Below, piece after piece: positions 1-64,000 of a DNA stretch of 64,000 nt; position 1 is the first letter of the stretch; every line of letters begins with the position of its first letter. The DNA comes from Prevotella sp. E13-17. GTDB lineage: Bacteria > Bacteroidota > Bacteroidia > Bacteroidales > Bacteroidaceae. The position numbers were made by a program, and so were the translations under genes. The notes under the pieces are model-generated. The model did no database searches and was not told the DNA's origin. It saw only the letters and a list, made by a program, of their open reading frames with translations. Location: the NCBI RefSeq assembly GCF_022024035.1, contig NZ_CP091787.1:806001-870000 (forward strand), written 5' to 3'.

Positions 1-1
1 G

Positions 2-853
2 TTGTCGATGGTGACAGATGATGTCTGTCAGGCGGTGTGTGATGCTGATATCGTGCTCCTTTGTTTGCCGGGGTATGCCATCACCAGCGAATTACTCAGG
101 CTCAAGCCTTTCCTCTCTCCACGTGTCTTGCTGGGATCCGTGGTGTGCAGCACGGGTTTCTTCTTTGATGCTTTTGATGTTCTTGGAAAAGAAACACCGT
201 TGTTTGGATTCCAAAGGGTTCCTTTTGTGGCCAGAATCGCTGACTATGGCAAGAAATCGTATATCTGGGGTTATCGTAAAGAGGTGTTTATGGCCACCTC
301 GCATATAGACAGTGATAGCTGCACAAAACTTCAATTGCTATTCGAACAGCTCTTTGGAACACCCGTCAGTCTCTTGCAAAGCTATATGGAGGCGGCGCTG
401 ACCAACAGTAATCCAATCCTTCACACAGGACGATTGTACACCATGTGGAGAGACTGGGATGGACAACCAATGGAGCGTCAGACCTATTTTTATAAGGAAT
501 GGACCGATGAAGCCTCTGAAACCATCATCGCAATGGATCAGGAGTTTTTCCAACTTCTTTCTGCTTTGAATGTCAGAAAGGGCGCAATCAAACCCCTGCT
601 CGAGCACTATGAGTCTGTCGATGCTCAATCAATGACATACAAAATCAGAAGCATTCCTTCGCTGGCAAAGGTGCTCTCTCCAATGATTGAGGTGGAGGGA
701 GGCTTTGTGCCCGATCTTCAGAGTCGCTATTTTATTGAGGATTTCCCCTATGGCTTGTCTCTTATTTGCAAGCTGGCAAAGGATCAGGGTGTGCCGACAC
801 CCATTATGGATAAGATAAATGCCTGGGGAATGAGTATGTGTCAGAATAGGTAA
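2..853 (+). CDS. NAD/NADP octopine/nopaline dehydrogenase family protein (5' partial)
   Basis: The gene runs in from the left edge, so its N-terminal Rossmann glycine motif is missing. What remains begins near the end of the nucleotide-binding domain (LLCLPGYAI). It continues into the all-helical C-terminal domain, where TNSNPILHTGRLY matches the Asn/His-containing catalytic segment of opine and octopine dehydrogenases. Family members reductively join amino groups and keto acids, or reduce related substrates, with NAD(P)H in the cytoplasm. The stop codon is followed directly by the ATG of the flippase gene, so the two are probably co-transcribed. That context suggests the enzyme makes a building block for a surface glycan. 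Family assignment is fairly confident; the substrate is unknown. Confidence 0.7.
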   Translation: MSMVTDDVCQAVCDADIVLLCLPGYAITSELLRLKPFLSPRVLLGSVVCSTGFFFDAFDVLGKETPLFGFQRVPFVARIADYGKKSYIWGYRKEVFMATSHIDSDSCTKLQLLFEQLFGTPVSLLQSYMEAALTNSNPILHTGRLYTMWRDWDGQPMERQTYFYKEWTDEASETIIAMDQEFFQLLSALNVRKGAIKPLLEHYESVDAQSMTYKIRSIPSLAKVLSPMIEVEGGFVPDLQSRYFIEDFPYGLSLICKLAKDQGVPTPIMDKINAWGMSMCQNR

Positions 854-2317
854 ATGACCGAGACGTTAAAGGATAAAACGGCAAAGGGCCTCTTTTGGGG
901 TGGGCTGAGCAATGGCGTTCAGCAGGTGTTGGCATTGGTGTTCGGCATCATCCTTGCCCGAAAGCTGGATCGTGGTGATTATGGTATGATTGCCATGATT
1001 GCCATTTTCTCGGTGATAGCAACAGAATTGCAGGCCAGCGGATTCAAGACAGCTCTGCTAAAGAGCAAGAATCCCCAGCACAACGATTATAACTCTGTTT
1101 TCTGGTTCAACGTCATTGCAGGACTCATACTCTATATAGTCCTCTTTTTTTCGGCTCCCTTTATTGCAGATTTCTACCATAAACCTGAGTTGGTGACGCT
1201 CTGCCGCTATGTCTTTTTGGGCTTCGTCTTCTCTGGTTGGGGAATGGCTCAGTCGGCCTATCTGACGAAAAACCTGAAGATTAAGGAGGTGGCCAAAAGC
1301 ACGACGATAGCCACATTGGCATCGTGTGTCATAGGTGTTGTGATGGCCTATTGTCGTTGCTCCTATTGGTCGTTGGCAACGCAGAGCCTGACATTGATAC
1401 TCTTCAACACCTTGCTTTTGTGGTATTACAGCCCATGGCGTCCAAGTATGCACATCGACTTCGGGCCCGTGAAGCGCATGTTCCCGTTTAGTGTGAATAT
1501 CATGTTCTCGGCAATACTCGTTCAGGTGAACGCCAATATGATGAGTATATTGTTGGGACGCTATTTCACTAAAGAGGAAACGGGCGATTATAGTCAGGCC
1601 TACAAGTGGAGTTCGATGAGCATGTTGCTGTTGCAAGGCATGCTGAAACAAGTCGATGTGCCAGTGTTGGCAGGGTTGCAGGATGAGCGTGAACGGCAGT
1701 TGCGCGTACTTCGCAAGATGATGCGTTTCACGGCCTTTATCTCTTTTCCTGTCTTATTCGGTTTCGGATTGGTTTCTCATGAGTTTATTATGTTGACCAT
1801 TGGCGAGAAGTGGGAACAGTCTTCTCAGCTATTGCCATACCTCTGTCTGAGTTGTGCTTTTGTTCCGCTTGTCACGCTGATGCAGGATGCTATCGTAGCA
1901 CGAGACAGCAGCCGCATCTATATGGTGAACACCTGTCTGTTGGGATTGTCGCAGTTGGCTCTTCTCTATATGCTGTGGCCCTACGGCCTAAGAGCGATGG
2001 TCTGCCTTTTTGTGGCAGTCAACCTGTTGTGGGTGCCCATCTGGTTCTTCTTCTTGAAGAGACTGACGGGCTATCGATGGCTGTCATTCTTTGCCGACAT
2101 AGCTCCTTTTGCCCTTTCGGCATTAGGCGTCATGGGCCTTACCTATGTGCTGACGTGTGCATTTGAGAACTATTATTTGCTGCTGTCGAGTCGCATTCTG
2201 ATAGCTGCATTACTATATTATGCCGTGATGCGCATGGCCAAGGTGAAGATACTGGACGAGTGCCAGCAGTTCCTGTTACAGAAGTTAAGAAGAAAAGAGA
2301 CACATCATGAACTCTAA
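854..2317 (+). CDS. Polysaccharide flippase (Wzx/PST, MATE-like superfamily)
   Basis: This 487-residue integral membrane protein is built almost entirely of hydrophobic helices, about 12-14. The N-terminal stretch (GLFWGGLSNGVQQ, then ARKLDRGDYGMIAM) is typical of the polysaccharide biosynthesis/export family that flips lipid-linked oligosaccharide repeat units across the inner membrane. Its length is normal for Wzx/WzxC-type proteins. It starts immediately after the preceding stop codon and overlaps the following acyltransferase gene by 11 bp, which indicates one transcript. With its neighbours it supports a surface polysaccharide cluster. The lipid-linked substrate cannot be read from the sequence. 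Confidence 0.85.
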   Translation: MTETLKDKTAKGLFWGGLSNGVQQVLALVFGIILARKLDRGDYGMIAMIAIFSVIATELQASGFKTALLKSKNPQHNDYNSVFWFNVIAGLILYIVLFFSAPFIADFYHKPELVTLCRYVFLGFVFSGWGMAQSAYLTKNLKIKEVAKSTTIATLASCVIGVVMAYCRCSYWSLATQSLTLILFNTLLLWYYSPWRPSMHIDFGPVKRMFPFSVNIMFSAILVQVNANMMSILLGRYFTKEETGDYSQAYKWSSMSMLLLQGMLKQVDVPVLAGLQDERERQLRVLRKMMRFTAFISFPVLFGFGLVSHEFIMLTIGEKWEQSSQLLPYLCLSCAFVPLVTLMQDAIVARDSSRIYMVNTCLLGLSQLALLYMLWPYGLRAMVCLFVAVNLLWVPIWFFFLKRLTGYRWLSFFADIAPFALSALGVMGLTYVLTCAFENYYLLLSSRILIAALLYYAVMRMAKVKILDECQQFLLQKLRRKETHHEL

Positions 2318-3419
2318 GATTATTTCATTTCTCCGTTTTCCATTGACTTTCCTGGTCGTAGTGATACACTCGCGAGGCGAAGTGACGCACGTCTCTGATT
2401 GGTTACATCTCACAATGACGGATGTGTGCAGCTTGACGAAAGTATTTCTGAGTGATGGCGTAGCACAAATTGCTGTGCCTACATTCTTTTTTATTTCTGG
2501 TTATCTGTTTTTCTATCAGTTGGAGAAATTCGATTTCAGCACCTACAAACGCAAGCTGAGGAGTCGTTTCCATACGTTGATGGTGCCTTTCGTCTTGTGG
2601 AATCTTCTGTGCATTCCTCTTACTATGCTCGTATTCTATGGTGAGGGGCTTAGCGGAACCAGCGCTCCAACAAAGGCAATTGACTATTGGAACAGCATCC
2701 CTTGGGGACACATCTTTTGGGATTACACATCGCATTTGGCCGAGTATCCAAATCTGTTTGGTATGCCATTGCTCATCAATGGACCTGTTTTAGGCACCTT
2801 TTGGTATGTGCGAGATTTGATATTGGTGGTTCTGCTTTCTCCTCTCTTCTATTGGTTCTTGAAGCGTACGGGGAAGTATGGCGCGCTGTTCCTTCTTCTG
2901 CTGCTATGTTTCAGGGTGTGGCCCTACATGACATTGCGTGTGCAATGTCTTTATTTCGTGTTGGGTGGCTATTGGAGCATGAACAAACGAAACTTGTATA
3001 TTGAGAGCAATGTGCTGAGAAGGCTCAACTATCTGCTGACTGTCTCATTGTTGTTGTTCCTCACGGCTGTTGGAAGCTATGAACATTTCTGGGGCTTCCA
3101 ACTGATGCCATTGTATGCATTGTCGGGCATGGCAACCGCTTTCTGCCTTGCTCACAAGGTGCTACAGCTTCGTCCCAACTTTCGTTTTCCTAAGATTCTG
3201 AATGAGAGTAGCTTCTTTGTCTATGCCTTACACATCGAGTTCTCCTTGCCTTTGGCTTTCTTTGTTGTAAAAGGTATCTTAAGACAACTGCCCTTTGAAC
3301 TGCAACTTCTACAGTATCTTTTGGTCCCTGTTGTCATCTATGCTATCAGTATAGGAGCCTATTGGCTGATGCAGAGATTTACGCCAGCCTTGCTTCGCCT
3401 GCTTACGGGTAGTCGTTAG
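2307..3419 (+). CDS. Acyltransferase 3 family membrane protein
   Basis: This 370-residue polytopic membrane protein begins with the family signature, a first helix containing an Arg (SFLRFPLTFLVVVIHSRGE) and the conserved His about ten residues later. About ten hydrophobic segments follow. Acyltransferase-3 proteins transfer acetyl or succinyl groups to sugars of exopolysaccharides, O-antigens or peptidoglycan at the inner membrane. It overlaps the flippase gene by 11 bp, so it probably modifies the same glycan. It ends 50 bp before the 3' end of a convergent gene, and I saw no clear terminator hairpin in that gap. Confidence 0.82.
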   Translation: MNSKIISFLRFPLTFLVVVIHSRGEVTHVSDWLHLTMTDVCSLTKVFLSDGVAQIAVPTFFFISGYLFFYQLEKFDFSTYKRKLRSRFHTLMVPFVLWNLLCIPLTMLVFYGEGLSGTSAPTKAIDYWNSIPWGHIFWDYTSHLAEYPNLFGMPLLINGPVLGTFWYVRDLILVVLLSPLFYWFLKRTGKYGALFLLLLLCFRVWPYMTLRVQCLYFVLGGYWSMNKRNLYIESNVLRRLNYLLTVSLLLFLTAVGSYEHFWGFQLMPLYALSGMATAFCLAHKVLQLRPNFRFPKILNESSFFVYALHIEFSLPLAFFVVKGILRQLPFELQLLQYLLVPVVIYAISIGAYWLMQRFTPALLRLLTGSR

Positions 3420-3469
3420 ACTAGAGAATAAGACCACTAAAAGGAGGAAGTAGAGCCGCTATCCTACGA

Positions 3470-4759
3470 CTATTGAAGCCCCAAAGAACGGACTATGTCT
3501 TCATAGGTGTTTTCTGCCACGCTCTTACCGTTGTCAGGGAGCAATGTCTTATGCAGAAAATTAGCACGTTCTGCTTGTTTCGGGTCGTTGCCTGCCAGAA
3601 CAACATCTTCTATGAACTGCAGAATGTCGTTTTGATCTTTACCGATGTAATGCTGATCGTAGGCCATTTGGCACAGCTTACTGACCTCTCTTTTAATCAG
3701 GTTGATGTCTTTGCTGATAAACATGACAGGCTTGTTGAAGTACATATAGTCAATGACAAACGAACCGCTGTCGTGAACCATGGCGTCTGAACCGCGGAAG
3801 AGATCTACGAAGTCGCCGGTCTCTAACTGCGTGTTAGGCATCGTAGCCCATTTCTGATAGTATGCGTCAGTGCGTTCTTGCCCCCATTCTGGATGCTTGC
3901 ACAACTCGCGATAGAGGCTGGGATGTGGTTTGAAGGCTATCTGCAGTTGCTCTTGATAGCGCTCGGCCAACTGCACCATAAAGTCGCAAAGGTTCAGAAA
4001 GTTAGAACGTGAGAACGATGTTCCTTCGTTGGCCAGAGAGAAGTGAGGTGCCCAAATCAGATGTTTGCGCTTGTGATCTTCGTCGTGCCATGCTGTCGAG
4101 GGCTCGTCACGCATGAATATGTCAGAACTGGGATACCCCGTGACGACCACGTTGCGTGCCTTGTTCTTTGCAAAGTGCTGGGCATCTTGCATGCTGTAGC
4201 GGTCGAAATAGAACAGCTTCCATGCTATGTTTTGGAAAGGACCATCGTAGTTATAGGCCGTTGAGGCTTGAAGATAGCAGTAGGGATAATAAGCAATCAG
4301 ACGGTCTGTGAACTGCAGGAAGCAATGTTTGGGATGGAACACACCATGATAAGGCTGGGGGTAGAACACAATGTCTGGGTTGATTTCGTGTCGCACATCC
4401 AATGGCGGCTCGTTGTCTTCCAGACGCCAGTCGTGGTAGGGCATCCCTTGCTCAGTGAAGAAGGCACGCATCTTCTGGAGGTTGTCTAGCTGCTGCCTCC
4501 GATCATGATTGATGGTAGGCGACAGGATGATGTGCAGTTCAAATCGTCTGTCGGACTCCAACTGGCGGTATAGCCCCTGATATTTCCACATGGCAATGTC
4601 GAGGGCAAAGAAAGCCACACGGATGGTTTGGCGCTTCTGCAGCTCCTTGATGAATCGTTTCTGGCGAGCAGGCATCAATCGATAGCCCCAATGTTCTAGC
4701 CAGTATTCTTCTGCGTATTGGCAGAGTATGGTCAGTTTATCTCTAAACGATGTGGTCAT
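3470..4759 (-). CDS. CDP-glycerol:glycerophosphotransferase-like protein
   Basis: This 429-residue protein resembles the C-terminal catalytic part of TagF/TagB-type CDP-glycerol (or CDP-ribitol) phosphotransferases. FKPHPSL (His about 279) and VHDSGSFVIDYMYFNKP (His about 329) match the two conserved His-containing motifs of that GT-B-like fold. The start at 4759 (MTTSFRDK) was chosen because upstream in-frame codons run into the divergent promoter at 4800-4830. That promoter would place the RNA start close to this ATG. Bacteroidetes have no classical teichoic acid, so it more likely adds a phosphopolyol or sugar phosphate to a capsule or O-antigen. It is divergent from the glycosyltransferase at 4876. 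Confidence 0.72.
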   Translation of the reverse strand: MTTSFRDKLTILCQYAEEYWLEHWGYRLMPARQKRFIKELQKRQTIRVAFFALDIAMWKYQGLYRQLESDRRFELHIILSPTINHDRRQQLDNLQKMRAFFTEQGMPYHDWRLEDNEPPLDVRHEINPDIVFYPQPYHGVFHPKHCFLQFTDRLIAYYPYCYLQASTAYNYDGPFQNIAWKLFYFDRYSMQDAQHFAKNKARNVVVTGYPSSDIFMRDEPSTAWHDEDHKRKHLIWAPHFSLANEGTSFSRSNFLNLCDFMVQLAERYQEQLQIAFKPHPSLYRELCKHPEWGQERTDAYYQKWATMPNTQLETGDFVDLFRGSDAMVHDSGSFVIDYMYFNKPVMFISKDINLIKREVSKLCQMAYDQHYIGKDQNDILQFIEDVVLAGNDPKQAERANFLHKTLLPDNGKSVAENTYEDIVRSLGLQ

Positions 4760-4799
4760 ATGGAGGTTCCCGATATCTTTATTGATGAGATTTGACGTG

Positions 4800-4830
4800 C
4801 AAAAGTACAATATTTTGTTTGAAGTTCAAA
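4800..4830 (-). promoter_or_regulatory. Bacteroidetes-type promoter for the CDP-glycerol transferase gene
   Basis: On the minus strand, TTTG (4830-4827) is followed after 19 bp by TACTTTTG (4807-4800), matching the primary sigma factor consensus of Bacteroidetes. The RNA start would fall near 4793, about 34 nt before the ATG at 4759. Confidence 0.75.
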
Positions 4831-4848
4831 ATATTATTTGTACTTTTG
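4818..4848 (+). promoter_or_regulatory. Bacteroidetes-type promoter for the glycosyltransferase gene
   Basis: TTTG (4818-4821), 19 bp, then TACTTTTG (4841-4848) matches the consensus exactly. The expected RNA start near 4855 lies about 20 nt before the ATG at 4876. This rules out the longer open frame starting at 4792. Confidence 0.78.
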
Positions 4849-4875
4849 CACTTACGAAGTGTTAACGCAAATATC

Positions 4876-5907
4876 ATGAAGTATTATTCAGCCAAGACTG
4901 ACGTTGCGGTACTGGTATTGTTTTTCAATAGGCCAGATATGCTCAGGCGCCTGTTTGCACAGATCAAGAAGGCAAGACCTTCAAAGCTATTGCTGTATCA
5001 AGACGGTCCGCGTAGCCAGGCTGATATGGAGAAGATGATGCAGTGTCGGGAGATAGTGGCCGACGCAGAGATTGACTGGACATGCACTGTTCATCGTAAC
5101 TATAGCGAGGTGAATCGCGGATGCGACCCTTCCAACTATTTGTCGGTGAAGTGGGCCTTCTCTCTCTACGACAAATGTATCAAGTTCGAGGATGACGATT
5201 GTCCTTCGTTGTCGTTCTTTCCTTTCTGCAAGGAGATGCTTGATCGCTATGAGAAAGACTTGCGTATCAGTGTTATCACAGGTATGAACTATGATGAGAT
5301 AACTCCTAATATGCCTTATGATTACTTCTTCACCACTACGTTCAGTATCAACGGGTGGGCCACATGGCGACGTGTCGTAGATCAGTGGGATGATGAGCAA
5401 TATGCTTTTCTGGACGATACATTCAATATGCACCAGCTGGAGGCACTTATTAAGGAACGTAAGTATCAGAAAGACTTTGTGAAGTTCTGCCGCTATCACC
5501 GCTCATTGGGAAAGGCTTATTATGAAACACTCTTCCATGCTTCTATGTTCTTTAACTCTGGAATGAGCATCATCCCACGGGTTAATATGATTTCTAATGC
5601 CGGTGCTACCGATGAAGGAACACATTATTCCGGTAGTAACGACACCATTCCTCATGGTCTTCGACGTATTTTCACCATGAACCATCATGAGTTGACCTTC
5701 CCTTTGCGGCACCCGAAATACGTGATAGAGAATGTGGAGTACAAGCAGCGGGCCTTCCGCACGATGGGGTGGGGACATCCTTGGGTGAAGATGGGACGCT
5801 CCTTAGAAGAACTGTGGCTCAACTTGAAGAAGGGCAACTTCAGACGCATTACGTCGGCTGTAGGCAACCGCATAGGCATTTGGATGGGCCACTCGAAATT
5901 TGATTAA
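4876..5907 (+). CDS. Glycosyltransferase (GT-A fold, family 2-like)
   Basis: This 343-residue cytoplasmic protein opens with a nucleotide-sugar binding strand (VAVLVLFFNRPDMLRRLF). IKFEDDDCPS follows and fits the DxD metal/nucleotide motif of GT-A transferases. INGWATWRRVVDQW and the aromatic-rich C-terminal half resemble capsule and O-antigen transferases often labelled 'hemolysin activation protein' in Bacteroidetes. The start is fixed by the consensus promoter just upstream. It is the first gene of a rightward unit with the deacetylase and FkbH-like genes (gaps of 16 and 14 bp). It most likely adds one sugar to a lipid-linked surface glycan; donor and acceptor are unknown. Confidence 0.7.
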   Translation: MKYYSAKTDVAVLVLFFNRPDMLRRLFAQIKKARPSKLLLYQDGPRSQADMEKMMQCREIVADAEIDWTCTVHRNYSEVNRGCDPSNYLSVKWAFSLYDKCIKFEDDDCPSLSFFPFCKEMLDRYEKDLRISVITGMNYDEITPNMPYDYFFTTTFSINGWATWRRVVDQWDDEQYAFLDDTFNMHQLEALIKERKYQKDFVKFCRYHRSLGKAYYETLFHASMFFNSGMSIIPRVNMISNAGATDEGTHYSGSNDTIPHGLRRIFTMNHHELTFPLRHPKYVIENVEYKQRAFRTMGWGHPWVKMGRSLEELWLNLKKGNFRRITSAVGNRIGIWMGHSKFD

Positions 5908-5923
5908 CACAATGCAATAATTC

Positions 5924-6556
5924 ATGCGACTGGATTCTTTCAAGCACTTCAAGACCGATATGTACTTCGGCATCGTCAAGAGCTTCCTTGCATACCATCC
6001 CGTCAATACCGGGACGAAGACAGTCTTCTTGACCTTCGATGACGGTCCGGAGCCTGGCATCACCGAATTCGTTCTTGAACAGCTGGCTCTTCATCAAGCA
6101 AAAGCCACCTTTTTCTGCTGTGGCTGTAATGTGGCGGCCCATCCTGCTCTTTACGACAGACTGATGGCTGAGGGGCATGCCGTTGGCAATCATACCTACT
6201 CCCACCTGTATGGCCCGGAAACAGAACCGCGACACTATGCTGACGACGTGAGAAAATGTGATGAGATATTGTCCACTAGCACAATCCTGTTCAGACCCCC
6301 ATGGGGTATTCTTAACTTCTGGGAAATGTTTCTCCTGAGGAAAAAGCGAATAGTGCTTTGGGATGTCGAGTCAGGCGACGTGCGTCCTGACGTTGAGTTA
6401 ACCAGCATACTGGCCGATATCGATGCTCATACAGCCAAGGGGCAAGGTATCGTCCTCTTCCATTTCTCGAAAGAGCACGAACAGAGGACAAGGCTGTTGC
6501 TGCCTGCAATATTGGAGCATTGCACAATAAAAGGATATTCTTTTGAAACACTTTAG
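5924..6556 (+). CDS. Polysaccharide deacetylase (NodB homology domain)
   Basis: This 210-residue protein is essentially one NodB domain. Motif 1 is TFDDGP (residues 37-42, with the catalytic and metal Asp pair). Motif 2 is NHTYSH (metal ligands about His90 and His94). RPPWG near residue 125 is motif 3. Family members remove N- or O-acetyl groups from polysaccharides such as chitin-like polymers, peptidoglycan or PNAG, using a divalent metal. No signal peptide is visible, so it probably acts on a cytoplasmic lipid-linked or nucleotide-linked sugar. It lies between the glycosyltransferase and FkbH-like genes in one probable operon. Confidence 0.85.
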   Translation: MRLDSFKHFKTDMYFGIVKSFLAYHPVNTGTKTVFLTFDDGPEPGITEFVLEQLALHQAKATFFCCGCNVAAHPALYDRLMAEGHAVGNHTYSHLYGPETEPRHYADDVRKCDEILSTSTILFRPPWGILNFWEMFLLRKKRIVLWDVESGDVRPDVELTSILADIDAHTAKGQGIVLFHFSKEHEQRTRLLLPAILEHCTIKGYSFETL

Positions 6557-6570
6557 GAAGGAATTTCAAC

Positions 6571-8343
6571 ATGTTTGAAACCGTATTTGCAACAGATAAA
6601 CCTAAAAAAGGGATTACGCCTAAACCCCACAAACTGCCTTTCGATTATGAAAGCCGCTGTCTGCTCATGTGGGAGGAACATTGCGTAGAGTGTAGTCCCC
6701 CTTACTGTTATCATCACTGTGTAAACTACCAGCGGCGTAAGGACAACCGTTGCGTCAGAATGCAAGGAGGCATCCGCAAAAGCTATGAATCGACCGGTTC
6801 TCTACCTTATGCGGCTGTCTGCACTTTCAGAAAATGGGCTAAGCTCGAAGCTATGTATGCCTCTCATCCCGTTCGCGATATTGTTTACAGGAGGGCAGAC
6901 AAACTCAATGAATGCTTGTCGAAGATGGTGTTCACTGTGGCACATGCCATGAGAGGACTACTGCCAAGCTATGCCCCCTATTCCCGGTTTAACCGCTACA
7001 AAAATCATTGGCTCACCACCTGTTGCGTGAAGAACGAAAAGTTTGACCTGCTTTACATGGACTGTGAGCTGAGAGATAAGGAGCAGGTGCAGCTAATGGT
7101 ACAGATTGACCAGCCCGAGAAAGTCCTTTTCTCGCAAATGTTTACTCTGAAGAAAGGCGATAACCAACTTTCTGTTGATACATCATCCATTGAATTCAAT
7201 GTGCCCGAAACACGCATATTCATCACCCCGATGAACGAAGAGACCGACACCACCATTGTTTTCACATGGCTGGACCTGTTCAGGTTGAAGACGCAGAAGT
7301 CAGCTGAGGAGGAGAAACCTGCAGAAAAAATAAAGGTCGTTGTATGGGATTTGGATAATACGCTCTGGAAAGGCACGTTGGTAAATGACAGCAATGTCGT
7401 GCTCAACGACGAGGCCCTTAGCGTTGTCAGACAGCTCGACCAGCGTGGCATCTTGAATTCGATAGCCAGCAAGAACGACTATCAGCCGGCATTCGACAAA
7501 CTCAAGGAACTGGGCATCGACGAGTATTTCCTGTGTCCTGCTATCAACTGGGGGCAGAAAAGCCTCAATATCAAGGAGATTGCCAAGCGGTTGAACTTAG
7601 GCATCAGTTCTTTTGCTTTTATCGACGATAACGTCAGAGAGCGTGAAGAGGTAAAAACAGCGCTCCCCATGGTGCGAGTTTTCGACGAAAAGAATCTGCA
7701 ACAGTTGTTGAAACGCGACGAATTCAACGTGCCCGTCAGCGAATTGAGCAAAAAGCGCAGACTTTCCTATATGCAAGAAGTGTCGCGGAAGCAATTTGCG
7801 GAAAGCTTCTCAGACAATTATGAAGCCTATTTAAGAAATCTTGGAATGACATTGGAGGTCTATGCTGTAGGCCCACAGAATCAGCAACGCTGTTTTGAGC
7901 TAGTGTCAAGGAGTAATCAGCTGAACTTGACAACCAATCGGTATACAGAAGATGAGTTTCAGCAGTTGTTGAAACGGAATGATGTGGTTGCTTTTGCTTT
8001 CGGCTGCAAAGACAAGTTTGGTGACTATGGCATTATTTCCTTTCTGTCATTACAGATAGAGGGCAGCGAAGGGAGCATCACTGATTTCGTAGTGTCGTGT
8101 CGTGTGGCAAAGAAAAAAGTAGAGAATGCTATCATCACGTCACTGAAAGAACCGTTGGCAATCCGCGGTGTCGAGCGCTTGAAAGCCACACTCATCAGAA
8201 CTAAGAAGAATGGTCCGTTGTCTGAGGTCTTTCGTGATTTGCCTTTCAATATTGTCAGCGATGATGAACGGCAGACTGTCTATTTGTTGCCAGACCTCCA
8301 GAAAATTGCCGATAGCGGTATTATCAAGATTGACTACCTGTAA
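6571..8343 (+). CDS. FkbH-like HAD-IIIC phosphatase-domain protein
   Basis: This 590-residue protein has three parts. The N-terminal region (about 25-70) is rich in Cys and His and could bind a metal. The HAD domain has VVWDLDNTLW (nucleophile Asp260 and Asp262), the ASKND segment and FIDDN (about 350-354). The C-terminal part carries SRSNQLNLTTNRYTEDEF, typical of FkbH proteins. FkbH proteins load glyceryl or related three-carbon acyl groups from 1,3-bisphosphoglycerate onto carriers. In polysaccharide clusters they are thought to make or transfer small acyl substituents. Its stop codon overlaps the convergent nadD by 10 bp, and a 13-bp hairpin follows directly. Domain call is confident; the reaction here is inferred. 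Confidence 0.75.
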   Translation: MFETVFATDKPKKGITPKPHKLPFDYESRCLLMWEEHCVECSPPYCYHHCVNYQRRKDNRCVRMQGGIRKSYESTGSLPYAAVCTFRKWAKLEAMYASHPVRDIVYRRADKLNECLSKMVFTVAHAMRGLLPSYAPYSRFNRYKNHWLTTCCVKNEKFDLLYMDCELRDKEQVQLMVQIDQPEKVLFSQMFTLKKGDNQLSVDTSSIEFNVPETRIFITPMNEETDTTIVFTWLDLFRLKTQKSAEEEKPAEKIKVVVWDLDNTLWKGTLVNDSNVVLNDEALSVVRQLDQRGILNSIASKNDYQPAFDKLKELGIDEYFLCPAINWGQKSLNIKEIAKRLNLGISSFAFIDDNVREREEVKTALPMVRVFDEKNLQQLLKRDEFNVPVSELSKKRRLSYMQEVSRKQFAESFSDNYEAYLRNLGMTLEVYAVGPQNQQRCFELVSRSNQLNLTTNRYTEDEFQQLLKRNDVVAFAFGCKDKFGDYGIISFLSLQIEGSEGSITDFVVSCRVAKKKVENAIITSLKEPLAIRGVERLKATLIRTKKNGPLSEVFRDLPFNIVSDDERQTVYLLPDLQKIADSGIIKIDYL

Positions 8344-8960
8344 AGCTTGCGTACCAAGGGTTCGATAACCTTTGGTACGTAAGTTTCTATAGACTCGTTT
8401 CGTTTTACTCGTCCGCGTATTTCGGTGCTCGAGATGTCGAGCAACTCTGTATTGGCTACGCTCACGTTGGCTGGCAGCGAAGCTGTGTCAATCTCGCAGC
8501 CGCGTCGGGGATAGACCACTATCTGATGGTTGTTAAGAATGTCATCGGCTCTGTACCAGCGATGGAAGTTCTGCCAGTTGTCGCCCCCTATTAATAATAT
8601 AAAGGTGTGCTCTGGGAAGTCCTTACTGAGTTGTTGCAGTGTGTTCCATGTGTATGAAGGCCTGGGCAGGTGGAACTCATAGTCGCAGGCCTTGAGCCCT
8701 TCCTCATCCTGAAGGGCAGCTTTGGTCAGCTCAAAGCGTAGCTTTTCATCCAGCAGAGTGCCACGGTCCTTCAGTGGGTTCTGCGGAGAAACCATAAACC
8801 ATATCTCGTCAAGTCCAGCTATTTTCAGCAGTTGCTTTGCCAACGAGATATGGCCTATGTGTATAGGGTTGAACGAACCGCCGAGGAGACCGATGGACCT
8901 CCCCCGGCCCCTCCCAAGGAGGGGAGTGCCTTGCGGGTATGTGTGACTTTCGCTTTCCAT
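8334..8960 (-). CDS. nadD: Nicotinate-nucleotide adenylyltransferase with repeat-derived N-terminal extension
   Basis: NadD joins nicotinate mononucleotide and ATP to form deamido-NAD in the cytoplasm. GLLGGSFNPIHIGH is the nucleotidyltransferase signature, including the HxGH motif, and SSTEIRGR near the C-terminus is the second conserved motif. The first 21 residues are unusual: codons 9-21 (PQGTPLLGRGRGR) are a GC-rich repeat (8898-8937) also found in gmk. The true core begins right after it, so the repeat has extended the N-terminus in frame. The gene is last in a yicC/DUF559/gmk/nadD series and is 37 bp from gmk. Its final codons contain a hairpin that may terminate the convergent FkbH-like transcript. 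Confidence 0.92.
   Translation of the reverse strand: MESESHTYPQGTPLLGRGRGRSIGLLGGSFNPIHIGHISLAKQLLKIAGLDEIWFMVSPQNPLKDRGTLLDEKLRFELTKAALQDEEGLKACDYEFHLPRPSYTWNTLQQLSKDFPEHTFILLIGGDNWQNFHRWYRADDILNNHQIVVYPRRGCEIDTASLPANVSVANTELLDISSTEIRGRVKRNESIETYVPKVIEPLVRKLYR
8350..8379 (+). terminator. Hairpin after the FkbH-like gene, inside nadD coding sequence
   Basis: CGTACCAAGGGTT (8350-8362) and AACCTTTGGTACG (8367-8379) pair over 13 bp with one G-T pair and a CGAT loop, six bases after the FkbH-like stop codon. No strong T-run follows, so it may stabilise the 3' end rather than terminate by itself. It encodes part of the NadD C-terminus on the other strand. Confidence 0.5.
8898..8937 (-). repeat. 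GC-rich palindromic repeat, copy A (in nadD)
   Basis: The copy contains CCCCTCC-CAA-GGAGGGG, a perfect 7-bp stem, flanked by CCTCCCCCGG and GTGCCTTGCGGG. It matches copy B at nearly every position. It is read in frame as residues 9-21 of NadD. Confidence 0.9.
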
Positions 8961-8997
8961 TTCCTCAAGCCCCTGATTCTGTTTACACTCCCTCCTC

Positions 8998-9639
8998 TTA
9001 GATGAGCTCGGGCGCGTTTAGGAATCTTGCTATGATTTCCAGTGTCTCCTGCTTGGCTTTTTCCAGGTCGTCGTTCACGATGATATGGTCAAACTGGGGC
9101 GCAAACGTCATTTCGTATTCAGCCTTTGCCAGTCGTTCGGCAATAGCCTCGGGTGTATCTGTGGCACGACCTTCCAAGCGGCGGCGCAGTTCCTCTACCG
9201 AGGGTGGCTGAATGAACAGGCTGAGTGCCTCTTCGCCATAGAACTTCTTGATGTTGATGCCACCTTTCACGTCAACGTCGAACACCACGTTCTGTCCGGC
9301 CTCGCGTTGGCGCTCCACCTGCTGCTTCAAGGTGCCGTAGAAGCGATCTTGATAAACCTCTTCATACTCCAGAAACTCATCGTTCTGAATCTTCGCCTTA
9401 AACTCCTCGGGTGTCAGGAAGAAGTATTCCACACCATTCTGCTCAGTGCCACGAGGTGCACGCGAGGTGCAAGAGATTGAAAAATACAATTTCAGCTCAG
9501 GATGCTCCTTCATCAGCCACTGCACGATGGTTGATTTGCCGCTGCCGGAGGGGGCACTGAAGATGACTAACCTCCCCCGACCCCTCCCAAGGAGGGGAGC
9601 GCCTTGCGGATTTCCTGATGTTGTTGTTTTATTGTTCAT
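8998..9639 (-). CDS. gmk: Guanylate kinase with repeat-derived N-terminal extension
   Basis: Gmk phosphorylates GMP (and dGMP) to GDP with ATP. FSAPSGSGKST is the P-loop, SCTSRAPRGTEQNGVEYFF is the GMP-binding segment, and the C-terminus ends in the usual lid and helix. The 213-residue length is slightly above the family norm because codons 11-23 (PQGAPLLGRGRGR) come from the GC-rich repeat at 9571-9609. The enzyme core (LVIFSAPSG) starts at the next codon. The ATG overlaps the stop of the upstream DUF559 gene by 4 bp, suggesting translational coupling. yicC, gmk and nadD are commonly neighbours in Bacteroidales; here a DUF559 gene separates the first two. Confidence 0.93.
   Translation of the reverse strand: MNNKTTTSGNPQGAPLLGRGRGRLVIFSAPSGSGKSTIVQWLMKEHPELKLYFSISCTSRAPRGTEQNGVEYFFLTPEEFKAKIQNDEFLEYEEVYQDRFYGTLKQQVERQREAGQNVVFDVDVKGGINIKKFYGEEALSLFIQPPSVEELRRRLEGRATDTPEAIAERLAKAEYEMTFAPQFDHIIVNDDLEKAKQETLEIIARFLNAPELI
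9571..9609 (-). repeat. GC-rich palindromic repeat, copy B (in gmk)
   Basis: CCTCCCCCGACC, then CCTCCCAAGGAGGGG, then AGCGCCTTGCGG. It differs from copy A by only a few bases and lies in the same reading frame of its host gene. It is in inverted orientation relative to copy D at 10137-10170. Confidence 0.9.
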
Positions 9640-10091
9640 TGATTGTTTATTGCCTGTTTTATGGTATCTATTACCTTTTCTATGTTACAAATAACCTCCT
9701 CATTAGTGAAGCGTATCACCTCAAAACCATATTGGTTTAGGTATCTCGTGCGTTCTTTATCGTTCATGGGATGGTCACCAATATAATGATAGCCTCCATC
9801 AACCTCGACAACAAGTTGTTTCTCTAAACAAACAAAATCTGGAATATAACCATAAATTGGATGTTGCCGTCTGAATCGCACGCCTAGATTCTTGTGTCTG
9901 AGATATTCCCATAACGCCGACTCTGCGGGAGTCATATACCGACGATTACTTTTGGCATTTCTCAGCAGTAGTTTATAGGTAGAACCATCTGTCGTCTCGT
10001 ATCGGAACCTCCCTCGCTCCTTCTCAGGGAGAGGAGCACCTAGCGTATTGATGTCCTCTTCTCTATGTTGTGAATCAACAAGATCATTCAT
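9636..10091 (-). CDS. DUF559 endonuclease-domain protein
   Basis: This 151-residue protein has the DUF559 signature of a small restriction-endonuclease-like (Vsr-related) fold. MTPAESALWEYLRHKNLGVRFRRQHPIYGYIPDF holds the helix and first acidic position, and LVVEVDGGYH the second acidic motif. DUF559 proteins are presumed DNA nucleases, and their cellular role is not established. The first 28 codons are not part of the domain. Codons 17-28 (LGAPLPEKERGR) are a diverged copy of the same repeat found in gmk and nadD. The gene sits between yicC and gmk and is bounded by inverted copies of that repeat, so it looks like an inserted cassette. Confidence 0.8.
   Translation of the reverse strand: MNDLVDSQHREEDINTLGAPLPEKERGRFRYETTDGSTYKLLLRNAKSNRRYMTPAESALWEYLRHKNLGVRFRRQHPIYGYIPDFVCLEKQLVVEVDGGYHYIGDHPMNDKERTRYLNQYGFEVIRFTNEEVICNIEKVIDTIKQAINNQ
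10008..10043 (-). repeat. GC-rich palindromic repeat, diverged copy C (in DUF559 gene)
   Basis: CCTCCCTCGCTCCTTCTCAG followed by GGAGAGGAGCACCTAG keeps the layout of copies A and B with several changes. It is again read in the same frame, giving PLPEKERGR where the others give PLLGRGRGR. Confidence 0.65.
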
Positions 10092-10136
10092 ACTTCATTA
10101 TCTAATGATGGTATCCCTTCTACCGGTGCCCGTTAG

Positions 10137-10170
10137 GCCCCCCCCCTCCTTGGGAGGGGTCGGGGGAGGT
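10137..10170 (+). repeat. GC-rich palindromic repeat, copy D (inverted, next to yicC stop)
   Basis: On the plus strand it reads CCTCCTTGGGAGGGG then TCGGGGGAGG, the exact complement of the core of copy B. It ends one base before the yicC stop codon, so it lies between yicC and the DUF559 gene and outside any coding frame. Confidence 0.85.
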
Positions 10171-10171
10171 T

Positions 10172-11047
10172 TTACAGCGCATTCAGCACCTGTTCCTTAA
10201 TCTGCTCCAGCTCGTCTTTCATCTGCACCACGATGTTCTGCATCTCGGCCTGGTTCGACTTCGATCCTGTGGTGTTGATTTCGCGTCCCATCTCCTGAGC
10301 GATGAATCCCAGTTTCTTTCCCTGGCCGTGATCGTTAGCCATCGTCTCGCGGAAGTATTTCAGATGGTTTGTCAGACGCTGTTTCTCCTCGCTGATGTCC
10401 AACTTCTCAATGTAATAGATGAGCTCCTGCTCCAACCGGTTCTTGTCGTACTCCACACCAGGAATCTGCTGCAGACCCTCTACAATGCGCTGACGAATCT
10501 TCTCTACGCGGCTCTTCTCGTAAGGCTCGATCTCTGCCAACAGACGCTCAATGTTATCCACCTTCTCGGTGAACTTCTTCTCGAGTGCGGCACCCTCCTG
10601 TTTGCGGAAGTCAACCAGTGCTTCAATAGCACTTTCTACGGCTTGACGTGCGGCCACCCATTCCTCGTCGCTGAGTTCTTCTTGCTCGGTCTTGGTCAGC
10701 ACGTCTGGCATGCGTGTCAGCGTGTAGAGCCAGTCAGCTGGTTCTGGTATGCCAACCTTCTCTGCCACGTCTTTCAGTTGATGGTAGTAGTTTTCTACCA
10801 GTGCAGTGTTGATAGGGGTGGCATCAACACCGGTATTTTTCTCAATCCACAGTGCGAAGTCCACCTTTCCGCGTTCAACCGAAGTGGCAATCATCTGACG
10901 TATCTCCATCTCCTTTTCGCGATAGAGTGGGGCGATGCGTGTGCTCAGGTCCAATTGCTTGGAGTTGAGCGATTTTATTTCGGCAGTGATTTTCTTGTCT
11001 TTGAATGCTACGACTGCCTTGCCGTAGCCCGTCATTGATTGTATCAT
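10172..11047 (-). CDS. YicC family endoribonuclease
   Basis: This 291-residue protein starts MIQSMTGYGKA, the hallmark N-terminus of YicC proteins. It ends with the DUF1732 region (GQGKKLGFIAQEMGREINTTGSKSN). Enterobacterial YicC is an endoribonuclease that takes part in small-RNA decay, and the same activity is plausible here. Its middle section is helical and charged, as usual, and the length is normal. It lies 25 bp after the lipoprotein gene and upstream of DUF559/gmk/nadD. The association of yicC with gmk is widespread in bacteria. Confidence 0.88.
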   Translation of the reverse strand: MIQSMTGYGKAVVAFKDKKITAEIKSLNSKQLDLSTRIAPLYREKEMEIRQMIATSVERGKVDFALWIEKNTGVDATPINTALVENYYHQLKDVAEKVGIPEPADWLYTLTRMPDVLTKTEQEELSDEEWVAARQAVESAIEALVDFRKQEGAALEKKFTEKVDNIERLLAEIEPYEKSRVEKIRQRIVEGLQQIPGVEYDKNRLEQELIYYIEKLDISEEKQRLTNHLKYFRETMANDHGQGKKLGFIAQEMGREINTTGSKSNQAEMQNIVVQMKDELEQIKEQVLNAL

Positions 11048-11072
11048 TATCCTTTATTGCTAAAAAATATTC

Positions 11073-11465
11073 TTATTTCATCTTCCACCCTCCTTCGCTC
11101 TCTATCATTGGAACAACAATCTCTTCCATGGTAGAGTCGGCAAAGTTGAGGTTTATGAATACCTGCATGACATTGAGCGTGGAGTCCACGAGGGCACGGT
11201 TGGTCTCAATGCCGACCACACCGCCGTGCTCTTCCTGCTGTCTGACCACGAATTGCTGATAGATTTTCAGCAGCCCTTCGCGATAGCTATCGGGCAGACT
11301 GTCTGCATTGACACGCCCTTTCAGGAAGGCTTCGTAGTCGCCTGCCAGCAGACTGTTGTAGTAGGCCAGCGCCGCCTGCTGGGCTTTCTCCTCGGGAGTC
11401 GGTTCTTTGTCACAACCAGCAAAGACCAGCACCAGTGTCGCAATCGCAAGAATGGTTCTCTTCAT
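11073..11465 (-). CDS. Small lipoprotein, DUF4878/NTF2-like
   Basis: The 130-residue product has a lipoprotein signal peptide (MKRTILAIATLVLVFAGC) with the lipidated Cys at position 18. A roughly 110-residue domain follows. The pattern EEKAQQAALAYYNSLLAGDYEAF and the closing SEGGWKMK resemble the NTF2-like DUF4878 fold found in many Bacteroidetes lipoproteins. No catalytic residues are apparent. It lies 6 bp downstream of der and 25 bp upstream of yicC, so it is probably co-transcribed with them. Function unknown. Confidence 0.7.
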   Translation of the reverse strand: MKRTILAIATLVLVFAGCDKEPTPEEKAQQAALAYYNSLLAGDYEAFLKGRVNADSLPDSYREGLLKIYQQFVVRQQEEHGGVVGIETNRALVDSTLNVMQVFINLNFADSTMEEIVVPMIESEGGWKMK

Positions 11466-11471
11466 CAGCTC

Positions 11472-12785
11472 TTATTTCTGTCGTACAAACACGTTGATAG
11501 GCGAGCCTGTCAGCGTCCAGTTCTCACGAATCTTGTTCTCCAAGAAACGCTTGTAGGGCTCTTTGATATACTGAGGCAAGTTGGCATAGAAGATAAATGT
11601 AGGTATCTGCGTGTCTGGCACTTGCGATACGTACTTAATCTTGATATACTTACCTTTGATTGAGGGTGGGGGTGTTGCTTCCACGATGGGCAGCATCACC
11701 TCGTTCAATTTCGAGGTGCCAATCTTCACCTTTCGGTTCAGATAAACCTCCTTAGCCGTTTCCAAGACCTTGAAGATGCGCTGCTTGGTCAGTGCCGATG
11801 CAAAGATAATGGGGAAGTCAACGAATGGTGCCATGCGCTTGCGGATGGCCTGTTCGAAGGTGTCTATGACTACCTGCGATTTCTCTTCTACCAAGTCCCA
11901 CTTGTTGACCACCACGACCAAGCTCTTGTTGTTCTTCTGGATGAGCTGGAAGATGTTCATGTCCTGAGCTTCGATACCGCGGGTGGCATCAAGCATCAAG
12001 ATACAAACATCGCTGTTCTCAATAGCGCGGATAGAACGCATCACGCTATAGAACTCCAAGTCTTCCGACACCTTGTTCTTACGACGGATACCGGCGGTGT
12101 CCACCAGATAGAAGTCAAAACCGAACTTGTCATAGCGTGTATAGATAGAGTCACGTGTCGTACCGGCAATGTCGGTCACGATGTGACGGTCTTCGCCGAT
12201 AAAGGCATTGATGATGCTCGACTTGCCAGCGTTGGGACGACCAACCACCGCAAAGCGGGGAATGCCGTCTTCTGCCTCGTCCTTCTGTTTCTCGGGCAGC
12301 GCCTCCAGCACCTTGTCCAGCAGGTCGCCCGTACCACTACCCGTGGCAGCGCTGATGCAGTATGGATCGCCCAGTCCCAACTTGTAGAAGTCGTATTGTC
12401 CGTACAGGTCCTTACCATCGTCAGCCTTGTTGGCCACCAGTATCACTGGCAGCTTGGCACGGCGCAGGATCTGAGCCACGTCCATGTCCCAGTCTGTCAC
12501 GCCGTTCTTTATGTCGCAAAGAAACAGCACCAGGTCGGCCTCTTCGGTGGCCACCAGCACCTGCTTGCGAATCTCTTCTTCAAAAACGTCATCGCTGTTG
12601 ACTACCCAACCGCCCGTATCTACTACCGAGAACTCGCGTCCGCACCATTCGCACTTGCCGTACTGGCGGTCACGTGTAGTGCCGGCTTCGTCGCTCACGA
12701 TAGCTTGTCGGCTGTTAGTCAGTCTATTAAACAAAGTGGACTTTCCCACATTGGGACGTCCTACAATCGCTACTAAATTTCCCAT
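11472..12785 (-). CDS. der: Ribosome biogenesis GTPase Der (EngA)
   Basis: Der is an essential GTPase needed for maturation of the 50S ribosomal subunit. The 437-residue protein has the characteristic two tandem G domains. The first P-loop is GRPNVGKST near residue 8 with DTGGW as G3. The second is GRPNAGKSS near residue 180 with DTAGI and NKWD. A KH-like C-terminal domain ends in [12 protein letters not shown]. Length and order are standard. A -7 element lies about 20 bp upstream, and era's terminator separates it from the era gene. Confidence 0.96.
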
Positions 12786-12804
12786 AATACGTATTATTTG
12801 GGTG

Positions 12805-12812
12805 CAAAGTTA
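12805..12812 (-). promoter_or_regulatory. -7 element upstream of der
   Basis: TAACTTTG on the minus strand, about 20 bp from the der ATG at 12785, matches the Bacteroidetes -7 consensus. I see no matching TTTG at the expected distance. Confidence 0.55.
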
Positions 12813-12851
12813 CGAAAAATATTCCGAAACACATCGTGCTTCGGAATATTT
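12813..12851 (-). terminator. Intrinsic terminator of era
   Basis: On the minus strand AAATATTCCGAA (12851-12840) and TTCGGAATATTT (12828-12817) form a perfect 12-bp stem with an 11-nt loop. A T-run begins at the end of the stem. It lies just after the era stop codon and before the der promoter element. Confidence 0.8.
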
Positions 12852-12858
12852 CTTACTG

Positions 12859-13743
12859 TTATTCAGGGTTATACCCGAAATTATCAAGTTCCTTTTTCGA
12901 CGAGCGCCAGTCCTTATCTACCTTGACAAAAATCTCCAGGAAGATATGTTTGTCGAAGAACTTCTCCAGCGTCTTGCGGGCTTCTGTAGAAACCTTCTTC
13001 AGTGCCACGCCCTGATGGCCAATGATGATGCCCTTTTGCGAGTCGCGCTCCACGTAGATTACGGCGTTGATGTGTATCTGTCGGTCGTCCTCCTTGAAGC
13101 GCTCCACCACCACCTCCACCGAGTAGGGTATCTCCTTGTCGTAGTACAGCAGAATCTTCTCGCGGATAATCTCGCTGACAAAAAAACGGGCCGGTTTGTC
13201 GGTCAACTGGTCTTTGTCGAAGAAGGCCGGACTCTCTGGCAGCAACTCTTGGATGCGCTTCAGCAGGATGTCGGTGCCAAACTTGTTCTTGGCCGAGATG
13301 GGCAGAATCTCTGCGTTGGGCAGTAGCGAGTGCCATTTCGTGACAATGTCGCCCAGTGTCTTCTGGTCGCTCTCGTCTATCTTGTTGATCAGCAGAATCA
13401 CGGGGATGGTCATCTTCTGCACCTTCTCCAGAAAGTCCATGTTCTTCTCGGGGTTCTCCACCACGTCGGTCACGTAGAGCAGCACGTCGGCATCGGTCAG
13501 CGCACTCTCCGAGAAAGCCAGCATCGACTCCTGCAACTTGTAGTTGGGCTTCAGCACACCTGGCGTGTCAGAAAACACAATCTGCATGTCGTCGGTGTTC
13601 ACGATGCCCATAATGCGGTGGCGTGTGGTCTGTGCCTTAAACGTAGCAATGCTGATACGCTCTCCCACCAGCTGGTTCATCAGTGTTGACTTACCCACAT
13701 TGGGGTTTCCTACAATGTTTACAAATCCTGCTTTATGTTTCAT
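12859..13743 (-). CDS. era: GTPase Era
   Basis: Era binds the 3' end of 16S rRNA and helps mature the 30S subunit. The 294-residue protein has a G domain (GNPNVGKST, DTPGV, NKID) followed by a KH domain. GHQGVALKKVSTEARK is the GxxG-type RNA-binding loop. The length is normal. The gene is separated from the downstream der by an intrinsic terminator, so the two neighbouring GTPase genes are probably separate transcription units. No clear consensus promoter was found directly upstream. Confidence 0.96.
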   Translation of the reverse strand: MKHKAGFVNIVGNPNVGKSTLMNQLVGERISIATFKAQTTRHRIMGIVNTDDMQIVFSDTPGVLKPNYKLQESMLAFSESALTDADVLLYVTDVVENPEKNMDFLEKVQKMTIPVILLINKIDESDQKTLGDIVTKWHSLLPNAEILPISAKNKFGTDILLKRIQELLPESPAFFDKDQLTDKPARFFVSEIIREKILLYYDKEIPYSVEVVVERFKEDDRQIHINAVIYVERDSQKGIIIGHQGVALKKVSTEARKTLEKFFDKHIFLEIFVKVDKDWRSSKKELDNFGYNPE

Positions 13744-13843
13744 ATCATCTGTTTAAGTTTTGCAAATTTCGCTATTTTTCTTGTAATATGCAAATTCTTT
13801 GTATCCTTTTTCACAATCATCGCCATTCTTCCGTTTTATTTTG

Positions 13844-13851
13844 TACCTTTG
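13844..13851 (+). promoter_or_regulatory. -7 element upstream of the TSCPD gene
   Basis: TACCTTTG lies 50 bp before the ATG at 13902. No convincing -33 TTTG is present at 19-21 bp, so support is partial. Confidence 0.5.
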
Positions 13852-13901
13852 CACCAGCAAACTGTTTCATCAAAAAATAGGAATCATCAGACAATATCTT
13901 T

Positions 13902-14171
13902 ATGAAGACAAAACATATCCTCTACGAGACACAGGGCACCTGCTCTAAACTGATTGACGTCACTGCCGACGAGAACAACATCATCCAGCAGGTGTTCTTT
14001 GTGGGCGGTTGCAATGGCAACCTGCAGGGCGTCAGCAAGTTGGTCACCGGTCAGCACATCGACGATGTCATCAGCAAGCTCAATGGCATTCATTGCGGTG
14101 TGCGCAGCACCTCGTGTCCCGATCAACTCTGTCGTGCGCTGGAACAACTCAAGGCTGCTCCTTTGGCATAA
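13902..14171 (+). CDS. TSCPD domain-containing protein (TIGR03905 family)
   Basis: This 89-residue protein consists of one TSCPD domain. VGGCNGNLQGVSKLVTG and the motif TSCPDQLCRAL near the C-terminus identify it. TSCPD domains occur at the C-terminus of some ribonucleotide reductases and as stand-alone proteins. Clustered Cys residues (the CGVRSTSCPDQLC segment) suggest metal or Fe-S binding, but the stand-alone proteins have no proven role. The gene stands alone between era and a 22-bp-period palindrome array that begins about 50 bp after its stop codon, so its transcript may run through the array. Confidence 0.85.
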   Translation: MKTKHILYETQGTCSKLIDVTADENNIIQQVFFVGGCNGNLQGVSKLVTGQHIDDVISKLNGIHCGVRSTSCPDQLCRALEQLKAAPLA

Positions 14172-14221
14172 CGATATTTGTTAGCCCCTTTTCTCACTTC
14201 ATCCACGCCGTTTGAACAGCC

Positions 14222-14507
14222 AATAGTGGCACTCTCGACGTGCAGTAGCGGTACTCTTGACGTGCAGTAGTGCCACTCTTGACGTGCAAAAGTGGCACTA
14301 TTGTCCTCGTTCTAGCCCCTAGAAATGTCGATTCTAGCCCCTAGATACACCCATTCTAGCCCCTGGATGCCCTGGTTCTAGCCCCTAGAAATACCGTTTA
14401 TAGCCCCTAGAATCAAATTCAAACCATAACTTTTGCAAGTAGAAAGCCCCAGTATTAAGCATCAATAGTGCCACTCTTAGCATGCAAAAGTGCCACTATT
14501 GTTATGC
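14222..14507. repeat. 22-bp-period array of short inverted repeats, locus 1
   Basis: Thirteen 22-bp units run from 14222 to 14507. Nine or ten have an inverted-repeat core whose centre falls every 22 bp: 14229, 14273, 14295, 14317, 14339, 14361, 14383, 14405, 14471, 14493. Two core types occur in the same register: AGTG-S-CACT (units 1, 3, 4, 12, 13) and TTCTAG-CCC-CTAGAA (units 5-9, some imperfect). The other 7-8 bases of each unit vary. Units 10 and 11 are degenerate. It fills most of the gap between the TSCPD gene and the small RNA promoter. I do not recognise it as a known element. Confidence 0.85.
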
Positions 14508-14564
14508 AATGAAGCTTTTTCTTTGCGTAAAAAGAATAACAAAAAATAAAAAGAATAGCAAAAA

Positions 14565-14596
14565 TTTGGAACTTATAGAAATTGTTCCTATCTTTG
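14565..14596 (+). promoter_or_regulatory. Consensus promoter of a small RNA
   Basis: TTTG (14565-14568), 20 bp, TATCTTTG (14589-14596): a full match to the Bacteroidetes consensus. It points into a region without an open frame and ends at a terminator about 100 nt downstream. Confidence 0.72.
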
Positions 14597-14600
14597 CAAC

Positions 14601-14703
14601 GTCAAAAGTTTCTCTTTTGACTATCCGGTAAATCCGAGAGGAGCAAGCCTTTATCGACACTACTCCAATTTAAAAGAGCTATTTCGGTAGCTCTTTTATT
14701 TTT
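14601..14703 (+). ncRNA. Candidate small RNA, about 100 nt
   Basis: The candidate begins within a few bases of the predicted RNA start with a hairpin (GTCAAAAG, loop TTTCT, CTTTTGAC; 14601-14621). A middle section contains GGAG/CTCC, and the RNA ends with a 10-bp terminator stem (14672-14697) followed by T-rich sequence. It has no credible open reading frame. Its 3' end overlaps the last codons of the convergent nuclease gene. I do not recognise a known RNA family. Confidence 0.55.
14672..14703 (+). terminator. Intrinsic terminator of the small RNA (possibly bidirectional)
   Basis: AAAAGAGCTA (14672-14681), loop TTTCGG, TAGCTCTTTT (14688-14697), then ATTTTT. The reverse strand carries a T-run after the same stem, so it could also serve the nuclease gene ending at 14696. 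Confidence 0.75.
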
Positions 14704-15319
14704 CGTATCGTTTCTTTAATAGACGGTAGAATGCTGGGTGAAGCGCAATGTGTCTATCTATGGATACGCCCTTTTTCCCCTTGAAGATAAGAACTTCAAT
14801 GGCATTTGTGTTTATTTCAAAATATTTCTTTATGTCAGCAACAAGCAGACGAGTATTGTAATCAACAGCCATATTTAGAAGTACTCTGTTGCTTTGCCCG
14901 ATAGATTCCACAAGTCTGTTGCTAACGGACGATTTTCCTGTAATCGTTTTAAGGTCGTATAGTTTGTAATTACCCTTTTGTTCAAAAATAAAGTCGGGCG
15001 TTCTGAACCCTTTGGGATTGGGTAGGATGAATACCTTGTAACCATGTTCTACTGCTTTTCTTGCAGCATTCAGCAGGTTGGGGTAGTCGCAGTCTTTTTC
15101 TCCTCCGGTGCTGTAAATGTGTGATTCGCCTTCAATAGGTGTAAATGATGGATGCCCAATGATTAGTTTTAGCTGATTAATGAAACCAGCTCCGTGACAG
15201 ATTTGTAAATCTTTTAACAGAGTGTCAATGTCGTAATAGGGCGTATTCTCGCATGCCAACAAGCATGCAATCTCTTCGGATATGCTTTCCTCTCGTTCTA
15301 TGATTTCGGCTTCAGTCAC
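14696..15319 (-). CDS. Orphan PD-(D/E)xK nuclease, CdiA C-terminal tRNase-like
   Basis: The 207-residue protein has a C-terminal half resembling the tRNA-nuclease domain at the end of some CdiA toxins. GFRTPDFIFEQ (Asp109) and YDLKT (Asp122, Lys124) form a PD...DxK active site, followed by SNRLVESIGQSNRVLL. The N-terminal half is acidic and helical with no signal peptide. The start codon is GTG; no in-frame ATG exists before the domain, and the consensus promoter at 15342-15373 places the RNA start about 16 nt upstream. No immunity gene, secretion protein or phage gene adjoins it. A small RNA gene converges on its 3' end. Whether it is a toxin, a defence nuclease or a remnant is unknown. Confidence 0.55.
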   Translation of the reverse strand: MTEAEIIEREESISEEIACLLACENTPYYDIDTLLKDLQICHGAGFINQLKLIIGHPSFTPIEGESHIYSTGGEKDCDYPNLLNAARKAVEHGYKVFILPNPKGFRTPDFIFEQKGNYKLYDLKTITGKSSVSNRLVESIGQSNRVLLNMAVDYNTRLLVADIKKYFEINTNAIEVLIFKGKKGVSIDRHIALHPAFYRLLKKRYEK

Positions 15320-15341
15320 GGTTTCTGGTAATTTAGTGGCG

Positions 15342-15373
15342 CAAAGGTACTACAATAACGCAATTCCTGCAAA
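15342..15373 (-). promoter_or_regulatory. Consensus promoter of the orphan nuclease gene
   Basis: On the minus strand TTTG (15373-15370), 20 bp, TACCTTTG (15349-15342). The predicted RNA start is about 16 nt before the GTG start codon, which supports that start. Confidence 0.75.
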
Positions 15374-15439
15374 CTTTCTTCGAAGAATTCTTCCCGATTT
15401 TCAGAATCTAGATTCGTCGGGAAACTTATATTTGTAAAC

Positions 15440-15474
15440 AAAAAACGTCATGAGTTTCGATGTACTCATGGCGT
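15440..15474 (-). terminator. Intrinsic terminator of the 28.3-15.5 kb operon
   Basis: On the minus strand GCCATGAGT and ACTCATGACG pair around an ACATCGAA loop and are followed by TTTTTT. It lies about 70 bp after the PIG-L gene stop codon. Confidence 0.82.
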
Positions 15475-15541
15475 AAGAGGGCTCGCTTATAGCTATATGA
15501 TTATGTTGTATGTGTCAAAGAGTATCCTTCCGTAAGATCTA

Positions 15542-16693
15542 TTAGGGCTCTGTTGGGAAATGGTACTCCACGAATGCCTCCATGGCTTCGTAGCAGGCGA
15601 GGCCCAGCTCGTCGTAGCGGCGGGCGGTGTCGCGGTTGCGGTCTTCGGCACGCTGCCAGAACAGGCGCTCGTCGTTGCCCAGGAAGGGCGCACTCTCCAT
15701 CTGACTCTGATGGCGCAGGATGGCATTGCGCTTCTCGCGCAGTTCCTCAGGCGACATGGGCACACACATCTCGATGTCGGCCACGTCCCATTCGGCCCAC
15801 GCACCACGATACATCCAGATGCGACAGTCGTTGAGCCAGGCGGCACCAGCCTGTCTTTCCTGATCGATGGCAGCCAGCACCACATCGGTACACTTGCGGT
15901 GGGTGCCATGCGGGTCGGCCAGGTCGGCAGCCACGTAGATCTGGTGTGGCTGGATGTCGGCAATGAGCTTCTGCACGATGCGCACATCGCGCTCGGTGAC
16001 GGGCAGCTTTTCTATCTTCCCGCTCTCATAGAAGGGCAGGTCGAGAAAGTGAGTGTGGTCTTTGGTGATGCCGTTGTAGCCACAGGCATTGCGTGCCTCA
16101 CCCCGGCGAATGAGCTTCTTGACCGTGAGCACCGCAGGTGTGTCGAGGTCGCCCTCCTTCTTCTGCTTGATATAGCCCATGATGTTGCTGTAGTAGCTCT
16201 TGATGACCTCGTCGGCGTCGTTGGCAAAGAGCTTGTTGAAACCGTTGATGAAGTGCATGTAGAGACGCACCTCCTCGTCGGCTACGGCAATGTTGCCACT
16301 GGTCTGATAAGCAATGTGCACATCATGATGCTGTTGGATGAGACGGCGAATGGTACCTCCCATTGATATGACATCGTCGTCGGGATGCGGTGAGAACACA
16401 ATGATGCGCTTGGGATAGGGCAGCGCACGCTCAGGACGAGTGCTGTCGTCGGCATTAGGCTTGCCGCCGGGCCATCCGGTGATGGTGTGCTGCAGTTCGT
16501 TGAATACGGCGATGTTGACCAGTCCCGCCTGTCCGTCGAACTGTTGCACCAGATGGCCCAGCCCGTTGTCCTCATAGTCTTTCGTCGAGAGCTTCAGCAC
16601 AGGTTTGCCCACCTTGCGGCATAGCTCGATGACGGCCCGCCGCAAAGCGTGGTCGGGCATCTGAATAGTAGTAGTTAGATTGAGATTCAACAT
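15542..16693 (-). CDS. PIG-L family deacetylase (NagB-associated type, NagB half absent)
   Basis: The 383-residue protein has a PIG-L/LmbE zinc-dependent deacetylase domain. IIVFSPHPDDDVISMGG contains the HPDD metal and catalytic motif (His103, Asp105, Asp106). DLADPHGTHRKC supplies the later His cluster. The preceding segment (TITGWPGGKPNADDS) matches the linker seen in Bacteroides proteins that fuse a glucosamine-6-phosphate deaminase (NagB) domain to this one. Here the NagB domain is missing, and the frame upstream is occupied by the PEP/pyruvate-binding gene. The start at 16693 lies 11 bp after that gene's stop; 16660 is an alternative. It may deacetylate an N-acetylglucosamine derivative. 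It is the last gene of the operon. Confidence 0.72.
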   Translation of the reverse strand: MLNLNLTTTIQMPDHALRRAVIELCRKVGKPVLKLSTKDYEDNGLGHLVQQFDGQAGLVNIAVFNELQHTITGWPGGKPNADDSTRPERALPYPKRIIVFSPHPDDDVISMGGTIRRLIQQHHDVHIAYQTSGNIAVADEEVRLYMHFINGFNKLFANDADEVIKSYYSNIMGYIKQKKEGDLDTPAVLTVKKLIRRGEARNACGYNGITKDHTHFLDLPFYESGKIEKLPVTERDVRIVQKLIADIQPHQIYVAADLADPHGTHRKCTDVVLAAIDQERQAGAAWLNDCRIWMYRGAWAEWDVADIEMCVPMSPEELREKRNAILRHQSQMESAPFLGNDERLFWQRAEDRNRDTARRYDELGLACYEAMEAFVEYHFPTEP

Positions 16694-16704
16694 AGGAATA
16701 ATTG

Positions 16705-19700
16705 TTAGGTTCGTTCGGGTAGGAGGACGACGCCCTGCTGCTTCTTGCCGTCCATCATGATTTTGAGCGGACGGTCGAAGCGCACATGGCGCACGTATTC
16801 GGTCTCCTCGACGGCAGGCATGGCATCGAGAATGTCCTGCTGCAGCACCCCATCGCCCGTATAGGTGTTGATGGTGAAGTAGCCCACACCAAACGAGGTG
16901 AGGTTCTGGAAGAAGTGAGTGCCCTGCGAGGGATCCACATGGTAGTTCTTCAGGCCAGCCTCGACGATGACACGGGCGGCAGAGATGTGTGGCCACTTCA
17001 CGGGAATGCCCAACCAATAGTCGCTGGAGCCCCAGCGTCCTGGACCAATCAGGATGTAGTTCTTGCCTTCGTCCAGGAACTTGCGGTTGATCTTCTCTAT
17101 GTCGCAGGCAATCATCGGGTTGTTGGATGCCGTGAAGTTCTCGTCGGTCTTGACGTAAACCACATCGACCACGTCTTCCGAGATGCCGTGTCCCAGAGAG
17201 TTATGCGAACGCATGAGACACTGTTCGTCGGATATCTTCTGCAGGTCTTCGTCGAGCACCTGCTTGGAATCGACGATAGGACGAATCTGGAGCAGGTAGA
17301 AAGCCCCTGTTGCACCACCCGATGGGTTGCTGGAAGTGGTGTCAAGATTGCAGGCAAACTCAATCTCCACGGGACGACGCATCTCCTCGGCACCATATTT
17401 CTGGGCCAGTTGCAGAATCTCTGGCAGAGGGAACACTCCCTGTTGCAGCACGCCATCGAAGGTGATGACCTTGCGCCCGCCCTCGTAGATGCCAGGGCGA
17501 ATGACCTGATCCATGGGGTCAAACGTAGAAGCAATGAAGCGCAGCGAACCATCTTGGTCGGCCTGTTTCACGCGCAGGCTCTTGATGTTGAACCCATCGT
17601 CAACCTTAAAGTCGGTGCCAACGTGCGACATGTCGAGTGCATAGAAGCGCGTCTGCGTGTCGCGTAGTGCCGTCTCCATTTCGCTGGTCTGCAGTATCTG
17701 GTGCGGATGATAGGGCGATACGCGCAATGTCTGTCCGCCATCCACGATATATTTTCCCAGTCCCAGTGCCAGCGAGGCAATGCCCTCTTCGGCCGTTTCA
17801 TCGCCAATGGGGTAGTAGTTCAGCGAGCGCAGCACACCCGAGAACGAAGGATAGTAGAGGTCGCCATACTGTTGGCCCACCACCTCCTGGATGATGACCG
17901 CCATCTTCTCTTGGTCGATGACGTTCTGTGTGGCCGTCATGTAGGCCTTCGAGTCACGATAATAGACCGAGGCATAGACACTCTTGATGGCGCATGACAA
18001 CATGCTCAGCATCTCATACTTGTCATCGAGCCATGGAATCATGTAGGTGGAATAGATGCCAGCGAAAGGCTGATAGTGAGAATCTTCGAGCAACGACGAT
18101 GAACGGATGGCGATAGGCTTCTTGATGGCTTCAAAGAAGATGAAGAAGTCCTCAATCAGGGCATCGGGCAGTTGCGCCTTCAGGAAGTGCTGAAGGATGA
18201 TGTCATCGGGGGCATCGCTCAGAGCAATGCTCCACAGGTTGTTGGAGTCCATGAACTCATCGAAGAAGTCGGTGCAGAGCACCACTGTCTTCGGAATCTG
18301 CACGGGCGCATTCTCAAACTTGTTGAGCTCGGGATGGCGCTTGATGATGTTGTCGAGGAAAGCCAGACCACGGCCCTTTCCGCCGAGCGAACCATCGCCG
18401 ATGCGTGCAAAGTGGGCATAGCGGTCGAACTTGGCACGGTCGAAGACGGCCACCACACCGATGTTTTTCATCTTACGGTACTGTACGATGGCATCGAAGA
18501 TGATCTGACGGTGGGCATCGACATCCTGCAACTTGTGCCAGGTGACGTGCTTCAAGAACTGCGATACGGGGAAGATGGCACGAGCGCATAGCCAGCGACT
18601 CATGTGGTTGCGGCGGATGTGATGCATCAGTGAGTCGTGGGGAATCTTGAAGATGTTGTCCTGCAATTCCTTCAAAGAGCGTACGCGCATCACCTCCTCC
18701 TTGGTCTCTGGGTCGCGGAAGATGAAGTCGCCAAAGCCCATATGCTCCTCCAGCACATTGCGCAGATCTACGTTAAACTTCTTGGAGTTCTTGTCTATGA
18801 AGTCGTAGCCCTCGGCTTCAGCCTTTTGTTTGTTGACGGTCTCGGAGCTTTGCAAAATCAGCGGCACGAACTCATCGTGCTTACGAATCTCACGGAACAG
18901 TTTCAAGCCCGCCTCGGGGTCGCCCTCTTCCATGTGTGAAAGGCGGTTTGTCGATGCCTTCATCGGGAAGCGTGTGTCGCTGATGACGCCCTGCACGTTG
19001 TCTTGATACTTCTCGTAGAAGGCCATTGCCTCCTCGTAGTTGGTGGCCAGCACCACCTTGGGGCGCCCACGTTTGCGCTGGGCAGCAGCGTGAGGGTTGA
19101 GCGCCTCGGTCGAGAAGCGCTTGCTTTGTGCCAGAATATAATTATAAAGGTTGGGCAGAATAGACGAGTAGAAACGAATGTTATCCTCCACGAGCAAAAT
19201 CATTTGCACGTCAGCTTCGCGGATATCATGGTCTATGTTCATCTGGTCCTCAATCAGTTTGATGATGGAGAGAATGAGATTGGTGTTGCCCAACCAGCAG
19301 AACACGTAGTCGAAGATAGACATGTCTTCGTCCTGCATGCGGCGTGTGATGCCATGCGAGAACGGTGTCAGCACCACGCAAGGAATATGCGGGTGCGCCT
19401 GTTTGACCTCGCGAGCCACGGTGAAGGCATCGTTGTCGGCATTGCCGGGCATACAGATGACCAGGTCAATGTCGGTGGTCTTCAGCACCTCGTTGGCCTC
19501 CTCGGTGGTAGAAACCTGGGTGAAGGTGGGCGGGTAGCGCATGCCCAGCTCGGTATATTCGTCGAACACTTTCTCGTCAACGCGGCCATCGTCTTCAAGC
19601 ATGAAGGCGTCATAAGGGTTGGCCACGATGAGAACGTTGAAGATGCGTCGGGTCATCAGGTTGACGAACGAGACGTCTTTCAGGTAGAAAGAATTGAATT

Positions 19701-19719
19701 CTTGTGGTATGTTAGCCAT
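16705..19719 (-). CDS. PEP/pyruvate-binding (PPDK N-terminal) domain protein with receiver-like N-terminus
   Basis: This 1004-residue cytoplasmic protein begins with a region resembling response-regulator receivers (residues about 20-330). The central ATP-grasp-type PEP/pyruvate-binding domain includes GDGSLGGKGRGLAFLD and AIRSSSLLEDSHYQPFAG, as in PEP synthase and pyruvate phosphate dikinase. The C-terminal part (LIGPGRWGSSDYWLGIPV) is specific to a Bacteroidetes family. I could not find the GGxxSH-type phosphohistidine swivelling motif, so it may not carry out the full PEP synthase reaction. The start at 19719 (MANIPQEF) was preferred because it follows the ispH stop by 11 bp. Function unproven. 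Confidence 0.7.
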   Translation of the reverse strand: MANIPQEFNSFYLKDVSFVNLMTRRIFNVLIVANPYDAFMLEDDGRVDEKVFDEYTELGMRYPPTFTQVSTTEEANEVLKTTDIDLVICMPGNADNDAFTVAREVKQAHPHIPCVVLTPFSHGITRRMQDEDMSIFDYVFCWLGNTNLILSIIKLIEDQMNIDHDIREADVQMILLVEDNIRFYSSILPNLYNYILAQSKRFSTEALNPHAAAQRKRGRPKVVLATNYEEAMAFYEKYQDNVQGVISDTRFPMKASTNRLSHMEEGDPEAGLKLFREIRKHDEFVPLILQSSETVNKQKAEAEGYDFIDKNSKKFNVDLRNVLEEHMGFGDFIFRDPETKEEVMRVRSLKELQDNIFKIPHDSLMHHIRRNHMSRWLCARAIFPVSQFLKHVTWHKLQDVDAHRQIIFDAIVQYRKMKNIGVVAVFDRAKFDRYAHFARIGDGSLGGKGRGLAFLDNIIKRHPELNKFENAPVQIPKTVVLCTDFFDEFMDSNNLWSIALSDAPDDIILQHFLKAQLPDALIEDFFIFFEAIKKPIAIRSSSLLEDSHYQPFAGIYSTYMIPWLDDKYEMLSMLSCAIKSVYASVYYRDSKAYMTATQNVIDQEKMAVIIQEVVGQQYGDLYYPSFSGVLRSLNYYPIGDETAEEGIASLALGLGKYIVDGGQTLRVSPYHPHQILQTSEMETALRDTQTRFYALDMSHVGTDFKVDDGFNIKSLRVKQADQDGSLRFIASTFDPMDQVIRPGIYEGGRKVITFDGVLQQGVFPLPEILQLAQKYGAEEMRRPVEIEFACNLDTTSSNPSGGATGAFYLLQIRPIVDSKQVLDEDLQKISDEQCLMRSHNSLGHGISEDVVDVVYVKTDENFTASNNPMIACDIEKINRKFLDEGKNYILIGPGRWGSSDYWLGIPVKWPHISAARVIVEAGLKNYHVDPSQGTHFFQNLTSFGVGYFTINTYTGDGVLQQDILDAMPAVEETEYVRHVRFDRPLKIMMDGKKQQGVVLLPERT

Positions 19720-19730
19720 AGATGATATGT

Positions 19731-20639
19731 TTACAGTTTTAGTAGCGCGTCGCGGCACTGCTCCATGAGCCACTTAGGTGTGCTGGTGGCGCCACAGATG
19801 CCAATGGTCTCGATGCCTTTCAGCCATTCGGGATTGATTTCTTCGGGTCCCTCGATAAGGCGGGAGTTGGGATTCACGCGCAGACACTCGTTGAAAAGCA
19901 CCTTGCCATTCGAGCTCTTGCGCCCACAGACAAAGAGGATCAGGTCGTGGCGCGTGGCAAACTGCGAGATGTTGGGCATGCGGTTAGCCACCGAACGACA
20001 GATGGTGTCGAAGCTCTTGAAGGTCGCCTCGGGCGAGATGTGCTCCTGAATGTACTTGGTGATGCGGTGAAACTCGTCGAGCGACTTGGTGGTCTGACTA
20101 TATAAATAGATGTCGCGCGTGAAGTCCAGCTGTTTCACTTCCTCGAAGTTCTCGATGACAATGGCCGAGCCTTCCGTCTGTCCGACCAGTCCAAGCACCT
20201 CGGCATGACCTTTCTTGCCGAAGATGACAATCTGGCTTTTCGCTGCTTGTTTCTGACTGTTGACGTTCTGACTAATGGCTAAATGCCAATTGTCGATAGT
20301 CATATCGTGTTGTTGCTTGATCCTGTTCTGCAGCTTCAGCACCACGGGACAGGTGGCATCGATTATCTCGATGTTGTTCTTTCGCGCCAATTCGTAGGTG
20401 GCAGGAGGTTCGCCATGCGCACGCAGCAGCACTTTCACGTCGTGTAACAGTTTCATGTCTTCATGCGTGATGGTGATAAGTCCCATCTGTTTCAGTCGTT
20501 CGCACTCCATGCTATTATGGACAATGTCGCCCAGACAGTAGAGCGTCTTGCCCTTTTTCAGTTCCTCTTCAGCTTTCTTGATGGCGGTGGTCACTCCGAA
20601 GCAGAAGCCACTGCCTTCATCTATTTCAACTTGTAACAT
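19731..20639 (-). CDS. ispH: 4-hydroxy-3-methylbut-2-enyl diphosphate reductase
   Basis: IspH carries out the last step of the MEP isoprenoid pathway, reducing HMBPP to IPP and DMAPP. It uses a [4Fe-4S] cluster in the cytoplasm. The 302-residue protein has the three cluster cysteines in context: GFCFGV (Cys13), ATCPVV (Cys97) and TICRSVANRM (Cys214). SSNGKVLF and CGATSTPKWL also match family motifs. It lies 6 bp downstream of meaB and 11 bp upstream of the PEP/pyruvate-binding gene, so it is embedded in a mixed-function operon. Confidence 0.94.
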   Translation of the reverse strand: MLQVEIDEGSGFCFGVTTAIKKAEEELKKGKTLYCLGDIVHNSMECERLKQMGLITITHEDMKLLHDVKVLLRAHGEPPATYELARKNNIEIIDATCPVVLKLQNRIKQQHDMTIDNWHLAISQNVNSQKQAAKSQIVIFGKKGHAEVLGLVGQTEGSAIVIENFEEVKQLDFTRDIYLYSQTTKSLDEFHRITKYIQEHISPEATFKSFDTICRSVANRMPNISQFATRHDLILFVCGRKSSNGKVLFNECLRVNPNSRLIEGPEEINPEWLKGIETIGICGATSTPKWLMEQCRDALLKL

Positions 20640-20645
20640 TGAACT

Positions 20646-21746
20646 TTACTGTTTAAGCAATTTAAAATAATCGTCGAGCAGGTCCTGAGCGGCTACGAAT
20701 GAAGTCTTCTGTCCATCCAGTACCGTCTGCTCGGCAGCATTAAGTTGAGCTTTGATCTGCGGGTTGTTGTAGAAACTCAGGCGCAGATGCTCGTTGATAC
20801 TCTCGTACATCCAGTACTTAGCCTGCTCGTTGCGACGATGGTCGAAATAGCCATTCTGCTTCACAAAGGCAAAATACTCGTAGATCATATCCCAGATTTC
20901 CTTGACCCCGGTGCCATAGAAGCCACTGTAGCACAGAACCTTCGGCGCCCATCCGCTTTCGGGCATGGGAAAGAAATGCAGCGCATTGCGGAAGTTGGTG
21001 GCAGCCATCTGGCAGCGATCCACGTTGTCGCCGTCACATTTGTTGATGACAATGCCATCGCTAATCTCCATGATGCCTCGCTTGATGCCTTGCAGTTCGT
21101 CGCCAGTTCCTGCCACTTGGATAAGCAGGAAGAAGTCAACCATGGAATGACAAGCCGTCTCACTTTGTCCCACGCCGACGGTTTCAACGAAGATCTTATC
21201 GAAGCCTGCGGCCTCGCAGAGAATGATTGTCTCGCGCGTCTTGCGGGCTACACCGCCCAGAGACCCTGCCGATGGGCTGGGGCGGATGAAGGAGTCGGGA
21301 TGGACAGCCAGTTTCTCCATGCGGGTCTTGTCGCCGAGGATGCTTCCTTTGGTCCGTTCAGAAGACGGGTCGATAGCCAGTACGGCAAGGCGACCGCCTT
21401 TCTCATTCAGCAGATGGACGCCAAACTCGTCGATAGAGGTGGACTTGCCGGCGCCGGGGACACCGCTGATACCGATGCGCACAGACTTGCCGCTATAGGG
21501 CAAGCACTTGTTAATCACCTCTTGCGCCTTGGCTTGGTGGTCGGGATTCGTGCTTTCTATCAGTGTGACAGCCTGCGAGAGAATGGTGACATCGCCTTTC
21601 AGAATGCCCTCCACCATCTCGTTGGCGGTGAGCTCACGGCGGCGTATGCGGTTGCGCTTCAGGTAGGGATTGATGATGGAAGGTTGCTCCACACCACTGT
21701 TCACCTGTAGGCCTGCATATTCAGAACTGTTCTCGGGGTGCTCCAT
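20646..21746 (-). CDS. meaB: Methylmalonyl-CoA mutase-associated GTPase MeaB
   Basis: This 366-residue P-loop GTPase has GISGVPGAGKST (Walker A), followed by AIDPSSERTKGSILGDKTRM, a MeaB signature, and NKCDGDN as the base-recognition motif. MeaB guards and reactivates B12-dependent methylmalonyl-CoA mutase, which Bacteroidales use in succinate-propionate metabolism. The mutase genes are not in this window. The C-terminal helices match the dimerisation extension of the family. It follows the DUF1573 gene by 11 bp and precedes ispH by 6 bp, so translation of the three is likely linked. Confidence 0.93.
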   Translation of the reverse strand: MEHPENSSEYAGLQVNSGVEQPSIINPYLKRNRIRRRELTANEMVEGILKGDVTILSQAVTLIESTNPDHQAKAQEVINKCLPYSGKSVRIGISGVPGAGKSTSIDEFGVHLLNEKGGRLAVLAIDPSSERTKGSILGDKTRMEKLAVHPDSFIRPSPSAGSLGGVARKTRETIILCEAAGFDKIFVETVGVGQSETACHSMVDFFLLIQVAGTGDELQGIKRGIMEISDGIVINKCDGDNVDRCQMAATNFRNALHFFPMPESGWAPKVLCYSGFYGTGVKEIWDMIYEYFAFVKQNGYFDHRRNEQAKYWMYESINEHLRLSFYNNPQIKAQLNAAEQTVLDGQKTSFVAAQDLLDDYFKLLKQ

Positions 21747-21757
21747 AATCTTCTTTT

Positions 21758-22834
21758 TTATTTGTAGTTGATGCTGATGACCACCTTTGCGTGGTCAGGA
21801 TCATTGGTAATCATGAGAATACGTGGTCTTGAACGAACCTTCTTCAGATCGTTGGGATAGACCTTGGCTTTCAGCGTGGCAACTTCGCCTGGTTGCAGCT
21901 CACTCTTGTTGAGTTGCACCTTCACACCTTTGGTGAAAAGCTGCATAGATGAAATCTTGAGTGGCGTGCGCCCCTGATTGGTGATGGTGATGACTCCGCG
22001 TTTATGCTTGGCATCCAGTGTCAACTGGTTGGCAGAGAGCTGCATCTTGGGTGCATACTGCTTGTTGTTGCCGTCGAACTTCGACATGTCGGGCAGCAGA
22101 ACCACCGATACGGGAATCTCAATTTCAGAGCGAATAGACTCGCCCAAGGTGCTGGCCAAATAGACTGACGTCTGGGTAAGTCCCATGCCATAGACCTTCT
22201 GACTGTTCAACGTGACAATCATCTTGCCAGTGCGGTAGGGACTTAGCTTTTCGGGGATGGCCTTTGCTGAGAGGTATGGAGGCAGATGAAGCATGTTGGG
22301 CGTGATGGTAGAACTGCTGTTGTTGTAGATGTTGAACTCAGCCTGACGGACATCGCCCTTGTTCACATCGTCGAACTCCAGATTGTTGACGTCTGCACGC
22401 AGTCCGTTCAGGTCGTAGGGGTATTTTTCTGCCATGTTCTCGGCAGTGGGTTCGGCAAGGACGATGCCTTTCATCTTCAGATAGACAGGCTTTATTTCCG
22501 TCTTTGCAGAGCGGCCACTGGTCTTGCAATAGACAGCAATCTGCTTGTTGAAATGACCAAGCATGCGGGCATCGTAGGTCATCGAGATGGTGAACTTCTC
22601 GCCTGAAGATATGCTCTTCTTGGGCCATACCGTCTTGGTGCAGCCGCAGTCGGCTTTGACATCGGTGATGACAATACTCTTGGGCCCTTTGTATTTAAGT
22701 TCAAAGGTGCCGGTGATGGGCACTTCATAGGCAGTCTTGCCTACGTCAATGGTTGACTTGCTGATGGTCAGTTTCTGTGCCTGAGCGGTGAATGCTGTCA
22801 GGCAACACAGAGTGAGGGTCAGTATCTTTTTCAT
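21758..22834 (-). CDS. DUF1573 domain-containing exported protein
   Basis: The 358-residue protein has a signal peptide (MKKILTLTLCCLTAFTAQAQ) and a repeated immunoglobulin-like DUF1573 architecture. The first domain (about 22-120) contains DVKADCGCTKTVWPKKSISSGE, the classic DUF1573 Cys-x-Cys segment. A second related domain occupies the C-terminal third. Such proteins are periplasmic or surface-exposed and common in Bacteroidetes, with no known enzymatic role. Its ATG overlaps the stop codon of the alpha-2-macroglobulin gene by 4 bp, which suggests the two envelope proteins are made together. Confidence 0.85.
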   Translation of the reverse strand: MKKILTLTLCCLTAFTAQAQKLTISKSTIDVGKTAYEVPITGTFELKYKGPKSIVITDVKADCGCTKTVWPKKSISSGEKFTISMTYDARMLGHFNKQIAVYCKTSGRSAKTEIKPVYLKMKGIVLAEPTAENMAEKYPYDLNGLRADVNNLEFDDVNKGDVRQAEFNIYNNSSSTITPNMLHLPPYLSAKAIPEKLSPYRTGKMIVTLNSQKVYGMGLTQTSVYLASTLGESIRSEIEIPVSVVLLPDMSKFDGNNKQYAPKMQLSANQLTLDAKHKRGVITITNQGRTPLKISSMQLFTKGVKVQLNKSELQPGEVATLKAKVYPNDLKKVRSRPRILMITNDPDHAKVVISINYK

Positions 22835-25800
22835 TTTACGATGATGGTTTCTGATGCTGTTTGGCCGCGGAACTCAGGCGCATAGGCGCATCCTGCTGTG
22901 AGGGCGCCTGTCTCGTAAGTGCCGAGGCGGTCGATATAGTATTCTGTCTCGATGACGTGCTTGCCTTTTGGCAGGCGGTCGAAGTAATAATGGGTGGCAT
23001 TGTCCTTGGGTGCGCAATAGTAACCATTGCGGAAACCACTGAGCTGGTTGACGGGTTCCATGCAGGCTGCGCGCTTGTCGATGACCTCTACGAAGTCGAA
23101 GTCGCGCGCGGCATTGATGGTGATGCGCACCTTGATGCGGTCGCCAACCTTCAGAGGCTGATGACCAATGAGTTCGCGCTTCACGCTGATCTCGCTGCTA
23201 CCCGGCTGAATGCTGGTGGTGGGCTGCATGAACTGCGCATAGACTGCGCCCCAACTGGTACCGGCAGATGTCTTCTCGGCAGTGAATGTCTGTTGGCCAT
23301 GATAGTCGTGAGAAACTTTCACATAGCCTAATCCTGCGGTGGCTTTTGAGTGATCCAACAATTTCTCGTCAACCCTCAGCGTGGTGGGCATGCTTGGACT
23401 GTCGAGAATGCCCTGGTTGTCTTGGGCGTTCAAGAACGCATAGATGGCATTAACGCTGTTGATTGGCGTGTCCCAAGCCTGTGTGCGCTTCTGCTGCAGG
23501 AGCCAGCGGCGCATCTGGTCGATGGTCGTTGTGTCGGCAGGCGTGAGCTTCTGCAAAGCTTCGATGACAGCCACCTGAGTAGGAATGCGATAGTCGCGCC
23601 ATGAATAGCCAGCACGGGGCGTGTCGTAGTAGCGGCCCATGTCTTCCTTATACACGGTGTACTCCTTGAGACTCTTGATGTAGGCAGGTGCGTTGAGGAT
23701 GATGGCTGCAAGCGCTTTCTCGTAGATGCTCTGGCTCTTGACGTCCTTCTTCAACAGTTTCTTGAGGTAGCTCTGTGCCTCTTCAACCTTTGCCGTGGGC
23801 TTTCTGCCACTGATTTTCGACATGTAGAGATACTGCAGAGCCTTGAAAGAGGGGAACGACTGGCGATGGCCTTTCTTTTCTTCCTTCTTCATCTCGTCAA
23901 CCATCTTCAAGATTTCCTGATCCATGAATGTGAACGAGGCTGCCAACATCTTTTTGGTGTCAGCCTGTTCGCCAGCCATCTGGTTCAGTCTAACCAGCAT
24001 CTCGCTCACCTCAACGGTGATGAAGAATGAGCCATTCATGCCTGGCCACCAGCTCCATGAGCCATTGGCTTTTTGCAAAAGGCTGAGCTGATTGATGGCC
24101 GATGTGATGCGGTAGTCCATTAAAGAACTGTCGAAGAAATCGGCCAACTGACGTTTCTGTTCGGTCTCGCTACGGGCATCAGCCACCCAAGGCGTCTCGT
24201 TGAGCACCAAGTCCTTCAGCGCTTCGTTCTTCTCGAGTGCACTTGTCAGTGACGTCTCCTCGCCGTTCTCTTGCTTCCAGGTTTCAAAGACGTGCTTGGC
24301 TTGTGGGTTCTGCCCCAGTATATGACGTCCCAAGGTGTTGGCATAGAGTGCAGTGGCCTGACAGATGGCGCACTGGTCGTTGGCATGTGCCACGGTGGGC
24401 AGGGCCTGAATCATGAGCCATGCAGGATTGTTGGTGTATTCAAAGGTGAGACGAGCCTGTGTGGCATCGGTGGGAATCATGGCAGCAAGATCAATGGTCT
24501 TGGTGCCGGGAGCCGTCTGTGTGAAAGGAATGGTGACGGTCATCTGCTCCTTGTTGGGCAGAATGGGGAGGTAGTGCTGTTCGCCGTCGCTGAAGCCTTC
24601 GCCAGTGAATGATAACTTTGCTACTACCAAACCTTGGGTTTCGTGGCGGCAAACGTATGGAAAGGTGACGCCAAACGTGGCGTTTGCCGGCACTAAAGTA
24701 TTGCGGCTGTCGGAGTAAAGCACTTGCATCGTTTCAGGATCGAGCAATTCCAGACGTGCAACACCCTCGATATCATGGTCGCTGGTGTTAAAAATGCGCG
24801 CGCTGATGGTGGCCTCGTCGCCCATGCGAATGAAGCGAGGCAGGTTGGGTTGAATCATCACATCTTTCTTGGCCACGGCTTCGCCCTCCAGTAAACCGTA
24901 TCTCAAGTCTTTGGTGTGGGCCAATCCGATGAAGCGCCATGAGGTGAGACTCTCTGGTAGCGTGAACTTGAGGGTGAAGATGCCGGTGGAGTCGGCCATC
25001 ATTTGGGGATAGAAGAAGGCGGTCTCCTGTAGGTTCTCGCGCATGGAAACTTGCTCGGTGGCGTGTGCTGCCTGGGACGATTCTTCGCTGCTGGCAGTCT
25101 TCTGCTTGATGTCGAGCCCGGCAATGCGACCATTAAGTGTACTGCCCGAACCTGTCACGATATAATTGCTTTCCATGCATTCGTATGTGTCTGCATTGCT
25201 ATTGACTTTCAAAGGCTCTTCTGCAAGGTGTAAACCACGCTTGAACGGACGTCTGGTGCTGGGATACCACATGCTGGGATAGCAAGAACTGTCGAAATGG
25301 CTTAGAGCTAACTCATCGACTTTCAGAGGGTTCAGCTTTCGTGTGGCGTTTCTTCGCACGCTGTATCCCTCGCTGAAACTCCACTCAAGGATGGGCAGTG
25401 AGTAGTTGGTGTAGGGCATGAAGTTCCAGTTGTGCATGGCAAGTTGGTCAAGACTCTTGTCGAAAAGTGTTGCCATGAGTTGGATGCCGTCTGCTGATGT
25501 AGGCTCTACCTTCAGCGTCCATTCTTCTTGCTGACCAGGAGTGAGCCTGTCTCGGAAGGTCTCCCACGTCATGTTCAGCTTCTTGTCTTCTGTCGGACGC
25601 AGAATAGAGAAATTGTATCTATAGACAAGGCCGTCTTTAACCCAGACGTAGCTCAGTGAAAGTCCGTCGCCATATTCTGGTTTGTAGGTCAGCTTGCGGT
25701 TGATAAGTGCGTTAGACTTATCGACAGATCCTTGCTCAATGATACCGATGCCCGATGCTATGGTGTAGATGATGTGTACGTCCTTAGCAGAAGAGCCAAT

Positions 25801-28266
25801 CTGAAGGGTGACGGGTGTGCCGTCGTTCGGAAACTGACCGTCGGAGAGATAGAACCACTCATCGGTCTCTTCTGCTGGCTTCTTGTCGTTGAGCGAGAAC
25901 ACGATAAAGGATTTTTCTATGATCTCATCTTCGTATTCGGCTCTCAGCGTGTGCTTACCGCTCTTCAATCGGGGCAGAATGATGGGAGCACAGGTCTCTA
26001 TGGTCTTCCATTTCCCTCTATCCAACTGATAGCGAACCTTACGTATGAGGTCGTTGCCAGCGGCATTCTTCAGGTGCAATGTGGGCTTTTGCATCTTCTC
26101 GATTAAAAGTTTGTCTTCGATATCGATGCTTAGTGCCGTCTTGCGATTGCCGAGAGGGACGGAGAGTTCACCGTGATGCGTCTCGCCAGCCATGTCTGTA
26201 ACGTCGGCCGTGACAATGAAATTGCAGAACAACGGATGTTCGGTAGCTGGCATCACCAGAGGCATTCTTACCTCAAAATGGCCATTGGCATCGGTCGTTG
26301 ATTCGCCAGTGAGGATGGTCTCGTCTTGTATGTCGTTGCCAAACCGCATGCTGCTCCAATAGGCCATGTCAGCAAACCACCACCATGCGCGGCGGCGTTC
26401 TACGCGATAGGTCACATGGGCATTCTGAACAGGTATGCCAGCATAGCTCTTGGCAGTGGCTTTGATGGTCAGAGTGTCGCCCGCTTTGTAGTCTTGCTCC
26501 ACTTTCGGAAACTCTACTTGGAAGGTGGGACGCTTGTATTCTTCAACTCGGAAATAATGATACTCATTGCCTATACGAATATGATAGTTACCTGTCAGGC
26601 CCTTAACGGGCAGGTTGAAGTCGGCACTGACTGTGCCAAAGGCATCGGTGACGAGCTGTTTCTCGGTCAAAACGCGATGGTTGGCGTCATAGAGAGTGAC
26701 AGTGACCTGCTTGTTGGCTGCCGCCCGTTGGTCGTTGTGCTGGTTGACATGATAGATAATGGCAGCCATGTGAACCTTCTGCCCAGGGCGATAGATGGCG
26801 CGATCGGTCATGATTGCTGTTTTGTCGCCTTCGTATTCGTATTCTTGATAATCGTACAGACGGTTTAAAAAGGGGCAGGGACAGAAACGGTCGTCTTTGG
26901 TTGAAGCAAAAACCTTGGTGTCGTAGGCATCGTTGGCTTGCTTGAAATGGTAGTAACATTCGCCTTGTGCATTGGTGGTGAGCGTCGTTGACTGCTCTTT
27001 GGTGATCAGACGCACGGAGGCTCCAGTGATGGGTTGGCCTGTTGTGGCATTGACAACCACAAAGCGCATTCTGTTGTTGGGCTGACCTTGCGAAAGTAAA
27101 CGGACGTCGCTCACGAAGTAAAGAATACGGGCGTTTGCGGTTTGGGGCTGTGAATTAAACTCTATCAGGTAAACGCCAGCAGGCAGACCAGGAAGTGTGA
27201 CGGTGTCATTCTGTAGCTCGTAATCCTTCCAATCGGTATAGTTGCGTGTCTCGTTAAATGGCGTAGCCGTGAGAAGAGGCTTGATTTTTTCGTAGTCTTG
27301 GGTATTGTTGGGGGTCAAAGAAATGTCTCCGTTGGCATTTACCTTGTAGATATGCATTGCCAACTGATTGATGCCTCTCAGGTTTTTGATGGTAATCTTC
27401 TGTTCGCGGTTTGGAATAAAGATATGTTTGTCAACGTTGACGGTGAACTGTTCTCGTGTGAGGTTCATGCGAGCATTGCGCAGTTCGTTCATGCGGGGCC
27501 AGCTCCCCCAGCGCTGAAGGGCTTTGTCGATGTAGGCAATGCGGTCGGAGACTTCTGCGTTGCGCATCTGCTGGTAGCGGCTGATGGCTGCTTCGCCACA
27601 AACATCCAAGTCGCCATAGAGCGCCATTAGTGAGTCGAGTTGTTCAATAGTGGCACCCTTGATTGCTGTAAGAAGTTGCGCCTTGCGGTTGGTGGTTGTC
27701 AGATAGTACTTGTGGAGAACCTTTGTCTGGTCTGTTTCATAGCCTATCACACTCAGCAGGTCGTCGTCAAAGAAACGACTGTCTTTCTCTTTAATAATAA
27801 AAGGAGTGTAGCCTGTGACCTTTGTTGCGGCTAATATAGCAGGGTGGGAAAGTGCCTTCTCGCGATAGTATGCCGCTTGTTGACGGGCTTCGTCGAAAGA
27901 CAACGCATTGTTCTCGTATATTGAAACGAGCACTGCATCATAGACGGCCTGTAGCGCCCAGTTGCCTTCTGCCTTCTGTTCGCATGCCTCCAGACGCTCA
28001 ATGGCTGACTTGAGCGAGTCGGTCGAGATAGCTGTCAATGCTTTTGCTGCCGAAAGTTCGGCTTTCAGCAGATGCCCATAGTCCTTTTCTCTTTCTGCTT
28101 TCTTGGCAATCTTTTGCAAGATAGTGATCTGTGTGCGTGGCAGATCTTTATCCTCTGCATCGTTGACCTGTTTCCAAAGAGTGTTGTATGTCTGTTTGGA
28201 CTGGGCGTATAAACAATTAGTTGATGCCATCAGCAAGATGGCTGCAATCATTATATACTTCTTCAT
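22831..28266 (-). CDS. Alpha-2-macroglobulin family protein, thioester-less, with plug-like insert
   Basis: The 1811-residue exported protein (signal peptide MKKYIMIAAILLMASTNCLYAQ) has the layout of Bacteroidetes alpha-2-macroglobulins. An N-terminal helical region comes first, then an MG2 domain with DRAIYRPGQ near residue 485. Further MG domains lead to the central A2M domain (TLPESLTSWRF, about 1160), then an alpha-alpha toroid and a C-terminal receptor-like domain. The thioester CxEQ is absent; the corresponding place reads NDQCAICQ (about 1295), so covalent protease trapping is unlikely. Near 1040, GSGSTLNGRIAGLDI resembles a TonB plug segment. Known relatives are protease inhibitors of the periplasm or outer membrane. 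It is the first gene of a six-gene operon. Confidence 0.85.
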   Translation of the reverse strand: MKKYIMIAAILLMASTNCLYAQSKQTYNTLWKQVNDAEDKDLPRTQITILQKIAKKAEREKDYGHLLKAELSAAKALTAISTDSLKSAIERLEACEQKAEGNWALQAVYDAVLVSIYENNALSFDEARQQAAYYREKALSHPAILAATKVTGYTPFIIKEKDSRFFDDDLLSVIGYETDQTKVLHKYYLTTTNRKAQLLTAIKGATIEQLDSLMALYGDLDVCGEAAISRYQQMRNAEVSDRIAYIDKALQRWGSWPRMNELRNARMNLTREQFTVNVDKHIFIPNREQKITIKNLRGINQLAMHIYKVNANGDISLTPNNTQDYEKIKPLLTATPFNETRNYTDWKDYELQNDTVTLPGLPAGVYLIEFNSQPQTANARILYFVSDVRLLSQGQPNNRMRFVVVNATTGQPITGASVRLITKEQSTTLTTNAQGECYYHFKQANDAYDTKVFASTKDDRFCPCPFLNRLYDYQEYEYEGDKTAIMTDRAIYRPGQKVHMAAIIYHVNQHNDQRAAANKQVTVTLYDANHRVLTEKQLVTDAFGTVSADFNLPVKGLTGNYHIRIGNEYHYFRVEEYKRPTFQVEFPKVEQDYKAGDTLTIKATAKSYAGIPVQNAHVTYRVERRRAWWWFADMAYWSSMRFGNDIQDETILTGESTTDANGHFEVRMPLVMPATEHPLFCNFIVTADVTDMAGETHHGELSVPLGNRKTALSIDIEDKLLIEKMQKPTLHLKNAAGNDLIRKVRYQLDRGKWKTIETCAPIILPRLKSGKHTLRAEYEDEIIEKSFIVFSLNDKKPAEETDEWFYLSDGQFPNDGTPVTLQIGSSAKDVHIIYTIASGIGIIEQGSVDKSNALINRKLTYKPEYGDGLSLSYVWVKDGLVYRYNFSILRPTEDKKLNMTWETFRDRLTPGQQEEWTLKVEPTSADGIQLMATLFDKSLDQLAMHNWNFMPYTNYSLPILEWSFSEGYSVRRNATRKLNPLKVDELALSHFDSSCYPSMWYPSTRRPFKRGLHLAEEPLKVNSNADTYECMESNYIVTGSGSTLNGRIAGLDIKQKTASSEESSQAAHATEQVSMRENLQETAFFYPQMMADSTGIFTLKFTLPESLTSWRFIGLAHTKDLRYGLLEGEAVAKKDVMIQPNLPRFIRMGDEATISARIFNTSDHDIEGVARLELLDPETMQVLYSDSRNTLVPANATFGVTFPYVCRHETQGLVVAKLSFTGEGFSDGEQHYLPILPNKEQMTVTIPFTQTAPGTKTIDLAAMIPTDATQARLTFEYTNNPAWLMIQALPTVAHANDQCAICQATALYANTLGRHILGQNPQAKHVFETWKQENGEETSLTSALEKNEALKDLVLNETPWVADARSETEQKRQLADFFDSSLMDYRITSAINQLSLLQKANGSWSWWPGMNGSFFITVEVSEMLVRLNQMAGEQADTKKMLAASFTFMDQEILKMVDEMKKEEKKGHRQSFPSFKALQYLYMSKISGRKPTAKVEEAQSYLKKLLKKDVKSQSIYEKALAAIILNAPAYIKSLKEYTVYKEDMGRYYDTPRAGYSWRDYRIPTQVAVIEALQKLTPADTTTIDQMRRWLLQQKRTQAWDTPINSVNAIYAFLNAQDNQGILDSPSMPTTLRVDEKLLDHSKATAGLGYVKVSHDYHGQQTFTAEKTSAGTSWGAVYAQFMQPTTSIQPGSSEISVKRELIGHQPLKVGDRIKVRITINAARDFDFVEVIDKRAACMEPVNQLSGFRNGYYCAPKDNATHYYFDRLPKGKHVIETEYYIDRLGTYETGALTAGCAYAPEFRGQTASETIIVK

Positions 28267-28284
28267 TGTAGCTTACATTTTGAG

Positions 28285-28292
28285 CAAAGTTA
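28285..28292 (-). promoter_or_regulatory. -7 element upstream of the alpha-2-macroglobulin operon
   Basis: TAACTTTG on the minus strand lies 18 bp before the start codon at 28266. TTTTG is present upstream, but only about 16 bp away, so the -33 spacing is non-standard. Confidence 0.55.
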
Positions 28293-28383
28293 CAAATAAA
28301 TATTGAGACAAAAGGGGATTGTGCCATTAAAAAAAGAAAGTTTAACGAAATAGGACCGTTGCTTGTATGATGCAATGTGCTGT

Positions 28384-28403
28384 TTGTCAATGACAAATTG
28401 TCA
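28384..28403 (+). promoter_or_regulatory. Triple TTGTCA/TGACAA element upstream of clpB
   Basis: TTGTCA-a-TGACAA-a-TTGTCA: three alternating copies of one 6-mer, each separated by a single A. It lies about 95 bp before the clpB ATG. Because clpB is a stress gene, it is a candidate operator or heat-shock element. No regulator is known from this window. Confidence 0.45.
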
Positions 28404-28495
28404 TACTCGCTTGCCGTTTTGTCTGTATTTTGCCTTGGGCATGCAGTTTGAGGAACTTGGGTAGAACGAATTAATTAATTGGAAAGGAGAATATT

Positions 28496-31003
28496 ATGAC
28501 GCTTGAAAAGTTTACAATCAAAGCACAGGAGACAGTTCAGCAGGCTGTGAATATAGCCCGTAAGAACAGTCAACAGTCCATTGAGCCCATTCACTTGTTG
28601 AGGGCTCTGATGGATAAAGCGCAGGACATCACCAATTTTGTATTTCAGAAGTTGGGTGTCAATGTGCAGCAATTAGAGGTGTTGACTTCGCAAGAACTCC
28701 AGCATTTGGCTCGTGTGCAGGGTGGAGATCCCTATCTTTCAAACGATAGTCAAAAGGTTTTGCAGAAGGCTGAAGACCTTTCGCGCGAAATGGGCGATGA
28801 GTATGTGTCTTGTGAACCCATGCTTCTGGCACTGTTAATCGTTAACTCAACGGTTAGTCGCATGCTGAAAGATACCGGTGCCAACGAGAAAGACATGCGG
28901 CAGGCCATCCTGGAACTGCGTCGTGGACAGAAAGTGCAGAGCCAAAGTGCAGACGATAACTATCAGTCGCTGGAGAAGTATGCCAAGAATTTGGTGGACT
29001 TGGCACGTGCTGGGAAGCTTGACCCAGTGATTGGCCGAGATGATGAGATTCGCCGTGTGCTGCAGATTCTCTCGCGTAGAACGAAGAATAATCCTATTTT
29101 AATAGGCGAACCTGGAACGGGTAAAACCGCTATCGTAGAGGGATTGGCTCAGCGCATCGTTCGTGGTGATGTGCCAGAGAACCTGAAAGACAAGCAACTC
29201 TTCTCGCTTGATATGGGCGCACTGGTAGCTGGCGCTAAATATAAAGGTGAGTTCGAGGAGCGACTAAAGAGCGTGATCAATGAGGTGACGGCGTCAGAAG
29301 GACGTATCATCCTCTTTATTGATGAGATTCATACACTCGTAGGAGCTGGTAAGGGTGAAGGTGCCATGGATGCAGCCAATATCTTGAAGCCTGCACTGGC
29401 ACGTGGAGAACTGCGTTCAATTGGTGCCACGACCTTGAATGAATATCAGAAATATTTCGAGAAGGACAAGGCATTGGAGCGTCGATTCCAGACAGTGATG
29501 GTTGATGAACCTGATGAACTTTCGGCAATCTCGATCCTTCGTGGCCTGAAAGAACGCTATGAGAACCACCACAAGGTGCGTATCCAAGACGATGCTTGTA
29601 TTGCGGCGGTACAACTCTCGGAACGATACATCACAGAACGTTTCCTTCCAGATAAGGCTATCGACTTGATGGACGAGGCTGCGGCTAAATTGCGCATGGA
29701 ACGCGACTCGGTACCAGAAGAGCTGGACGAGATAATGCGTCGCTTGGCTCAGCTGGAGATTGAGCGAGAAGCTATCAAACGTGAAGGCGATCAGCCCAAA
29801 ATAGCTCAGTTGGATAAAGAGATAGCAGAGCTAAAAGAGCAAGAAACTCGGTTCCGCGCCAAGTGGGAAGGCGAGCGCCAGCTCATCAACAAGATCCAGC
29901 AGGACAAGCAAGAGATGGAAAACTTGAAGTTGGAAGCTGAGCGTGCTGAACGAGAGGGTGATTATGGTAAAGTCGCTGAGATTCGATACTCAAAGCTAAA
30001 GGCCTTGGAGGATGATATCTTAGCTATTCAGGGGCAGCTGTCAAATGCTCAAGGCGGCAACTCGTTGGTGCGTGAAGAGGTCACAGCCGATGATATTGCT
30101 GAGGTGGTGAGCCGCTGGACGGGCATTCCTGTGACTCGCATGATGCAGAGCGAACGTGAAAAGCTGCTGCATTTGGAGGAAGAATTGCATAAGCGCGTGA
30201 TTGGTCAGGAGGAGGCTATCACGGCGGTAAGCGATGCAGTGCGTCGTTCAAGAGCAGGACTGCAAGACCCCAAGCGACCGATTGCTTCATTTATTTTCCT
30301 GGGTACAACGGGTGTCGGAAAGACGGAACTGGCAAAGGCATTGGCAGAATACCTGTTCAATGACGAGACCATGATGACACGTATCGACATGTCGGAGTAT
30401 CAAGAGAAGCACACTGTCAGCCGCCTTATTGGTGCGCCTCCGGGATATGTCGGTTATGACGAGGGCGGACAGCTGACCGAAGCAGTGCGTCGCAAACCTT
30501 ATAGTGTGGTGCTTTTCGACGAGATTGAGAAGGCTCATCCTGATGTGTTCAACATCCTGCTGCAGGTGTTGGACGATGGAAGGCTGACCGATAACAAGGG
30601 ACGTACTGCCGATTTCAAGAACACAATTATTATAATGACGAGCAATGCCACGCGCGAACAGCTTCGACAGAACATGCGTCCCGAGTTCTTGAATCGTATT
30701 GACGAGATTATCACCTTCCAACAACTGTCGAAAGAGGAAATCGCTCAGGTGGTTCGTCTGCAACTTGGACGAGTGCAGAAGATGCTGGAGCCACAAGGAT
30801 TCCAACTGCAGGTCAGCGATCATGCTGTGGCATGGCTGGCTGAAGAGGGTTATGATCCTGACTTTGGAGCTCGCCCTGTGAAGCGTGCTATCCAGCAATA
30901 TCTGCTCAATGACTTGTCGAAGAGAATACTTGCAGATGAAATTGACCGGACCAAACCAATAGTAGTTGATGAGTTCGGCGAAGGATTGGTATTTCATAAC
31001 TAA
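28496..31003 (+). CDS. clpB: ATP-dependent disaggregase ClpB
   Basis: ClpB is a hexameric AAA+ chaperone that, with DnaK, extracts proteins from aggregates. The 835-residue protein has an N-terminal Clp-N domain (1-145), the first AAA domain with GEPGTGKT (204-211), and a coiled-coil middle domain (about 390-520, rich in Glu/Lys/Arg). The second AAA domain has GTTGVGKT (603-610) and the [13 protein letters not shown] pore-loop region. The middle domain separates it from ClpA/ClpC. It is slightly shorter than the usual 860 residues. It stands alone with a 229-bp upstream gap holding a symmetrical TTGTCA element, consistent with stress control. Confidence 0.95.
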
Positions 31004-31061
31004 AAAAGAAGTTTGTTTTTCTGAAAAAAATAAAAAAGGATACTTTCTGTGATAGAAAAGT

Positions 31062-31092
31062 TTTGCGCAAAGTGAATTAATTGCTAACTTTG
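31062..31092 (+). promoter_or_regulatory. Consensus promoter of the DUF5686 gene
   Basis: TTTG (31062-31065), 19 bp, TAACTTTG (31085-31092). The predicted RNA start at about 31098-31100 leaves almost no leader before the ATG at 31102. Confidence 0.75.
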
Positions 31093-31101
31093 CCGCACCG
31101 T

Positions 31102-33717
31102 ATGAAAAGGATAACACAAGAATTAAGAATGTCAGCCATCTTGCTCATGATGCTGATGCTGATGGTAGCTGTTGAAACACAGGCTCAAATTACAGGACAC
31201 GTAGTAGATGCCACTAATGGTCAGCCTGTTTCAATGGCTAGCATCATTTATCGTAGCAATAAGGTGGCTGTTCGCGCTGATAGCTTGGGATGTTTTAGTA
31301 TTGAACGTCATCATGGGTGGCGTCTGACGGTCAGCGCTGTTGGTTATAATCCCAAAGTGATAAATATAGATAGTAAGACGCCTGCAACTCTTATTGTTCG
31401 TTTGAAGCCTAACTCAAAAGTGCTTGAGGAGGTGACGGTCAGCTCGAAGAAAAGGTCAAAGTATAGTCGAAAGAATAATCCTGCCGTGGAGTTGATGAAG
31501 AAAGTGATTGCGGCAAGGAAAAAGACAGATATCAAAACTCACGACTATTACCAGTATAATAACTATCAGAAGATCATGTTCGGACTGAATGATCTGAAGT
31601 TAGATACACTCGAGTCGAAGTTGTTTCAGCGTCATCCTTGGTTGCTTAATCAGGTGGAAGTGAGTGCTTACAATAACAAACTCATCTTGCCGCTCTCGGT
31701 CGATGAGAAGGTTACGCAAGAAATCTACCGTCGCGACCCGCATACAGAGAAAAGTATTATCAAAGGAGAGACATCAACGGGCGTCAACGACCTGTTTCAG
31801 ACGGGCGACATCATCAACCAAGTACTGACCGAATGTTTCACGGATATTGATATTTACGAGGATGATATCCGCCTGTTCCAATATCCCTTTACCAGTCCTA
31901 TCGGGAAAGACGCTATTTCTTTTTACCGCTATTACATTACAGATACAACGATGGTTGGTACTGATCGCTGTATCCAGTTAGACTTTACACCAAATAATCA
32001 ACAGGACTTTGGCTTCCGTGGACGTTTGTTTGTGCTTGACGATTCAAGCTATCAGGTGAAACGTTGCGAACTGACTATTCCCAAGACCAGCAGCGTGAAC
32101 TGGGTTGAGAATATGCAGAGCATACAAGAATACACCAAGCAGCCGAATGGCGACTGGGTGCTCACGGTCGATGATATGATGGTAGAGCTCTATCTCTCTA
32201 AGCTATTATCGAAGTTTATTGTCGTACGTACGACGCGCCATAGCGACTATGATTTCACAGAGGTGCCCCGCCAATTGTTGAGAGGCAAGAAGAAAATACT
32301 AAAGGATGCCTATGCCGAAATGCAGGATGATGATTTCTGGGCAAAATACCGTCAGGTGGAACTGACAAAGAGTGAAAGCTCAATGGATAGCTTTGTTAAG
32401 AACCTGCAGCAACTCAAAGGATTTAAGTATGCCATCTTTGCCCTAAGAGCACTTGTGGAGAACTTTGTGGATACAGGTACCAAAGAACACCCCTCGAAAG
32501 TGGATATCGGTCCTATCAACACGATCGTCTCGCAGAATTTCTATGATAAGTGGCGTCTGCGTGCCTCTGCCCAGACAACTGCCAATCTGCATCCTCACCT
32601 TTTCCTGAAAGGTTACTATGCCCGTGGCATGGAGTCGAACCAGAACTACTACGATGCCCAGCTAACCTATACGTTCAACCGCCCAGGTTATCTGCCTCGA
32701 GAGTTCCCTCGTAAAGCATTATACGTAGAGTCAATGCGCGATGTGATGCTGGCAAGCGATAAGTTTATTCAGACGGACAAAGATAATCTGTTCACCTCGC
32801 TGAAGTTTGCTGAGATGGACAAAATGTTCCTTTACAACAGACAGCAGGTGGGCGTTGACTATGAAATGGAGTGGGGACTGAAACTCTTCGGTAATGTGAA
32901 AACCGAGAAGTTGCAGCCTATTGGCAACTTGTCGTTCACAACACTTCATGACATGGATGATCCTACACAGTATTATAAGCAGCCAAAGATGACGGGATTG
33001 GGTCGCCAGTCCCTGCGCTATACGGAGGCTACCGTTGGGTTCCGACTGGCTCCAGGCGAGACTTTTATCAACACCAAACAGCACCGTTGGCCACTTTCTC
33101 TTGATGCACCCGTGTTCCGTTTGCAGCACACGATGGGCTTTGATGGCGTGTTAGGGGGACAATATCGTTACAACTTCACTGAGGGTGAGTTCTATAAGCG
33201 CTTCTGGTTGCCCATGAACTGGGGAAAGTTTGGCGTCAGAACCAAGTTCGGTGCCCAGTGGAATCAAGTACCTTATCCCTTGCTGATCATGCCTGTGGCC
33301 AACTTAGGCTATGTGCTTGAGGACGAGACATTCAACTTGATTAATAATATGGAGTTCCTGAATGACCGTTACATCTCCGTGATGGCCGACTGGGATTTAA
33401 ATGGTAAACTGTTTAATCGCATTCCTTTCCTCAAGCGACTGAAGTGGCGTGAGTTTATCAGTGCTAAGATGTTGTGGGGTAGTTTGTCTGACAAGAATAA
33501 TCCTTTCTTGGAAGAAAATCAGTCGAGCGACATCCTGATGATGTTCCCCGATGGCAGTCATGTGATGGATAAGAGCAGACCTTACTGGGAGGTCTCTGTA
33601 GGAATACATAACATTTTCAAACTCCTCCATGTGGAGTATATCCGGCGACTCAGCTATAATGAGTTGCCAACTGCTCATAAACAGATTGTGAAATTCACGT
33701 TTAGGGCATCGTTCTAA
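31102..33717 (+). CDS. DUF5686 outer-membrane protein with carboxypeptidase-like N-terminal domain
   Basis: The 871-residue protein has a signal peptide ending VETQAQ. A carboxypeptidase-regulatory-like beta domain follows (about 28-110, ITGHVVDATNGQPVSMASI). A long DUF5686 region probably forms an outer-membrane beta-barrel, ending in an aromatic residue (KFTFRASF). Many DUF5686 genes are found in Bacteroidetes; their role is unknown. ATG 31102 is preferred over 31129 because only the longer form has the positively charged n-region (MKRITQELR) expected of a signal peptide. With the consensus promoter this makes the mRNA nearly leaderless. Confidence 0.82.
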   Translation: MKRITQELRMSAILLMMLMLMVAVETQAQITGHVVDATNGQPVSMASIIYRSNKVAVRADSLGCFSIERHHGWRLTVSAVGYNPKVINIDSKTPATLIVRLKPNSKVLEEVTVSSKKRSKYSRKNNPAVELMKKVIAARKKTDIKTHDYYQYNNYQKIMFGLNDLKLDTLESKLFQRHPWLLNQVEVSAYNNKLILPLSVDEKVTQEIYRRDPHTEKSIIKGETSTGVNDLFQTGDIINQVLTECFTDIDIYEDDIRLFQYPFTSPIGKDAISFYRYYITDTTMVGTDRCIQLDFTPNNQQDFGFRGRLFVLDDSSYQVKRCELTIPKTSSVNWVENMQSIQEYTKQPNGDWVLTVDDMMVELYLSKLLSKFIVVRTTRHSDYDFTEVPRQLLRGKKKILKDAYAEMQDDDFWAKYRQVELTKSESSMDSFVKNLQQLKGFKYAIFALRALVENFVDTGTKEHPSKVDIGPINTIVSQNFYDKWRLRASAQTTANLHPHLFLKGYYARGMESNQNYYDAQLTYTFNRPGYLPREFPRKALYVESMRDVMLASDKFIQTDKDNLFTSLKFAEMDKMFLYNRQQVGVDYEMEWGLKLFGNVKTEKLQPIGNLSFTTLHDMDDPTQYYKQPKMTGLGRQSLRYTEATVGFRLAPGETFINTKQHRWPLSLDAPVFRLQHTMGFDGVLGGQYRYNFTEGEFYKRFWLPMNWGKFGVRTKFGAQWNQVPYPLLIMPVANLGYVLEDETFNLINNMEFLNDRYISVMADWDLNGKLFNRIPFLKRLKWREFISAKMLWGSLSDKNNPFLEENQSSDILMMFPDGSHVMDKSRPYWEVSVGIHNIFKLLHVEYIRRLSYNELPTAHKQIVKFTFRASF

Positions 33718-33766
33718 ATTGTAGTCAATAGTAAGTAATGTTTATTTAACCAATACAAACAAAACA

Positions 33767-35095
<1,329 letters not shown>

Positions 35096-35103
35096 TGAAT
35101 ATC

Positions 35104-35145
35104 AAAAGATAGCCCGCTGTTTAATGGCAGCAGGCTATCTTTTTT
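35104..35145 (+). terminator. Intrinsic terminator after inositol-3-phosphate synthase
   Basis: AGATAGCC and GGCTATCT pair, with an inner GCTG/CAGC stem and an 8-nt loop, followed by TTTTTT. The reverse strand also has a short T-run, so it may serve the convergent M6 protease gene. Confidence 0.85.
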
Positions 35146-35197
35146 ATGTCCTTATAGTAACGATAGGTACTAACTTAGGTTCTGTATATACTGAGGC

Positions 35198-36766
35198 CTA
35201 TCTTATGAATTTTATTATTTCTCCATTCTCTTTCCTGATGATAAAAATCCCCTTCTTGCCCGTTTGATGGCGTATAGTGCCGTCAAGCTGATAGCAAAGG
35301 GCTGGGTTACGACTGGTTTTGGGGTGTTTTACTTCCAGTATTGCTGGGTCTCCCCCCATGAAGTTAAAAGAGATGAGGCCCTCTTCCGTCATGCGTATGT
35401 CCGTGATAGCCTTAGACAACAGCGTCTCGGCAGCAGCGTTCTTGGTAATCATCACGCTGGCAGGAACAGAGGTATTAGTCAGACTGTCATTCCAAGTCGA
35501 GGTCGAATCTGTTATACAGGGGTAGGCAGAAGAACTCAGATGATAGTTATTCATATTCCGCTTGTTTCGGTAAGGACTACGGGCTAAGCCTCTTTGTGTC
35601 AATAGTTGATCCCATTCATTGTAGTTCAGGTCGTCGGCATTCACAAGTTCGTAGTGCAGTTGGCCTTTTGTGTTGTTTACGGTATTTCCTGCCCATTCGA
35701 TGGGAAGGTAATAGACGTGATAAATCACCAGTCCTTTCCCTGGCAATCCTGCATCCCATCCTTCCCATTGCCTGTTTTCCAACAGGTAGAACTCGTTGTC
35801 CGAATGGCTGATTTTGTAGCACTCACCACCTTGCGAAACAGGTTTCAAGTTGACGATGCTTGTCGGATTGGTCAACTCAATAGGCTTGGCCCATCCCAGC
35901 AGCATCTTCAGCATGGGAGAGTAGTTGGGCGGGCACCATCCGTAGTTTGTGAAGTTGCCACCGTCCATCAGGTCCCATTCATCGACGGCAGTATACTGCC
36001 AAAGATTCACAGGGTAAAGGTCGGGTAATCCCAAAAAGTGGCTGTATTCATGACAAATAGTGCCTAAGCCGTAAGAAACATTGTTAGGCCATATCTCTCC
36101 GCTGCAAGTATAGTCTGAAAGTTGATAGCCGCTTTTTGTGGTAATGGTGGTGTCTAAAAAGCTGGTGTGTGGCCAGATGTGGCCCCAGCATAAGGGACTA
36201 TTGATATTGCCACTGGTGCCTGCATATACAAAGATGACTTGCTCTATGCTTTTGTCGCCGTTCCAGTCATATTGACTAAAATCCAAGTCTGCATTCTCTG
36301 CCACAAAAGCATTCAGGGCTTCTCCTAAGGCTTCTTTATTATAGTCTTTGGTGTTTTCTGTCGGGTTCTTTCTGCCTTGTGCTTTCTGTGAAACCTCATA
36401 AGGACCAAAGACGTCGAATTTTAGGTTTAATAAGCCATTCGACTGTTCACGGAAATAGTCGGCAATACAACCTTTGCCATCACGCTCGTTGAAGCCATGA
36501 GCATTAAAAAGCGAGTCGTAATAGGCTTTGGTGTGTTTCTGGGTGAAATAGGTAGAGTCGCCTTTGAAGTTCAAAAGCACTACCGGGTGTTTATACACAC
36601 GAGTGGAATCCCAATCCTTTTTGATAGGAGGAAGCTTCTTTCTTGCACGGTGCTGATGCGTTGCTTCTGTATCGAAGTCTGGCATACAGCCACCTCTCTC
36701 AACGTTCTGCGCCGTGAGAAGAAGGGGAAAAATTGCCCCTATCAAAAAGGCGGGAATCCTTTTCAT
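35198..36766 (-). CDS. Secreted M6-family metalloprotease (immune inhibitor A-like)
   Basis: The 522-residue exported protein has a signal peptide (MKRIPAFLIGAIFPLLLTAQ) and an M6 peptidase domain. The zinc motif HEYSHFLGLPDLYP (first His about 239) is HExxH plus the third ligand Asp of the gluzincin-like/M6 pattern. YDWNGDKSIEQVIFVYAG upstream is typical of the family. The C-terminal part ends in a short beta-rich tail with ENGEIIKFIR. Relatives cleave host or dietary proteins. It follows the fumarase stop codon by 12 bp, so the two unrelated genes may share a transcript. Confidence 0.85.
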   Translation of the reverse strand: MKRIPAFLIGAIFPLLLTAQNVERGGCMPDFDTEATHQHRARKKLPPIKKDWDSTRVYKHPVVLLNFKGDSTYFTQKHTKAYYDSLFNAHGFNERDGKGCIADYFREQSNGLLNLKFDVFGPYEVSQKAQGRKNPTENTKDYNKEALGEALNAFVAENADLDFSQYDWNGDKSIEQVIFVYAGTSGNINSPLCWGHIWPHTSFLDTTITTKSGYQLSDYTCSGEIWPNNVSYGLGTICHEYSHFLGLPDLYPVNLWQYTAVDEWDLMDGGNFTNYGWCPPNYSPMLKMLLGWAKPIELTNPTSIVNLKPVSQGGECYKISHSDNEFYLLENRQWEGWDAGLPGKGLVIYHVYYLPIEWAGNTVNNTKGQLHYELVNADDLNYNEWDQLLTQRGLARSPYRNKRNMNNYHLSSSAYPCITDSTSTWNDSLTNTSVPASVMITKNAAAETLLSKAITDIRMTEEGLISFNFMGGDPAILEVKHPKTSRNPALCYQLDGTIRHQTGKKGIFIIRKENGEIIKFIR

Positions 36767-36778
36767 GTGAGCTTGATA

Positions 36779-38428
36779 TTATTTCTGACAAGGTGTCCAG
36801 GGCTTCAGCGTCTGGAAGAAGTCGTTGCCCTTGTCATCTACGAGGATGAATGCAGGGAAGTCTTCTACGTCAATCTTCCAGATAGCCTCCATACCCAGTT
36901 CTGGATACTCTACGCATTCAATGCTCTTGATAGAGCTCTGCGAGAGGACTGCAGCTACGCCACCAATAGTACCCAGATAGAAACCACCGTGTTTCTTGCA
37001 GGCATCGGTAACAACTTGCGAGCGGTTGCCCTTGGCAATCATTACCAATGAAGCACCGTTGGCTTGGAACTCGTCAACGTATGGATCCATGCGGTTGGCT
37101 GTGGTGGGCCCCATCGAACCGCAGGGATAACCCTCTGGCGTCTTGGCAGGACCGGCGTAGAGTACTGGATACTTCTTGAAGTATTCGGGCATTCCTTCGC
37201 CAGCGTCCAGACGAGCCTTCAACTTGGCGTGGGCAATGTCGCGAGCAACAATAATCGTACCCTTCAGGTTTACTCGTGTAGAAACAGGATACTTAGACAG
37301 TTCCTTGCGTACGGCATCGATGCCTTCGTTCAAATTGATCTCGATACCCTTGGCGCCCTCGCCAGGTTTTGCATATTCAGCAGGAATCAATTCGCAGGGA
37401 TTAGAGTCCATCTTCTCCAGCCAGATGCCGTCTTTGTTAATCTTTGCCTTGATGTTGCGGTCGGCAGAGCAAGAGACGCCCATGCCGATAGGACAGCTGG
37501 CACCGTGACGAGGCAAGCGAACCACACGGATGTCGTGAGCCAGATACTTACCGCCAAACTGTGCACCCAGTCCAATCTTGTGGGCTTCTTCCAGCAACTT
37601 CTTCTCCAAGTCCACGTCGCGGAATGCGCGACCTGTCTCGTCGCCTGTCGTGGGCAGGGAGTCGTAGTACTTGATAGAGGCCAGCTTCACCGTCAGCAGA
37701 TTCTTTTCTGCCGATGTACCACCAATCACAAAAGCAATGTGATAAGGAGGACATGCAGCCGTACCCAGTGATTTCATCTTCTCTACCAAGAAAGGAATCA
37801 GTGTGCCTTCGTTCTGAATGGTAGCTTTGGTCATGGGGTAGAAGTAGGTCTTGTTGGCCGAACCGCCACCCTTGGCAACCATTACAAATTTGTATTCAGC
37901 GCCCTCTGTTGCCTCGATGTCAATCTGCGCAGGCAGGTTGCAGCGGGTGTTTACCTCGTCATACATGTTCAGAGGCGCATTCTGCGAATAGCGCAGGTTG
38001 TCTTGAGTAAACGTGTTGAACACGCCAAGGCTCAGTGCTTCTTCGTCTTCAAAGCCTGTCCACACCTGCTGACCCTTCTCGCCGTGGATGATTGCAGTAC
38101 CTGTATCCTGGCAGAAAGGCAGTACGCCCTTGGCTGCCACATCGGCATTGCGCAGGAATTGCAGCGCCACATATTTGTCGTTCTCTGAGGCTTCAGGATC
38201 GTTCAGAATCTGAGCCACCTGCAGATTGTGCTCACGGCGCAACATGAACTCTACGTCGTGGAATGCTTGCTGAGCTAACAATGTCAGGGCTTCCTTTGAT
38301 ACTTTTACAATCTCTTTACCTTCAAACTGGCCGACGCTTATGCCTTCCTTGCTCAAAAGTCTATACTCGGTCTTGTCCTCGCCCAACTGAAACATAGGGG
38401 CGTACTTGAATTCAACAGGTGTTGCCAT
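36779..38428 (-). CDS. Class I fumarate hydratase (4Fe-4S)
   Basis: Class I fumarase interconverts fumarate and malate in the cytoplasm, part of the reductive succinate branch of Bacteroidales metabolism. The 549-residue protein has [10 protein letters not shown] (Cys near 105) and [16 protein letters not shown], giving the cluster cysteines, and the C-terminal domain segment [20 protein letters not shown]. This single-chain arrangement matches FumA/FumB. The start MATPVEFKY lies about 30 nt after the predicted RNA start of a consensus promoter. Confidence 0.93.
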
Positions 38429-38465
38429 AGCTTTTATTATTTCATAATGTATTTGTTACTGAGGG

Positions 38466-38497
38466 CAAAGTTACGAATAATCTTCGAGACGCCCAAA
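38466..38497 (-). promoter_or_regulatory. Consensus promoter of the fumarase gene
   Basis: On the minus strand TTTG (38497-38494), 20 bp, TAACTTTG (38473-38466). The predicted RNA start near 38459 gives a leader of about 30 nt. Confidence 0.78.
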
Positions 38498-38511
38498 CAA
38501 ACACACGTTTT

Positions 38512-38910
38512 TTACTTGTTCTTCTTGTAGTACTCCAGTGCCAATCGAACATTGTCCTTCACTGCCTCAGAAGAGAATGTGGCACCAGTGACGCCATCAA
38601 CTTTAGCGTTCAAGGCATCATTGACTTTCATGCCGTTCCATTTGCCCAGCATCTCTCGCTTCACTTTCGCAAAGAACTTAGGTGTTTCCTGGTTCTTCAG
38701 GGCCTCAATCTTAACCACTTTGTTCTTTTGTATATAGACCTTCAGAGGGGTTGCGCCCACATAGCCTGTCACTTTCTTGCCCAGTGTGGTTGTGTTGACC
38801 ACGTACATGCCGTCTTGTTTGGTCATTACTTCGTCGGGTTTTGCGCTTTGAAACATGGTGGCCAGCATCAGCAGCGAGGCTGCGCTGACAAGTGTCATTT
38901 TACTTTTCAT
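38512..38910 (-). CDS. FMN-binding domain protein
   Basis: The 132-residue exported protein has a signal peptide and a single FMN-binding domain. Near the C-terminus, DGVTGATFSSEAV fits the D-x-x-[ST]-G-A-[ST]-x-[ST] motif to which ApbE covalently attaches FMN through a Thr/Ser. Such proteins carry electrons across or outside the inner membrane. The start at 38910 (MKSKMTLVSAA) was chosen for signal-peptide geometry; the ATG at 38940 adds ten charged residues. It lies 88 bp after the DUF6850 gene and may end the metal/TonB operon. A redox role, such as metal reduction, is an inference from position. Confidence 0.78.
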   Translation of the reverse strand: MKSKMTLVSAASLLMLATMFQSAKPDEVMTKQDGMYVVNTTTLGKKVTGYVGATPLKVYIQKNKVVKIEALKNQETPKFFAKVKREMLGKWNGMKVNDALNAKVDGVTGATFSSEAVKDNVRLALEYYKKNK

Positions 38911-38998
38911 CTTTTTATCCTTTATTCTTTGTTTATACAATCTATTAATTGACGGACTGGTTGCCCCTCGGTTTAACTGTGGTGTTTGCCAAAAAAAC

Positions 38999-40519
38999 TT
39001 AATTATAGAGTCCGATGCTCAGTCCGATGCAACGACTATCCATCTGGCCGTTGGCTCTGATATAGGTGCCGTAAGCACGCACAAACCACCAGGATCTCTG
39101 TCCTTTCATGCTCAGTGGGAACTGGTAGCTCAGCGCCACTTTGCCAGTCCAGTAGTTGGCTTTGTAGTATCTCATGTCGGGCAACAGCACCTGTTGGGCA
39201 TAGTCTGTGTTCATATCACTCAGGCTAAGTGCAGCTTCTTGTGACAGGAAACCGCCGGCTTCGGCATCTATCCAAAGCCTTTTGCCGATGGCGGTGCCAC
39301 CTTCTGTCAGTAGCAACGTGCCTCCGTGTGACAGTCTTGATGTGGGCAACAGGTACTTGTTCTCGTTGTCGTTGATGGAAATAGAGGCTCCGAAGTAGGC
39401 TTTCTCATCTTTTTGACTGGTCAGATGCGCTCTGTAGCGCATGTTTGCCTCGAAACAATTCACCTGGTAACGCTTCTTGAAGGTTATCAGGTTCGTATAA
39501 TAAAAAGAGGTGAACCCCGTCTTTGCATCCTTTTCCTGTTGCAGCTTCTGCCGGTATTCGTCGGCATAGGCTTGGCGATAGCTCACATGAAGATCCAGCT
39601 GATGAAGCAGACGGCCCTCCTTGCTGCGGTGGTGTGCATCAAGTGCATAGGTGAATTCGGTGAAGCGTCCCGGTTCATACTTATATTGACCATACACATA
39701 CTCGTTGTCTCTCGCTATGCTTGCAGCAACAACGGAATGTCCATCCGCATGTCGATAGCCATAGCTAACCTCTGCTGCAAAGGTGTGATCCACCCATTCA
39801 CGTGCGAAACTGCTGTATCCGCCTGTGGTTCCATCGGCATGTTCCATGCCTGTCATCAGATAGTATTTCAGAGTAGGGTCTTGCTGAACGGTGGTCACAC
39901 CTGTGATTTTCTCCTTGCGTCGCTGATAGCTGGCACTGAGACCAAAGACGTGTCTCCCCATCGTGCGAATCACGGCTGGCGACAATTTATAGTCCAACAG
40001 TTGCGAACGCGAACGCGGATCGCGCAGTCGGCTCAGGTCGCCCACCTTGTAGTCTAATCTAAGACCATATTGCCAGTTGTTCAGGTTCACCGTTCCTACG
40101 GCTGCGGTGAAGTCGAAATCCTGAAAGTCGTATTTGCCCTTGATGGCGCTTCCGGCAAAGTAGGGGTTTGCATCATAGGGGCGCATGACGTCACACCATG
40201 TCCTGTCTTTCTCTCTGCCATAGTCGAAGTCAAACCGACCGTATCCGTGCAGGTATTTCCCAATTGTCTGATAGCGCTCGGTCTGAAACCGCAACTGGTT
40301 TGTCGGCATGCCCTCTTGTACGCGTTTATAGTCTCCACTCAAGTGTTCTGCGTTGAAAAGTGCATAGCCACGGTTCTCGGTAGAGTCCAGTCCCAGTGCT
40401 GCAGCATTGTTGGTCAGACGCCATGTCTGTGTGGCATCGGCATAGCGATAGTTGCTCTCCTGTGCTTGCAAATACATGGAGAACAGTGCCAGTAGTGATA
40501 GTATGGATATTCTATTCAT
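38999..40519 (-). CDS. DUF6850 family outer-membrane beta-barrel protein
   Basis: The 506-residue protein has a signal peptide (MNRISILSLLALFSMYLQAQ) and many alternating aromatic and polar strands (for example YGYRHADGHSVVAASIARDN), consistent with an outer-membrane barrel. It ends in a short strand finishing GLSIGLYN. The neighbouring DUF4876 lipoprotein and TonB receptor form the arrangement in which DUF6850 proteins are typically found. Its ATG overlaps the DUF4876 stop by 8 bp, indicating a shared transcript. The molecular role is unknown; transport or surface anchoring with the TonB receptor is plausible. Confidence 0.75.
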   Translation of the reverse strand: MNRISILSLLALFSMYLQAQESNYRYADATQTWRLTNNAAALGLDSTENRGYALFNAEHLSGDYKRVQEGMPTNQLRFQTERYQTIGKYLHGYGRFDFDYGREKDRTWCDVMRPYDANPYFAGSAIKGKYDFQDFDFTAAVGTVNLNNWQYGLRLDYKVGDLSRLRDPRSRSQLLDYKLSPAVIRTMGRHVFGLSASYQRRKEKITGVTTVQQDPTLKYYLMTGMEHADGTTGGYSSFAREWVDHTFAAEVSYGYRHADGHSVVAASIARDNEYVYGQYKYEPGRFTEFTYALDAHHRSKEGRLLHQLDLHVSYRQAYADEYRQKLQQEKDAKTGFTSFYYTNLITFKKRYQVNCFEANMRYRAHLTSQKDEKAYFGASISINDNENKYLLPTSRLSHGGTLLLTEGGTAIGKRLWIDAEAGGFLSQEAALSLSDMNTDYAQQVLLPDMRYYKANYWTGKVALSYQFPLSMKGQRSWWFVRAYGTYIRANGQMDSRCIGLSIGLYN

Positions 40520-41729
40520 CGTATTCGCGAGGGGCTATTGTGGTTGAAACTTTGAAGTCGTTCAGACTGTTGTTGGTGTCCATCAGAATCTTATGCCCGT
40601 CTGTCGCGGTCCTTTCCGTACGGCGATAGACCACTTCTCCGGTGTAACCGTTGGCGGCATTGATGTTCGTATAGCCGGCGTCAATGTCGGTATAGAGGCG
40701 TTTGGAACTGACGTCCACTCCTGTGGGCTTGTTTTTCAGATAGTCCACACCGTCAAGCACCAGTTCGCGTGGCACCATCAGGTACATCATACCCGATGTT
40801 TTGCCGTAGGCATAGTCGCGTTTCCAGTCTGCCAGATTGTCGTCGGTCCTGAAGATAATCACACCGCAGGGACCGCCCTGCACCAGATTCATGGTTGCAT
40901 TGGCATTGGTCGATGAGAACGCAGTCAGCAGAGCAGGCGTTGCGGGGTTGTTGATAGTCTTGCCTGTTGCATCCTTCGACTCGAAGTCAGCGCCGCTCAA
41001 GTCGTGCTCTGTCGCATTGATGTCGCTATGGTCTGTGGCACTATTCGTAATCAGAATAGTTCCTCCAGGCGCTACCAGACAGGGCTTGTCGGTCGGAATC
41101 TGGAACACCTGCTTCACCACGACGTAGGCATCGTTGTATAATTCATGCAGATTGTCGAGCGTAAAGGGCTGAGGGTTTGTTGAGTCAAGCAGACCAATAT
41201 AGAGGCCGCTCGCATCTACCGTCTCGTCGGCTTGGTTGTAAAGCTCCAGATATTTGCCAGCCATATAGTTACGGTTGTTCTGGTCTTTCGATCCCGCCGA
41301 TGCTATTTTGCCGATGACAATGTCGCGTTTGATAGCCAAGAATGTGGGCAACAGAATAGGTGTTCCCTGTTGCGCTTCTGTGATGAGTTGTTCGTTCAGA
41401 CTTCCTGACACGGTGCAACCATTGGCGGTGAGCACCTGTCCTGTGAGCTGTGCATATTCTTCTCTGCCTACAGACCATGAGGTCGATATCCCGTAGATGT
41501 CAGGTATTAGCTCCTTGAATGTGGCAATGCCGTTGGCATCGGTCTTGGCAGTCAGGGTCTTGTCGCCTATAGTCATCACGATGTCGTGACCTTCATAGTC
41601 GCTGCCCTGTGTGAATTCTGCTGGCATTTGCAGTTGTATCTGTGCGTCAATGGCATGACTCACGTCTTGGTAGTCAACGCAAGCCACGAGGAGTGATGCT
41701 GATAAGAGGACCAAAATATTCTTCTTCAT
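40512..41729 (-). CDS. DUF4876 lipoprotein
   Basis: The 405-residue lipoprotein has a lipobox (SASLLVACVDYQD, lipidated Cys17). A beta-sandwich carboxypeptidase-regulatory-like domain comes first (TLTAKTDANGIATFKELIPDIYGISTSW). The larger C-terminal part contains KYLELYNQADETVDASGLYIGLLDS, which resembles a lamin-tail-like beta domain. DUF4876 proteins occur beside TonB receptors in Bacteroidetes and may be surface partners comparable to SusD, although the fold differs. The gene is 4 bp after the TonB receptor stop and overlaps the DUF6850 gene. Confidence 0.75.
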   Translation of the reverse strand: MKKNILVLLSASLLVACVDYQDVSHAIDAQIQLQMPAEFTQGSDYEGHDIVMTIGDKTLTAKTDANGIATFKELIPDIYGISTSWSVGREEYAQLTGQVLTANGCTVSGSLNEQLITEAQQGTPILLPTFLAIKRDIVIGKIASAGSKDQNNRNYMAGKYLELYNQADETVDASGLYIGLLDSTNPQPFTLDNLHELYNDAYVVVKQVFQIPTDKPCLVAPGGTILITNSATDHSDINATEHDLSGADFESKDATGKTINNPATPALLTAFSSTNANATMNLVQGGPCGVIIFRTDDNLADWKRDYAYGKTSGMMYLMVPRELVLDGVDYLKNKPTGVDVSSKRLYTDIDAGYTNINAANGYTGEVVYRRTERTATDGHKILMDTNNSLNDFKVSTTIAPREYDE

Positions 41730-41733
41730 GCGC

Positions 41734-44466
41734 TTATAAGTTCAGATAAAGTTCGGCACCAAAGCTCATACCGACATTGCGTTGACTGAGCGTGTTGGTG
41801 TTGTTGCCCTTCATGTAGGGCTCATAGTAGAGGGCATTGTTTACATAGAACGACAAGCCGCCCACTTTTCCCAGCTCTTTTGTCAGGCGTGCCTGCAGGT
41901 TCCATGTGATGGGCGATTTCGATGGCACGTTGTCGTTGATGCGTATAAGCAGGTCTTGAATAGCAACACTGCTCTGATTGGTGGGCTTGATGGCATAGTA
42001 TTGGGCATCCATACCCAGGTAGCCATTCAGCATGTCGCTGGTTATTTCGTGGCGTTGCAGGTCGTTGTCAATCCATCCGATAGGGTCTTTGTCTGCTTGA
42101 TAGCTGGTATGCCAGTCTTGCCAGATGGCCTGAGCAGTGAGCGAGGCCACCATGCCCAGTTCGGGGATGTGTGTCACCGTGCGCAGTGTGGTGACAAACC
42201 GACGATATTTCGAATAGTCTAACCCCGAGGGATAAATCACCTTGAATGGCGTTGTGCCGATGCTGGAATAGGAAGTGGGCAGCAATGCAGCTTTGGGCGA
42301 CTGACTATTCAGGTCGGTTGACCATGTCTTCGTCTCCTGCCAGGCACCACTTAGATAGAAAGAGGTGCGCAGCATCTTCACCGTTCCAAAGTCCATATCG
42401 GCTTCAATACCACGGTTTACAGTGGTGTTGGTGTTGCCTATCTCGCCTGTTGTCATGGCAATGATGTCCTGACAGTCGTAGCCTTTCGTGAAGTCATAAT
42501 TGCCATTGGCGTCGAAGGGTGGCACTGTGGCAAAGTGGTTCACGGCATACGTGAAATAGTTGGTCACAGGACCAAAACCGTTGGGCGTCTTATCTCTGTA
42601 GGCTAACAGTGACAGCTTCTTGCCGCCGCGTATTTTAAAGTCCACACCAAGCTCCACTTTCGTCGTGGTGGCATTCTTCATGTTCTTTGAATAAGCTACC
42701 TCATAGACCTGTGTGTGGTATGCCAACAGTTGGGCAGAACCGTCCTGTGGCATGTAGTTGGCCGACACGCGGTCGTTGTATTTCTTATCTGGGTAGAGGT
42801 AGTTCAATCCGGGCGTCTTAGAGTTTAAGCCGAAGCCGGCACGAAGATCCAACCATTTTGCAACGGAGAAGGACGCATTCAAGCGAGGAGAGAGCGCCGT
42901 GGTTGCCACATTACCGAATGGTTGCAGGGCCGTAAAACGTACACCAGCAGTGGCTCTCAAGCGGTTCACCTTGTTTATGTTCCATGTGAACATATCCTCG
43001 GCATAGGCAGCCAACTGGTGCAGGGCAGGGATGTCGCTGAAGGCACGGGGGCGACCATCACTGTTGGGGCGCAGCGGATAGCGCTCGTCGGCATTGTAAT
43101 AGCCGCGTCCATGGTTCCAGTCGTAGTGATATTCTGCCCCCACCTTAAATGTCTGGCGTGTCTTGCCCGAACGGAAAAAGAACTGGTCGCTCAGCTTGGC
43201 GTAGATATTACCTGGACGACTCTCCGTGATGCCTGTTGCCAGATATGAGCGTGTCTCAAACGGCACTACATAATAGCCCGTCTCTGTGGCAGTGATGATG
43301 GGAAGCAAGCCAGAACTTACACTGGCGAACGACGAGTTTCTGCTATCGTTCTGCGTCAGGCTGATGCCGATGGTGTAGGCAATGGTGCGGGCCAGCAGCT
43401 TGTCAAGTTGCAACTTTCCGTTGTGTGTCAACGAGAAGGTCTGGTTCTTTGCTTCCGAATAAGTGCCATCGGCAATAGCGTCGGGATCCTTGCCTGTCCA
43501 GTCCTTTGCCTGCATATAGCGCAGCTTGGTGTTGGTGTGCCAACGACTGTTGATGTCGTAGCCCCAACCTAAGGAGGCCGTATAACGGTGGAACGAGCGC
43601 GTCTTCATACGTGGATCGCCCCATGCCTGTGCATAGTCCAAGCTGCCGTTCAGTATGCCCAGCTTGCCCATGTTCTCGCCCTTGCCCAGACTGTAGTTCA
43701 TCATGCCTGGGTTGATCTTGCTTTTAAACTGCCATGGAGTGACACCCACCTTCGAGTGTACAACCACCAGACCGCTGGTGAGGTCGCCATATTCAGCCGA
43801 GGGGATGCCTCTCACCACCTCCACTTCGTCGATATCATCGGCAGCCACCTGACGCAGGTCGGTGCCAGTGAAGGCTGTCGAAGAGAAAGAGCCTTGTTGC
43901 ACAGCACCGTTGTTCGACATAGGCACACCGTCAATCACGATGCTTGAACCAAATGCCGAAGTGTTGTTGTTCACCAGTTGGCGCAGTTGCAGGTTGGAGG
44001 CCGATGTCAGATCATTGTTGCCCATCAGCTGTCCGGGCACCAACTGCATGATGTCTGCCAGTGATGTGGCCTGCAGATGGTCGATGGCCTGACGACCAAT
44101 GACGCTCGATGTCGATGCTCCGCTGATGTTCTGGCGTGCGGTGACACTCACCTCTTTCAGCGACAGAGACCTCTCTTCCAGCTCCACCTTCATTGAAAGG
44201 TCCTGATCATCTACACGCACTTGAATCTGGCGAGTCTGGAATCCCACGTAGCTCACGGCCAGCGTGTATTGTCCCTTGGGCACATTGCTCAGCACTGCCA
44301 CACCTTGAATGTTGGTCACCACGCCCAATCCGATGGGGTTCAGCATGACGGTACCCATGATGATAGGCTCGTGGGTCTTCTTTTCTGTGACGGTGATGCG
44401 TATGTTGGCTGCCGTCATAGCTGCGGTACATAGCAACATCAATGAGAATGATAGTAATCGCTTCAC
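41734..44466 (-). CDS. TonB-dependent outer-membrane receptor
   Basis: The 910-residue receptor has a signal peptide and a carboxypeptidase-regulatory-like domain (about 20-105, PIIMGTVMLNPIGLGVVTNIQG). The plug domain (about 110-230) includes SVIGRQAIDHLQATSLADIMQLVPG and VDGVPMSNNG. A 22-strand barrel ends GMSFGAELYLNL. It imports a substrate across the outer membrane using TonB energy. No SusD neighbour exists; instead the partners are an HMA-domain protein upstream and DUF4876/DUF6850 downstream. This favours a metal, metal chelate or cofactor over a glycan. Substrate unproven. Confidence 0.85.
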   Translation of the reverse strand: MKRLLSFSLMLLCTAAMTAANIRITVTEKKTHEPIIMGTVMLNPIGLGVVTNIQGVAVLSNVPKGQYTLAVSYVGFQTRQIQVRVDDQDLSMKVELEERSLSLKEVSVTARQNISGASTSSVIGRQAIDHLQATSLADIMQLVPGQLMGNNDLTSASNLQLRQLVNNNTSAFGSSIVIDGVPMSNNGAVQQGSFSSTAFTGTDLRQVAADDIDEVEVVRGIPSAEYGDLTSGLVVVHSKVGVTPWQFKSKINPGMMNYSLGKGENMGKLGILNGSLDYAQAWGDPRMKTRSFHRYTASLGWGYDINSRWHTNTKLRYMQAKDWTGKDPDAIADGTYSEAKNQTFSLTHNGKLQLDKLLARTIAYTIGISLTQNDSRNSSFASVSSGLLPIITATETGYYVVPFETRSYLATGITESRPGNIYAKLSDQFFFRSGKTRQTFKVGAEYHYDWNHGRGYYNADERYPLRPNSDGRPRAFSDIPALHQLAAYAEDMFTWNINKVNRLRATAGVRFTALQPFGNVATTALSPRLNASFSVAKWLDLRAGFGLNSKTPGLNYLYPDKKYNDRVSANYMPQDGSAQLLAYHTQVYEVAYSKNMKNATTTKVELGVDFKIRGGKKLSLLAYRDKTPNGFGPVTNYFTYAVNHFATVPPFDANGNYDFTKGYDCQDIIAMTTGEIGNTNTTVNRGIEADMDFGTVKMLRTSFYLSGAWQETKTWSTDLNSQSPKAALLPTSYSSIGTTPFKVIYPSGLDYSKYRRFVTTLRTVTHIPELGMVASLTAQAIWQDWHTSYQADKDPIGWIDNDLQRHEITSDMLNGYLGMDAQYYAIKPTNQSSVAIQDLLIRINDNVPSKSPITWNLQARLTKELGKVGGLSFYVNNALYYEPYMKGNNTNTLSQRNVGMSFGAELYLNL

Positions 44467-44490
44467 GTGTCTTGTAGTTATGACTGAAAG

Positions 44491-45234
44491 TTATTCCTTG
44501 CACTGATGGGGAGCGGGTAGCGTGGCTTTGATGCCTGCACTGCGCAGTCCTTCCAGCAGTTTCTCTTCTGTGGTGTACTTGTTGGCATAAGTGATGGCCA
44601 GCGAGTGTCTGCGCTTGTTGGCATTAGCATCATCTACCGCCTCCAGTGAGAGTGCAAGGTCGATGGCTTCGTCCACATCGGTGTCTTCTGGGATGAGGAA
44701 ATAAGCAAAGCTGATATCCTTGCTGGTGTAGTAGTTCACTGGTGTGAAGCCCATCTCGCCCAGCACTTCACGGATATGGGCCTTGCATGTGCGGTTGGCG
44801 TCATAGCGGAAGAATACATAGTGGCGGTCCACGTGTGCCGCCATACTGTCGATGCCCTCCATGCCTTCAAAGCGCTTCATGATGCGATTGGCACAGTTCT
44901 GACAGTGCATGTCGCTCATCTGCAGACCCATGCCACGCAGAATGGTGTCGTTCTCATGGTATGCTGACGCCTTATAGCGTGTGCCTTTCAAGATCGACTT
45001 GATAGAGTCTGGGCTGATTTTTGTATGGTCATAACAGATGGTTGTCGTCCGTTTCTCCAAGTCGAATGATAGTCTTTCCACACCGTCTTCCTTTAACAGT
45101 CTGTTCTTAACTTTGTGAGCACACTCCTCACATCTCATCCCTTTGATACGGATGGTAAATGAATCAGTGTTGTCTTGTGCCGACAGGTAGGCTGGCATTA
45201 GTAGCGCAGCGAAAAAAAGAATCAATGTTTTCAT
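44491..45234 (-). CDS. Exported heavy-metal-associated (HMA) domain protein
   Basis: The 247-residue protein has a signal peptide (MKTLILFFAALLMPAYLSAQ) and two clear HMA domains. GMRCEECAHKV has Cys35/Cys38 and DMHCQNCANR has Cys111/Cys114, each a CxxC that binds Cu(I), Zn(II) or similar ions. A third, Cys-free ferredoxin-like domain probably occupies the C-terminal third (SLAITYANKYTTEEKLLEGLRSAGI). Exported HMA proteins act as metal chaperones or sensors in the periplasm. The start at 45234 is chosen over an upstream codon because it begins the signal peptide and follows a -7 element. It precedes the TonB receptor gene by 24 bp. Confidence 0.82.
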   Translation of the reverse strand: MKTLILFFAALLMPAYLSAQDNTDSFTIRIKGMRCEECAHKVKNRLLKEDGVERLSFDLEKRTTTICYDHTKISPDSIKSILKGTRYKASAYHENDTILRGMGLQMSDMHCQNCANRIMKRFEGMEGIDSMAAHVDRHYVFFRYDANRTCKAHIREVLGEMGFTPVNYYTSKDISFAYFLIPEDTDVDEAIDLALSLEAVDDANANKRRHSLAITYANKYTTEEKLLEGLRSAGIKATLPAPHQCKE

Positions 45235-45255
45235 AGTTTCTACACTTATTTTCTG

Positions 45256-45263
45256 CAAAGATA
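45256..45263 (-). promoter_or_regulatory. -7 element upstream of the HMA/TonB operon
   Basis: TATCTTTG on the minus strand, about 22 bp before the ATG at 45234. No good -33 TTTG was found. Confidence 0.5.
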
Positions 45264-45309
45264 CATATTTTATATATAAATACGGTGTGAAATGCACTTT
45301 TTAACTAAA

Positions 45310-47259
45310 TCAGAAGACCACGAAACCACCATTGGGCTGTACGGTGATAGTCAGCTTCCCTTTCTTCTGTGCCTTGTTCGAAATACGCGTGATGGCGGTG
45401 CCTGTGATGTGGCCTTTCTTGTCCGTTTGGTCGTTGAGCAACATGTTGAAACCGGAAATGTTGAGTGTCAGTTTCAAAGGAACTTTTTGGGCGTTGAGAC
45501 CAGCCATGTACCATTTGTCGCCATGACGACGCGCCATGACTACATACTCGCCAGGGTAGCCATCAATGAATCGCGTCTCGTCCCACGTGGTGGGCAACTG
45601 TTTCAGGAAGTCAATCTCATGTTGAGGCAAGTCGTTGAGGTTGTTGGGCTGGATGGCCACACACTGGATGGCGGCCTGGTTGATGAAGCCCGTAGCTATC
45701 TCAAAGCCATCGGTGGTCTGACGCAGGTGGCGGCTCTTGTTGTCGCGACTCATGTATTTGTTCATGATCACACCGCCCCAGTCCATGGCTCCCACGGCAT
45801 TGCGGCAGAAGGGGTGCATGGTCAGCTGGAATGGCTCCTGAGCTGCGTGGTAGTCGGAGAAATAGACATTCTCTGATGCCAGCACGGCTTCACTTGATAC
45901 ATAGTTGGGATACATGCGCTCCCAACCGCGCGGCAGCGTGCAGCCATGGAAGATCACCTGAATGCCATAGCGGTTGGCATCGTAGAGGATGTCCTCGTAG
46001 AGTTTCATGGTCTCCTGCTTGTCGCCGCCAAAGAAGTCCACCTTGATGCCCTTCACGCCAATCTCCTTCAGCCAGCGCATCTCTTTGTCGCGAGCAATGT
46101 TGGTGTCCATGCATCCACGTGGGGTTTGAGGTGCATCGTTCCAGTGACCGTTCGAGTTGTACCACAACATCAGTGCTACTCCCTTTTCTTGAGCATATTT
46201 CGACAAGGCAGGCATGCGGTCACGACCTATCTGCGTGTCCCAGCAACCATCCACCAGACAGTATTCATAGCCCATCTTGGCAGCCAGGTCGATGAACTCA
46301 ATCTGGTCGTCCCAGCAGACGGAGTTGTCTTGCCAGATGAGCCAGCTCCAGGTGTAACGGCCAGCCTTGTAGTCCTCTGAGGGTTCGTAGAGAGGTTCCA
46401 CCACGTCATAGGGAATGGTGGTCTCTACGATGGGTTGCAGTGTTTGTCCCACGGTGATGGTGCGCCATGGTGTAGTGCCGGGTAGCATGAAGCCAGGCTG
46501 TGCCGAGCCGTTGCCGTTGTTCTCCTTGGCATCGGGGAAGGCGATGGAGTAGCCCTTGCCCGCTTCAAAGTCAGAAAGGTGCGAGCCGCAGTATTGACTG
46601 CTGACGCCGGTTTCCGAGATCAGCACCCAGCCGTTTTCCCCCTCATGGAAAAGACATGGGAAGGTGTAGCCCCGACCATATTTCGATTTCACGTTCATGG
46701 GTGCATCTGCCTTGTATTCCTCTTCATAGCTGGGCTTGGTGCGCTCCCATCCGGTAAAGGGACCAATCTGCGGACAGATGAAAGTGGTGGTCTGCTCGGG
46801 CAGCAGGAAGGCTGTAGCTTCCTCCAGAATGAAGGCACACTTCGGGTTGTCGTTCTTCTGACGGGGAATGCAGTAGCGGAAGGCCACATCGTTATCAGAC
46901 ACCGAGAATTGTACCGTGAACTTCTGATGTTTGGCATTCTCCATTTCCACGTCCAGCTGCGTGGCTACATAGTGCATTTGCGACTGCTTCACCTGTCGCA
47001 TCGTGTAGCTTTTATCCACCTGTGTGGTCTTCGTGCTTGTAATAGTCAGTCCTTGTGTGAAGTCAGCGAAGTCGGTCTTCAGTCCCAGTGTCGATGGCTG
47101 CACCATTCGGTTGCCTTCTAATGTGACGGCATAGGTGGCGCGACCATCATGATCGTTGATTTCTACTTGGAGTTTTCCGTTGGGTGAGGTCACTGTTGCT
47201 TCACGTGCCGAAAGCATCATAGGCATCAACAGTGCCATTGTCAGTATGGTTCTTTTCAT
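45310..47259 (-). CDS. Glycoside hydrolase family 97 enzyme
   Basis: GH97 enzymes are exported alpha-glucosidases or alpha-galactosidases with a calcium site. The 649-residue protein has a signal peptide (to LSARE), an N-terminal beta-sandwich (GKLQVEINDHDGRATYAV), a central TIM barrel (VDGCWDTQIGRDR, GIKVDFFGGDKQETM) and a C-terminal beta domain. The KVDF motif resembles the retaining subgroup, where an Asp is the nucleophile (alpha-galactosidase-like), but I cannot settle the mechanism by eye. The ATG at 47259 was chosen; the open frame two codons longer starts with TTG. It follows the PL11 gene by 16 bp, so it probably works on pectin-derived oligosaccharides. Confidence 0.85.
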   Translation of the reverse strand: MKRTILTMALLMPMMLSAREATVTSPNGKLQVEINDHDGRATYAVTLEGNRMVQPSTLGLKTDFADFTQGLTITSTKTTQVDKSYTMRQVKQSQMHYVATQLDVEMENAKHQKFTVQFSVSDNDVAFRYCIPRQKNDNPKCAFILEEATAFLLPEQTTTFICPQIGPFTGWERTKPSYEEEYKADAPMNVKSKYGRGYTFPCLFHEGENGWVLISETGVSSQYCGSHLSDFEAGKGYSIAFPDAKENNGNGSAQPGFMLPGTTPWRTITVGQTLQPIVETTIPYDVVEPLYEPSEDYKAGRYTWSWLIWQDNSVCWDDQIEFIDLAAKMGYEYCLVDGCWDTQIGRDRMPALSKYAQEKGVALMLWYNSNGHWNDAPQTPRGCMDTNIARDKEMRWLKEIGVKGIKVDFFGGDKQETMKLYEDILYDANRYGIQVIFHGCTLPRGWERMYPNYVSSEAVLASENVYFSDYHAAQEPFQLTMHPFCRNAVGAMDWGGVIMNKYMSRDNKSRHLRQTTDGFEIATGFINQAAIQCVAIQPNNLNDLPQHEIDFLKQLPTTWDETRFIDGYPGEYVVMARRHGDKWYMAGLNAQKVPLKLTLNISGFNMLLNDQTDKKGHITGTAITRISNKAQKKGKLTITVQPNGGFVVF

Positions 47260-47275
47260 AGTCAAGTATGGTGTT

Positions 47276-49132
47276 TTATTTTAAGTAATCTTGATTGTCT
47301 GGACCAATATAATAACCTGGTTCCGCAGGTTGGTTGTAGCCTACGTTCTGTGTGGCTACCGAGAGCCGATAGGGAATGTCACTCATCAAGCAGTTGATGC
47401 GATAGTCCGTGGGAATGGTCGTGGTATAGATGCGCAGTTCGCTCGAGTCCTCGCTGCGGGCCATGACTTCCTCGCGCCAGTCGCCCAGGATGTCGGCTGC
47501 CAGACAGGGATTCGACTTGGTGCCGTTGTTGAAACGGATGTCTTCGAAGCGCTTCACGATGTCAATGCTCTTCTTCTCCCAGTTGTATTTAGTCACCGTC
47601 TCGTGATCCAGCAGCTCGCGTAGCAGGTCGCCGTCCCACCAGATGCCGAAGTTGATGCTCAGCCAGCGTCCCTTCTTCATGCCCAGCCTGTTTTGGTGTT
47701 GCGGGTCTTGAGCATCTTTTGCCGTGCCCACCACGTCGCCTTTCATGTTGCGAATGCCGTGGCTGTCGCTGCTCCACAGTTCCCATCCGTAGTTGGTGGG
47801 GTCAATGTCGGCACCCATTGCGCGGCCAACGTCGTTCGGACTCTTGATCTGAAACACCACCTCGCCCGTTTTCGCATCGCGGAAGTCACTACCGTCTTTG
47901 CGATTCTCATGACAGTCCCAGATGTAGAGCTTGTTGGTCTGTGGGTCAGGCACCAGGTGAATGGCGTCGCCGTGGCCCATTCCTGTGTTGTAGAGCCCCT
48001 CGCCATGATGGTCCACGGCCATCGAACCATAGGTTATCTCGTCCCATCCATCACCATCTACGTCGGCAATACGCAGGTTGTGGTTGCCTTGTCCTGCATA
48101 GTCGTTCCATTGGGCATCGTCGGTGTCAAATGTCCATCGGTTTTGCAGCTCGTGGCCGTCCCAATCCCATAGTGCTATCACGCTGCGGGTGTAGTATCCG
48201 CGACAGAAAATGGCGCTGGCTGTGGTATGTCCGAAATAGCCGACACCTGCCAGGTAGCGTTCCGAACGGTTGCCGCGATTATCGCCCCAGGCACTCACTT
48301 TCCCTCTTTCGGGTATGTAGGGCTTCGTGTCCATCACCTTGCCCGTGAGTCCGTTGAACACGCTGATGTACTCCGGGCCGTCCAGAATGCGTCCTCGCAG
48401 TTCGCGGTAGTCCACCGTGGCATCGCCAATCACGTGGCCTTGTCCATCGCATGTGCCATCGGCTGTCTTTACCATCAGCTCTGCTTTTCCATCGCCATCC
48501 AGATCATAGACAATGAACGGTGTGTAGTGGGCACCACTGCGTATGTTCTTGCCCAGGTCTATGCGCCACAACCGTTGTCCATTCAGTCTGTAGCAGTCTA
48601 TCAATGTTGAGCCCGTATAGCCATCGTGCGAGTTGTCGTGTGAGTTTGAAGGATCCCATTTCAGGAATATCTCGTACTGTCCGTCGCCGTCCACATCGCC
48701 CACGCTGGCATCATTGGCTGAATAGGTGAAGGAACGTCCGTCGGGTGTCGTCCCGTCGGCAGGCTTGTCCAGTCTCACGGAGATGTAACCATGCGGAGCT
48801 TCGCTGCGCAGGGTGAACAGACCGTTGGCAGCACCGCCTCGCACCTCGTAAATGTTTATGTTGTCCAGTGGCGTGCTGTCCACAAAGCAGGTGCCACCCT
48901 CGGTCAACGGCTCTTTCGTCAGCAGTTCACCATTCTTATATACATAGAAAGCTTCGTTTTTGCGGTCGCCTTTCAGTGTGCGCCAACTCAGGAAGACACG
49001 ATTGCCGTCGCGTACAGCCACCAAACCTCTGTCCAGACTGTCGGTGCTAAGTTTCTCGTTGTTGTAAGCGCATTGTGCCCCGGCGTTCAGTGCCAGGAGG
49101 ATCGCCATGCAGTTTAGTAGAAAAGTTTTCAT
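47276..49132 (-). CDS. Rhamnogalacturonan lyase (PL11)
   Basis: PL11 enzymes cleave the backbone of rhamnogalacturonan I by beta-elimination. The 618-residue exported protein (MKTFLLNCMAILLALNAGAQ) has the beta-propeller of the family. Repeated calcium-binding DxDGDG loops (VGDVDGDGQYEIF, VYDLDGDGKAELM, IADVDGDGWDEIT) are visible, and the ending GYYIGPDNQ is typical. The downstream GH97 gene lies 16 bp away. No SusC/SusD pair adjoins, so this is a small stand-alone pectin unit rather than a complete PUL. Confidence 0.88.
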   Translation of the reverse strand: MKTFLLNCMAILLALNAGAQCAYNNEKLSTDSLDRGLVAVRDGNRVFLSWRTLKGDRKNEAFYVYKNGELLTKEPLTEGGTCFVDSTPLDNINIYEVRGGAANGLFTLRSEAPHGYISVRLDKPADGTTPDGRSFTYSANDASVGDVDGDGQYEIFLKWDPSNSHDNSHDGYTGSTLIDCYRLNGQRLWRIDLGKNIRSGAHYTPFIVYDLDGDGKAELMVKTADGTCDGQGHVIGDATVDYRELRGRILDGPEYISVFNGLTGKVMDTKPYIPERGKVSAWGDNRGNRSERYLAGVGYFGHTTASAIFCRGYYTRSVIALWDWDGHELQNRWTFDTDDAQWNDYAGQGNHNLRIADVDGDGWDEITYGSMAVDHHGEGLYNTGMGHGDAIHLVPDPQTNKLYIWDCHENRKDGSDFRDAKTGEVVFQIKSPNDVGRAMGADIDPTNYGWELWSSDSHGIRNMKGDVVGTAKDAQDPQHQNRLGMKKGRWLSINFGIWWDGDLLRELLDHETVTKYNWEKKSIDIVKRFEDIRFNNGTKSNPCLAADILGDWREEVMARSEDSSELRIYTTTIPTDYRINCLMSDIPYRLSVATQNVGYNQPAEPGYYIGPDNQDYLK

Positions 49133-49166
49133 CTTGTTTGTAACGTTAGCTTTTAGTTTCCTGCTG

Positions 49167-49174
49167 CAAAGTTA
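49167..49174 (-). promoter_or_regulatory. -7 element upstream of the PL11/GH97 genes
   Basis: TAACTTTG on the minus strand lies about 35 bp before the ATG at 49132. No clear -33 element was seen. Confidence 0.5.
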
Positions 49175-49265
49175 CATTATTATTTTTAAAAGACTGCGAC
49201 TTTCCTGCTTTTTTGTTGTCTGGTGGCGTGCTTTAATGTTTGAAAAAGAATCCTTTAGTTGAGCC

Positions 49266-51635
49266 CTATTGCATTTGGTATATCTGTTGTTCCAGCTCGT
49301 CGAGGTCGATTGGGTCAATGTCTGCGTCGAGGAGCTCACCATTCTGATTAAACAGCTTGTAGGTTGGCCATGTATGCACATTCAAATAGCTCTCAATGGC
49401 TTTCTGTTGTTCATCAGGCAGATTGTAGTGAGCCACGTTTGGTCCATAAACCTGATACTCCTTGATAACATTCTCCCATGATTCCTGTGGACTATGGTTG
49501 GCCAGATAGAGATACTGAATGTTGTGGTCTTTCAGTCTGGCATACTCCTCACTAGAGTGCGATAGTCTCTCCTTGCAAGGGCTACACCAGGTGCCCCAAA
49601 TGTCGAGCAGCACCATCTTTCCTTTATAGGGCTCCAGGATTTTCTTGAGTAATGCTTCGCCCTCTGTGATGCCGGCAAGATGGTCTGCCGATTTCAGTAC
49701 CTGCTTGTCAAATTCTCGATTTTCGATGGTTAGATAGTGCTTGTTGGCCTCCTCAATCAAGGCAGTGCTGTAAGGGTTATTAATGATGGCTGTCATCGAG
49801 TCTAAGACAGTTGGCGTTAGCGATGAATGGTCATGCTCAAAGGTATTTAGTACAGTTCGTGTGAGCCAGACGTTCTTGATAAATGGATCAATACCCATTG
49901 AGTCAAGAAGGTATGACTCTTTTTCCATTTTATGTAGGGTGTACATGCTGTGAAGGAACTTTTGAACCTTTGGTCTGTTCAGAATCTGACTAATATCTCT
50001 GATCAGTGCAGCATTGTCGGCATTGATTTTTTCTACCAGTTTTTTCTTTTCTTCATTGGTTGGAGCAGCATTTATTTTCGCATTTGTCTCGTTAATCCAT
50101 TTACTCCAGCGTGTCAGAAGGGCCTGCTCCTCATCGCTGGATGTAATATCGTTGATATAGTCAGCAATCTGCAAAGAAGTTGGTTTTGAGTGAGCTCTTA
50201 GTATATCATCCAGATAATCGCGCATAAAATAGCTTAGAGAGGAATGCAAAGTGTAGGGATGCTCGAATTTAGTCCAGAAAGTGTCGTGAGCATAGCGGCG
50301 GGCATTGTCGGATAGCATGAAATTACGCATTCTGAAACGTGCCTGCCCGAATGATTGTGCATGATTAGTCAGCATGTTTCCTTTACTGAAAATACGATAG
50401 CGTGAAGACAGGGTAGGGTGATGCTCGCAGAAAGCGTCTAATTGGGCCGTTTGAACCTTTAAGAGACTGTCAACCGATGTCATATACTGCTCGAGCTCTT
50501 CATCGCTAGCGTGTCCTGCTCCTTCTAAACCAATATAAAAGTTGTTGGAATCCCAACAGGGTGGATACTTGATAAGTTCATTTTGTAGCCTACAGTCGTC
50601 GCCCATAAAGTAACGTCGCCCCTCCTTGTAGTCATACAGCAGGAAGTAGGTCTTGCCGGGTTCAAGCATGGTATTAAAATTGCAAAGATTATAGTCGCAT
50701 ACAATCTCCGAACTGTTTAGCAGAGGTATTTTTATTATGAATCGGCCCTTTTCATCCAAGTCGGCATTGACAGTTTCTCCTTTATCGGTATAGATATTCC
50801 TGTGGTAGATGCCAAAGGTGTTCTGGGGTTTCATGAAGTCGGGCATGTCTTTAATCCAGCCTATGAGTGTCACAGTGTCGGTTTTATAGTCTGTATCCAC
50901 AAAGTCGGTTCGCATGTCCTTTGTGGGGTAGTCGGGCATGTAGCGAGAGGTTATCATAGCTAGTTCTTCTTTTTGGTTGCCCATCTGTATGGTGCGTATG
51001 CCTTTCTTGTTCTTTCCAATGCTGACTTTCACTATGTCATTGCCATTCTGCATGACGATGTCAGCCTCGCCAGTCTTTTGGTTCACGCTGCACTGTCTAT
51101 AGTCCCAGAACTTACATTGGTAGATGGCGCAATCATCCAGAAATGCTATTTTCCAGTTGCCCTGTTTGTCGCTCCAATACGAAGGGAAAAGCTGTTTCCA
51201 GCGTTCTTCTGCAGGTTTGATGCCTTTGATCTGATATGTCTCTTGATTGTTGCTGGCGAAAAAGTCGAAAGCCTTTGTACCTTTTGGAAGTGGTGGGAAG
51301 TGGATGGCTAGTTCGTATAGTCCTTTTTCCTTGGTTTCTTTAGGGTCAATCAACACTCTGTAAAAACGTTTTTCGCCCACTTTTAGATAGGTGTCGCCTG
51401 TCAGTTGGAAGGCGTAGTCTGTTTCTGCTTGGCGAAGACGTGCTGTGATGTGTACCATCGTCTCGTCGGTTTTCAATTCTACTTTACTTACGTCGAGGTC
51501 GAGCAGAAAATTACCATTGCCGTAATGGCTTCCATACTCAGTAGAGGGATTATCCCACACCGTTGTTTTAACTTTTGCCCGTCCTGTTAGGGAGAACAGT
51601 AACAGAAGGGCCATGATGACAGCATATTTACTCAT
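49266..51635 (-). CDS. Large exported TlpA-family thioredoxin-like protein
   Basis: The 789-residue protein has a signal peptide (MSKYAVIMALLLLFSLTGRA), about 600 residues of beta-rich and helical sequence of unknown fold, and a C-terminal thioredoxin domain. MVLLDIWGTWCSPCKERL carries the active-site Cys684-x-x-Cys687. TlpA/ResA-like proteins reduce or isomerise disulfides outside the inner membrane. Many Bacteroidetes thioredoxins have DUF4369 or other extensions at the N-terminus; this one is unusually long. It is single-gene, with a -7 element just upstream. Confidence 0.8.
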   Translation of the reverse strand: MSKYAVIMALLLLFSLTGRAKVKTTVWDNPSTEYGSHYGNGNFLLDLDVSKVELKTDETMVHITARLRQAETDYAFQLTGDTYLKVGEKRFYRVLIDPKETKEKGLYELAIHFPPLPKGTKAFDFFASNNQETYQIKGIKPAEERWKQLFPSYWSDKQGNWKIAFLDDCAIYQCKFWDYRQCSVNQKTGEADIVMQNGNDIVKVSIGKNKKGIRTIQMGNQKEELAMITSRYMPDYPTKDMRTDFVDTDYKTDTVTLIGWIKDMPDFMKPQNTFGIYHRNIYTDKGETVNADLDEKGRFIIKIPLLNSSEIVCDYNLCNFNTMLEPGKTYFLLYDYKEGRRYFMGDDCRLQNELIKYPPCWDSNNFYIGLEGAGHASDEELEQYMTSVDSLLKVQTAQLDAFCEHHPTLSSRYRIFSKGNMLTNHAQSFGQARFRMRNFMLSDNARRYAHDTFWTKFEHPYTLHSSLSYFMRDYLDDILRAHSKPTSLQIADYINDITSSDEEQALLTRWSKWINETNAKINAAPTNEEKKKLVEKINADNAALIRDISQILNRPKVQKFLHSMYTLHKMEKESYLLDSMGIDPFIKNVWLTRTVLNTFEHDHSSLTPTVLDSMTAIINNPYSTALIEEANKHYLTIENREFDKQVLKSADHLAGITEGEALLKKILEPYKGKMVLLDIWGTWCSPCKERLSHSSEEYARLKDHNIQYLYLANHSPQESWENVIKEYQVYGPNVAHYNLPDEQQKAIESYLNVHTWPTYKLFNQNGELLDADIDPIDLDELEQQIYQMQ

Positions 51636-51675
51636 TATTTTTTAGGTTTTGGTTGGTAATGTTTTTTTTGTAGTG

Positions 51676-51683
51676 CAAATGTA
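51676..51683 (-). promoter_or_regulatory. -7 element upstream of the TlpA-like gene
   Basis: TACATTTG on the minus strand, about 40 bp before the ATG at 51635. A -33 TTTG is not evident. Confidence 0.45.
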
Positions 51684-51785
51684 GTAATTAAATAATATAT
51701 GGTACGTACATTTATGATTTTATTAGGTTAGTTTAACTATTTTGTACTTCCGTTTCGCTGTCAACGATGTATTTTTGCGTTTTTT

Positions 51786-51817
51786 CTTGTTAGTATTCAA
51801 AATAATTTGTATCTTCG
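51786..51817 (+). promoter_or_regulatory. Near-consensus promoter of the aminopeptidase-family hydrolase
   Basis: CTTG (51786-51789), 20 bp, TATCTTCG (51810-51817) differs from the consensus by one base in each element. The leader to the ATG at 51857 is about 33 nt. Confidence 0.6.
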
Positions 51818-51856
51818 CAACGTCAATCGATTAATTACTAAGCTACTATTAACAAC

Positions 51857-52738
51857 ATGAATCATCGTATTACTGAAGGCTATATGCCGTTTCTGGACTA
51901 TCAGACCTACTATCGCGTTGTGGGCGAGCCATCTGACAAAACACCGCTGTTGCTGCTGCATGGCGGCCCGGGCAGCACACATAATTATTTTGAGATGCTC
52001 GACTGCTTGGCCGACACGGGGCGGCAGGTCATTTCATACGATCAAATAGGCTGTGGCAACTCTTACCTTGACGGACACCCGGAGTTGTGGACTTTGCAGA
52101 CGTGGATGGACGAACTCATGGCTATCCGCGAGTATCTTCATCTGGACGAGGTGCATCTTCTCGGACAGTCGTGGGGCGCCATGCTGGCCATTGCTTATGT
52201 CATTGACCAAAGGCCAAAGGGAGTGAAGTCGCTGATTCTTTCATCGGGCCATGCCTCCAGTTCGCTCTGGGCCAGTGAGCAACATCGACTCATCACCTAT
52301 CTGTCGGAAGCAGATCAAACTGCTATCCGCAACGCTGAGGCTACTGGCGATTGGGATAATCCAGACTACCTGCGTGCCAACGAACACTATTTCGATTGCT
52401 ATGTGACCAGCACCGACGCGCTCTCGCCCGAGTGCCTGACGCGCCCAAAACGTACTGGCAAAGAGGCCTATCTGTATGGGTGGGGCCCCAACGAATATCA
52501 GCCTTTGGGTAGCCTGAAAGACTTTGAATATACGGACAAGTTGAACCAAATCATCCAGCCAACGCTGATCTGTAGTGGTACCCAAGACATCTGCACGCCC
52601 GTCGTAGCAGCCTCGCTCTACGAGCATATCCTCAACAGTCGCTGGCACCTGTTCCGCCGTTCGCGCCACATGTGTTTCGTCGATGCCCACAGAGAGTACT
52701 GTCAGGTGCTGACAGCGTGGCTGGATGAGCAAGATTGA
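51857..52738 (+). CDS. Proline iminopeptidase-family alpha/beta hydrolase
   Basis: The 293-residue cytoplasmic protein is an alpha/beta hydrolase of the S33 family. LLLLHGGPGSTHNYF holds the oxyanion loop, GQSWGAM has the nucleophile Ser105, and SRHMCFVDAHREY probably supplies the catalytic His. Family members release N-terminal Pro or other residues from peptides (tricorn-interacting factor F1-like), or hydrolyse small amides. No signal peptide is visible. It is a single gene. A palindrome array begins about 50 bp after its stop codon, as at the other array locus. Confidence 0.85.
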   Translation: MNHRITEGYMPFLDYQTYYRVVGEPSDKTPLLLLHGGPGSTHNYFEMLDCLADTGRQVISYDQIGCGNSYLDGHPELWTLQTWMDELMAIREYLHLDEVHLLGQSWGAMLAIAYVIDQRPKGVKSLILSSGHASSSLWASEQHRLITYLSEADQTAIRNAEATGDWDNPDYLRANEHYFDCYVTSTDALSPECLTRPKRTGKEAYLYGWGPNEYQPLGSLKDFEYTDKLNQIIQPTLICSGTQDICTPVVAASLYEHILNSRWHLFRRSRHMCFVDAHREYCQVLTAWLDEQD

Positions 52739-52788
52739 CCCTTCGTTTATTAACCTGTTTACCCTCCCAAAGTGCTTGTATTGCATGA

Positions 52789-53008
52789 CTAAAACGGCTG
52801 TTTCGTGTAGCAACAGTGGCGGTGTTGTGATGCAATACGGTAACTATTGGGTTGAATCCAGGGGCTGGAATACCCTAATCCAGGGGCTGGACGATTGCTT
52901 TCCAAGGGCTAGACAGTTGCATTCCAGGGGCTAGAATCCACCAAGCCAGGGGCTGGAACGAGTGTAAAAGCTATGCTGTTGATGTGTAAAAGTGATGCTC
53001 TTCTCCTC
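52789..53008. repeat. 22-bp-period array of short inverted repeats, locus 2
   Basis: Ten 22-bp units run from 52789. The inverted-repeat centres of units 2-10 fall exactly at 52819, 52841, 52863, 52885, 52907, 52929, 52951, 52973 and 52995. The arms differ: CAACA/TGTTG, CAATA/TATTG, then five units of TTCCAG-GGG-CTGGAA type (some with mismatches), then AAAAGC/GCTGTT type. Unit 1 (AAAC-GGCT-GTTT) is half a base off. The TTCYAG core is the counterpart of the core at 14310-14413. I know no element of this kind. Confidence 0.85.
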
Positions 53009-53146
53009 GCAAATGAGAAGAATTAGATGATTATTCAGCCTGAATAAACCATTGAACCAGCTTAAATCACACCTGTCCCTATTTCTGAAGTCACCTATTG
53101 ATAGGATATTGATATCAACGAATTATCTTAATAGAATAGAAAACAT

Positions 53147-53177
53147 TTTGCGTATCATAATTAATTTTGTAATTTTG
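53147..53177 (+). promoter_or_regulatory. Consensus promoter of the GH76 gene
   Basis: TTTG (53147-53150), 19 bp, TAATTTTG (53170-53177). The predicted RNA start near 53184 excludes the longer open frame starting at 53052. Confidence 0.78.
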
Positions 53178-53207
53178 TGCCCTCAATTTATATATATGCT
53201 AAAAACA

Positions 53208-54494
53208 ATGAAACACCTAACATTACTTTTCTTTTGCCTTATGGCATGGAGCCATGTTAATGCCCAAGTGAGCATTACTTACAACAACGAAGCACAGTGG
53301 AAAACCTACGATGACTTTAATGCCGTATTCCTTGACAGTGACGAGTTTATTTATAAAGCAGACACCAAACAGGCACGAGCTGACCACCGCGGCAACGGCT
53401 ATCGCGACAACGACGTCTCGGGATGTGCTGCCGCCATCTGGTGCCAGGCCATCTATTACGATATGGTGGTCAATGCCTATAATCGTGCTAAGGCCGAGGG
53501 TGACAAGGCGCGCATGAAGAAGTACAAGAAACTGCACGATAAAATATATAATGGTGAAAAGTCACACTATGTGAACTTTGATTTCGACAACCCCAGTACG
53601 AATAATGGCTGGTTTGTCTATGACGACATCATGTGGTGGACAGGTGCCTTGGCACGTGCTTATGCAACTTTTGGAAAATCAGAGTATCTGAAATACTCGG
53701 AGATGAGCTTTTGCCGTGTGTGGTATGGTTCTGAAAAAGTAGGCGATGACGGCTCTTATGCCGATCCTGCCCGCTTTGAAGGCAAGGCCGGCGGCGGTAT
53801 GTTCTGGGAATGGCAGCCCATTGACCACGCTCGTCCTCACCAACCGGGTGACTTCCGTTCGGCTTGCATCAACTTCCCAACAGTTATTGCCGCTTGCCAT
53901 CTCTATCAGTTGGTACCAGAGGGGCGCACACCATCTACAGCGGCACGTCCTACGTATCAGACGAAAGCCTGGTATCTGGAAAAAGCTAAGGAAGTGTATG
54001 CATGGGCAGATAAAGTGCTCGTCGATGCCAACGGACGTGTGGCAGATGGTATTCATGGTGGTGCACCAGGTTTCAAAGATCACCTGTACAATCAGGCAAC
54101 CTACATCGGTGCCAGCTGCATGCTCTATCAGTTGACTCAAGATGCCAGCTACCTGACAAAGGCACAGCGCGCTGCCGACTATATCATAGATCACATGTGC
54201 ACCAAATCCATCCTCGACTTTGAAAAAGGTTATGAGCAGGGTGTCTATGCGGCCATCTATGCACAGTATATCAAAATGCTGGTTTATGATTGTGGCTTGG
54301 ATGACGTGGCGAAGCAGAAATACCTGTCACACATTCAGATTAATCTGCAGAGTGCATATGCTAATATGGACAAGACTCGTGGCATCCAGATGGGTAACTT
54401 CGCAAAGAAGACCAGCAAGAACGATGTTGTCGAGAGCTATGGTGCCAGTGGTATGCCAGCCCTCATGCTGATGTTCCCTGCAGAGAAGAAATAA
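53208..54494 (+). CDS. Glycoside hydrolase family 76 (alpha-1,6-mannanase-like)
   Basis: GH76 enzymes cut alpha-1,6-mannan backbones such as fungal cell-wall mannan. The 428-residue exported protein (MKHLTLLFFCLMAWSHVNAQ) folds as an alpha-alpha toroid. YDDIMWWTGALARAY contains the adjacent catalytic aspartates (Asp139, Asp140) of the family. GKAGGGMFWEW and the EKGYEQGVYAAIYAQYI segment fit later helices. It is a single gene with its own promoter and a downstream terminator. ATG 53196 (MLKTMKHL) is an alternative start. No SusC/SusD or GH92 gene is nearby. Confidence 0.85.
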   Translation: MKHLTLLFFCLMAWSHVNAQVSITYNNEAQWKTYDDFNAVFLDSDEFIYKADTKQARADHRGNGYRDNDVSGCAAAIWCQAIYYDMVVNAYNRAKAEGDKARMKKYKKLHDKIYNGEKSHYVNFDFDNPSTNNGWFVYDDIMWWTGALARAYATFGKSEYLKYSEMSFCRVWYGSEKVGDDGSYADPARFEGKAGGGMFWEWQPIDHARPHQPGDFRSACINFPTVIAACHLYQLVPEGRTPSTAARPTYQTKAWYLEKAKEVYAWADKVLVDANGRVADGIHGGAPGFKDHLYNQATYIGASCMLYQLTQDASYLTKAQRAADYIIDHMCTKSILDFEKGYEQGVYAAIYAQYIKMLVYDCGLDDVAKQKYLSHIQINLQSAYANMDKTRGIQMGNFAKKTSKNDVVESYGASGMPALMLMFPAEKK

Positions 54495-54518
54495 TCTTAT
54501 AGCGGTAAGATACAATCT

Positions 54519-54570
54519 GTATAAATAAAATGTGGGACGACCTGATGGTTATCCCACTTTTTATTTATAC
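54519..54570. terminator. Long hairpin terminator after GH76
   Basis: GTATAAATAAAA plus GTGGGA pair with TCCCAC plus TTTTTATTTATAC around a 14-nt loop. The T-rich and A-rich arms allow termination in either direction. The right arm overlaps a -7-like TACCTTTG at 54568. Confidence 0.75.
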
Positions 54571-54703
54571 CTTTGTAGCCGATTATCAGATAATTATATT
54601 GAATGAAATGGGTATCGGGGTGTTTGGTACCTTGCCACACGTCTTTTTCTTGATTATTAACTTCTTTTAAGGGATAGACTGTACTCTTTAACAAAATTAT
54701 ATG

Positions 54704-54711
54704 TATCTTTG
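54704..54711 (+). promoter_or_regulatory. -7 element of the lipase/BspA operon
   Basis: TATCTTTG lies about 80 bp before the ATG at 54791. A -33 TTTG at the normal distance is lacking, so an activator may be needed or the assignment may be wrong. Confidence 0.5.
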
Positions 54712-54790
54712 CAGTCAAAGACTTGTGCTTCTTGTGGCAGGGTGTATTGTGTTTGCCCTGTCTTATATAATTATATAACTAGTAACAAAA

Positions 54791-56152
54791 ATGACTACAC
54801 CTAAAACATTAAACAGGTTGTCTTTACTGACAACGATTATGGCTGCTATTCTTATTTGCTGTCACGTATTCACATCATGTTCGAACAATGATGATCCTGC
54901 CCCCATTTCAGGCCGTGCATACAATCTCGACCAGAAGATAACGAACCGTCGGGAGTGTCACGCGCTGAAAATGATTGCGAATGATGTGCTGAACTTGAAG
55001 TTCCGTCAAATCGTGTTCGAATATACCAGCGTCGGTCCCGACTTGAAGACACCTGTGCGACTGACAGGCGTCATTTCAATGAATCCCGCCGTATATAATA
55101 AAGATGAGGCTCCACGTGGTCTGATGCTTTACAATGAGTTTACATGTGCCAAGCATGGTGAGCGTACTTCTCAGAACGAGATTGACGACATCGGTCTATA
55201 CATGAACAAATACCAGAATCTCATTATGGTTTCTGCCGACCTCTATGGTTGGACACTCACGGAGGACAAGCCACAGGCCTACTGCTGTCCGGAGATTACC
55301 AGTGTTGAGACCATCGATGCTTGGGATGCCGCCATGCAGATTCTGAAAGACGAGGGCTATGCCATCAGCGGACTGCCCACCTTCAATGTGGGCTATAGCA
55401 GTGGCGGTTTCTCGGCACTCGCCGTTCAGCGCTACTGCGACGAGAAACGTCCTGATATCCATTGGAACCTGACCTCGGGAGGTGCTGCTCCCTTCGACTT
55501 GCATAGCGTTTATATCAGTAACATTACCAACCCCACCTCTGGTTATGCTTGTTCTTTCCCACTCGTGGTGGTGGCTTACAAGGAGACTTACCACATGGAC
55601 TTTGACTACAAGGACGTGTTTGTAGAGCCTCTTGCCAGCAACATCCAGAAGTGGATACTCTCCAAAGACTACGGCACATGGGAAATCAACAAGCTCATTG
55701 CCGGTGGTGATGAAGCAAAGGTCAAGGACTGCCCCGTCAACCTTATTCTGACGCCCGATGCACTCAATCCTCAGTCTGTCGTTGGCAAGAAACTGGCCCA
55801 GAAGCTCCGTGAGAACTCCCTTTGCGGCGAGGGACAGACTTGGCAGCCCAACACCAAGACCAAATATTACATTATGCACTCTGCCGGCGACAAATACATG
55901 GATTGGCATGTGGGCGAGGAAATGGCCAACTACCTAAAGGCTCATGGCTGCAACGTCGAAACCGAGTTTGGCGACTGGGGCAACCACGTGGACTACGGAC
56001 TCTTCCAGCACATCGGCAAGACCATTCTCTTAATGGAAGACTTTATGCCCGACAAAGATGCTACCAGGGAGCAGGCAATAAAGGATGCCATTGACAAGGC
56101 TGAAGAATATATCAGAGACCAGGTCTCTGATATGACGGGAATCTCACTATAA
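54791..56152 (+). CDS. Lipoprotein alpha/beta hydrolase, secretory-lipase-like (first copy)
   Basis: The 453-residue protein has a lipoprotein signal ending FTSC (Cys30). An alpha/beta hydrolase domain follows with the nucleophile elbow GYSSGG (Ser203). DWGNHVDYGLF near residue 395-405 is a candidate for the catalytic His. The overall pattern, including NPTSGYACSFPLV in the lid region, resembles secreted lipases and esterases of the fungal LIP type. Substrate could be a lipid ester or an acylated glycan. It is the first gene of an operon with a second related hydrolase (29-bp gap), a BspA-like protein and a small peptide. Confidence 0.75.
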   Translation: MTTPKTLNRLSLLTTIMAAILICCHVFTSCSNNDDPAPISGRAYNLDQKITNRRECHALKMIANDVLNLKFRQIVFEYTSVGPDLKTPVRLTGVISMNPAVYNKDEAPRGLMLYNEFTCAKHGERTSQNEIDDIGLYMNKYQNLIMVSADLYGWTLTEDKPQAYCCPEITSVETIDAWDAAMQILKDEGYAISGLPTFNVGYSSGGFSALAVQRYCDEKRPDIHWNLTSGGAAPFDLHSVYISNITNPTSGYACSFPLVVVAYKETYHMDFDYKDVFVEPLASNIQKWILSKDYGTWEINKLIAGGDEAKVKDCPVNLILTPDALNPQSVVGKKLAQKLRENSLCGEGQTWQPNTKTKYYIMHSAGDKYMDWHVGEEMANYLKAHGCNVETEFGDWGNHVDYGLFQHIGKTILLMEDFMPDKDATREQAIKDAIDKAEEYIRDQVSDMTGISL

Positions 56153-56181
56153 TCTGCCAATAATAATAAAAATAAAACTAT

Positions 56182-58029
56182 ATGATTATGAATCCAAGAA
56201 AAATACTTCTTTTATCCATGGCGTTTACAGCTATGGGCACGTGGGCACAGAGTGCTTTGGGCAATCTTCCCGAGGTTAATGTGAACGACGTTGAGATTAT
56301 GTCTGTCAGCGAGATCGAATTCAGCAGTCGCGATAGTATTGTGATTGACTCCGTTACGGGGCGGGCCGACACCCTCATCATCGACGAGGGCATTACGTCA
56401 ATTAAACCGATAGACGAGGCCACAGAGCAGGCTCGTGCGCCACGCCGTTCGCCCAGCACCAGCGACAAAGACCTATACGGAGGTCTGACGGATGCAGGCA
56501 AGCAGCTAATCCGTTCTGGTGCCTATCTCTATACCTATAAATACCCTTCGGTAGATGCCGACGGCAACAAGGTCATTCTTTCCGCGTTGATGGGTGTGCC
56601 GCGCTGGCAGTTGAATATGGGATTTGCCGCACCGAGCAATGTGCTCATAGCCTGCCACGAGACCATCACGAGCAACTGGGAATGCCCCACTAGTTATAAT
56701 AATGGTGATAATGGTGGCGATTGGAAAACGGGTGTCGGCATGATGCTGATGTACACCCGCTACGATCGTACTCGCCAGCCGTGCTGTCTGGTCATCATGC
56801 CCGACTACGAGGGCTATGGCATCACTGCCGACCGTGCACATCCCTATCTCTATCAGGAACTCACCGCTCGTCAGGTGGTCGATGCCGTGCGCTACGGACT
56901 GGCATTCTACAATGCTAATGTTGGCACGGGCAAGAACTTTGACGCATTAGAGAGTAACTGGCAAAGCGTCAGCCTCGGCTACTCGCAGGGCGGCAGCGTG
57001 GCACTGGCCGTACATAAGTTCATCGAACAGAACGGACTGGACACCGACCTTCACTATGCCGGCTCCGTATGTGGCGACGGTCCCTACGACCCGGTGGCCC
57101 ATCTGCGCTATTACATCACGGACAACGGTGAAACTTATGATGGTAGTAAAAAGACGAAGCACGAAGCCGGTACCGTGTCGATGCCAATCGTGATGCCACT
57201 TATTCTGAAAGGTATGTGCGACAGCAACCCGCTGATGCGCCAGCATTCAATCGACGAGTATCTATCCGATAAATTTCTGGCAACAGGCTCCCTACAGATG
57301 ATTGAGGCCAAGAAAAACCCCAATAAGGCTGACCAGTTCAGCACCGACGACGTCACAAAACGCTATGTGTGGCAAAGCAAACATGGTGTCACCCACGCCT
57401 TCACGCTTCCCAGACCATACGGCGGTAATGCGGCTGTAGGTGGCAGCTTCACAGCCGCACAGATGAGTGATATGTTCTACTATACGTCAACTCCCTTTTT
57501 GATCTTTGGTACTCTCGCAGCTTATGGTAAGCTTAGTGAGATGTTGACCCCTGATTGCTACACCTATTTCACAACTAAATCGAATTTCGAAGATGCCGGT
57601 GGCAATCGCGTGACTCCCACTGGTCGCGGCTTCATGCAGGACCTGCACCGAGCCTTGGAGAGCAACAACCTCACCGTAGGCTGGACACCTAAGCACCGCG
57701 TGGCCTTCTATCACTCTTCTTACGACACTGTGGTGCCTTTTGTCAATCTGTGTTCGTTTGTCAAAAATCAGCCATATTTGTACTATTACATCCAACCAGA
57801 AACGGACGATATCACTACCGAGACTCCTTCTTATCGGTTGCAACAAGCAGGTGCCTATCCTTTGTGGCCGACTGGAGACCCAGATAAAGCGGATGTCTAT
57901 ATCAACGACACCAATAGTTCGGATGACCACGTGGGTGCCGGTAAGGACTTCTTTATGTTAGGCGAAGTCTTGGGCACCTCGCCCGACTACGCTTTGTTCA
58001 AGTGGGTGCTGAAGAAAAAGACAGACTAA
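56182..58029 (+). CDS. Exported alpha/beta hydrolase, secretory-lipase-like (second copy)
   Basis: The 615-residue protein has a signal peptide (MNPRKILLLSMAFTAMGTWAQ) and an acidic N-terminal extension of about 100 residues absent from the upstream relative. The hydrolase domain has LGYSQGGSVALAVHKF with nucleophile Ser268. TPKHRVAFYHSSYDTVVPF carries a likely acid residue, and SSDDHVGAGKDFF a likely His. ATG 56182 and ATG 56188 both fit. It lies 27 bp upstream of the BspA-like gene. The two hydrolases are diverged paralogues; the need for two in one operon suggests different ester substrates. Confidence 0.75.
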   Translation: MIMNPRKILLLSMAFTAMGTWAQSALGNLPEVNVNDVEIMSVSEIEFSSRDSIVIDSVTGRADTLIIDEGITSIKPIDEATEQARAPRRSPSTSDKDLYGGLTDAGKQLIRSGAYLYTYKYPSVDADGNKVILSALMGVPRWQLNMGFAAPSNVLIACHETITSNWECPTSYNNGDNGGDWKTGVGMMLMYTRYDRTRQPCCLVIMPDYEGYGITADRAHPYLYQELTARQVVDAVRYGLAFYNANVGTGKNFDALESNWQSVSLGYSQGGSVALAVHKFIEQNGLDTDLHYAGSVCGDGPYDPVAHLRYYITDNGETYDGSKKTKHEAGTVSMPIVMPLILKGMCDSNPLMRQHSIDEYLSDKFLATGSLQMIEAKKNPNKADQFSTDDVTKRYVWQSKHGVTHAFTLPRPYGGNAAVGGSFTAAQMSDMFYYTSTPFLIFGTLAAYGKLSEMLTPDCYTYFTTKSNFEDAGGNRVTPTGRGFMQDLHRALESNNLTVGWTPKHRVAFYHSSYDTVVPFVNLCSFVKNQPYLYYYIQPETDDITTETPSYRLQQAGAYPLWPTGDPDKADVYINDTNSSDDHVGAGKDFFMLGEVLGTSPDYALFKWVLKKKTD

Positions 58030-58056
58030 GTATTAACCTAAAAAGGACATACGACA

Positions 58057-61000
58057 ATGAAAAGATATATTATTCCTATTATCATAGCAACCCTGCTGCC
58101 GGCAATGGCCTTTGCCGCGAAGATGCAGGGAACGCTGACGCTGGGAGCACCAGCTATAGAGGCTGTCTGTATCTACGACACGGAGGCAAAGACCGCCACC
58201 TTGGGCAATGGCTATACCTCCTGTATCAATCACTACGAGGATGGTGAACTCGTCATTCCAGGTTCGGTGACCTATAAGGATGAGTCCTATAAAGTTGTTA
58301 TTGGACAGTTTGCTTTCCGTCTGTGCAACAAACTGACAAGAGTAACCATCGAAGAAGGTGTTGAGCACATTGGCGACTATGCCTTTGTAGGTTGCTCCTC
58401 AGTGACAGAGATCAGGCTGCCAGCCACGTTGCAAACCATCGGAGCCGGCGCCTTCTGTAACCTCACCAGTCTGACGACTATGCGTTGCAAGGGAACCACC
58501 GCCCCCACATGGCAGTGGAACGATGTCTTCTCTGTGCTTGGTACCAAGGAGAGCATGGAGGAAATGGCGCAGAAGCGCATCCTCTATGTTCCTAAAGACA
58601 AACTTGCCAGCTATAACGATACCAAGTTCGACGGAACTTCTTCTGGCACCCTGACGGGAGCCAACGAGAAGGTAGGCTGGCAGGAAGCCTTTGCACGTAT
58701 TTACGAGCTCAGCGACGAGCCATACGAAATCACTTCATTAGATGCGTTCAAGACATTCCGTGACAAAGTGAACGAGGGTACGGCTTGGAGCTATTACGGG
58801 ACTACCAACTTTAAGCTGACAACAGACCTTGACCTCAGTGAGAGCAATTGGGAACCCATCGGTACTGATACCCATCCTTTCAGCGGCATTTTCGATGGTG
58901 GCGGTCATGTCATCAAGAGCCTGACAATTGACAGAGTTGAAACGGATTACATCGGTTTATTCGGCTATGCCACAGAAGCGACTATCTATAACATGTATCT
59001 CGAAAATCCCAAGGTTTGGGGAAGAGACTATGTGGGCACCGTTATCGGCTATGCCTCTAACAACACTCATCTCACCGACCTGCTTGTAATTAGAAGCAGA
59101 AGCGATGATGCCTCTGCTGTCTATGCCAAAAGTGGCAGTAGTGGCGGTATCGTAGGCCGTGCCAATGATGGCACCATAGAGCGTTGCATGTTCCGTGGAA
59201 TGATTTATGGCACTGGCTGGACTGGCGGTATCGCCGGCAACATCTTCAACAATGTTACCGTCACCGACTGCTCGGCAGCCTACTATTTTACAAATATAGG
59301 TCAAAATCAGCCAAAGGTTGGAGGCATCGTAGGCGGCGCTGGCAGTGTTACGATTAATCGTTGTTTAGCAAGACACGAATTTAATGTCCTTTCTTCATCA
59401 AAGGGCTGGATAGTAGGAGGTACTAACCGGACCGAGGCAAGCAGCATCTCGAACTGTATATATTGGGGAGTTACAGGGTCATTAGCTGCTAATGGCATAA
59501 TAGGTGTTCAAGAAAACAGTAGTACATGTACATACACAAATAATGTAAGCAAGGATAGCCAAGATGACATGAAGGAGGATAAAGCCAAGTCCACGCTAGG
59601 CGAAAACTGGTACTACTTTACCGACAACTATGTTGACTTACCCATTCCCATCACGCTGAAGGATATGTATATTAAATACTGTGTAGATGAGGCGGATGAA
59701 TCTACCGGACTGGTCTATCGTCCGGCGTATGCTGACGATAGCGATTACGAGGTGATTGGCTATACGGGAACGGCTACCAGCCTCACCATCCCCGCCACAT
59801 ATAATGACAAGCCCGTCTCCGCCATTCTCGACGGTGTCTTCAAGGACAACACGACGCTGAACACCATCACCTTAGGCAGCAACCTGAAGAGCATCGGTGC
59901 CCATGCCTTTGAGAACTGCGATGCGCTGACCAGCGTCGATTTGCCCGATGCCGTGACCTTTGTGGGCAGAGATGCCTTCCGAGGCTGCGACAACCTGACG
60001 AGTTTTAACATCGGCAGAGGCTTCGAGAACCATGAGGGCAACTTCCTGGCCTACTGCCCCAGCATGACCACGCTGACGGCATCGCGCGGCAACGACAACG
60101 GCTACAGCTGTGTGGATAATGTGCTGACACATAAAATTAATCGTGAAGGAACGTACTATGGCTATATTATTGCATGCGCACCGGGTAAGGAGGGTGACTA
60201 CACGATTCCCGATTTAGAGTGTAGTTACATCACCTTGTTCCCATACAGCTTTGCTACTTGCGAGAAACTGACCAGCATCACTGCCCCTAACAAGCATATC
60301 GTATTGAACGATGCCCTCTTTGACGGGGACTATAATCTCCGCTATGTGGACATGCGCAATGTCGATGGGTTTAAGGATGAAAGCAGTTCTGGATATACAG
60401 ATACAAAAGTGACCGTTGACCGCAACGATGCCAACAGTCCCTTCTATGGCATGAGCGGATATACGATGGTCTATCTGCCTTCAGGGAACAGTGCTGCTTC
60501 CGGCGAGCCCAATGCCGTTATCGACGGTACAGCCAACCAGATTATGCTGAACGACAAATGGGACTTCAATCCGAAGGTGTCGCCCATCACGGCGACGAAC
60601 GGTGTCTCCTACAGCCGTATGCTTAAACCCGATATGGTGGAAATAACAGAGGACACCGACGAGAGTATTACCATTGAGGGAAAGGAGACAACCCAACTGG
60701 AGGGTCACTACGAATACGCCGCAGCGGGTTACACCTGCTACCTGCCTTACGCCCTGACACTCAGCAATGAGAACGCAAAGGTATATAAGCCTACAGAAAC
60801 CAGCGTCGAGGCGGGTGTGACCACCATCACCTTCGAGCAGGTGGAGAATAACGCGATCGAGGCATATAAACCCTACTACATCGTGGTAAGCGGAAGTAGC
60901 GGTGTTGACCTGAGCACCGATGCAGAGGTGACGGTCAGCACCGACACTGGCGGCTCATGGACTGTGGGCGACTATGCCCTGAAAGGCACTACGGTGACCA

Positions 61001-61320
61001 TTCCCAACAGCTCGCTCTACAATGCTACCTATCCCACCTACATCTTGCAAAGCGACGGCAAGTGGCACAAGGTGCCTCAGAACCAGCCGAAGGCATACAT
61101 GGGTCCCTTCCGTGCTTACTTCCAGGCTACGAGCGCCAGTGCTACCCGTGCCCTCAACATGACAATCGAGGACAGTGAAGCGACGGCTGTTGACGCTGTC
61201 ATCCGCACCATCGATGCCGACGGCACAGAGCACTACTACGACATGAACGGCAGACTGCTCAGCGGAAAACCCCAGAAGGGCATGTATATCCACAACGGTA
61301 AAAAGTACATTAACAAATAG
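58057..61320 (+). CDS. BspA-like leucine-rich repeat surface protein with GLUG motifs
   Basis: The 1087-residue protein has a signal peptide (MKRYIIPIIIATLLPAMAFA). A first LRR_5 block (about 80-140: AFRLCNKLTRVTIEEGVEHIGDYAF) is followed by a GLUG-type beta-helical stretch (about 270-430: GGIVGRANDGTIERCMFRG, GGIAGN). A second LRR_5 block spans about 585-690 (LKSIGAHAFENCDALTSVDLPDAV). The C-terminus YYDMNGRLLSGKPQKGMYIHNGKKYI is a common ending of secreted Prevotella proteins and may be a sorting or anchoring segment. BspA proteins bind fibronectin, fibrinogen or other cells. Here it shares an operon with two secreted hydrolases and a small peptide. Confidence 0.85.
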   Translation: MKRYIIPIIIATLLPAMAFAAKMQGTLTLGAPAIEAVCIYDTEAKTATLGNGYTSCINHYEDGELVIPGSVTYKDESYKVVIGQFAFRLCNKLTRVTIEEGVEHIGDYAFVGCSSVTEIRLPATLQTIGAGAFCNLTSLTTMRCKGTTAPTWQWNDVFSVLGTKESMEEMAQKRILYVPKDKLASYNDTKFDGTSSGTLTGANEKVGWQEAFARIYELSDEPYEITSLDAFKTFRDKVNEGTAWSYYGTTNFKLTTDLDLSESNWEPIGTDTHPFSGIFDGGGHVIKSLTIDRVETDYIGLFGYATEATIYNMYLENPKVWGRDYVGTVIGYASNNTHLTDLLVIRSRSDDASAVYAKSGSSGGIVGRANDGTIERCMFRGMIYGTGWTGGIAGNIFNNVTVTDCSAAYYFTNIGQNQPKVGGIVGGAGSVTINRCLARHEFNVLSSSKGWIVGGTNRTEASSISNCIYWGVTGSLAANGIIGVQENSSTCTYTNNVSKDSQDDMKEDKAKSTLGENWYYFTDNYVDLPIPITLKDMYIKYCVDEADESTGLVYRPAYADDSDYEVIGYTGTATSLTIPATYNDKPVSAILDGVFKDNTTLNTITLGSNLKSIGAHAFENCDALTSVDLPDAVTFVGRDAFRGCDNLTSFNIGRGFENHEGNFLAYCPSMTTLTASRGNDNGYSCVDNVLTHKINREGTYYGYIIACAPGKEGDYTIPDLECSYITLFPYSFATCEKLTSITAPNKHIVLNDALFDGDYNLRYVDMRNVDGFKDESSSGYTDTKVTVDRNDANSPFYGMSGYTMVYLPSGNSAASGEPNAVIDGTANQIMLNDKWDFNPKVSPITATNGVSYSRMLKPDMVEITEDTDESITIEGKETTQLEGHYEYAAAGYTCYLPYALTLSNENAKVYKPTETSVEAGVTTITFEQVENNAIEAYKPYYIVVSGSSGVDLSTDAEVTVSTDTGGSWTVGDYALKGTTVTIPNSSLYNATYPTYILQSDGKWHKVPQNQPKAYMGPFRAYFQATSASATRALNMTIEDSEATAVDAVIRTIDADGTEHYYDMNGRLLSGKPQKGMYIHNGKKYINK

Positions 61321-61332
61321 GAGGACACAGCA

Positions 61333-61482
61333 ATGAAGAAAAAATATGAAAAACCCGCCACAAGCGTGGTAATGCTTAAATATAAGCCCAATTTGCTAGT
61401 AAGCAGCCCTGTGGACCCTGTGGATACTCAGTTTAGCGACGATGAAGATTACGAAGATTGGGATTATGACGGCGGTCAATAG
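61333..61482 (+). CDS. 49-residue KP...LL...S peptide, acidic C-terminus
   Basis: The ATG lies 12 bp after the BspA-like stop and the frame closes at TAG 61480. The product starts MKKKYEKPATSVVMLKYKP, continues NLLVSSPVDPVD, and ends in an Asp/Glu/Tyr-rich tail (DDEDYEDWDYDGGQ). Short peptides with this basic KP-x(n)-LL-x-S head and a variable tail often follow secreted-protein genes in Prevotella and other Bacteroidales, usually unannotated. The head-plus-variable-tail layout recalls a leader and core, or a secreted small protein. I saw no modification enzyme nearby, and its function is unknown. A perfect 15-bp hairpin follows 27 bp after the stop. Confidence 0.65.
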   Translation: MKKKYEKPATSVVMLKYKPNLLVSSPVDPVDTQFSDDEDYEDWDYDGGQ

Positions 61483-61508
61483 ATGGCCATAGTGTCAATG
61501 GAACCTGA

Positions 61509-61543
61509 CAAAGAGACGACGGACGGCCTCCGTCGTCTCTTTG
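61509..61543 (+). terminator. Perfect 15-bp hairpin after the small peptide gene
   Basis: CAAAGAGACGACGGA (61509-61523) and its complement (61529-61543) close a CGGCC loop. The T-run after it is weak (TGTCAAATAAAATAATAATTTTT), so it could also be an RNA-stabilising hairpin. Confidence 0.7.
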
Positions 61544-61580
61544 TGTCAAATAAAATAATAATTTTTAAACATTTATAGCA

Positions 61581-61616
61581 ATGAATTGTGTCAGGTACTG
61601 CTACCTTGTCATATAA
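61581..61616 (+). other. 11-codon micro-frame directly before a terminator
   Basis: ATG AAT TGT ... ATA TAA encodes MNCVRYCYLVI and stops 3 bp before a strong terminator stem. It may be chance. If translated, it could act as a leader peptide affecting the terminator, but no downstream gene follows for about 400 bp. Confidence 0.2.
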
Positions 61617-61619
61617 CAA

Positions 61620-61649
61620 GGGCAGAGCGATGATGCTCTGCCCTTTTTT
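61620..61649 (+). terminator. Strong intrinsic terminator in the BspA-hflX gap
   Basis: GGGCAGAGC (61620-61628), loop GATGAT, GCTCTGCCC (61635-61643), then TTTTTT. It is the second and stronger terminator after the operon. The gap from 61483 to 62050 otherwise holds AT-rich sequence, the hairpin cluster at 61833-61905 and the hflX promoter. Confidence 0.88.
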
Positions 61650-61832
61650 CGCTTTTGTCGAAATTTTTATTGAATTATAGCTATAATTTGATTTAAGGGT
61701 ATAAGTCTATTTCGCTAATTTGAGCCTGCTTCGCAGGGAAATTATCCAAAATTTGGTTCAAAATTAAGCAAAAAAAATAAAATCATCTCTGAATAATTTT
61801 GTTTCCAATTCTGTGGAATTTGACTTTCCCTT

Positions 61833-61905
61833 CTTGCGTCCCGATGGTAGCAAGCGACCAAAGGTCGAGCGCGGCCGTCGAGCTAAACCTTCCGCACGAA
61901 GTGCG
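61833..61905. repeat. Cluster of short hairpins in the BspA-hflX gap
   Basis: Three adjacent inverted repeats: CTTGC...GCAAG (61833-61854), CGACC-AAA-GGTCG (61855-61867) and CGCAC-GAA-GTGCG (61893-61905). A similar CCTGC-TTC-GCAGG lies at 61725-61737. The GC-rich cluster stands out from its AT-rich surroundings and may be a dispersed repeat; no other copy was found in this window. Confidence 0.5.
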
Positions 61906-62014
61906 CTCCTTTTCACAAGACATGCTGTAACTACGCTTTTAAATTTTTGCCAAAATTCAATTAATTCTGGCCAAAATTTATTTGAAGAGTTGAAAGATTA
62001 CGTGATTTTCTTTA

Positions 62015-62022
62015 TACCTTTG
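62015..62022 (+). promoter_or_regulatory. -7 element of hflX
   Basis: TACCTTTG lies about 29 bp before the ATG at 62051. GTTG at 61989-61992 is 22 bp upstream, one base more than the usual maximum spacing. Confidence 0.6.
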
Positions 62023-62050
62023 TGGCCGAATATCGATTAAATAATCTTGA

Positions 62051-63364
62051 ATGAAGGAATTTGTAATATCAGAAGCTAAGGCCGAGACGGCTGTGCTGGT
62101 GGGACTCATAACCCCACAACAAGACGAAGCAAAGACAAAGGAATATCTCGACGAACTCGAGTTTCTCGCTGATACGGCTGGCGCCCGCGTGGTGAAGCGA
62201 TTCACGCAGAAAGTGGGTGGACCCAGCAGTGTGACCTATGTGGGAAGCGGTAAGCTGGATGAGATCCGACAATATATCAAGGCGTGTCAAGATGCCTACG
62301 ACGACTGGATGGATCAGCAGGAAGAACAGCTGATTTCGGCAGAGGATATGGGCGAGGCACCACAACCTGTGGGCATGGTGATCTTCGACGATGAACTGAG
62401 CGCCAAACAGATACGCAACATAGAGAAAGAACTGCAGGTGAAGATACTGGACCGCACCTCGCTGATTCTCGATATTTTTGCCATGCGTGCCCAAACGGCC
62501 GAGGCTAAGACACAAGTGGAACTGGCACAACATCGCTATATGCTGCCACGACTGCAGCGTCTGTGGACACACTTGGAGCGACAGGGCGGTGGCTCTGGCT
62601 CGGGTGGCGGAAAAGGTAGTGTGGGACTGCGTGGACCAGGTGAGACGCAGTTGGAGATGGACCGACGCATCATCCTGCACCGCATCACACTGCTGAAACA
62701 GCGACTGGTCGAGATAGACAAACAGAAGACTACGCAACGCAAGAACCGTGGCCGACTGATACGTGTGGCACTGGTGGGCTATACCAATGTGGGCAAATCG
62801 ACGTTGATGAACCTGCTGTCGAAGAGCGATGTCTTTGCCGAGAACAAGCTCTTTGCCACGCTCGATACCACCGTTCGCAAGGTGACCATCGAAAATCTCC
62901 CGTTCTTGTTGGCCGACACGGTGGGCTTTATCCGTAAGTTGCCCTCAGACTTGGTAGAGTCGTTTAAGTCAACACTTGATGAGGTGCGCGAAGCCGATCT
63001 GCTGGTGCACGTGGTGGATATCTCGCACCCCGACTTTGAAGACCAGATAAGAGTGGTGGAACAGACGCTGGGCGAGTTGGGCTGCTCGGAGACACCGTCA
63101 ATGGTGGTCTTCAATAAGATAGATGCCTATAGGTGGACTCCGCAGGACGAAGACGACCTGACGGAACCCACCAAGGAGAATATTTCGCTCGACGACCTGA
63201 AACGCACTTGGATGGCCAAGATGCAGGGCGACTGCCTCTTTATTTCGGCTAAGCAGAAGGAGAACATCGACGAACTCCGTAGCGTATTATATAATAAGGT
63301 GCGCGAACTGCACGTTCAGAAATACCCGTATAACGACTTTTTGTACAACATTGAAGAACAGTAA
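62051..63364 (+). CDS. hflX: GTPase HflX
   Basis: HflX is a ribosome-associated GTPase that splits stalled or heat-damaged 70S ribosomes. The 437-residue protein has the HflX N-terminal domain, including GSGKLDEIRQYIKA and VIFDDELSAKQIRNIEKEL. A helical/Gly-rich linker follows (RQGGGSGSGGGKGSVG, then LRGPGETQLEMDRR). The G domain has GYTNVGKST, ADTVGFI and NKID. All hallmarks are present at normal length. It has its own promoter and is followed by a strong terminator, so it is monocistronic. Confidence 0.95.
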   Translation: MKEFVISEAKAETAVLVGLITPQQDEAKTKEYLDELEFLADTAGARVVKRFTQKVGGPSSVTYVGSGKLDEIRQYIKACQDAYDDWMDQQEEQLISAEDMGEAPQPVGMVIFDDELSAKQIRNIEKELQVKILDRTSLILDIFAMRAQTAEAKTQVELAQHRYMLPRLQRLWTHLERQGGGSGSGGGKGSVGLRGPGETQLEMDRRIILHRITLLKQRLVEIDKQKTTQRKNRGRLIRVALVGYTNVGKSTLMNLLSKSDVFAENKLFATLDTTVRKVTIENLPFLLADTVGFIRKLPSDLVESFKSTLDEVREADLLVHVVDISHPDFEDQIRVVEQTLGELGCSETPSMVVFNKIDAYRWTPQDEDDLTEPTKENISLDDLKRTWMAKMQGDCLFISAKQKENIDELRSVLYNKVRELHVQKYPYNDFLYNIEEQ

Positions 63365-63388
63365 AAATCGTTAAATAATAGCAAAATG

Positions 63389-63420
63389 AAAGGCAAGAAC
63401 GAAAGTTTTTGCCTTTTTTC
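63389..63420 (+). terminator. Intrinsic terminator of hflX
   Basis: AAAGGCAAGAAC (63389-63400), GAAA loop, GTTTTTGCCTTT (63405-63416), followed by further T. The 12-bp stem (with one G-T pair) is capped by a stable tetraloop. Confidence 0.85.
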
Positions 63421-63451
63421 TTGGTTGGTATTGCTATTTTCTCTATATTTG
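63420..63451 (+). promoter_or_regulatory. Near-consensus promoter of gdhA
   Basis: CTTG (63420-63423), 20 bp, TATATTTG (63444-63451). The leader to the ATG at 63498 is about 40 nt. The -33 element abuts the hflX terminator. Confidence 0.65.
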
Positions 63452-63491
63452 CGGTGTGTAAGTAAACAAATTGACAACTTTAAAACTATAA

Positions 63492-64000
<509 letters not shown>

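Follow-up and report, generated by a model that had tools for sequence, protein, structure and literature searches.

A strict 22-bp lattice of palindromic units in intergenic DNA of Prevotella sp. E13-17, tentatively read as REP/BIME-like recognition arrays of Y1 transposases

Two arrays of palindromic units in the 64,000-nucleotide stretch of Prevotella sp. E13-17 DNA analysed here (the window) belong to a large intergenic set that keeps a pitch of exactly 22 bp. Judged from the sequences, the lattice, its dispersal, the turnover of its units and the differences between species in whole blocks are established, and in one congener (G016) only, genes for Y1 transposases are bracketed by arrays. 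The explanation that we favour, tentatively and at slightly short of an even chance, is that these are REP/BIME-like recognition arrays of Y1 (HUH) transposases of the IS200/RAYT kind, set out on a strict 22-bp lattice. Each palindromic unit would be one site read by the transposase, the units being lined up every 22 bp, or two helical turns of DNA; solo arrays would be scattered through intergenic DNA, rarely where genes diverge, and would have spread partly as passengers of a DDE-type MITE. Arrays would gain and lose entire 22-bp units, close species would come to differ by whole blocks of another unit type, through exchange or differential loss from composites, and the arrays in the window would be old members kept in place. 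We infer the function of the window's arrays, a Y1 protein reading the sites in this species and what the lattice does on DNA, as we do the step from G016 to the window's species. The main rival is a lattice of sites for a host protein, and a functionless MITE-borne minisatellite comes next.

Array 2 has nine dyad centres, at 52819, 52841 and onwards to 52995, in steps of exactly 22 bp when read from the sequence and the unit table, as the first-pass annotation had stated. In a letter-blind dyad score, which sums complementary matches at k = 2..8 over eight centres spaced p (maximum 56), p = 22 gave 41/56 for array 1 (14229) and 40/56 for array 2 (52819); other periods from 14 to 44 stayed at or below 32 anywhere in the window, leaving 22 as the sole standout period besides its harmonics 33 and 44. 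Period 22 was also called by TRF at both arrays. The grid carries two kinds of unit, a flank unit (A, CAAWA-n7-TWTTG) and a core unit (B, TTCYAG-SSS-CTRGAA), with the TTCYAG core present in both arrays. The arms said earlier to change along array 2 are present, though as parts of distinct unit types, flank and core. Array 2 is made up of CAAWA-n7-TWTTG-like left flank units (52767..52849, centres 52775, 52797, 52819 and 52841), five core units (ATCCAG-GGG-CTGGAA and the like; 52856..52958, centres 52863, 52885, 52907, 52929 and 52951), all with GGG at the centre on the + strand, and right flank units (TAAAA-n7-...; 52965..53003, centres 52973 and 52995), with at least two flank units on each side. 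Array 1 runs from four left flank units with a AGTGGCACT core (14221..14303, centres 14229, 14251, 14273 and 14295) through five core units TTCTAG-CCC-CTAGAA (14310..14412, centres 14317-14405) to about three further flank units (14419..14501, last centre 14493).

As had also been noticed at first reading, each array begins about 50 bp past the stop of a + strand gene, the stops being at 52738 and 14171. The gene upstream of array 2 encodes a proline iminopeptidase (51857..52738, +; NCBIfam NF045945, 460.5 bits) and is the conserved neighbour of the array in Prevotella sp. RUI122 and Xylanibacter brevis as well, and that upstream of array 1 has a TSCPD domain (13902..14171, +; TIGR03905, 105.5 bits). 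Downstream of array 2 stands a GH76 family gene (53196..54494, +; PF03663, E 9e-20 for 53199-54494; start codon placed by eye), preceded at 53162-53178 by TAATTTTGTAATTTTG, which we take to resemble the Bacteroidetes -7 promoter element TAnnTTTG. An ORF adjoining array 1 (14696-15319, -) has a weak, below-threshold match to CdiA_C (PF18451, 23.6 of 26.6 bits). Array positions fixed genus-wide are ruled out by array-free loci: three congener counterparts of the array 2 locus have no array, and none stands out at 11 counterparts of the array 1 locus (10 congeners and one genome of another family), although RUI122 does carry one there. A further array 2 counterpart, in another family (L077), scored 25 against at most 24.

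The genome of the window (G000; 3,454,626 bp, one contig) contains the core palindrome TTCYAGSSSCTRGAA, at no more than one mismatch, at 187 sites, as against 0 for the reversed-pattern control. Stretches around the listed pattern hits, eight gap stretches and the window, together about 0.6 Mb of the 3.45 Mb, yielded 79 parsed arrays with five core units in 68, four in 10 and three in 1; of the 357 sites with up to two mismatches in the parsed stretches, 8 lie off an array grid. Overall, 92 array places are known, with a mean gap of 37.6 kb and a gap CV of 0.70. A simple ORF caller placed all 78 arrays that have readable flanks between genes, none overlapping one, and among the 70 with both neighbours known the flanking genes are in tandem at 45, convergent at 18 and divergent at 7. 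On a single grid an array combines about three to four A units, core units that usually number five, and further A or C units, the C unit (TTCTAG-ACT/AGT-CTAGAA) having the same arms as B and standing in phase or 11 bp off the grid. Across 42 unrelated arrays, 177 of the 199 core units have GGG or CCC in the middle, which gives the units an orientation; CCCGG (23 of the 79 arrays) and its reverse complement CCGGG (14) are the commonest orders, with other orders in 42. The grid seen at first reading is borne out as real and genome-wide, and it is kept while sequences change.

A restriction of the arrays to one half of the chromosome was considered and withdrawn. For 38 CCCGG-type arrays, the best two-point orientation split (score 18) falls at 25 kb-2.25 Mb and the sampled GC-skew split at 25 kb-1.80 Mb; their orientation may follow the direction of replication. 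In one array (G000:C1:2334498) the spacers of adjacent core units are near-identical (TGAAGTA twice, TCAGGTA and TCAAGTA), the mark of recent tandem growth by 22-bp units.

Elsewhere, in 35 congeners and 24 genomes from the rest of the order, the TTCYAG core is found at 0-10 sites per genome, with 0-12 for the control. In stretches scanned without regard to letters, period 22 stood out in G010, G028 and G034, and less strongly in G016, with the palindromes AAAAATAAWTTATTTTT and TAAAAGGTWACCTTTTR in G010, AACAAWGTTAWTAACWTTGTT and TAAAATAGGCTATTTTA in G028, TGATGAATCATTCATCA and CAAAACAAGTTGTTTTG in G034, and YAATYTGMRTCARATTR in G016; the G028 palindrome has 169 sites in its own genome (control 0) and none in that of the window. 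The arms are private to each species and the 22-bp pitch is common. Sampled stretches of G009, G019, G020, G033 and G003 (58-100 kb each) and of G007 (20 kb) held no clear array, the G004 sample gave one equivocal peak in the dyad scan, and of two genomes from other families G043 had no array and the AT-rich G037 one equivocal peak. In G051, from another family of the same order, a ACAAAGTTTTAAACTTTGT-like palindrome has 38 sites against 10 for the control, and this is possibly another array-bearing lineage. An exact search of a public genome collection for two adjacent GGG-centred B units returned 45 stretches, from Xylanibacter brevis ATCC 19188, Prevotella sp. RUI122 and one Alloprevotella MAG, in a collection that may leave out records of the window's own genome. 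The arrays coincide with assembly breaks in RUI122, where five MAG contigs (L244, L252, L256, L257 and L266; G061:C12, C14, C30, C34 and C36) start about 140-220 bp before an array unit.

The first-pass annotation had suggested testing for a shared trans factor, and such a factor is plausible in view of the Y1 transposase genes that arrays bracket in G016. Y1 (PF01797) genes were listed in 60 genomes and 20 loci fetched. Of the 11 Y1 genes in array-bearing genomes, five have an array no more than about 0.7 kb away (G016 3/3, G000 1/3, G034 1/2, G010 0/2 and G028 0/1), and 11 Y1 loci of other congeners have no clear array. The three genes of G016 sit in homologous units of about 1.1-1.2 kb, with arrays on both sides at L307 and L321 and on one side at L306. 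The dyad score reaches 21 on both sides at L307 (other periods 20 and 18) and 21 on one side at L309 of G034 (20 for other periods); beside L303, L306 and L321, period 22 is not above other periods, and at L303 the evidence for an array is five B units at 22-bp steps. Solo and Y1-flanking arrays of G016 have a common core, TGCGTCA/TGACGCA, matched at 6 or more of 7 letters by 10 of 14 solo units and 19 of 25 Y1-flanking units, with a background of 0.3% of random positions. In the window's genome, a RAYT-like gene lies about 150 bp from a young array, on one side, and the other two Y1 genes are without an array. Its protein scores 65.7 bits against NF047646 (REP-associated tyrosine transposase), under the cutoff of 80, and has the motifs NHVH and YIHQNP, as in TnpA subclass 2.6, the Bacteroidetes genes of which are reported to be flanked by 'atypical' structures without a GTAG foot, with copies elsewhere (PMC6006769). 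The Y1 proteins of G016 reach 38 and 40 bits with the NCBIfam IS200/IS605 model, under its cutoff of 55, and their motif Y---Q--HH resembles subclass 1.2, for which the same source gives terminal structures as generally absent (PMC6006769).

What speaks for reading by a Y1 protein is thus the high copy number, the intergenic placement, the oriented units and the private arms on a common pitch, together with in-phase unit differences, the Y1 genes beside arrays in G016 and the RAYT-like gene of the window's genome. Against it, 6 of the 11 Y1 genes of array-bearing genomes lie away from arrays, and the three of G016 are homologous copies; arrays are so many in the window's genome that one of its three Y1 genes may adjoin one by chance; and the Y1 genes of the two genomes resemble different subclasses. 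A conserved tetranucleotide foot also counts against it by its absence: no GTAG or CGTC foot stands out in the 42 arrays, where positions 8-10 outside the centre are only weakly biased, and hairpin stability in array 2 is ordinary.

The orthologues of array 2 in RUI122 and X. brevis align with it without gaps, behind the same gene and at the same grid positions, and in both of them all five core units are of type C (TTCTAG-ACT/AGT-CTAGAA) as opposed to TTCCAG-GGG-CTGGAA (B) in the window's genome. Between the latter and RUI122, 42/60 arm, 3/15 centre and 7/28 spacer positions are identical, with flanking DNA at 86% and 97%, and between RUI122 and X. brevis the figures are 52/60, 15/15 and 16/28. 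At the array 1 locus RUI122 has five C units opposite, then two B units further on. From 83 block pairs we kept 43 orthologous locus pairs (28 loci of the window's genome), leaving out any with flanks less than 80% identical, any second block of a pair and any with under three units in common. The type was the same in 19 pairs with conserved spacers and in 14 with diverged spacers, 2 pairs were mixed, the relative's array being a composite of C and B units, and most centres differed in 8, which represent 6 loci. Of these 8, a unit-by-unit reading assigns a B versus C difference to 3, all at the two window arrays; at locus 445543 five B units face a composite with four units each of C and B, and 524841, 750409 and 2259566 (4 pairs) have a change of orientation or centre within B only. 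A concerted type switch at many loci was therefore rejected, since that reading leaves a true B/C change at the two window arrays.

In X. brevis and RUI122, composite arrays (L273, L272 and L258) have eight units each, four or five of type C and then B on one grid, and face arrays of five units in the window's genome. Given that such composites exist, differential loss of one block is a simple alternative to direct exchange, array 2 included, whose type difference could be explained by either. Arrays also differ between species by 22 and 66 bp, whole units that keep the phase. Counts of B sites (no more than one mismatch; 187 in the window's genome, 92 in X. brevis and 105 in RUI122) and of C sites (no more than two mismatches; 113, 253 and 169), which overlap in that a TTCTAG-GGG unit is two mismatches from C, fit a shift of the commoner type between species. 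At three further pairs (631025~L241, 782611~L261 and 3319383~L248), array cores and spacers are identical or nearly so across species with flanks at 81-86%, and a recent exchange of array DNA between species is possible there.

The chief alternative holds that the arrays are a lattice of operator-like sites for a dimeric DNA-binding protein, host or element-coded, which assembles every two helical turns and serves chromosome organisation, supercoiling or transcription insulation between genes, site and factor co-evolving so that arms become private. We regard this as possible, if on the unlikely side. It is favoured by the exact pitch, by the spread of the 92 places and by array 2, all five units of which differ in type from both relatives. 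The 14 same-type pairs with diverged spacers point the same way, keeping 174/180 centre and 603/714 arm positions as against 177/315 in spacers, although the relatives were picked by a B-type pattern and the units by their arms, so that conservation of arms and centres is partly ascertained and that of the core inflated. Other observations weigh against a host lattice: a candidate protein was not found, arrays are patchy among congeners, with none clear in six sampled genomes, and the 3 and 11 array-free loci leave no fixed essential positions. A further proposal, of a new class of chromosomal element in Prevotellaceae, strikes us as rather doubtful: its 22-bp lattice would be constant across several species, while the recognised sequence would be private to each and could be swapped at one locus in a block of five units, because the sites would follow a fast-evolving trans protein (Y1 or a domesticated derivative) that assembles on the lattice and has a role in the host chromosome. 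This idea lost ground when the genuine B/C differences were narrowed down to the two arrays of the window, which differential loss can explain.

The Y1 reading must also accommodate a young subfamily with another mode of movement. A gap-free alignment of about 300 bp takes in all 38 arrays of CCCGG or CCGGG order; identity to the consensus is 83% or more in 25 and falls to 45% among the others. BLAST of the genome with one young copy gave 46 matches, 34 of them 88-100% identical. Among 30 loci scanned, nine copies have both MITE ends, GGCTCAAGCG or GGGTCAAGCG at one and TGAGCC at the other, at a distance of 365-809 bp (about 510 bp in several), with the terminal inverted repeat GGCTCA/TGAGCC seen in this young subfamily. 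An 8-bp target duplication is perfect in five of the nine, matches at 7 of 8 letters in one and has no match in three. Given the shared ends and the target duplications, the young arrays travelled inside a MITE. Duplications of 8 bp belong to DDE, not HUH, chemistry, and the movement of young copies with them counts against the Y1 reading. No transposase was seen when an autonomous DDE partner was sought through a left-end search of the genome and a reading of L202 and L205, two copies of the MITE end without an array. Some copies at the MITE loci L166, L163, L170, L165 and L185 are without an array, and some MITE copies have a second left module holding AAAGGTCTC, which resembles the BrickBuilt/ISPg terminal repeats of PMC4596501.

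The split into a related subfamily of 37 arrays and a rest of 42 was set by the analyst, and clustering at 0.6 or above gives 36 for the former. The 42, both window arrays among them, are nearly unrelated outside their units. In 33 five-unit arrays the four inner spacers match at 0.2516 per site between arrays, and 4 pairs match at 16 or more of 28 positions versus 0.33 expected, a small excess over random; the longest run common to any two of 41 diverged arrays is 29 bp, and runs of at least 21 bp occur in 4 of 820 pairs. Spacer exchange among the 42 was rejected, the spacers being close to random and the shared runs short.

That the arrays are a functionless minisatellite, palindromic repeats grown by slippage in non-autonomous elements and carried by DDE transposases, draws support from this young subfamily, its high identity, terminal repeats and target duplications, and from the near-identical neighbouring units of array 2334498, and it has a precedent in BrickBuilt, a 23-nt minisatellite in a MITE (PMC4596501). 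It nevertheless seems to us distinctly unlikely for the whole set: the 42 diverged arrays have at most short runs in common, but core, pitch and, in most, the number of core units (five) are retained; unit centre and orientation persist where spacers have diverged; MITE-type ends (terminal inverted repeat and target duplication) were not seen around either window array when the flanks were inspected by eye; and the same lattice recurs in other species with unrelated palindromes.

The first-pass annotation had held that the arms change on both sides together, as in RNA stems, and had proposed a check for compensatory excess, which we ran over the 42 diverged arrays (199 core and 297 flank units, 20 symmetric pairs, 2000 shuffles). 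Excess complementarity at nominal p < 0.05 appeared in 3 of the 20 pairs, and in one, flank ±1 (0.478 vs 0.351 in shuffles, p = 0.0005), after correction for 20 tests; core ±4 (0.603 vs 0.508, p = 0.0035) and flank ±8 (0.468 vs 0.413, p = 0.02) are nominal only. The variable flank pair ±5 has no covariation in these arrays (0.374 vs 0.386 expected), core ±7 falls short of the value expected (0.322 vs 0.403), and at the core centre (±1) 5.5% of units are symmetric vs 45.5% in shuffles. The compensatory excess is thus mostly absent and the paired changes were not upheld. Array 2 folds no better than shuffles, as RNA on either strand (z +0.68 and -0.80) or as DNA (z +0.70). From so little covariation and no excess folding it follows that half-sites are for the most part conserved individually, as sites for a protein would be; this, with inner spacers near random between arrays, is also what a host-protein lattice would have. 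RNA hairpin arrays kept by base-pair covariation, whether 3' UTR stabilisers or a structured non-coding RNA, could draw on the palindromic units, the scarcity of arrays between divergent genes and the excess at flank ±1 and, weakly, core ±4, but are highly improbable, an array of RNA stems being rejected on the ordinary folding of array 2 and the mostly absent compensatory changes, with unit orientation mixed within arrays and no Rfam match in the window at gathering thresholds.

The arrays form a natural series in which the geometry is fixed and the recognised sequence differs between close species, at array 2 even at the same locus, which allows a direct test of whether a protein that recognises DNA co-evolves with its dozens of sites in the genome. 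If the Y1 reading is right, the poorly characterised Bacteroidetes Y1 transposases of subclasses 1.2 and 2.6 would gain a concrete candidate substrate. The set also draws attention to a repeat that is found at assembly breaks.

Several known systems share features with the lattice. CRISPR arrays are alike in having a palindromic repeat that alternates regularly with a variable spacer, but here a 15-bp core is followed by a 7-bp spacer, with dozens of arrays per genome and mostly five core units in each. The sites of Noc, SlmA and MatP are tens of dispersed palindromes, each a single site with one conserved sequence; the dispersal is similar, whereas the present sites form phased arrays with changing arms. 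The openly available main texts covered by the literature searches did not describe any lattice of palindromes at 22 bp in Bacteroidales. The earlier remark that no described element has these properties is partly right; two systems are close kin (PMC6006769, PMC4596501). REP/BIME elements with TnpA-REP (RAYT), in particular subclass 2.6 or RAYT group 5 (PMC6006769; REP families in PMC3733652), are likewise high-copy extragenic palindromes in oriented, species-private clusters, with copies beside a Y1 gene, as in G016 and on one side in the window's genome, and, in subclass 2.6, without a GTAG foot (PMC6006769). They are unlike the present arrays in the strict 22-bp lattice, for which the consulted parts of PMC6006769 and PMC3733652 have no counterpart, and in the usual five core units, the oriented 3-bp centre, the ordinary hairpin stability of array 2 and the block differences of unit type at one locus. 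BrickBuilt of Porphyromonas gingivalis, a 23-nt repeat minisatellite that is always intergenic and has 19 copies in ATCC 33277, matches the arrays in being from Bacteroidales and in its tandem units of about two helical turns within a MITE with short terminal inverted repeats (PMC4596501). Its repeats are direct, of one consensus and without spacers (PMC4596501), whereas those described here are palindromic 22-bp units of several types with nearly random spacers, in 79 or more arrays, on a pitch that is common to congeners with other sequences.
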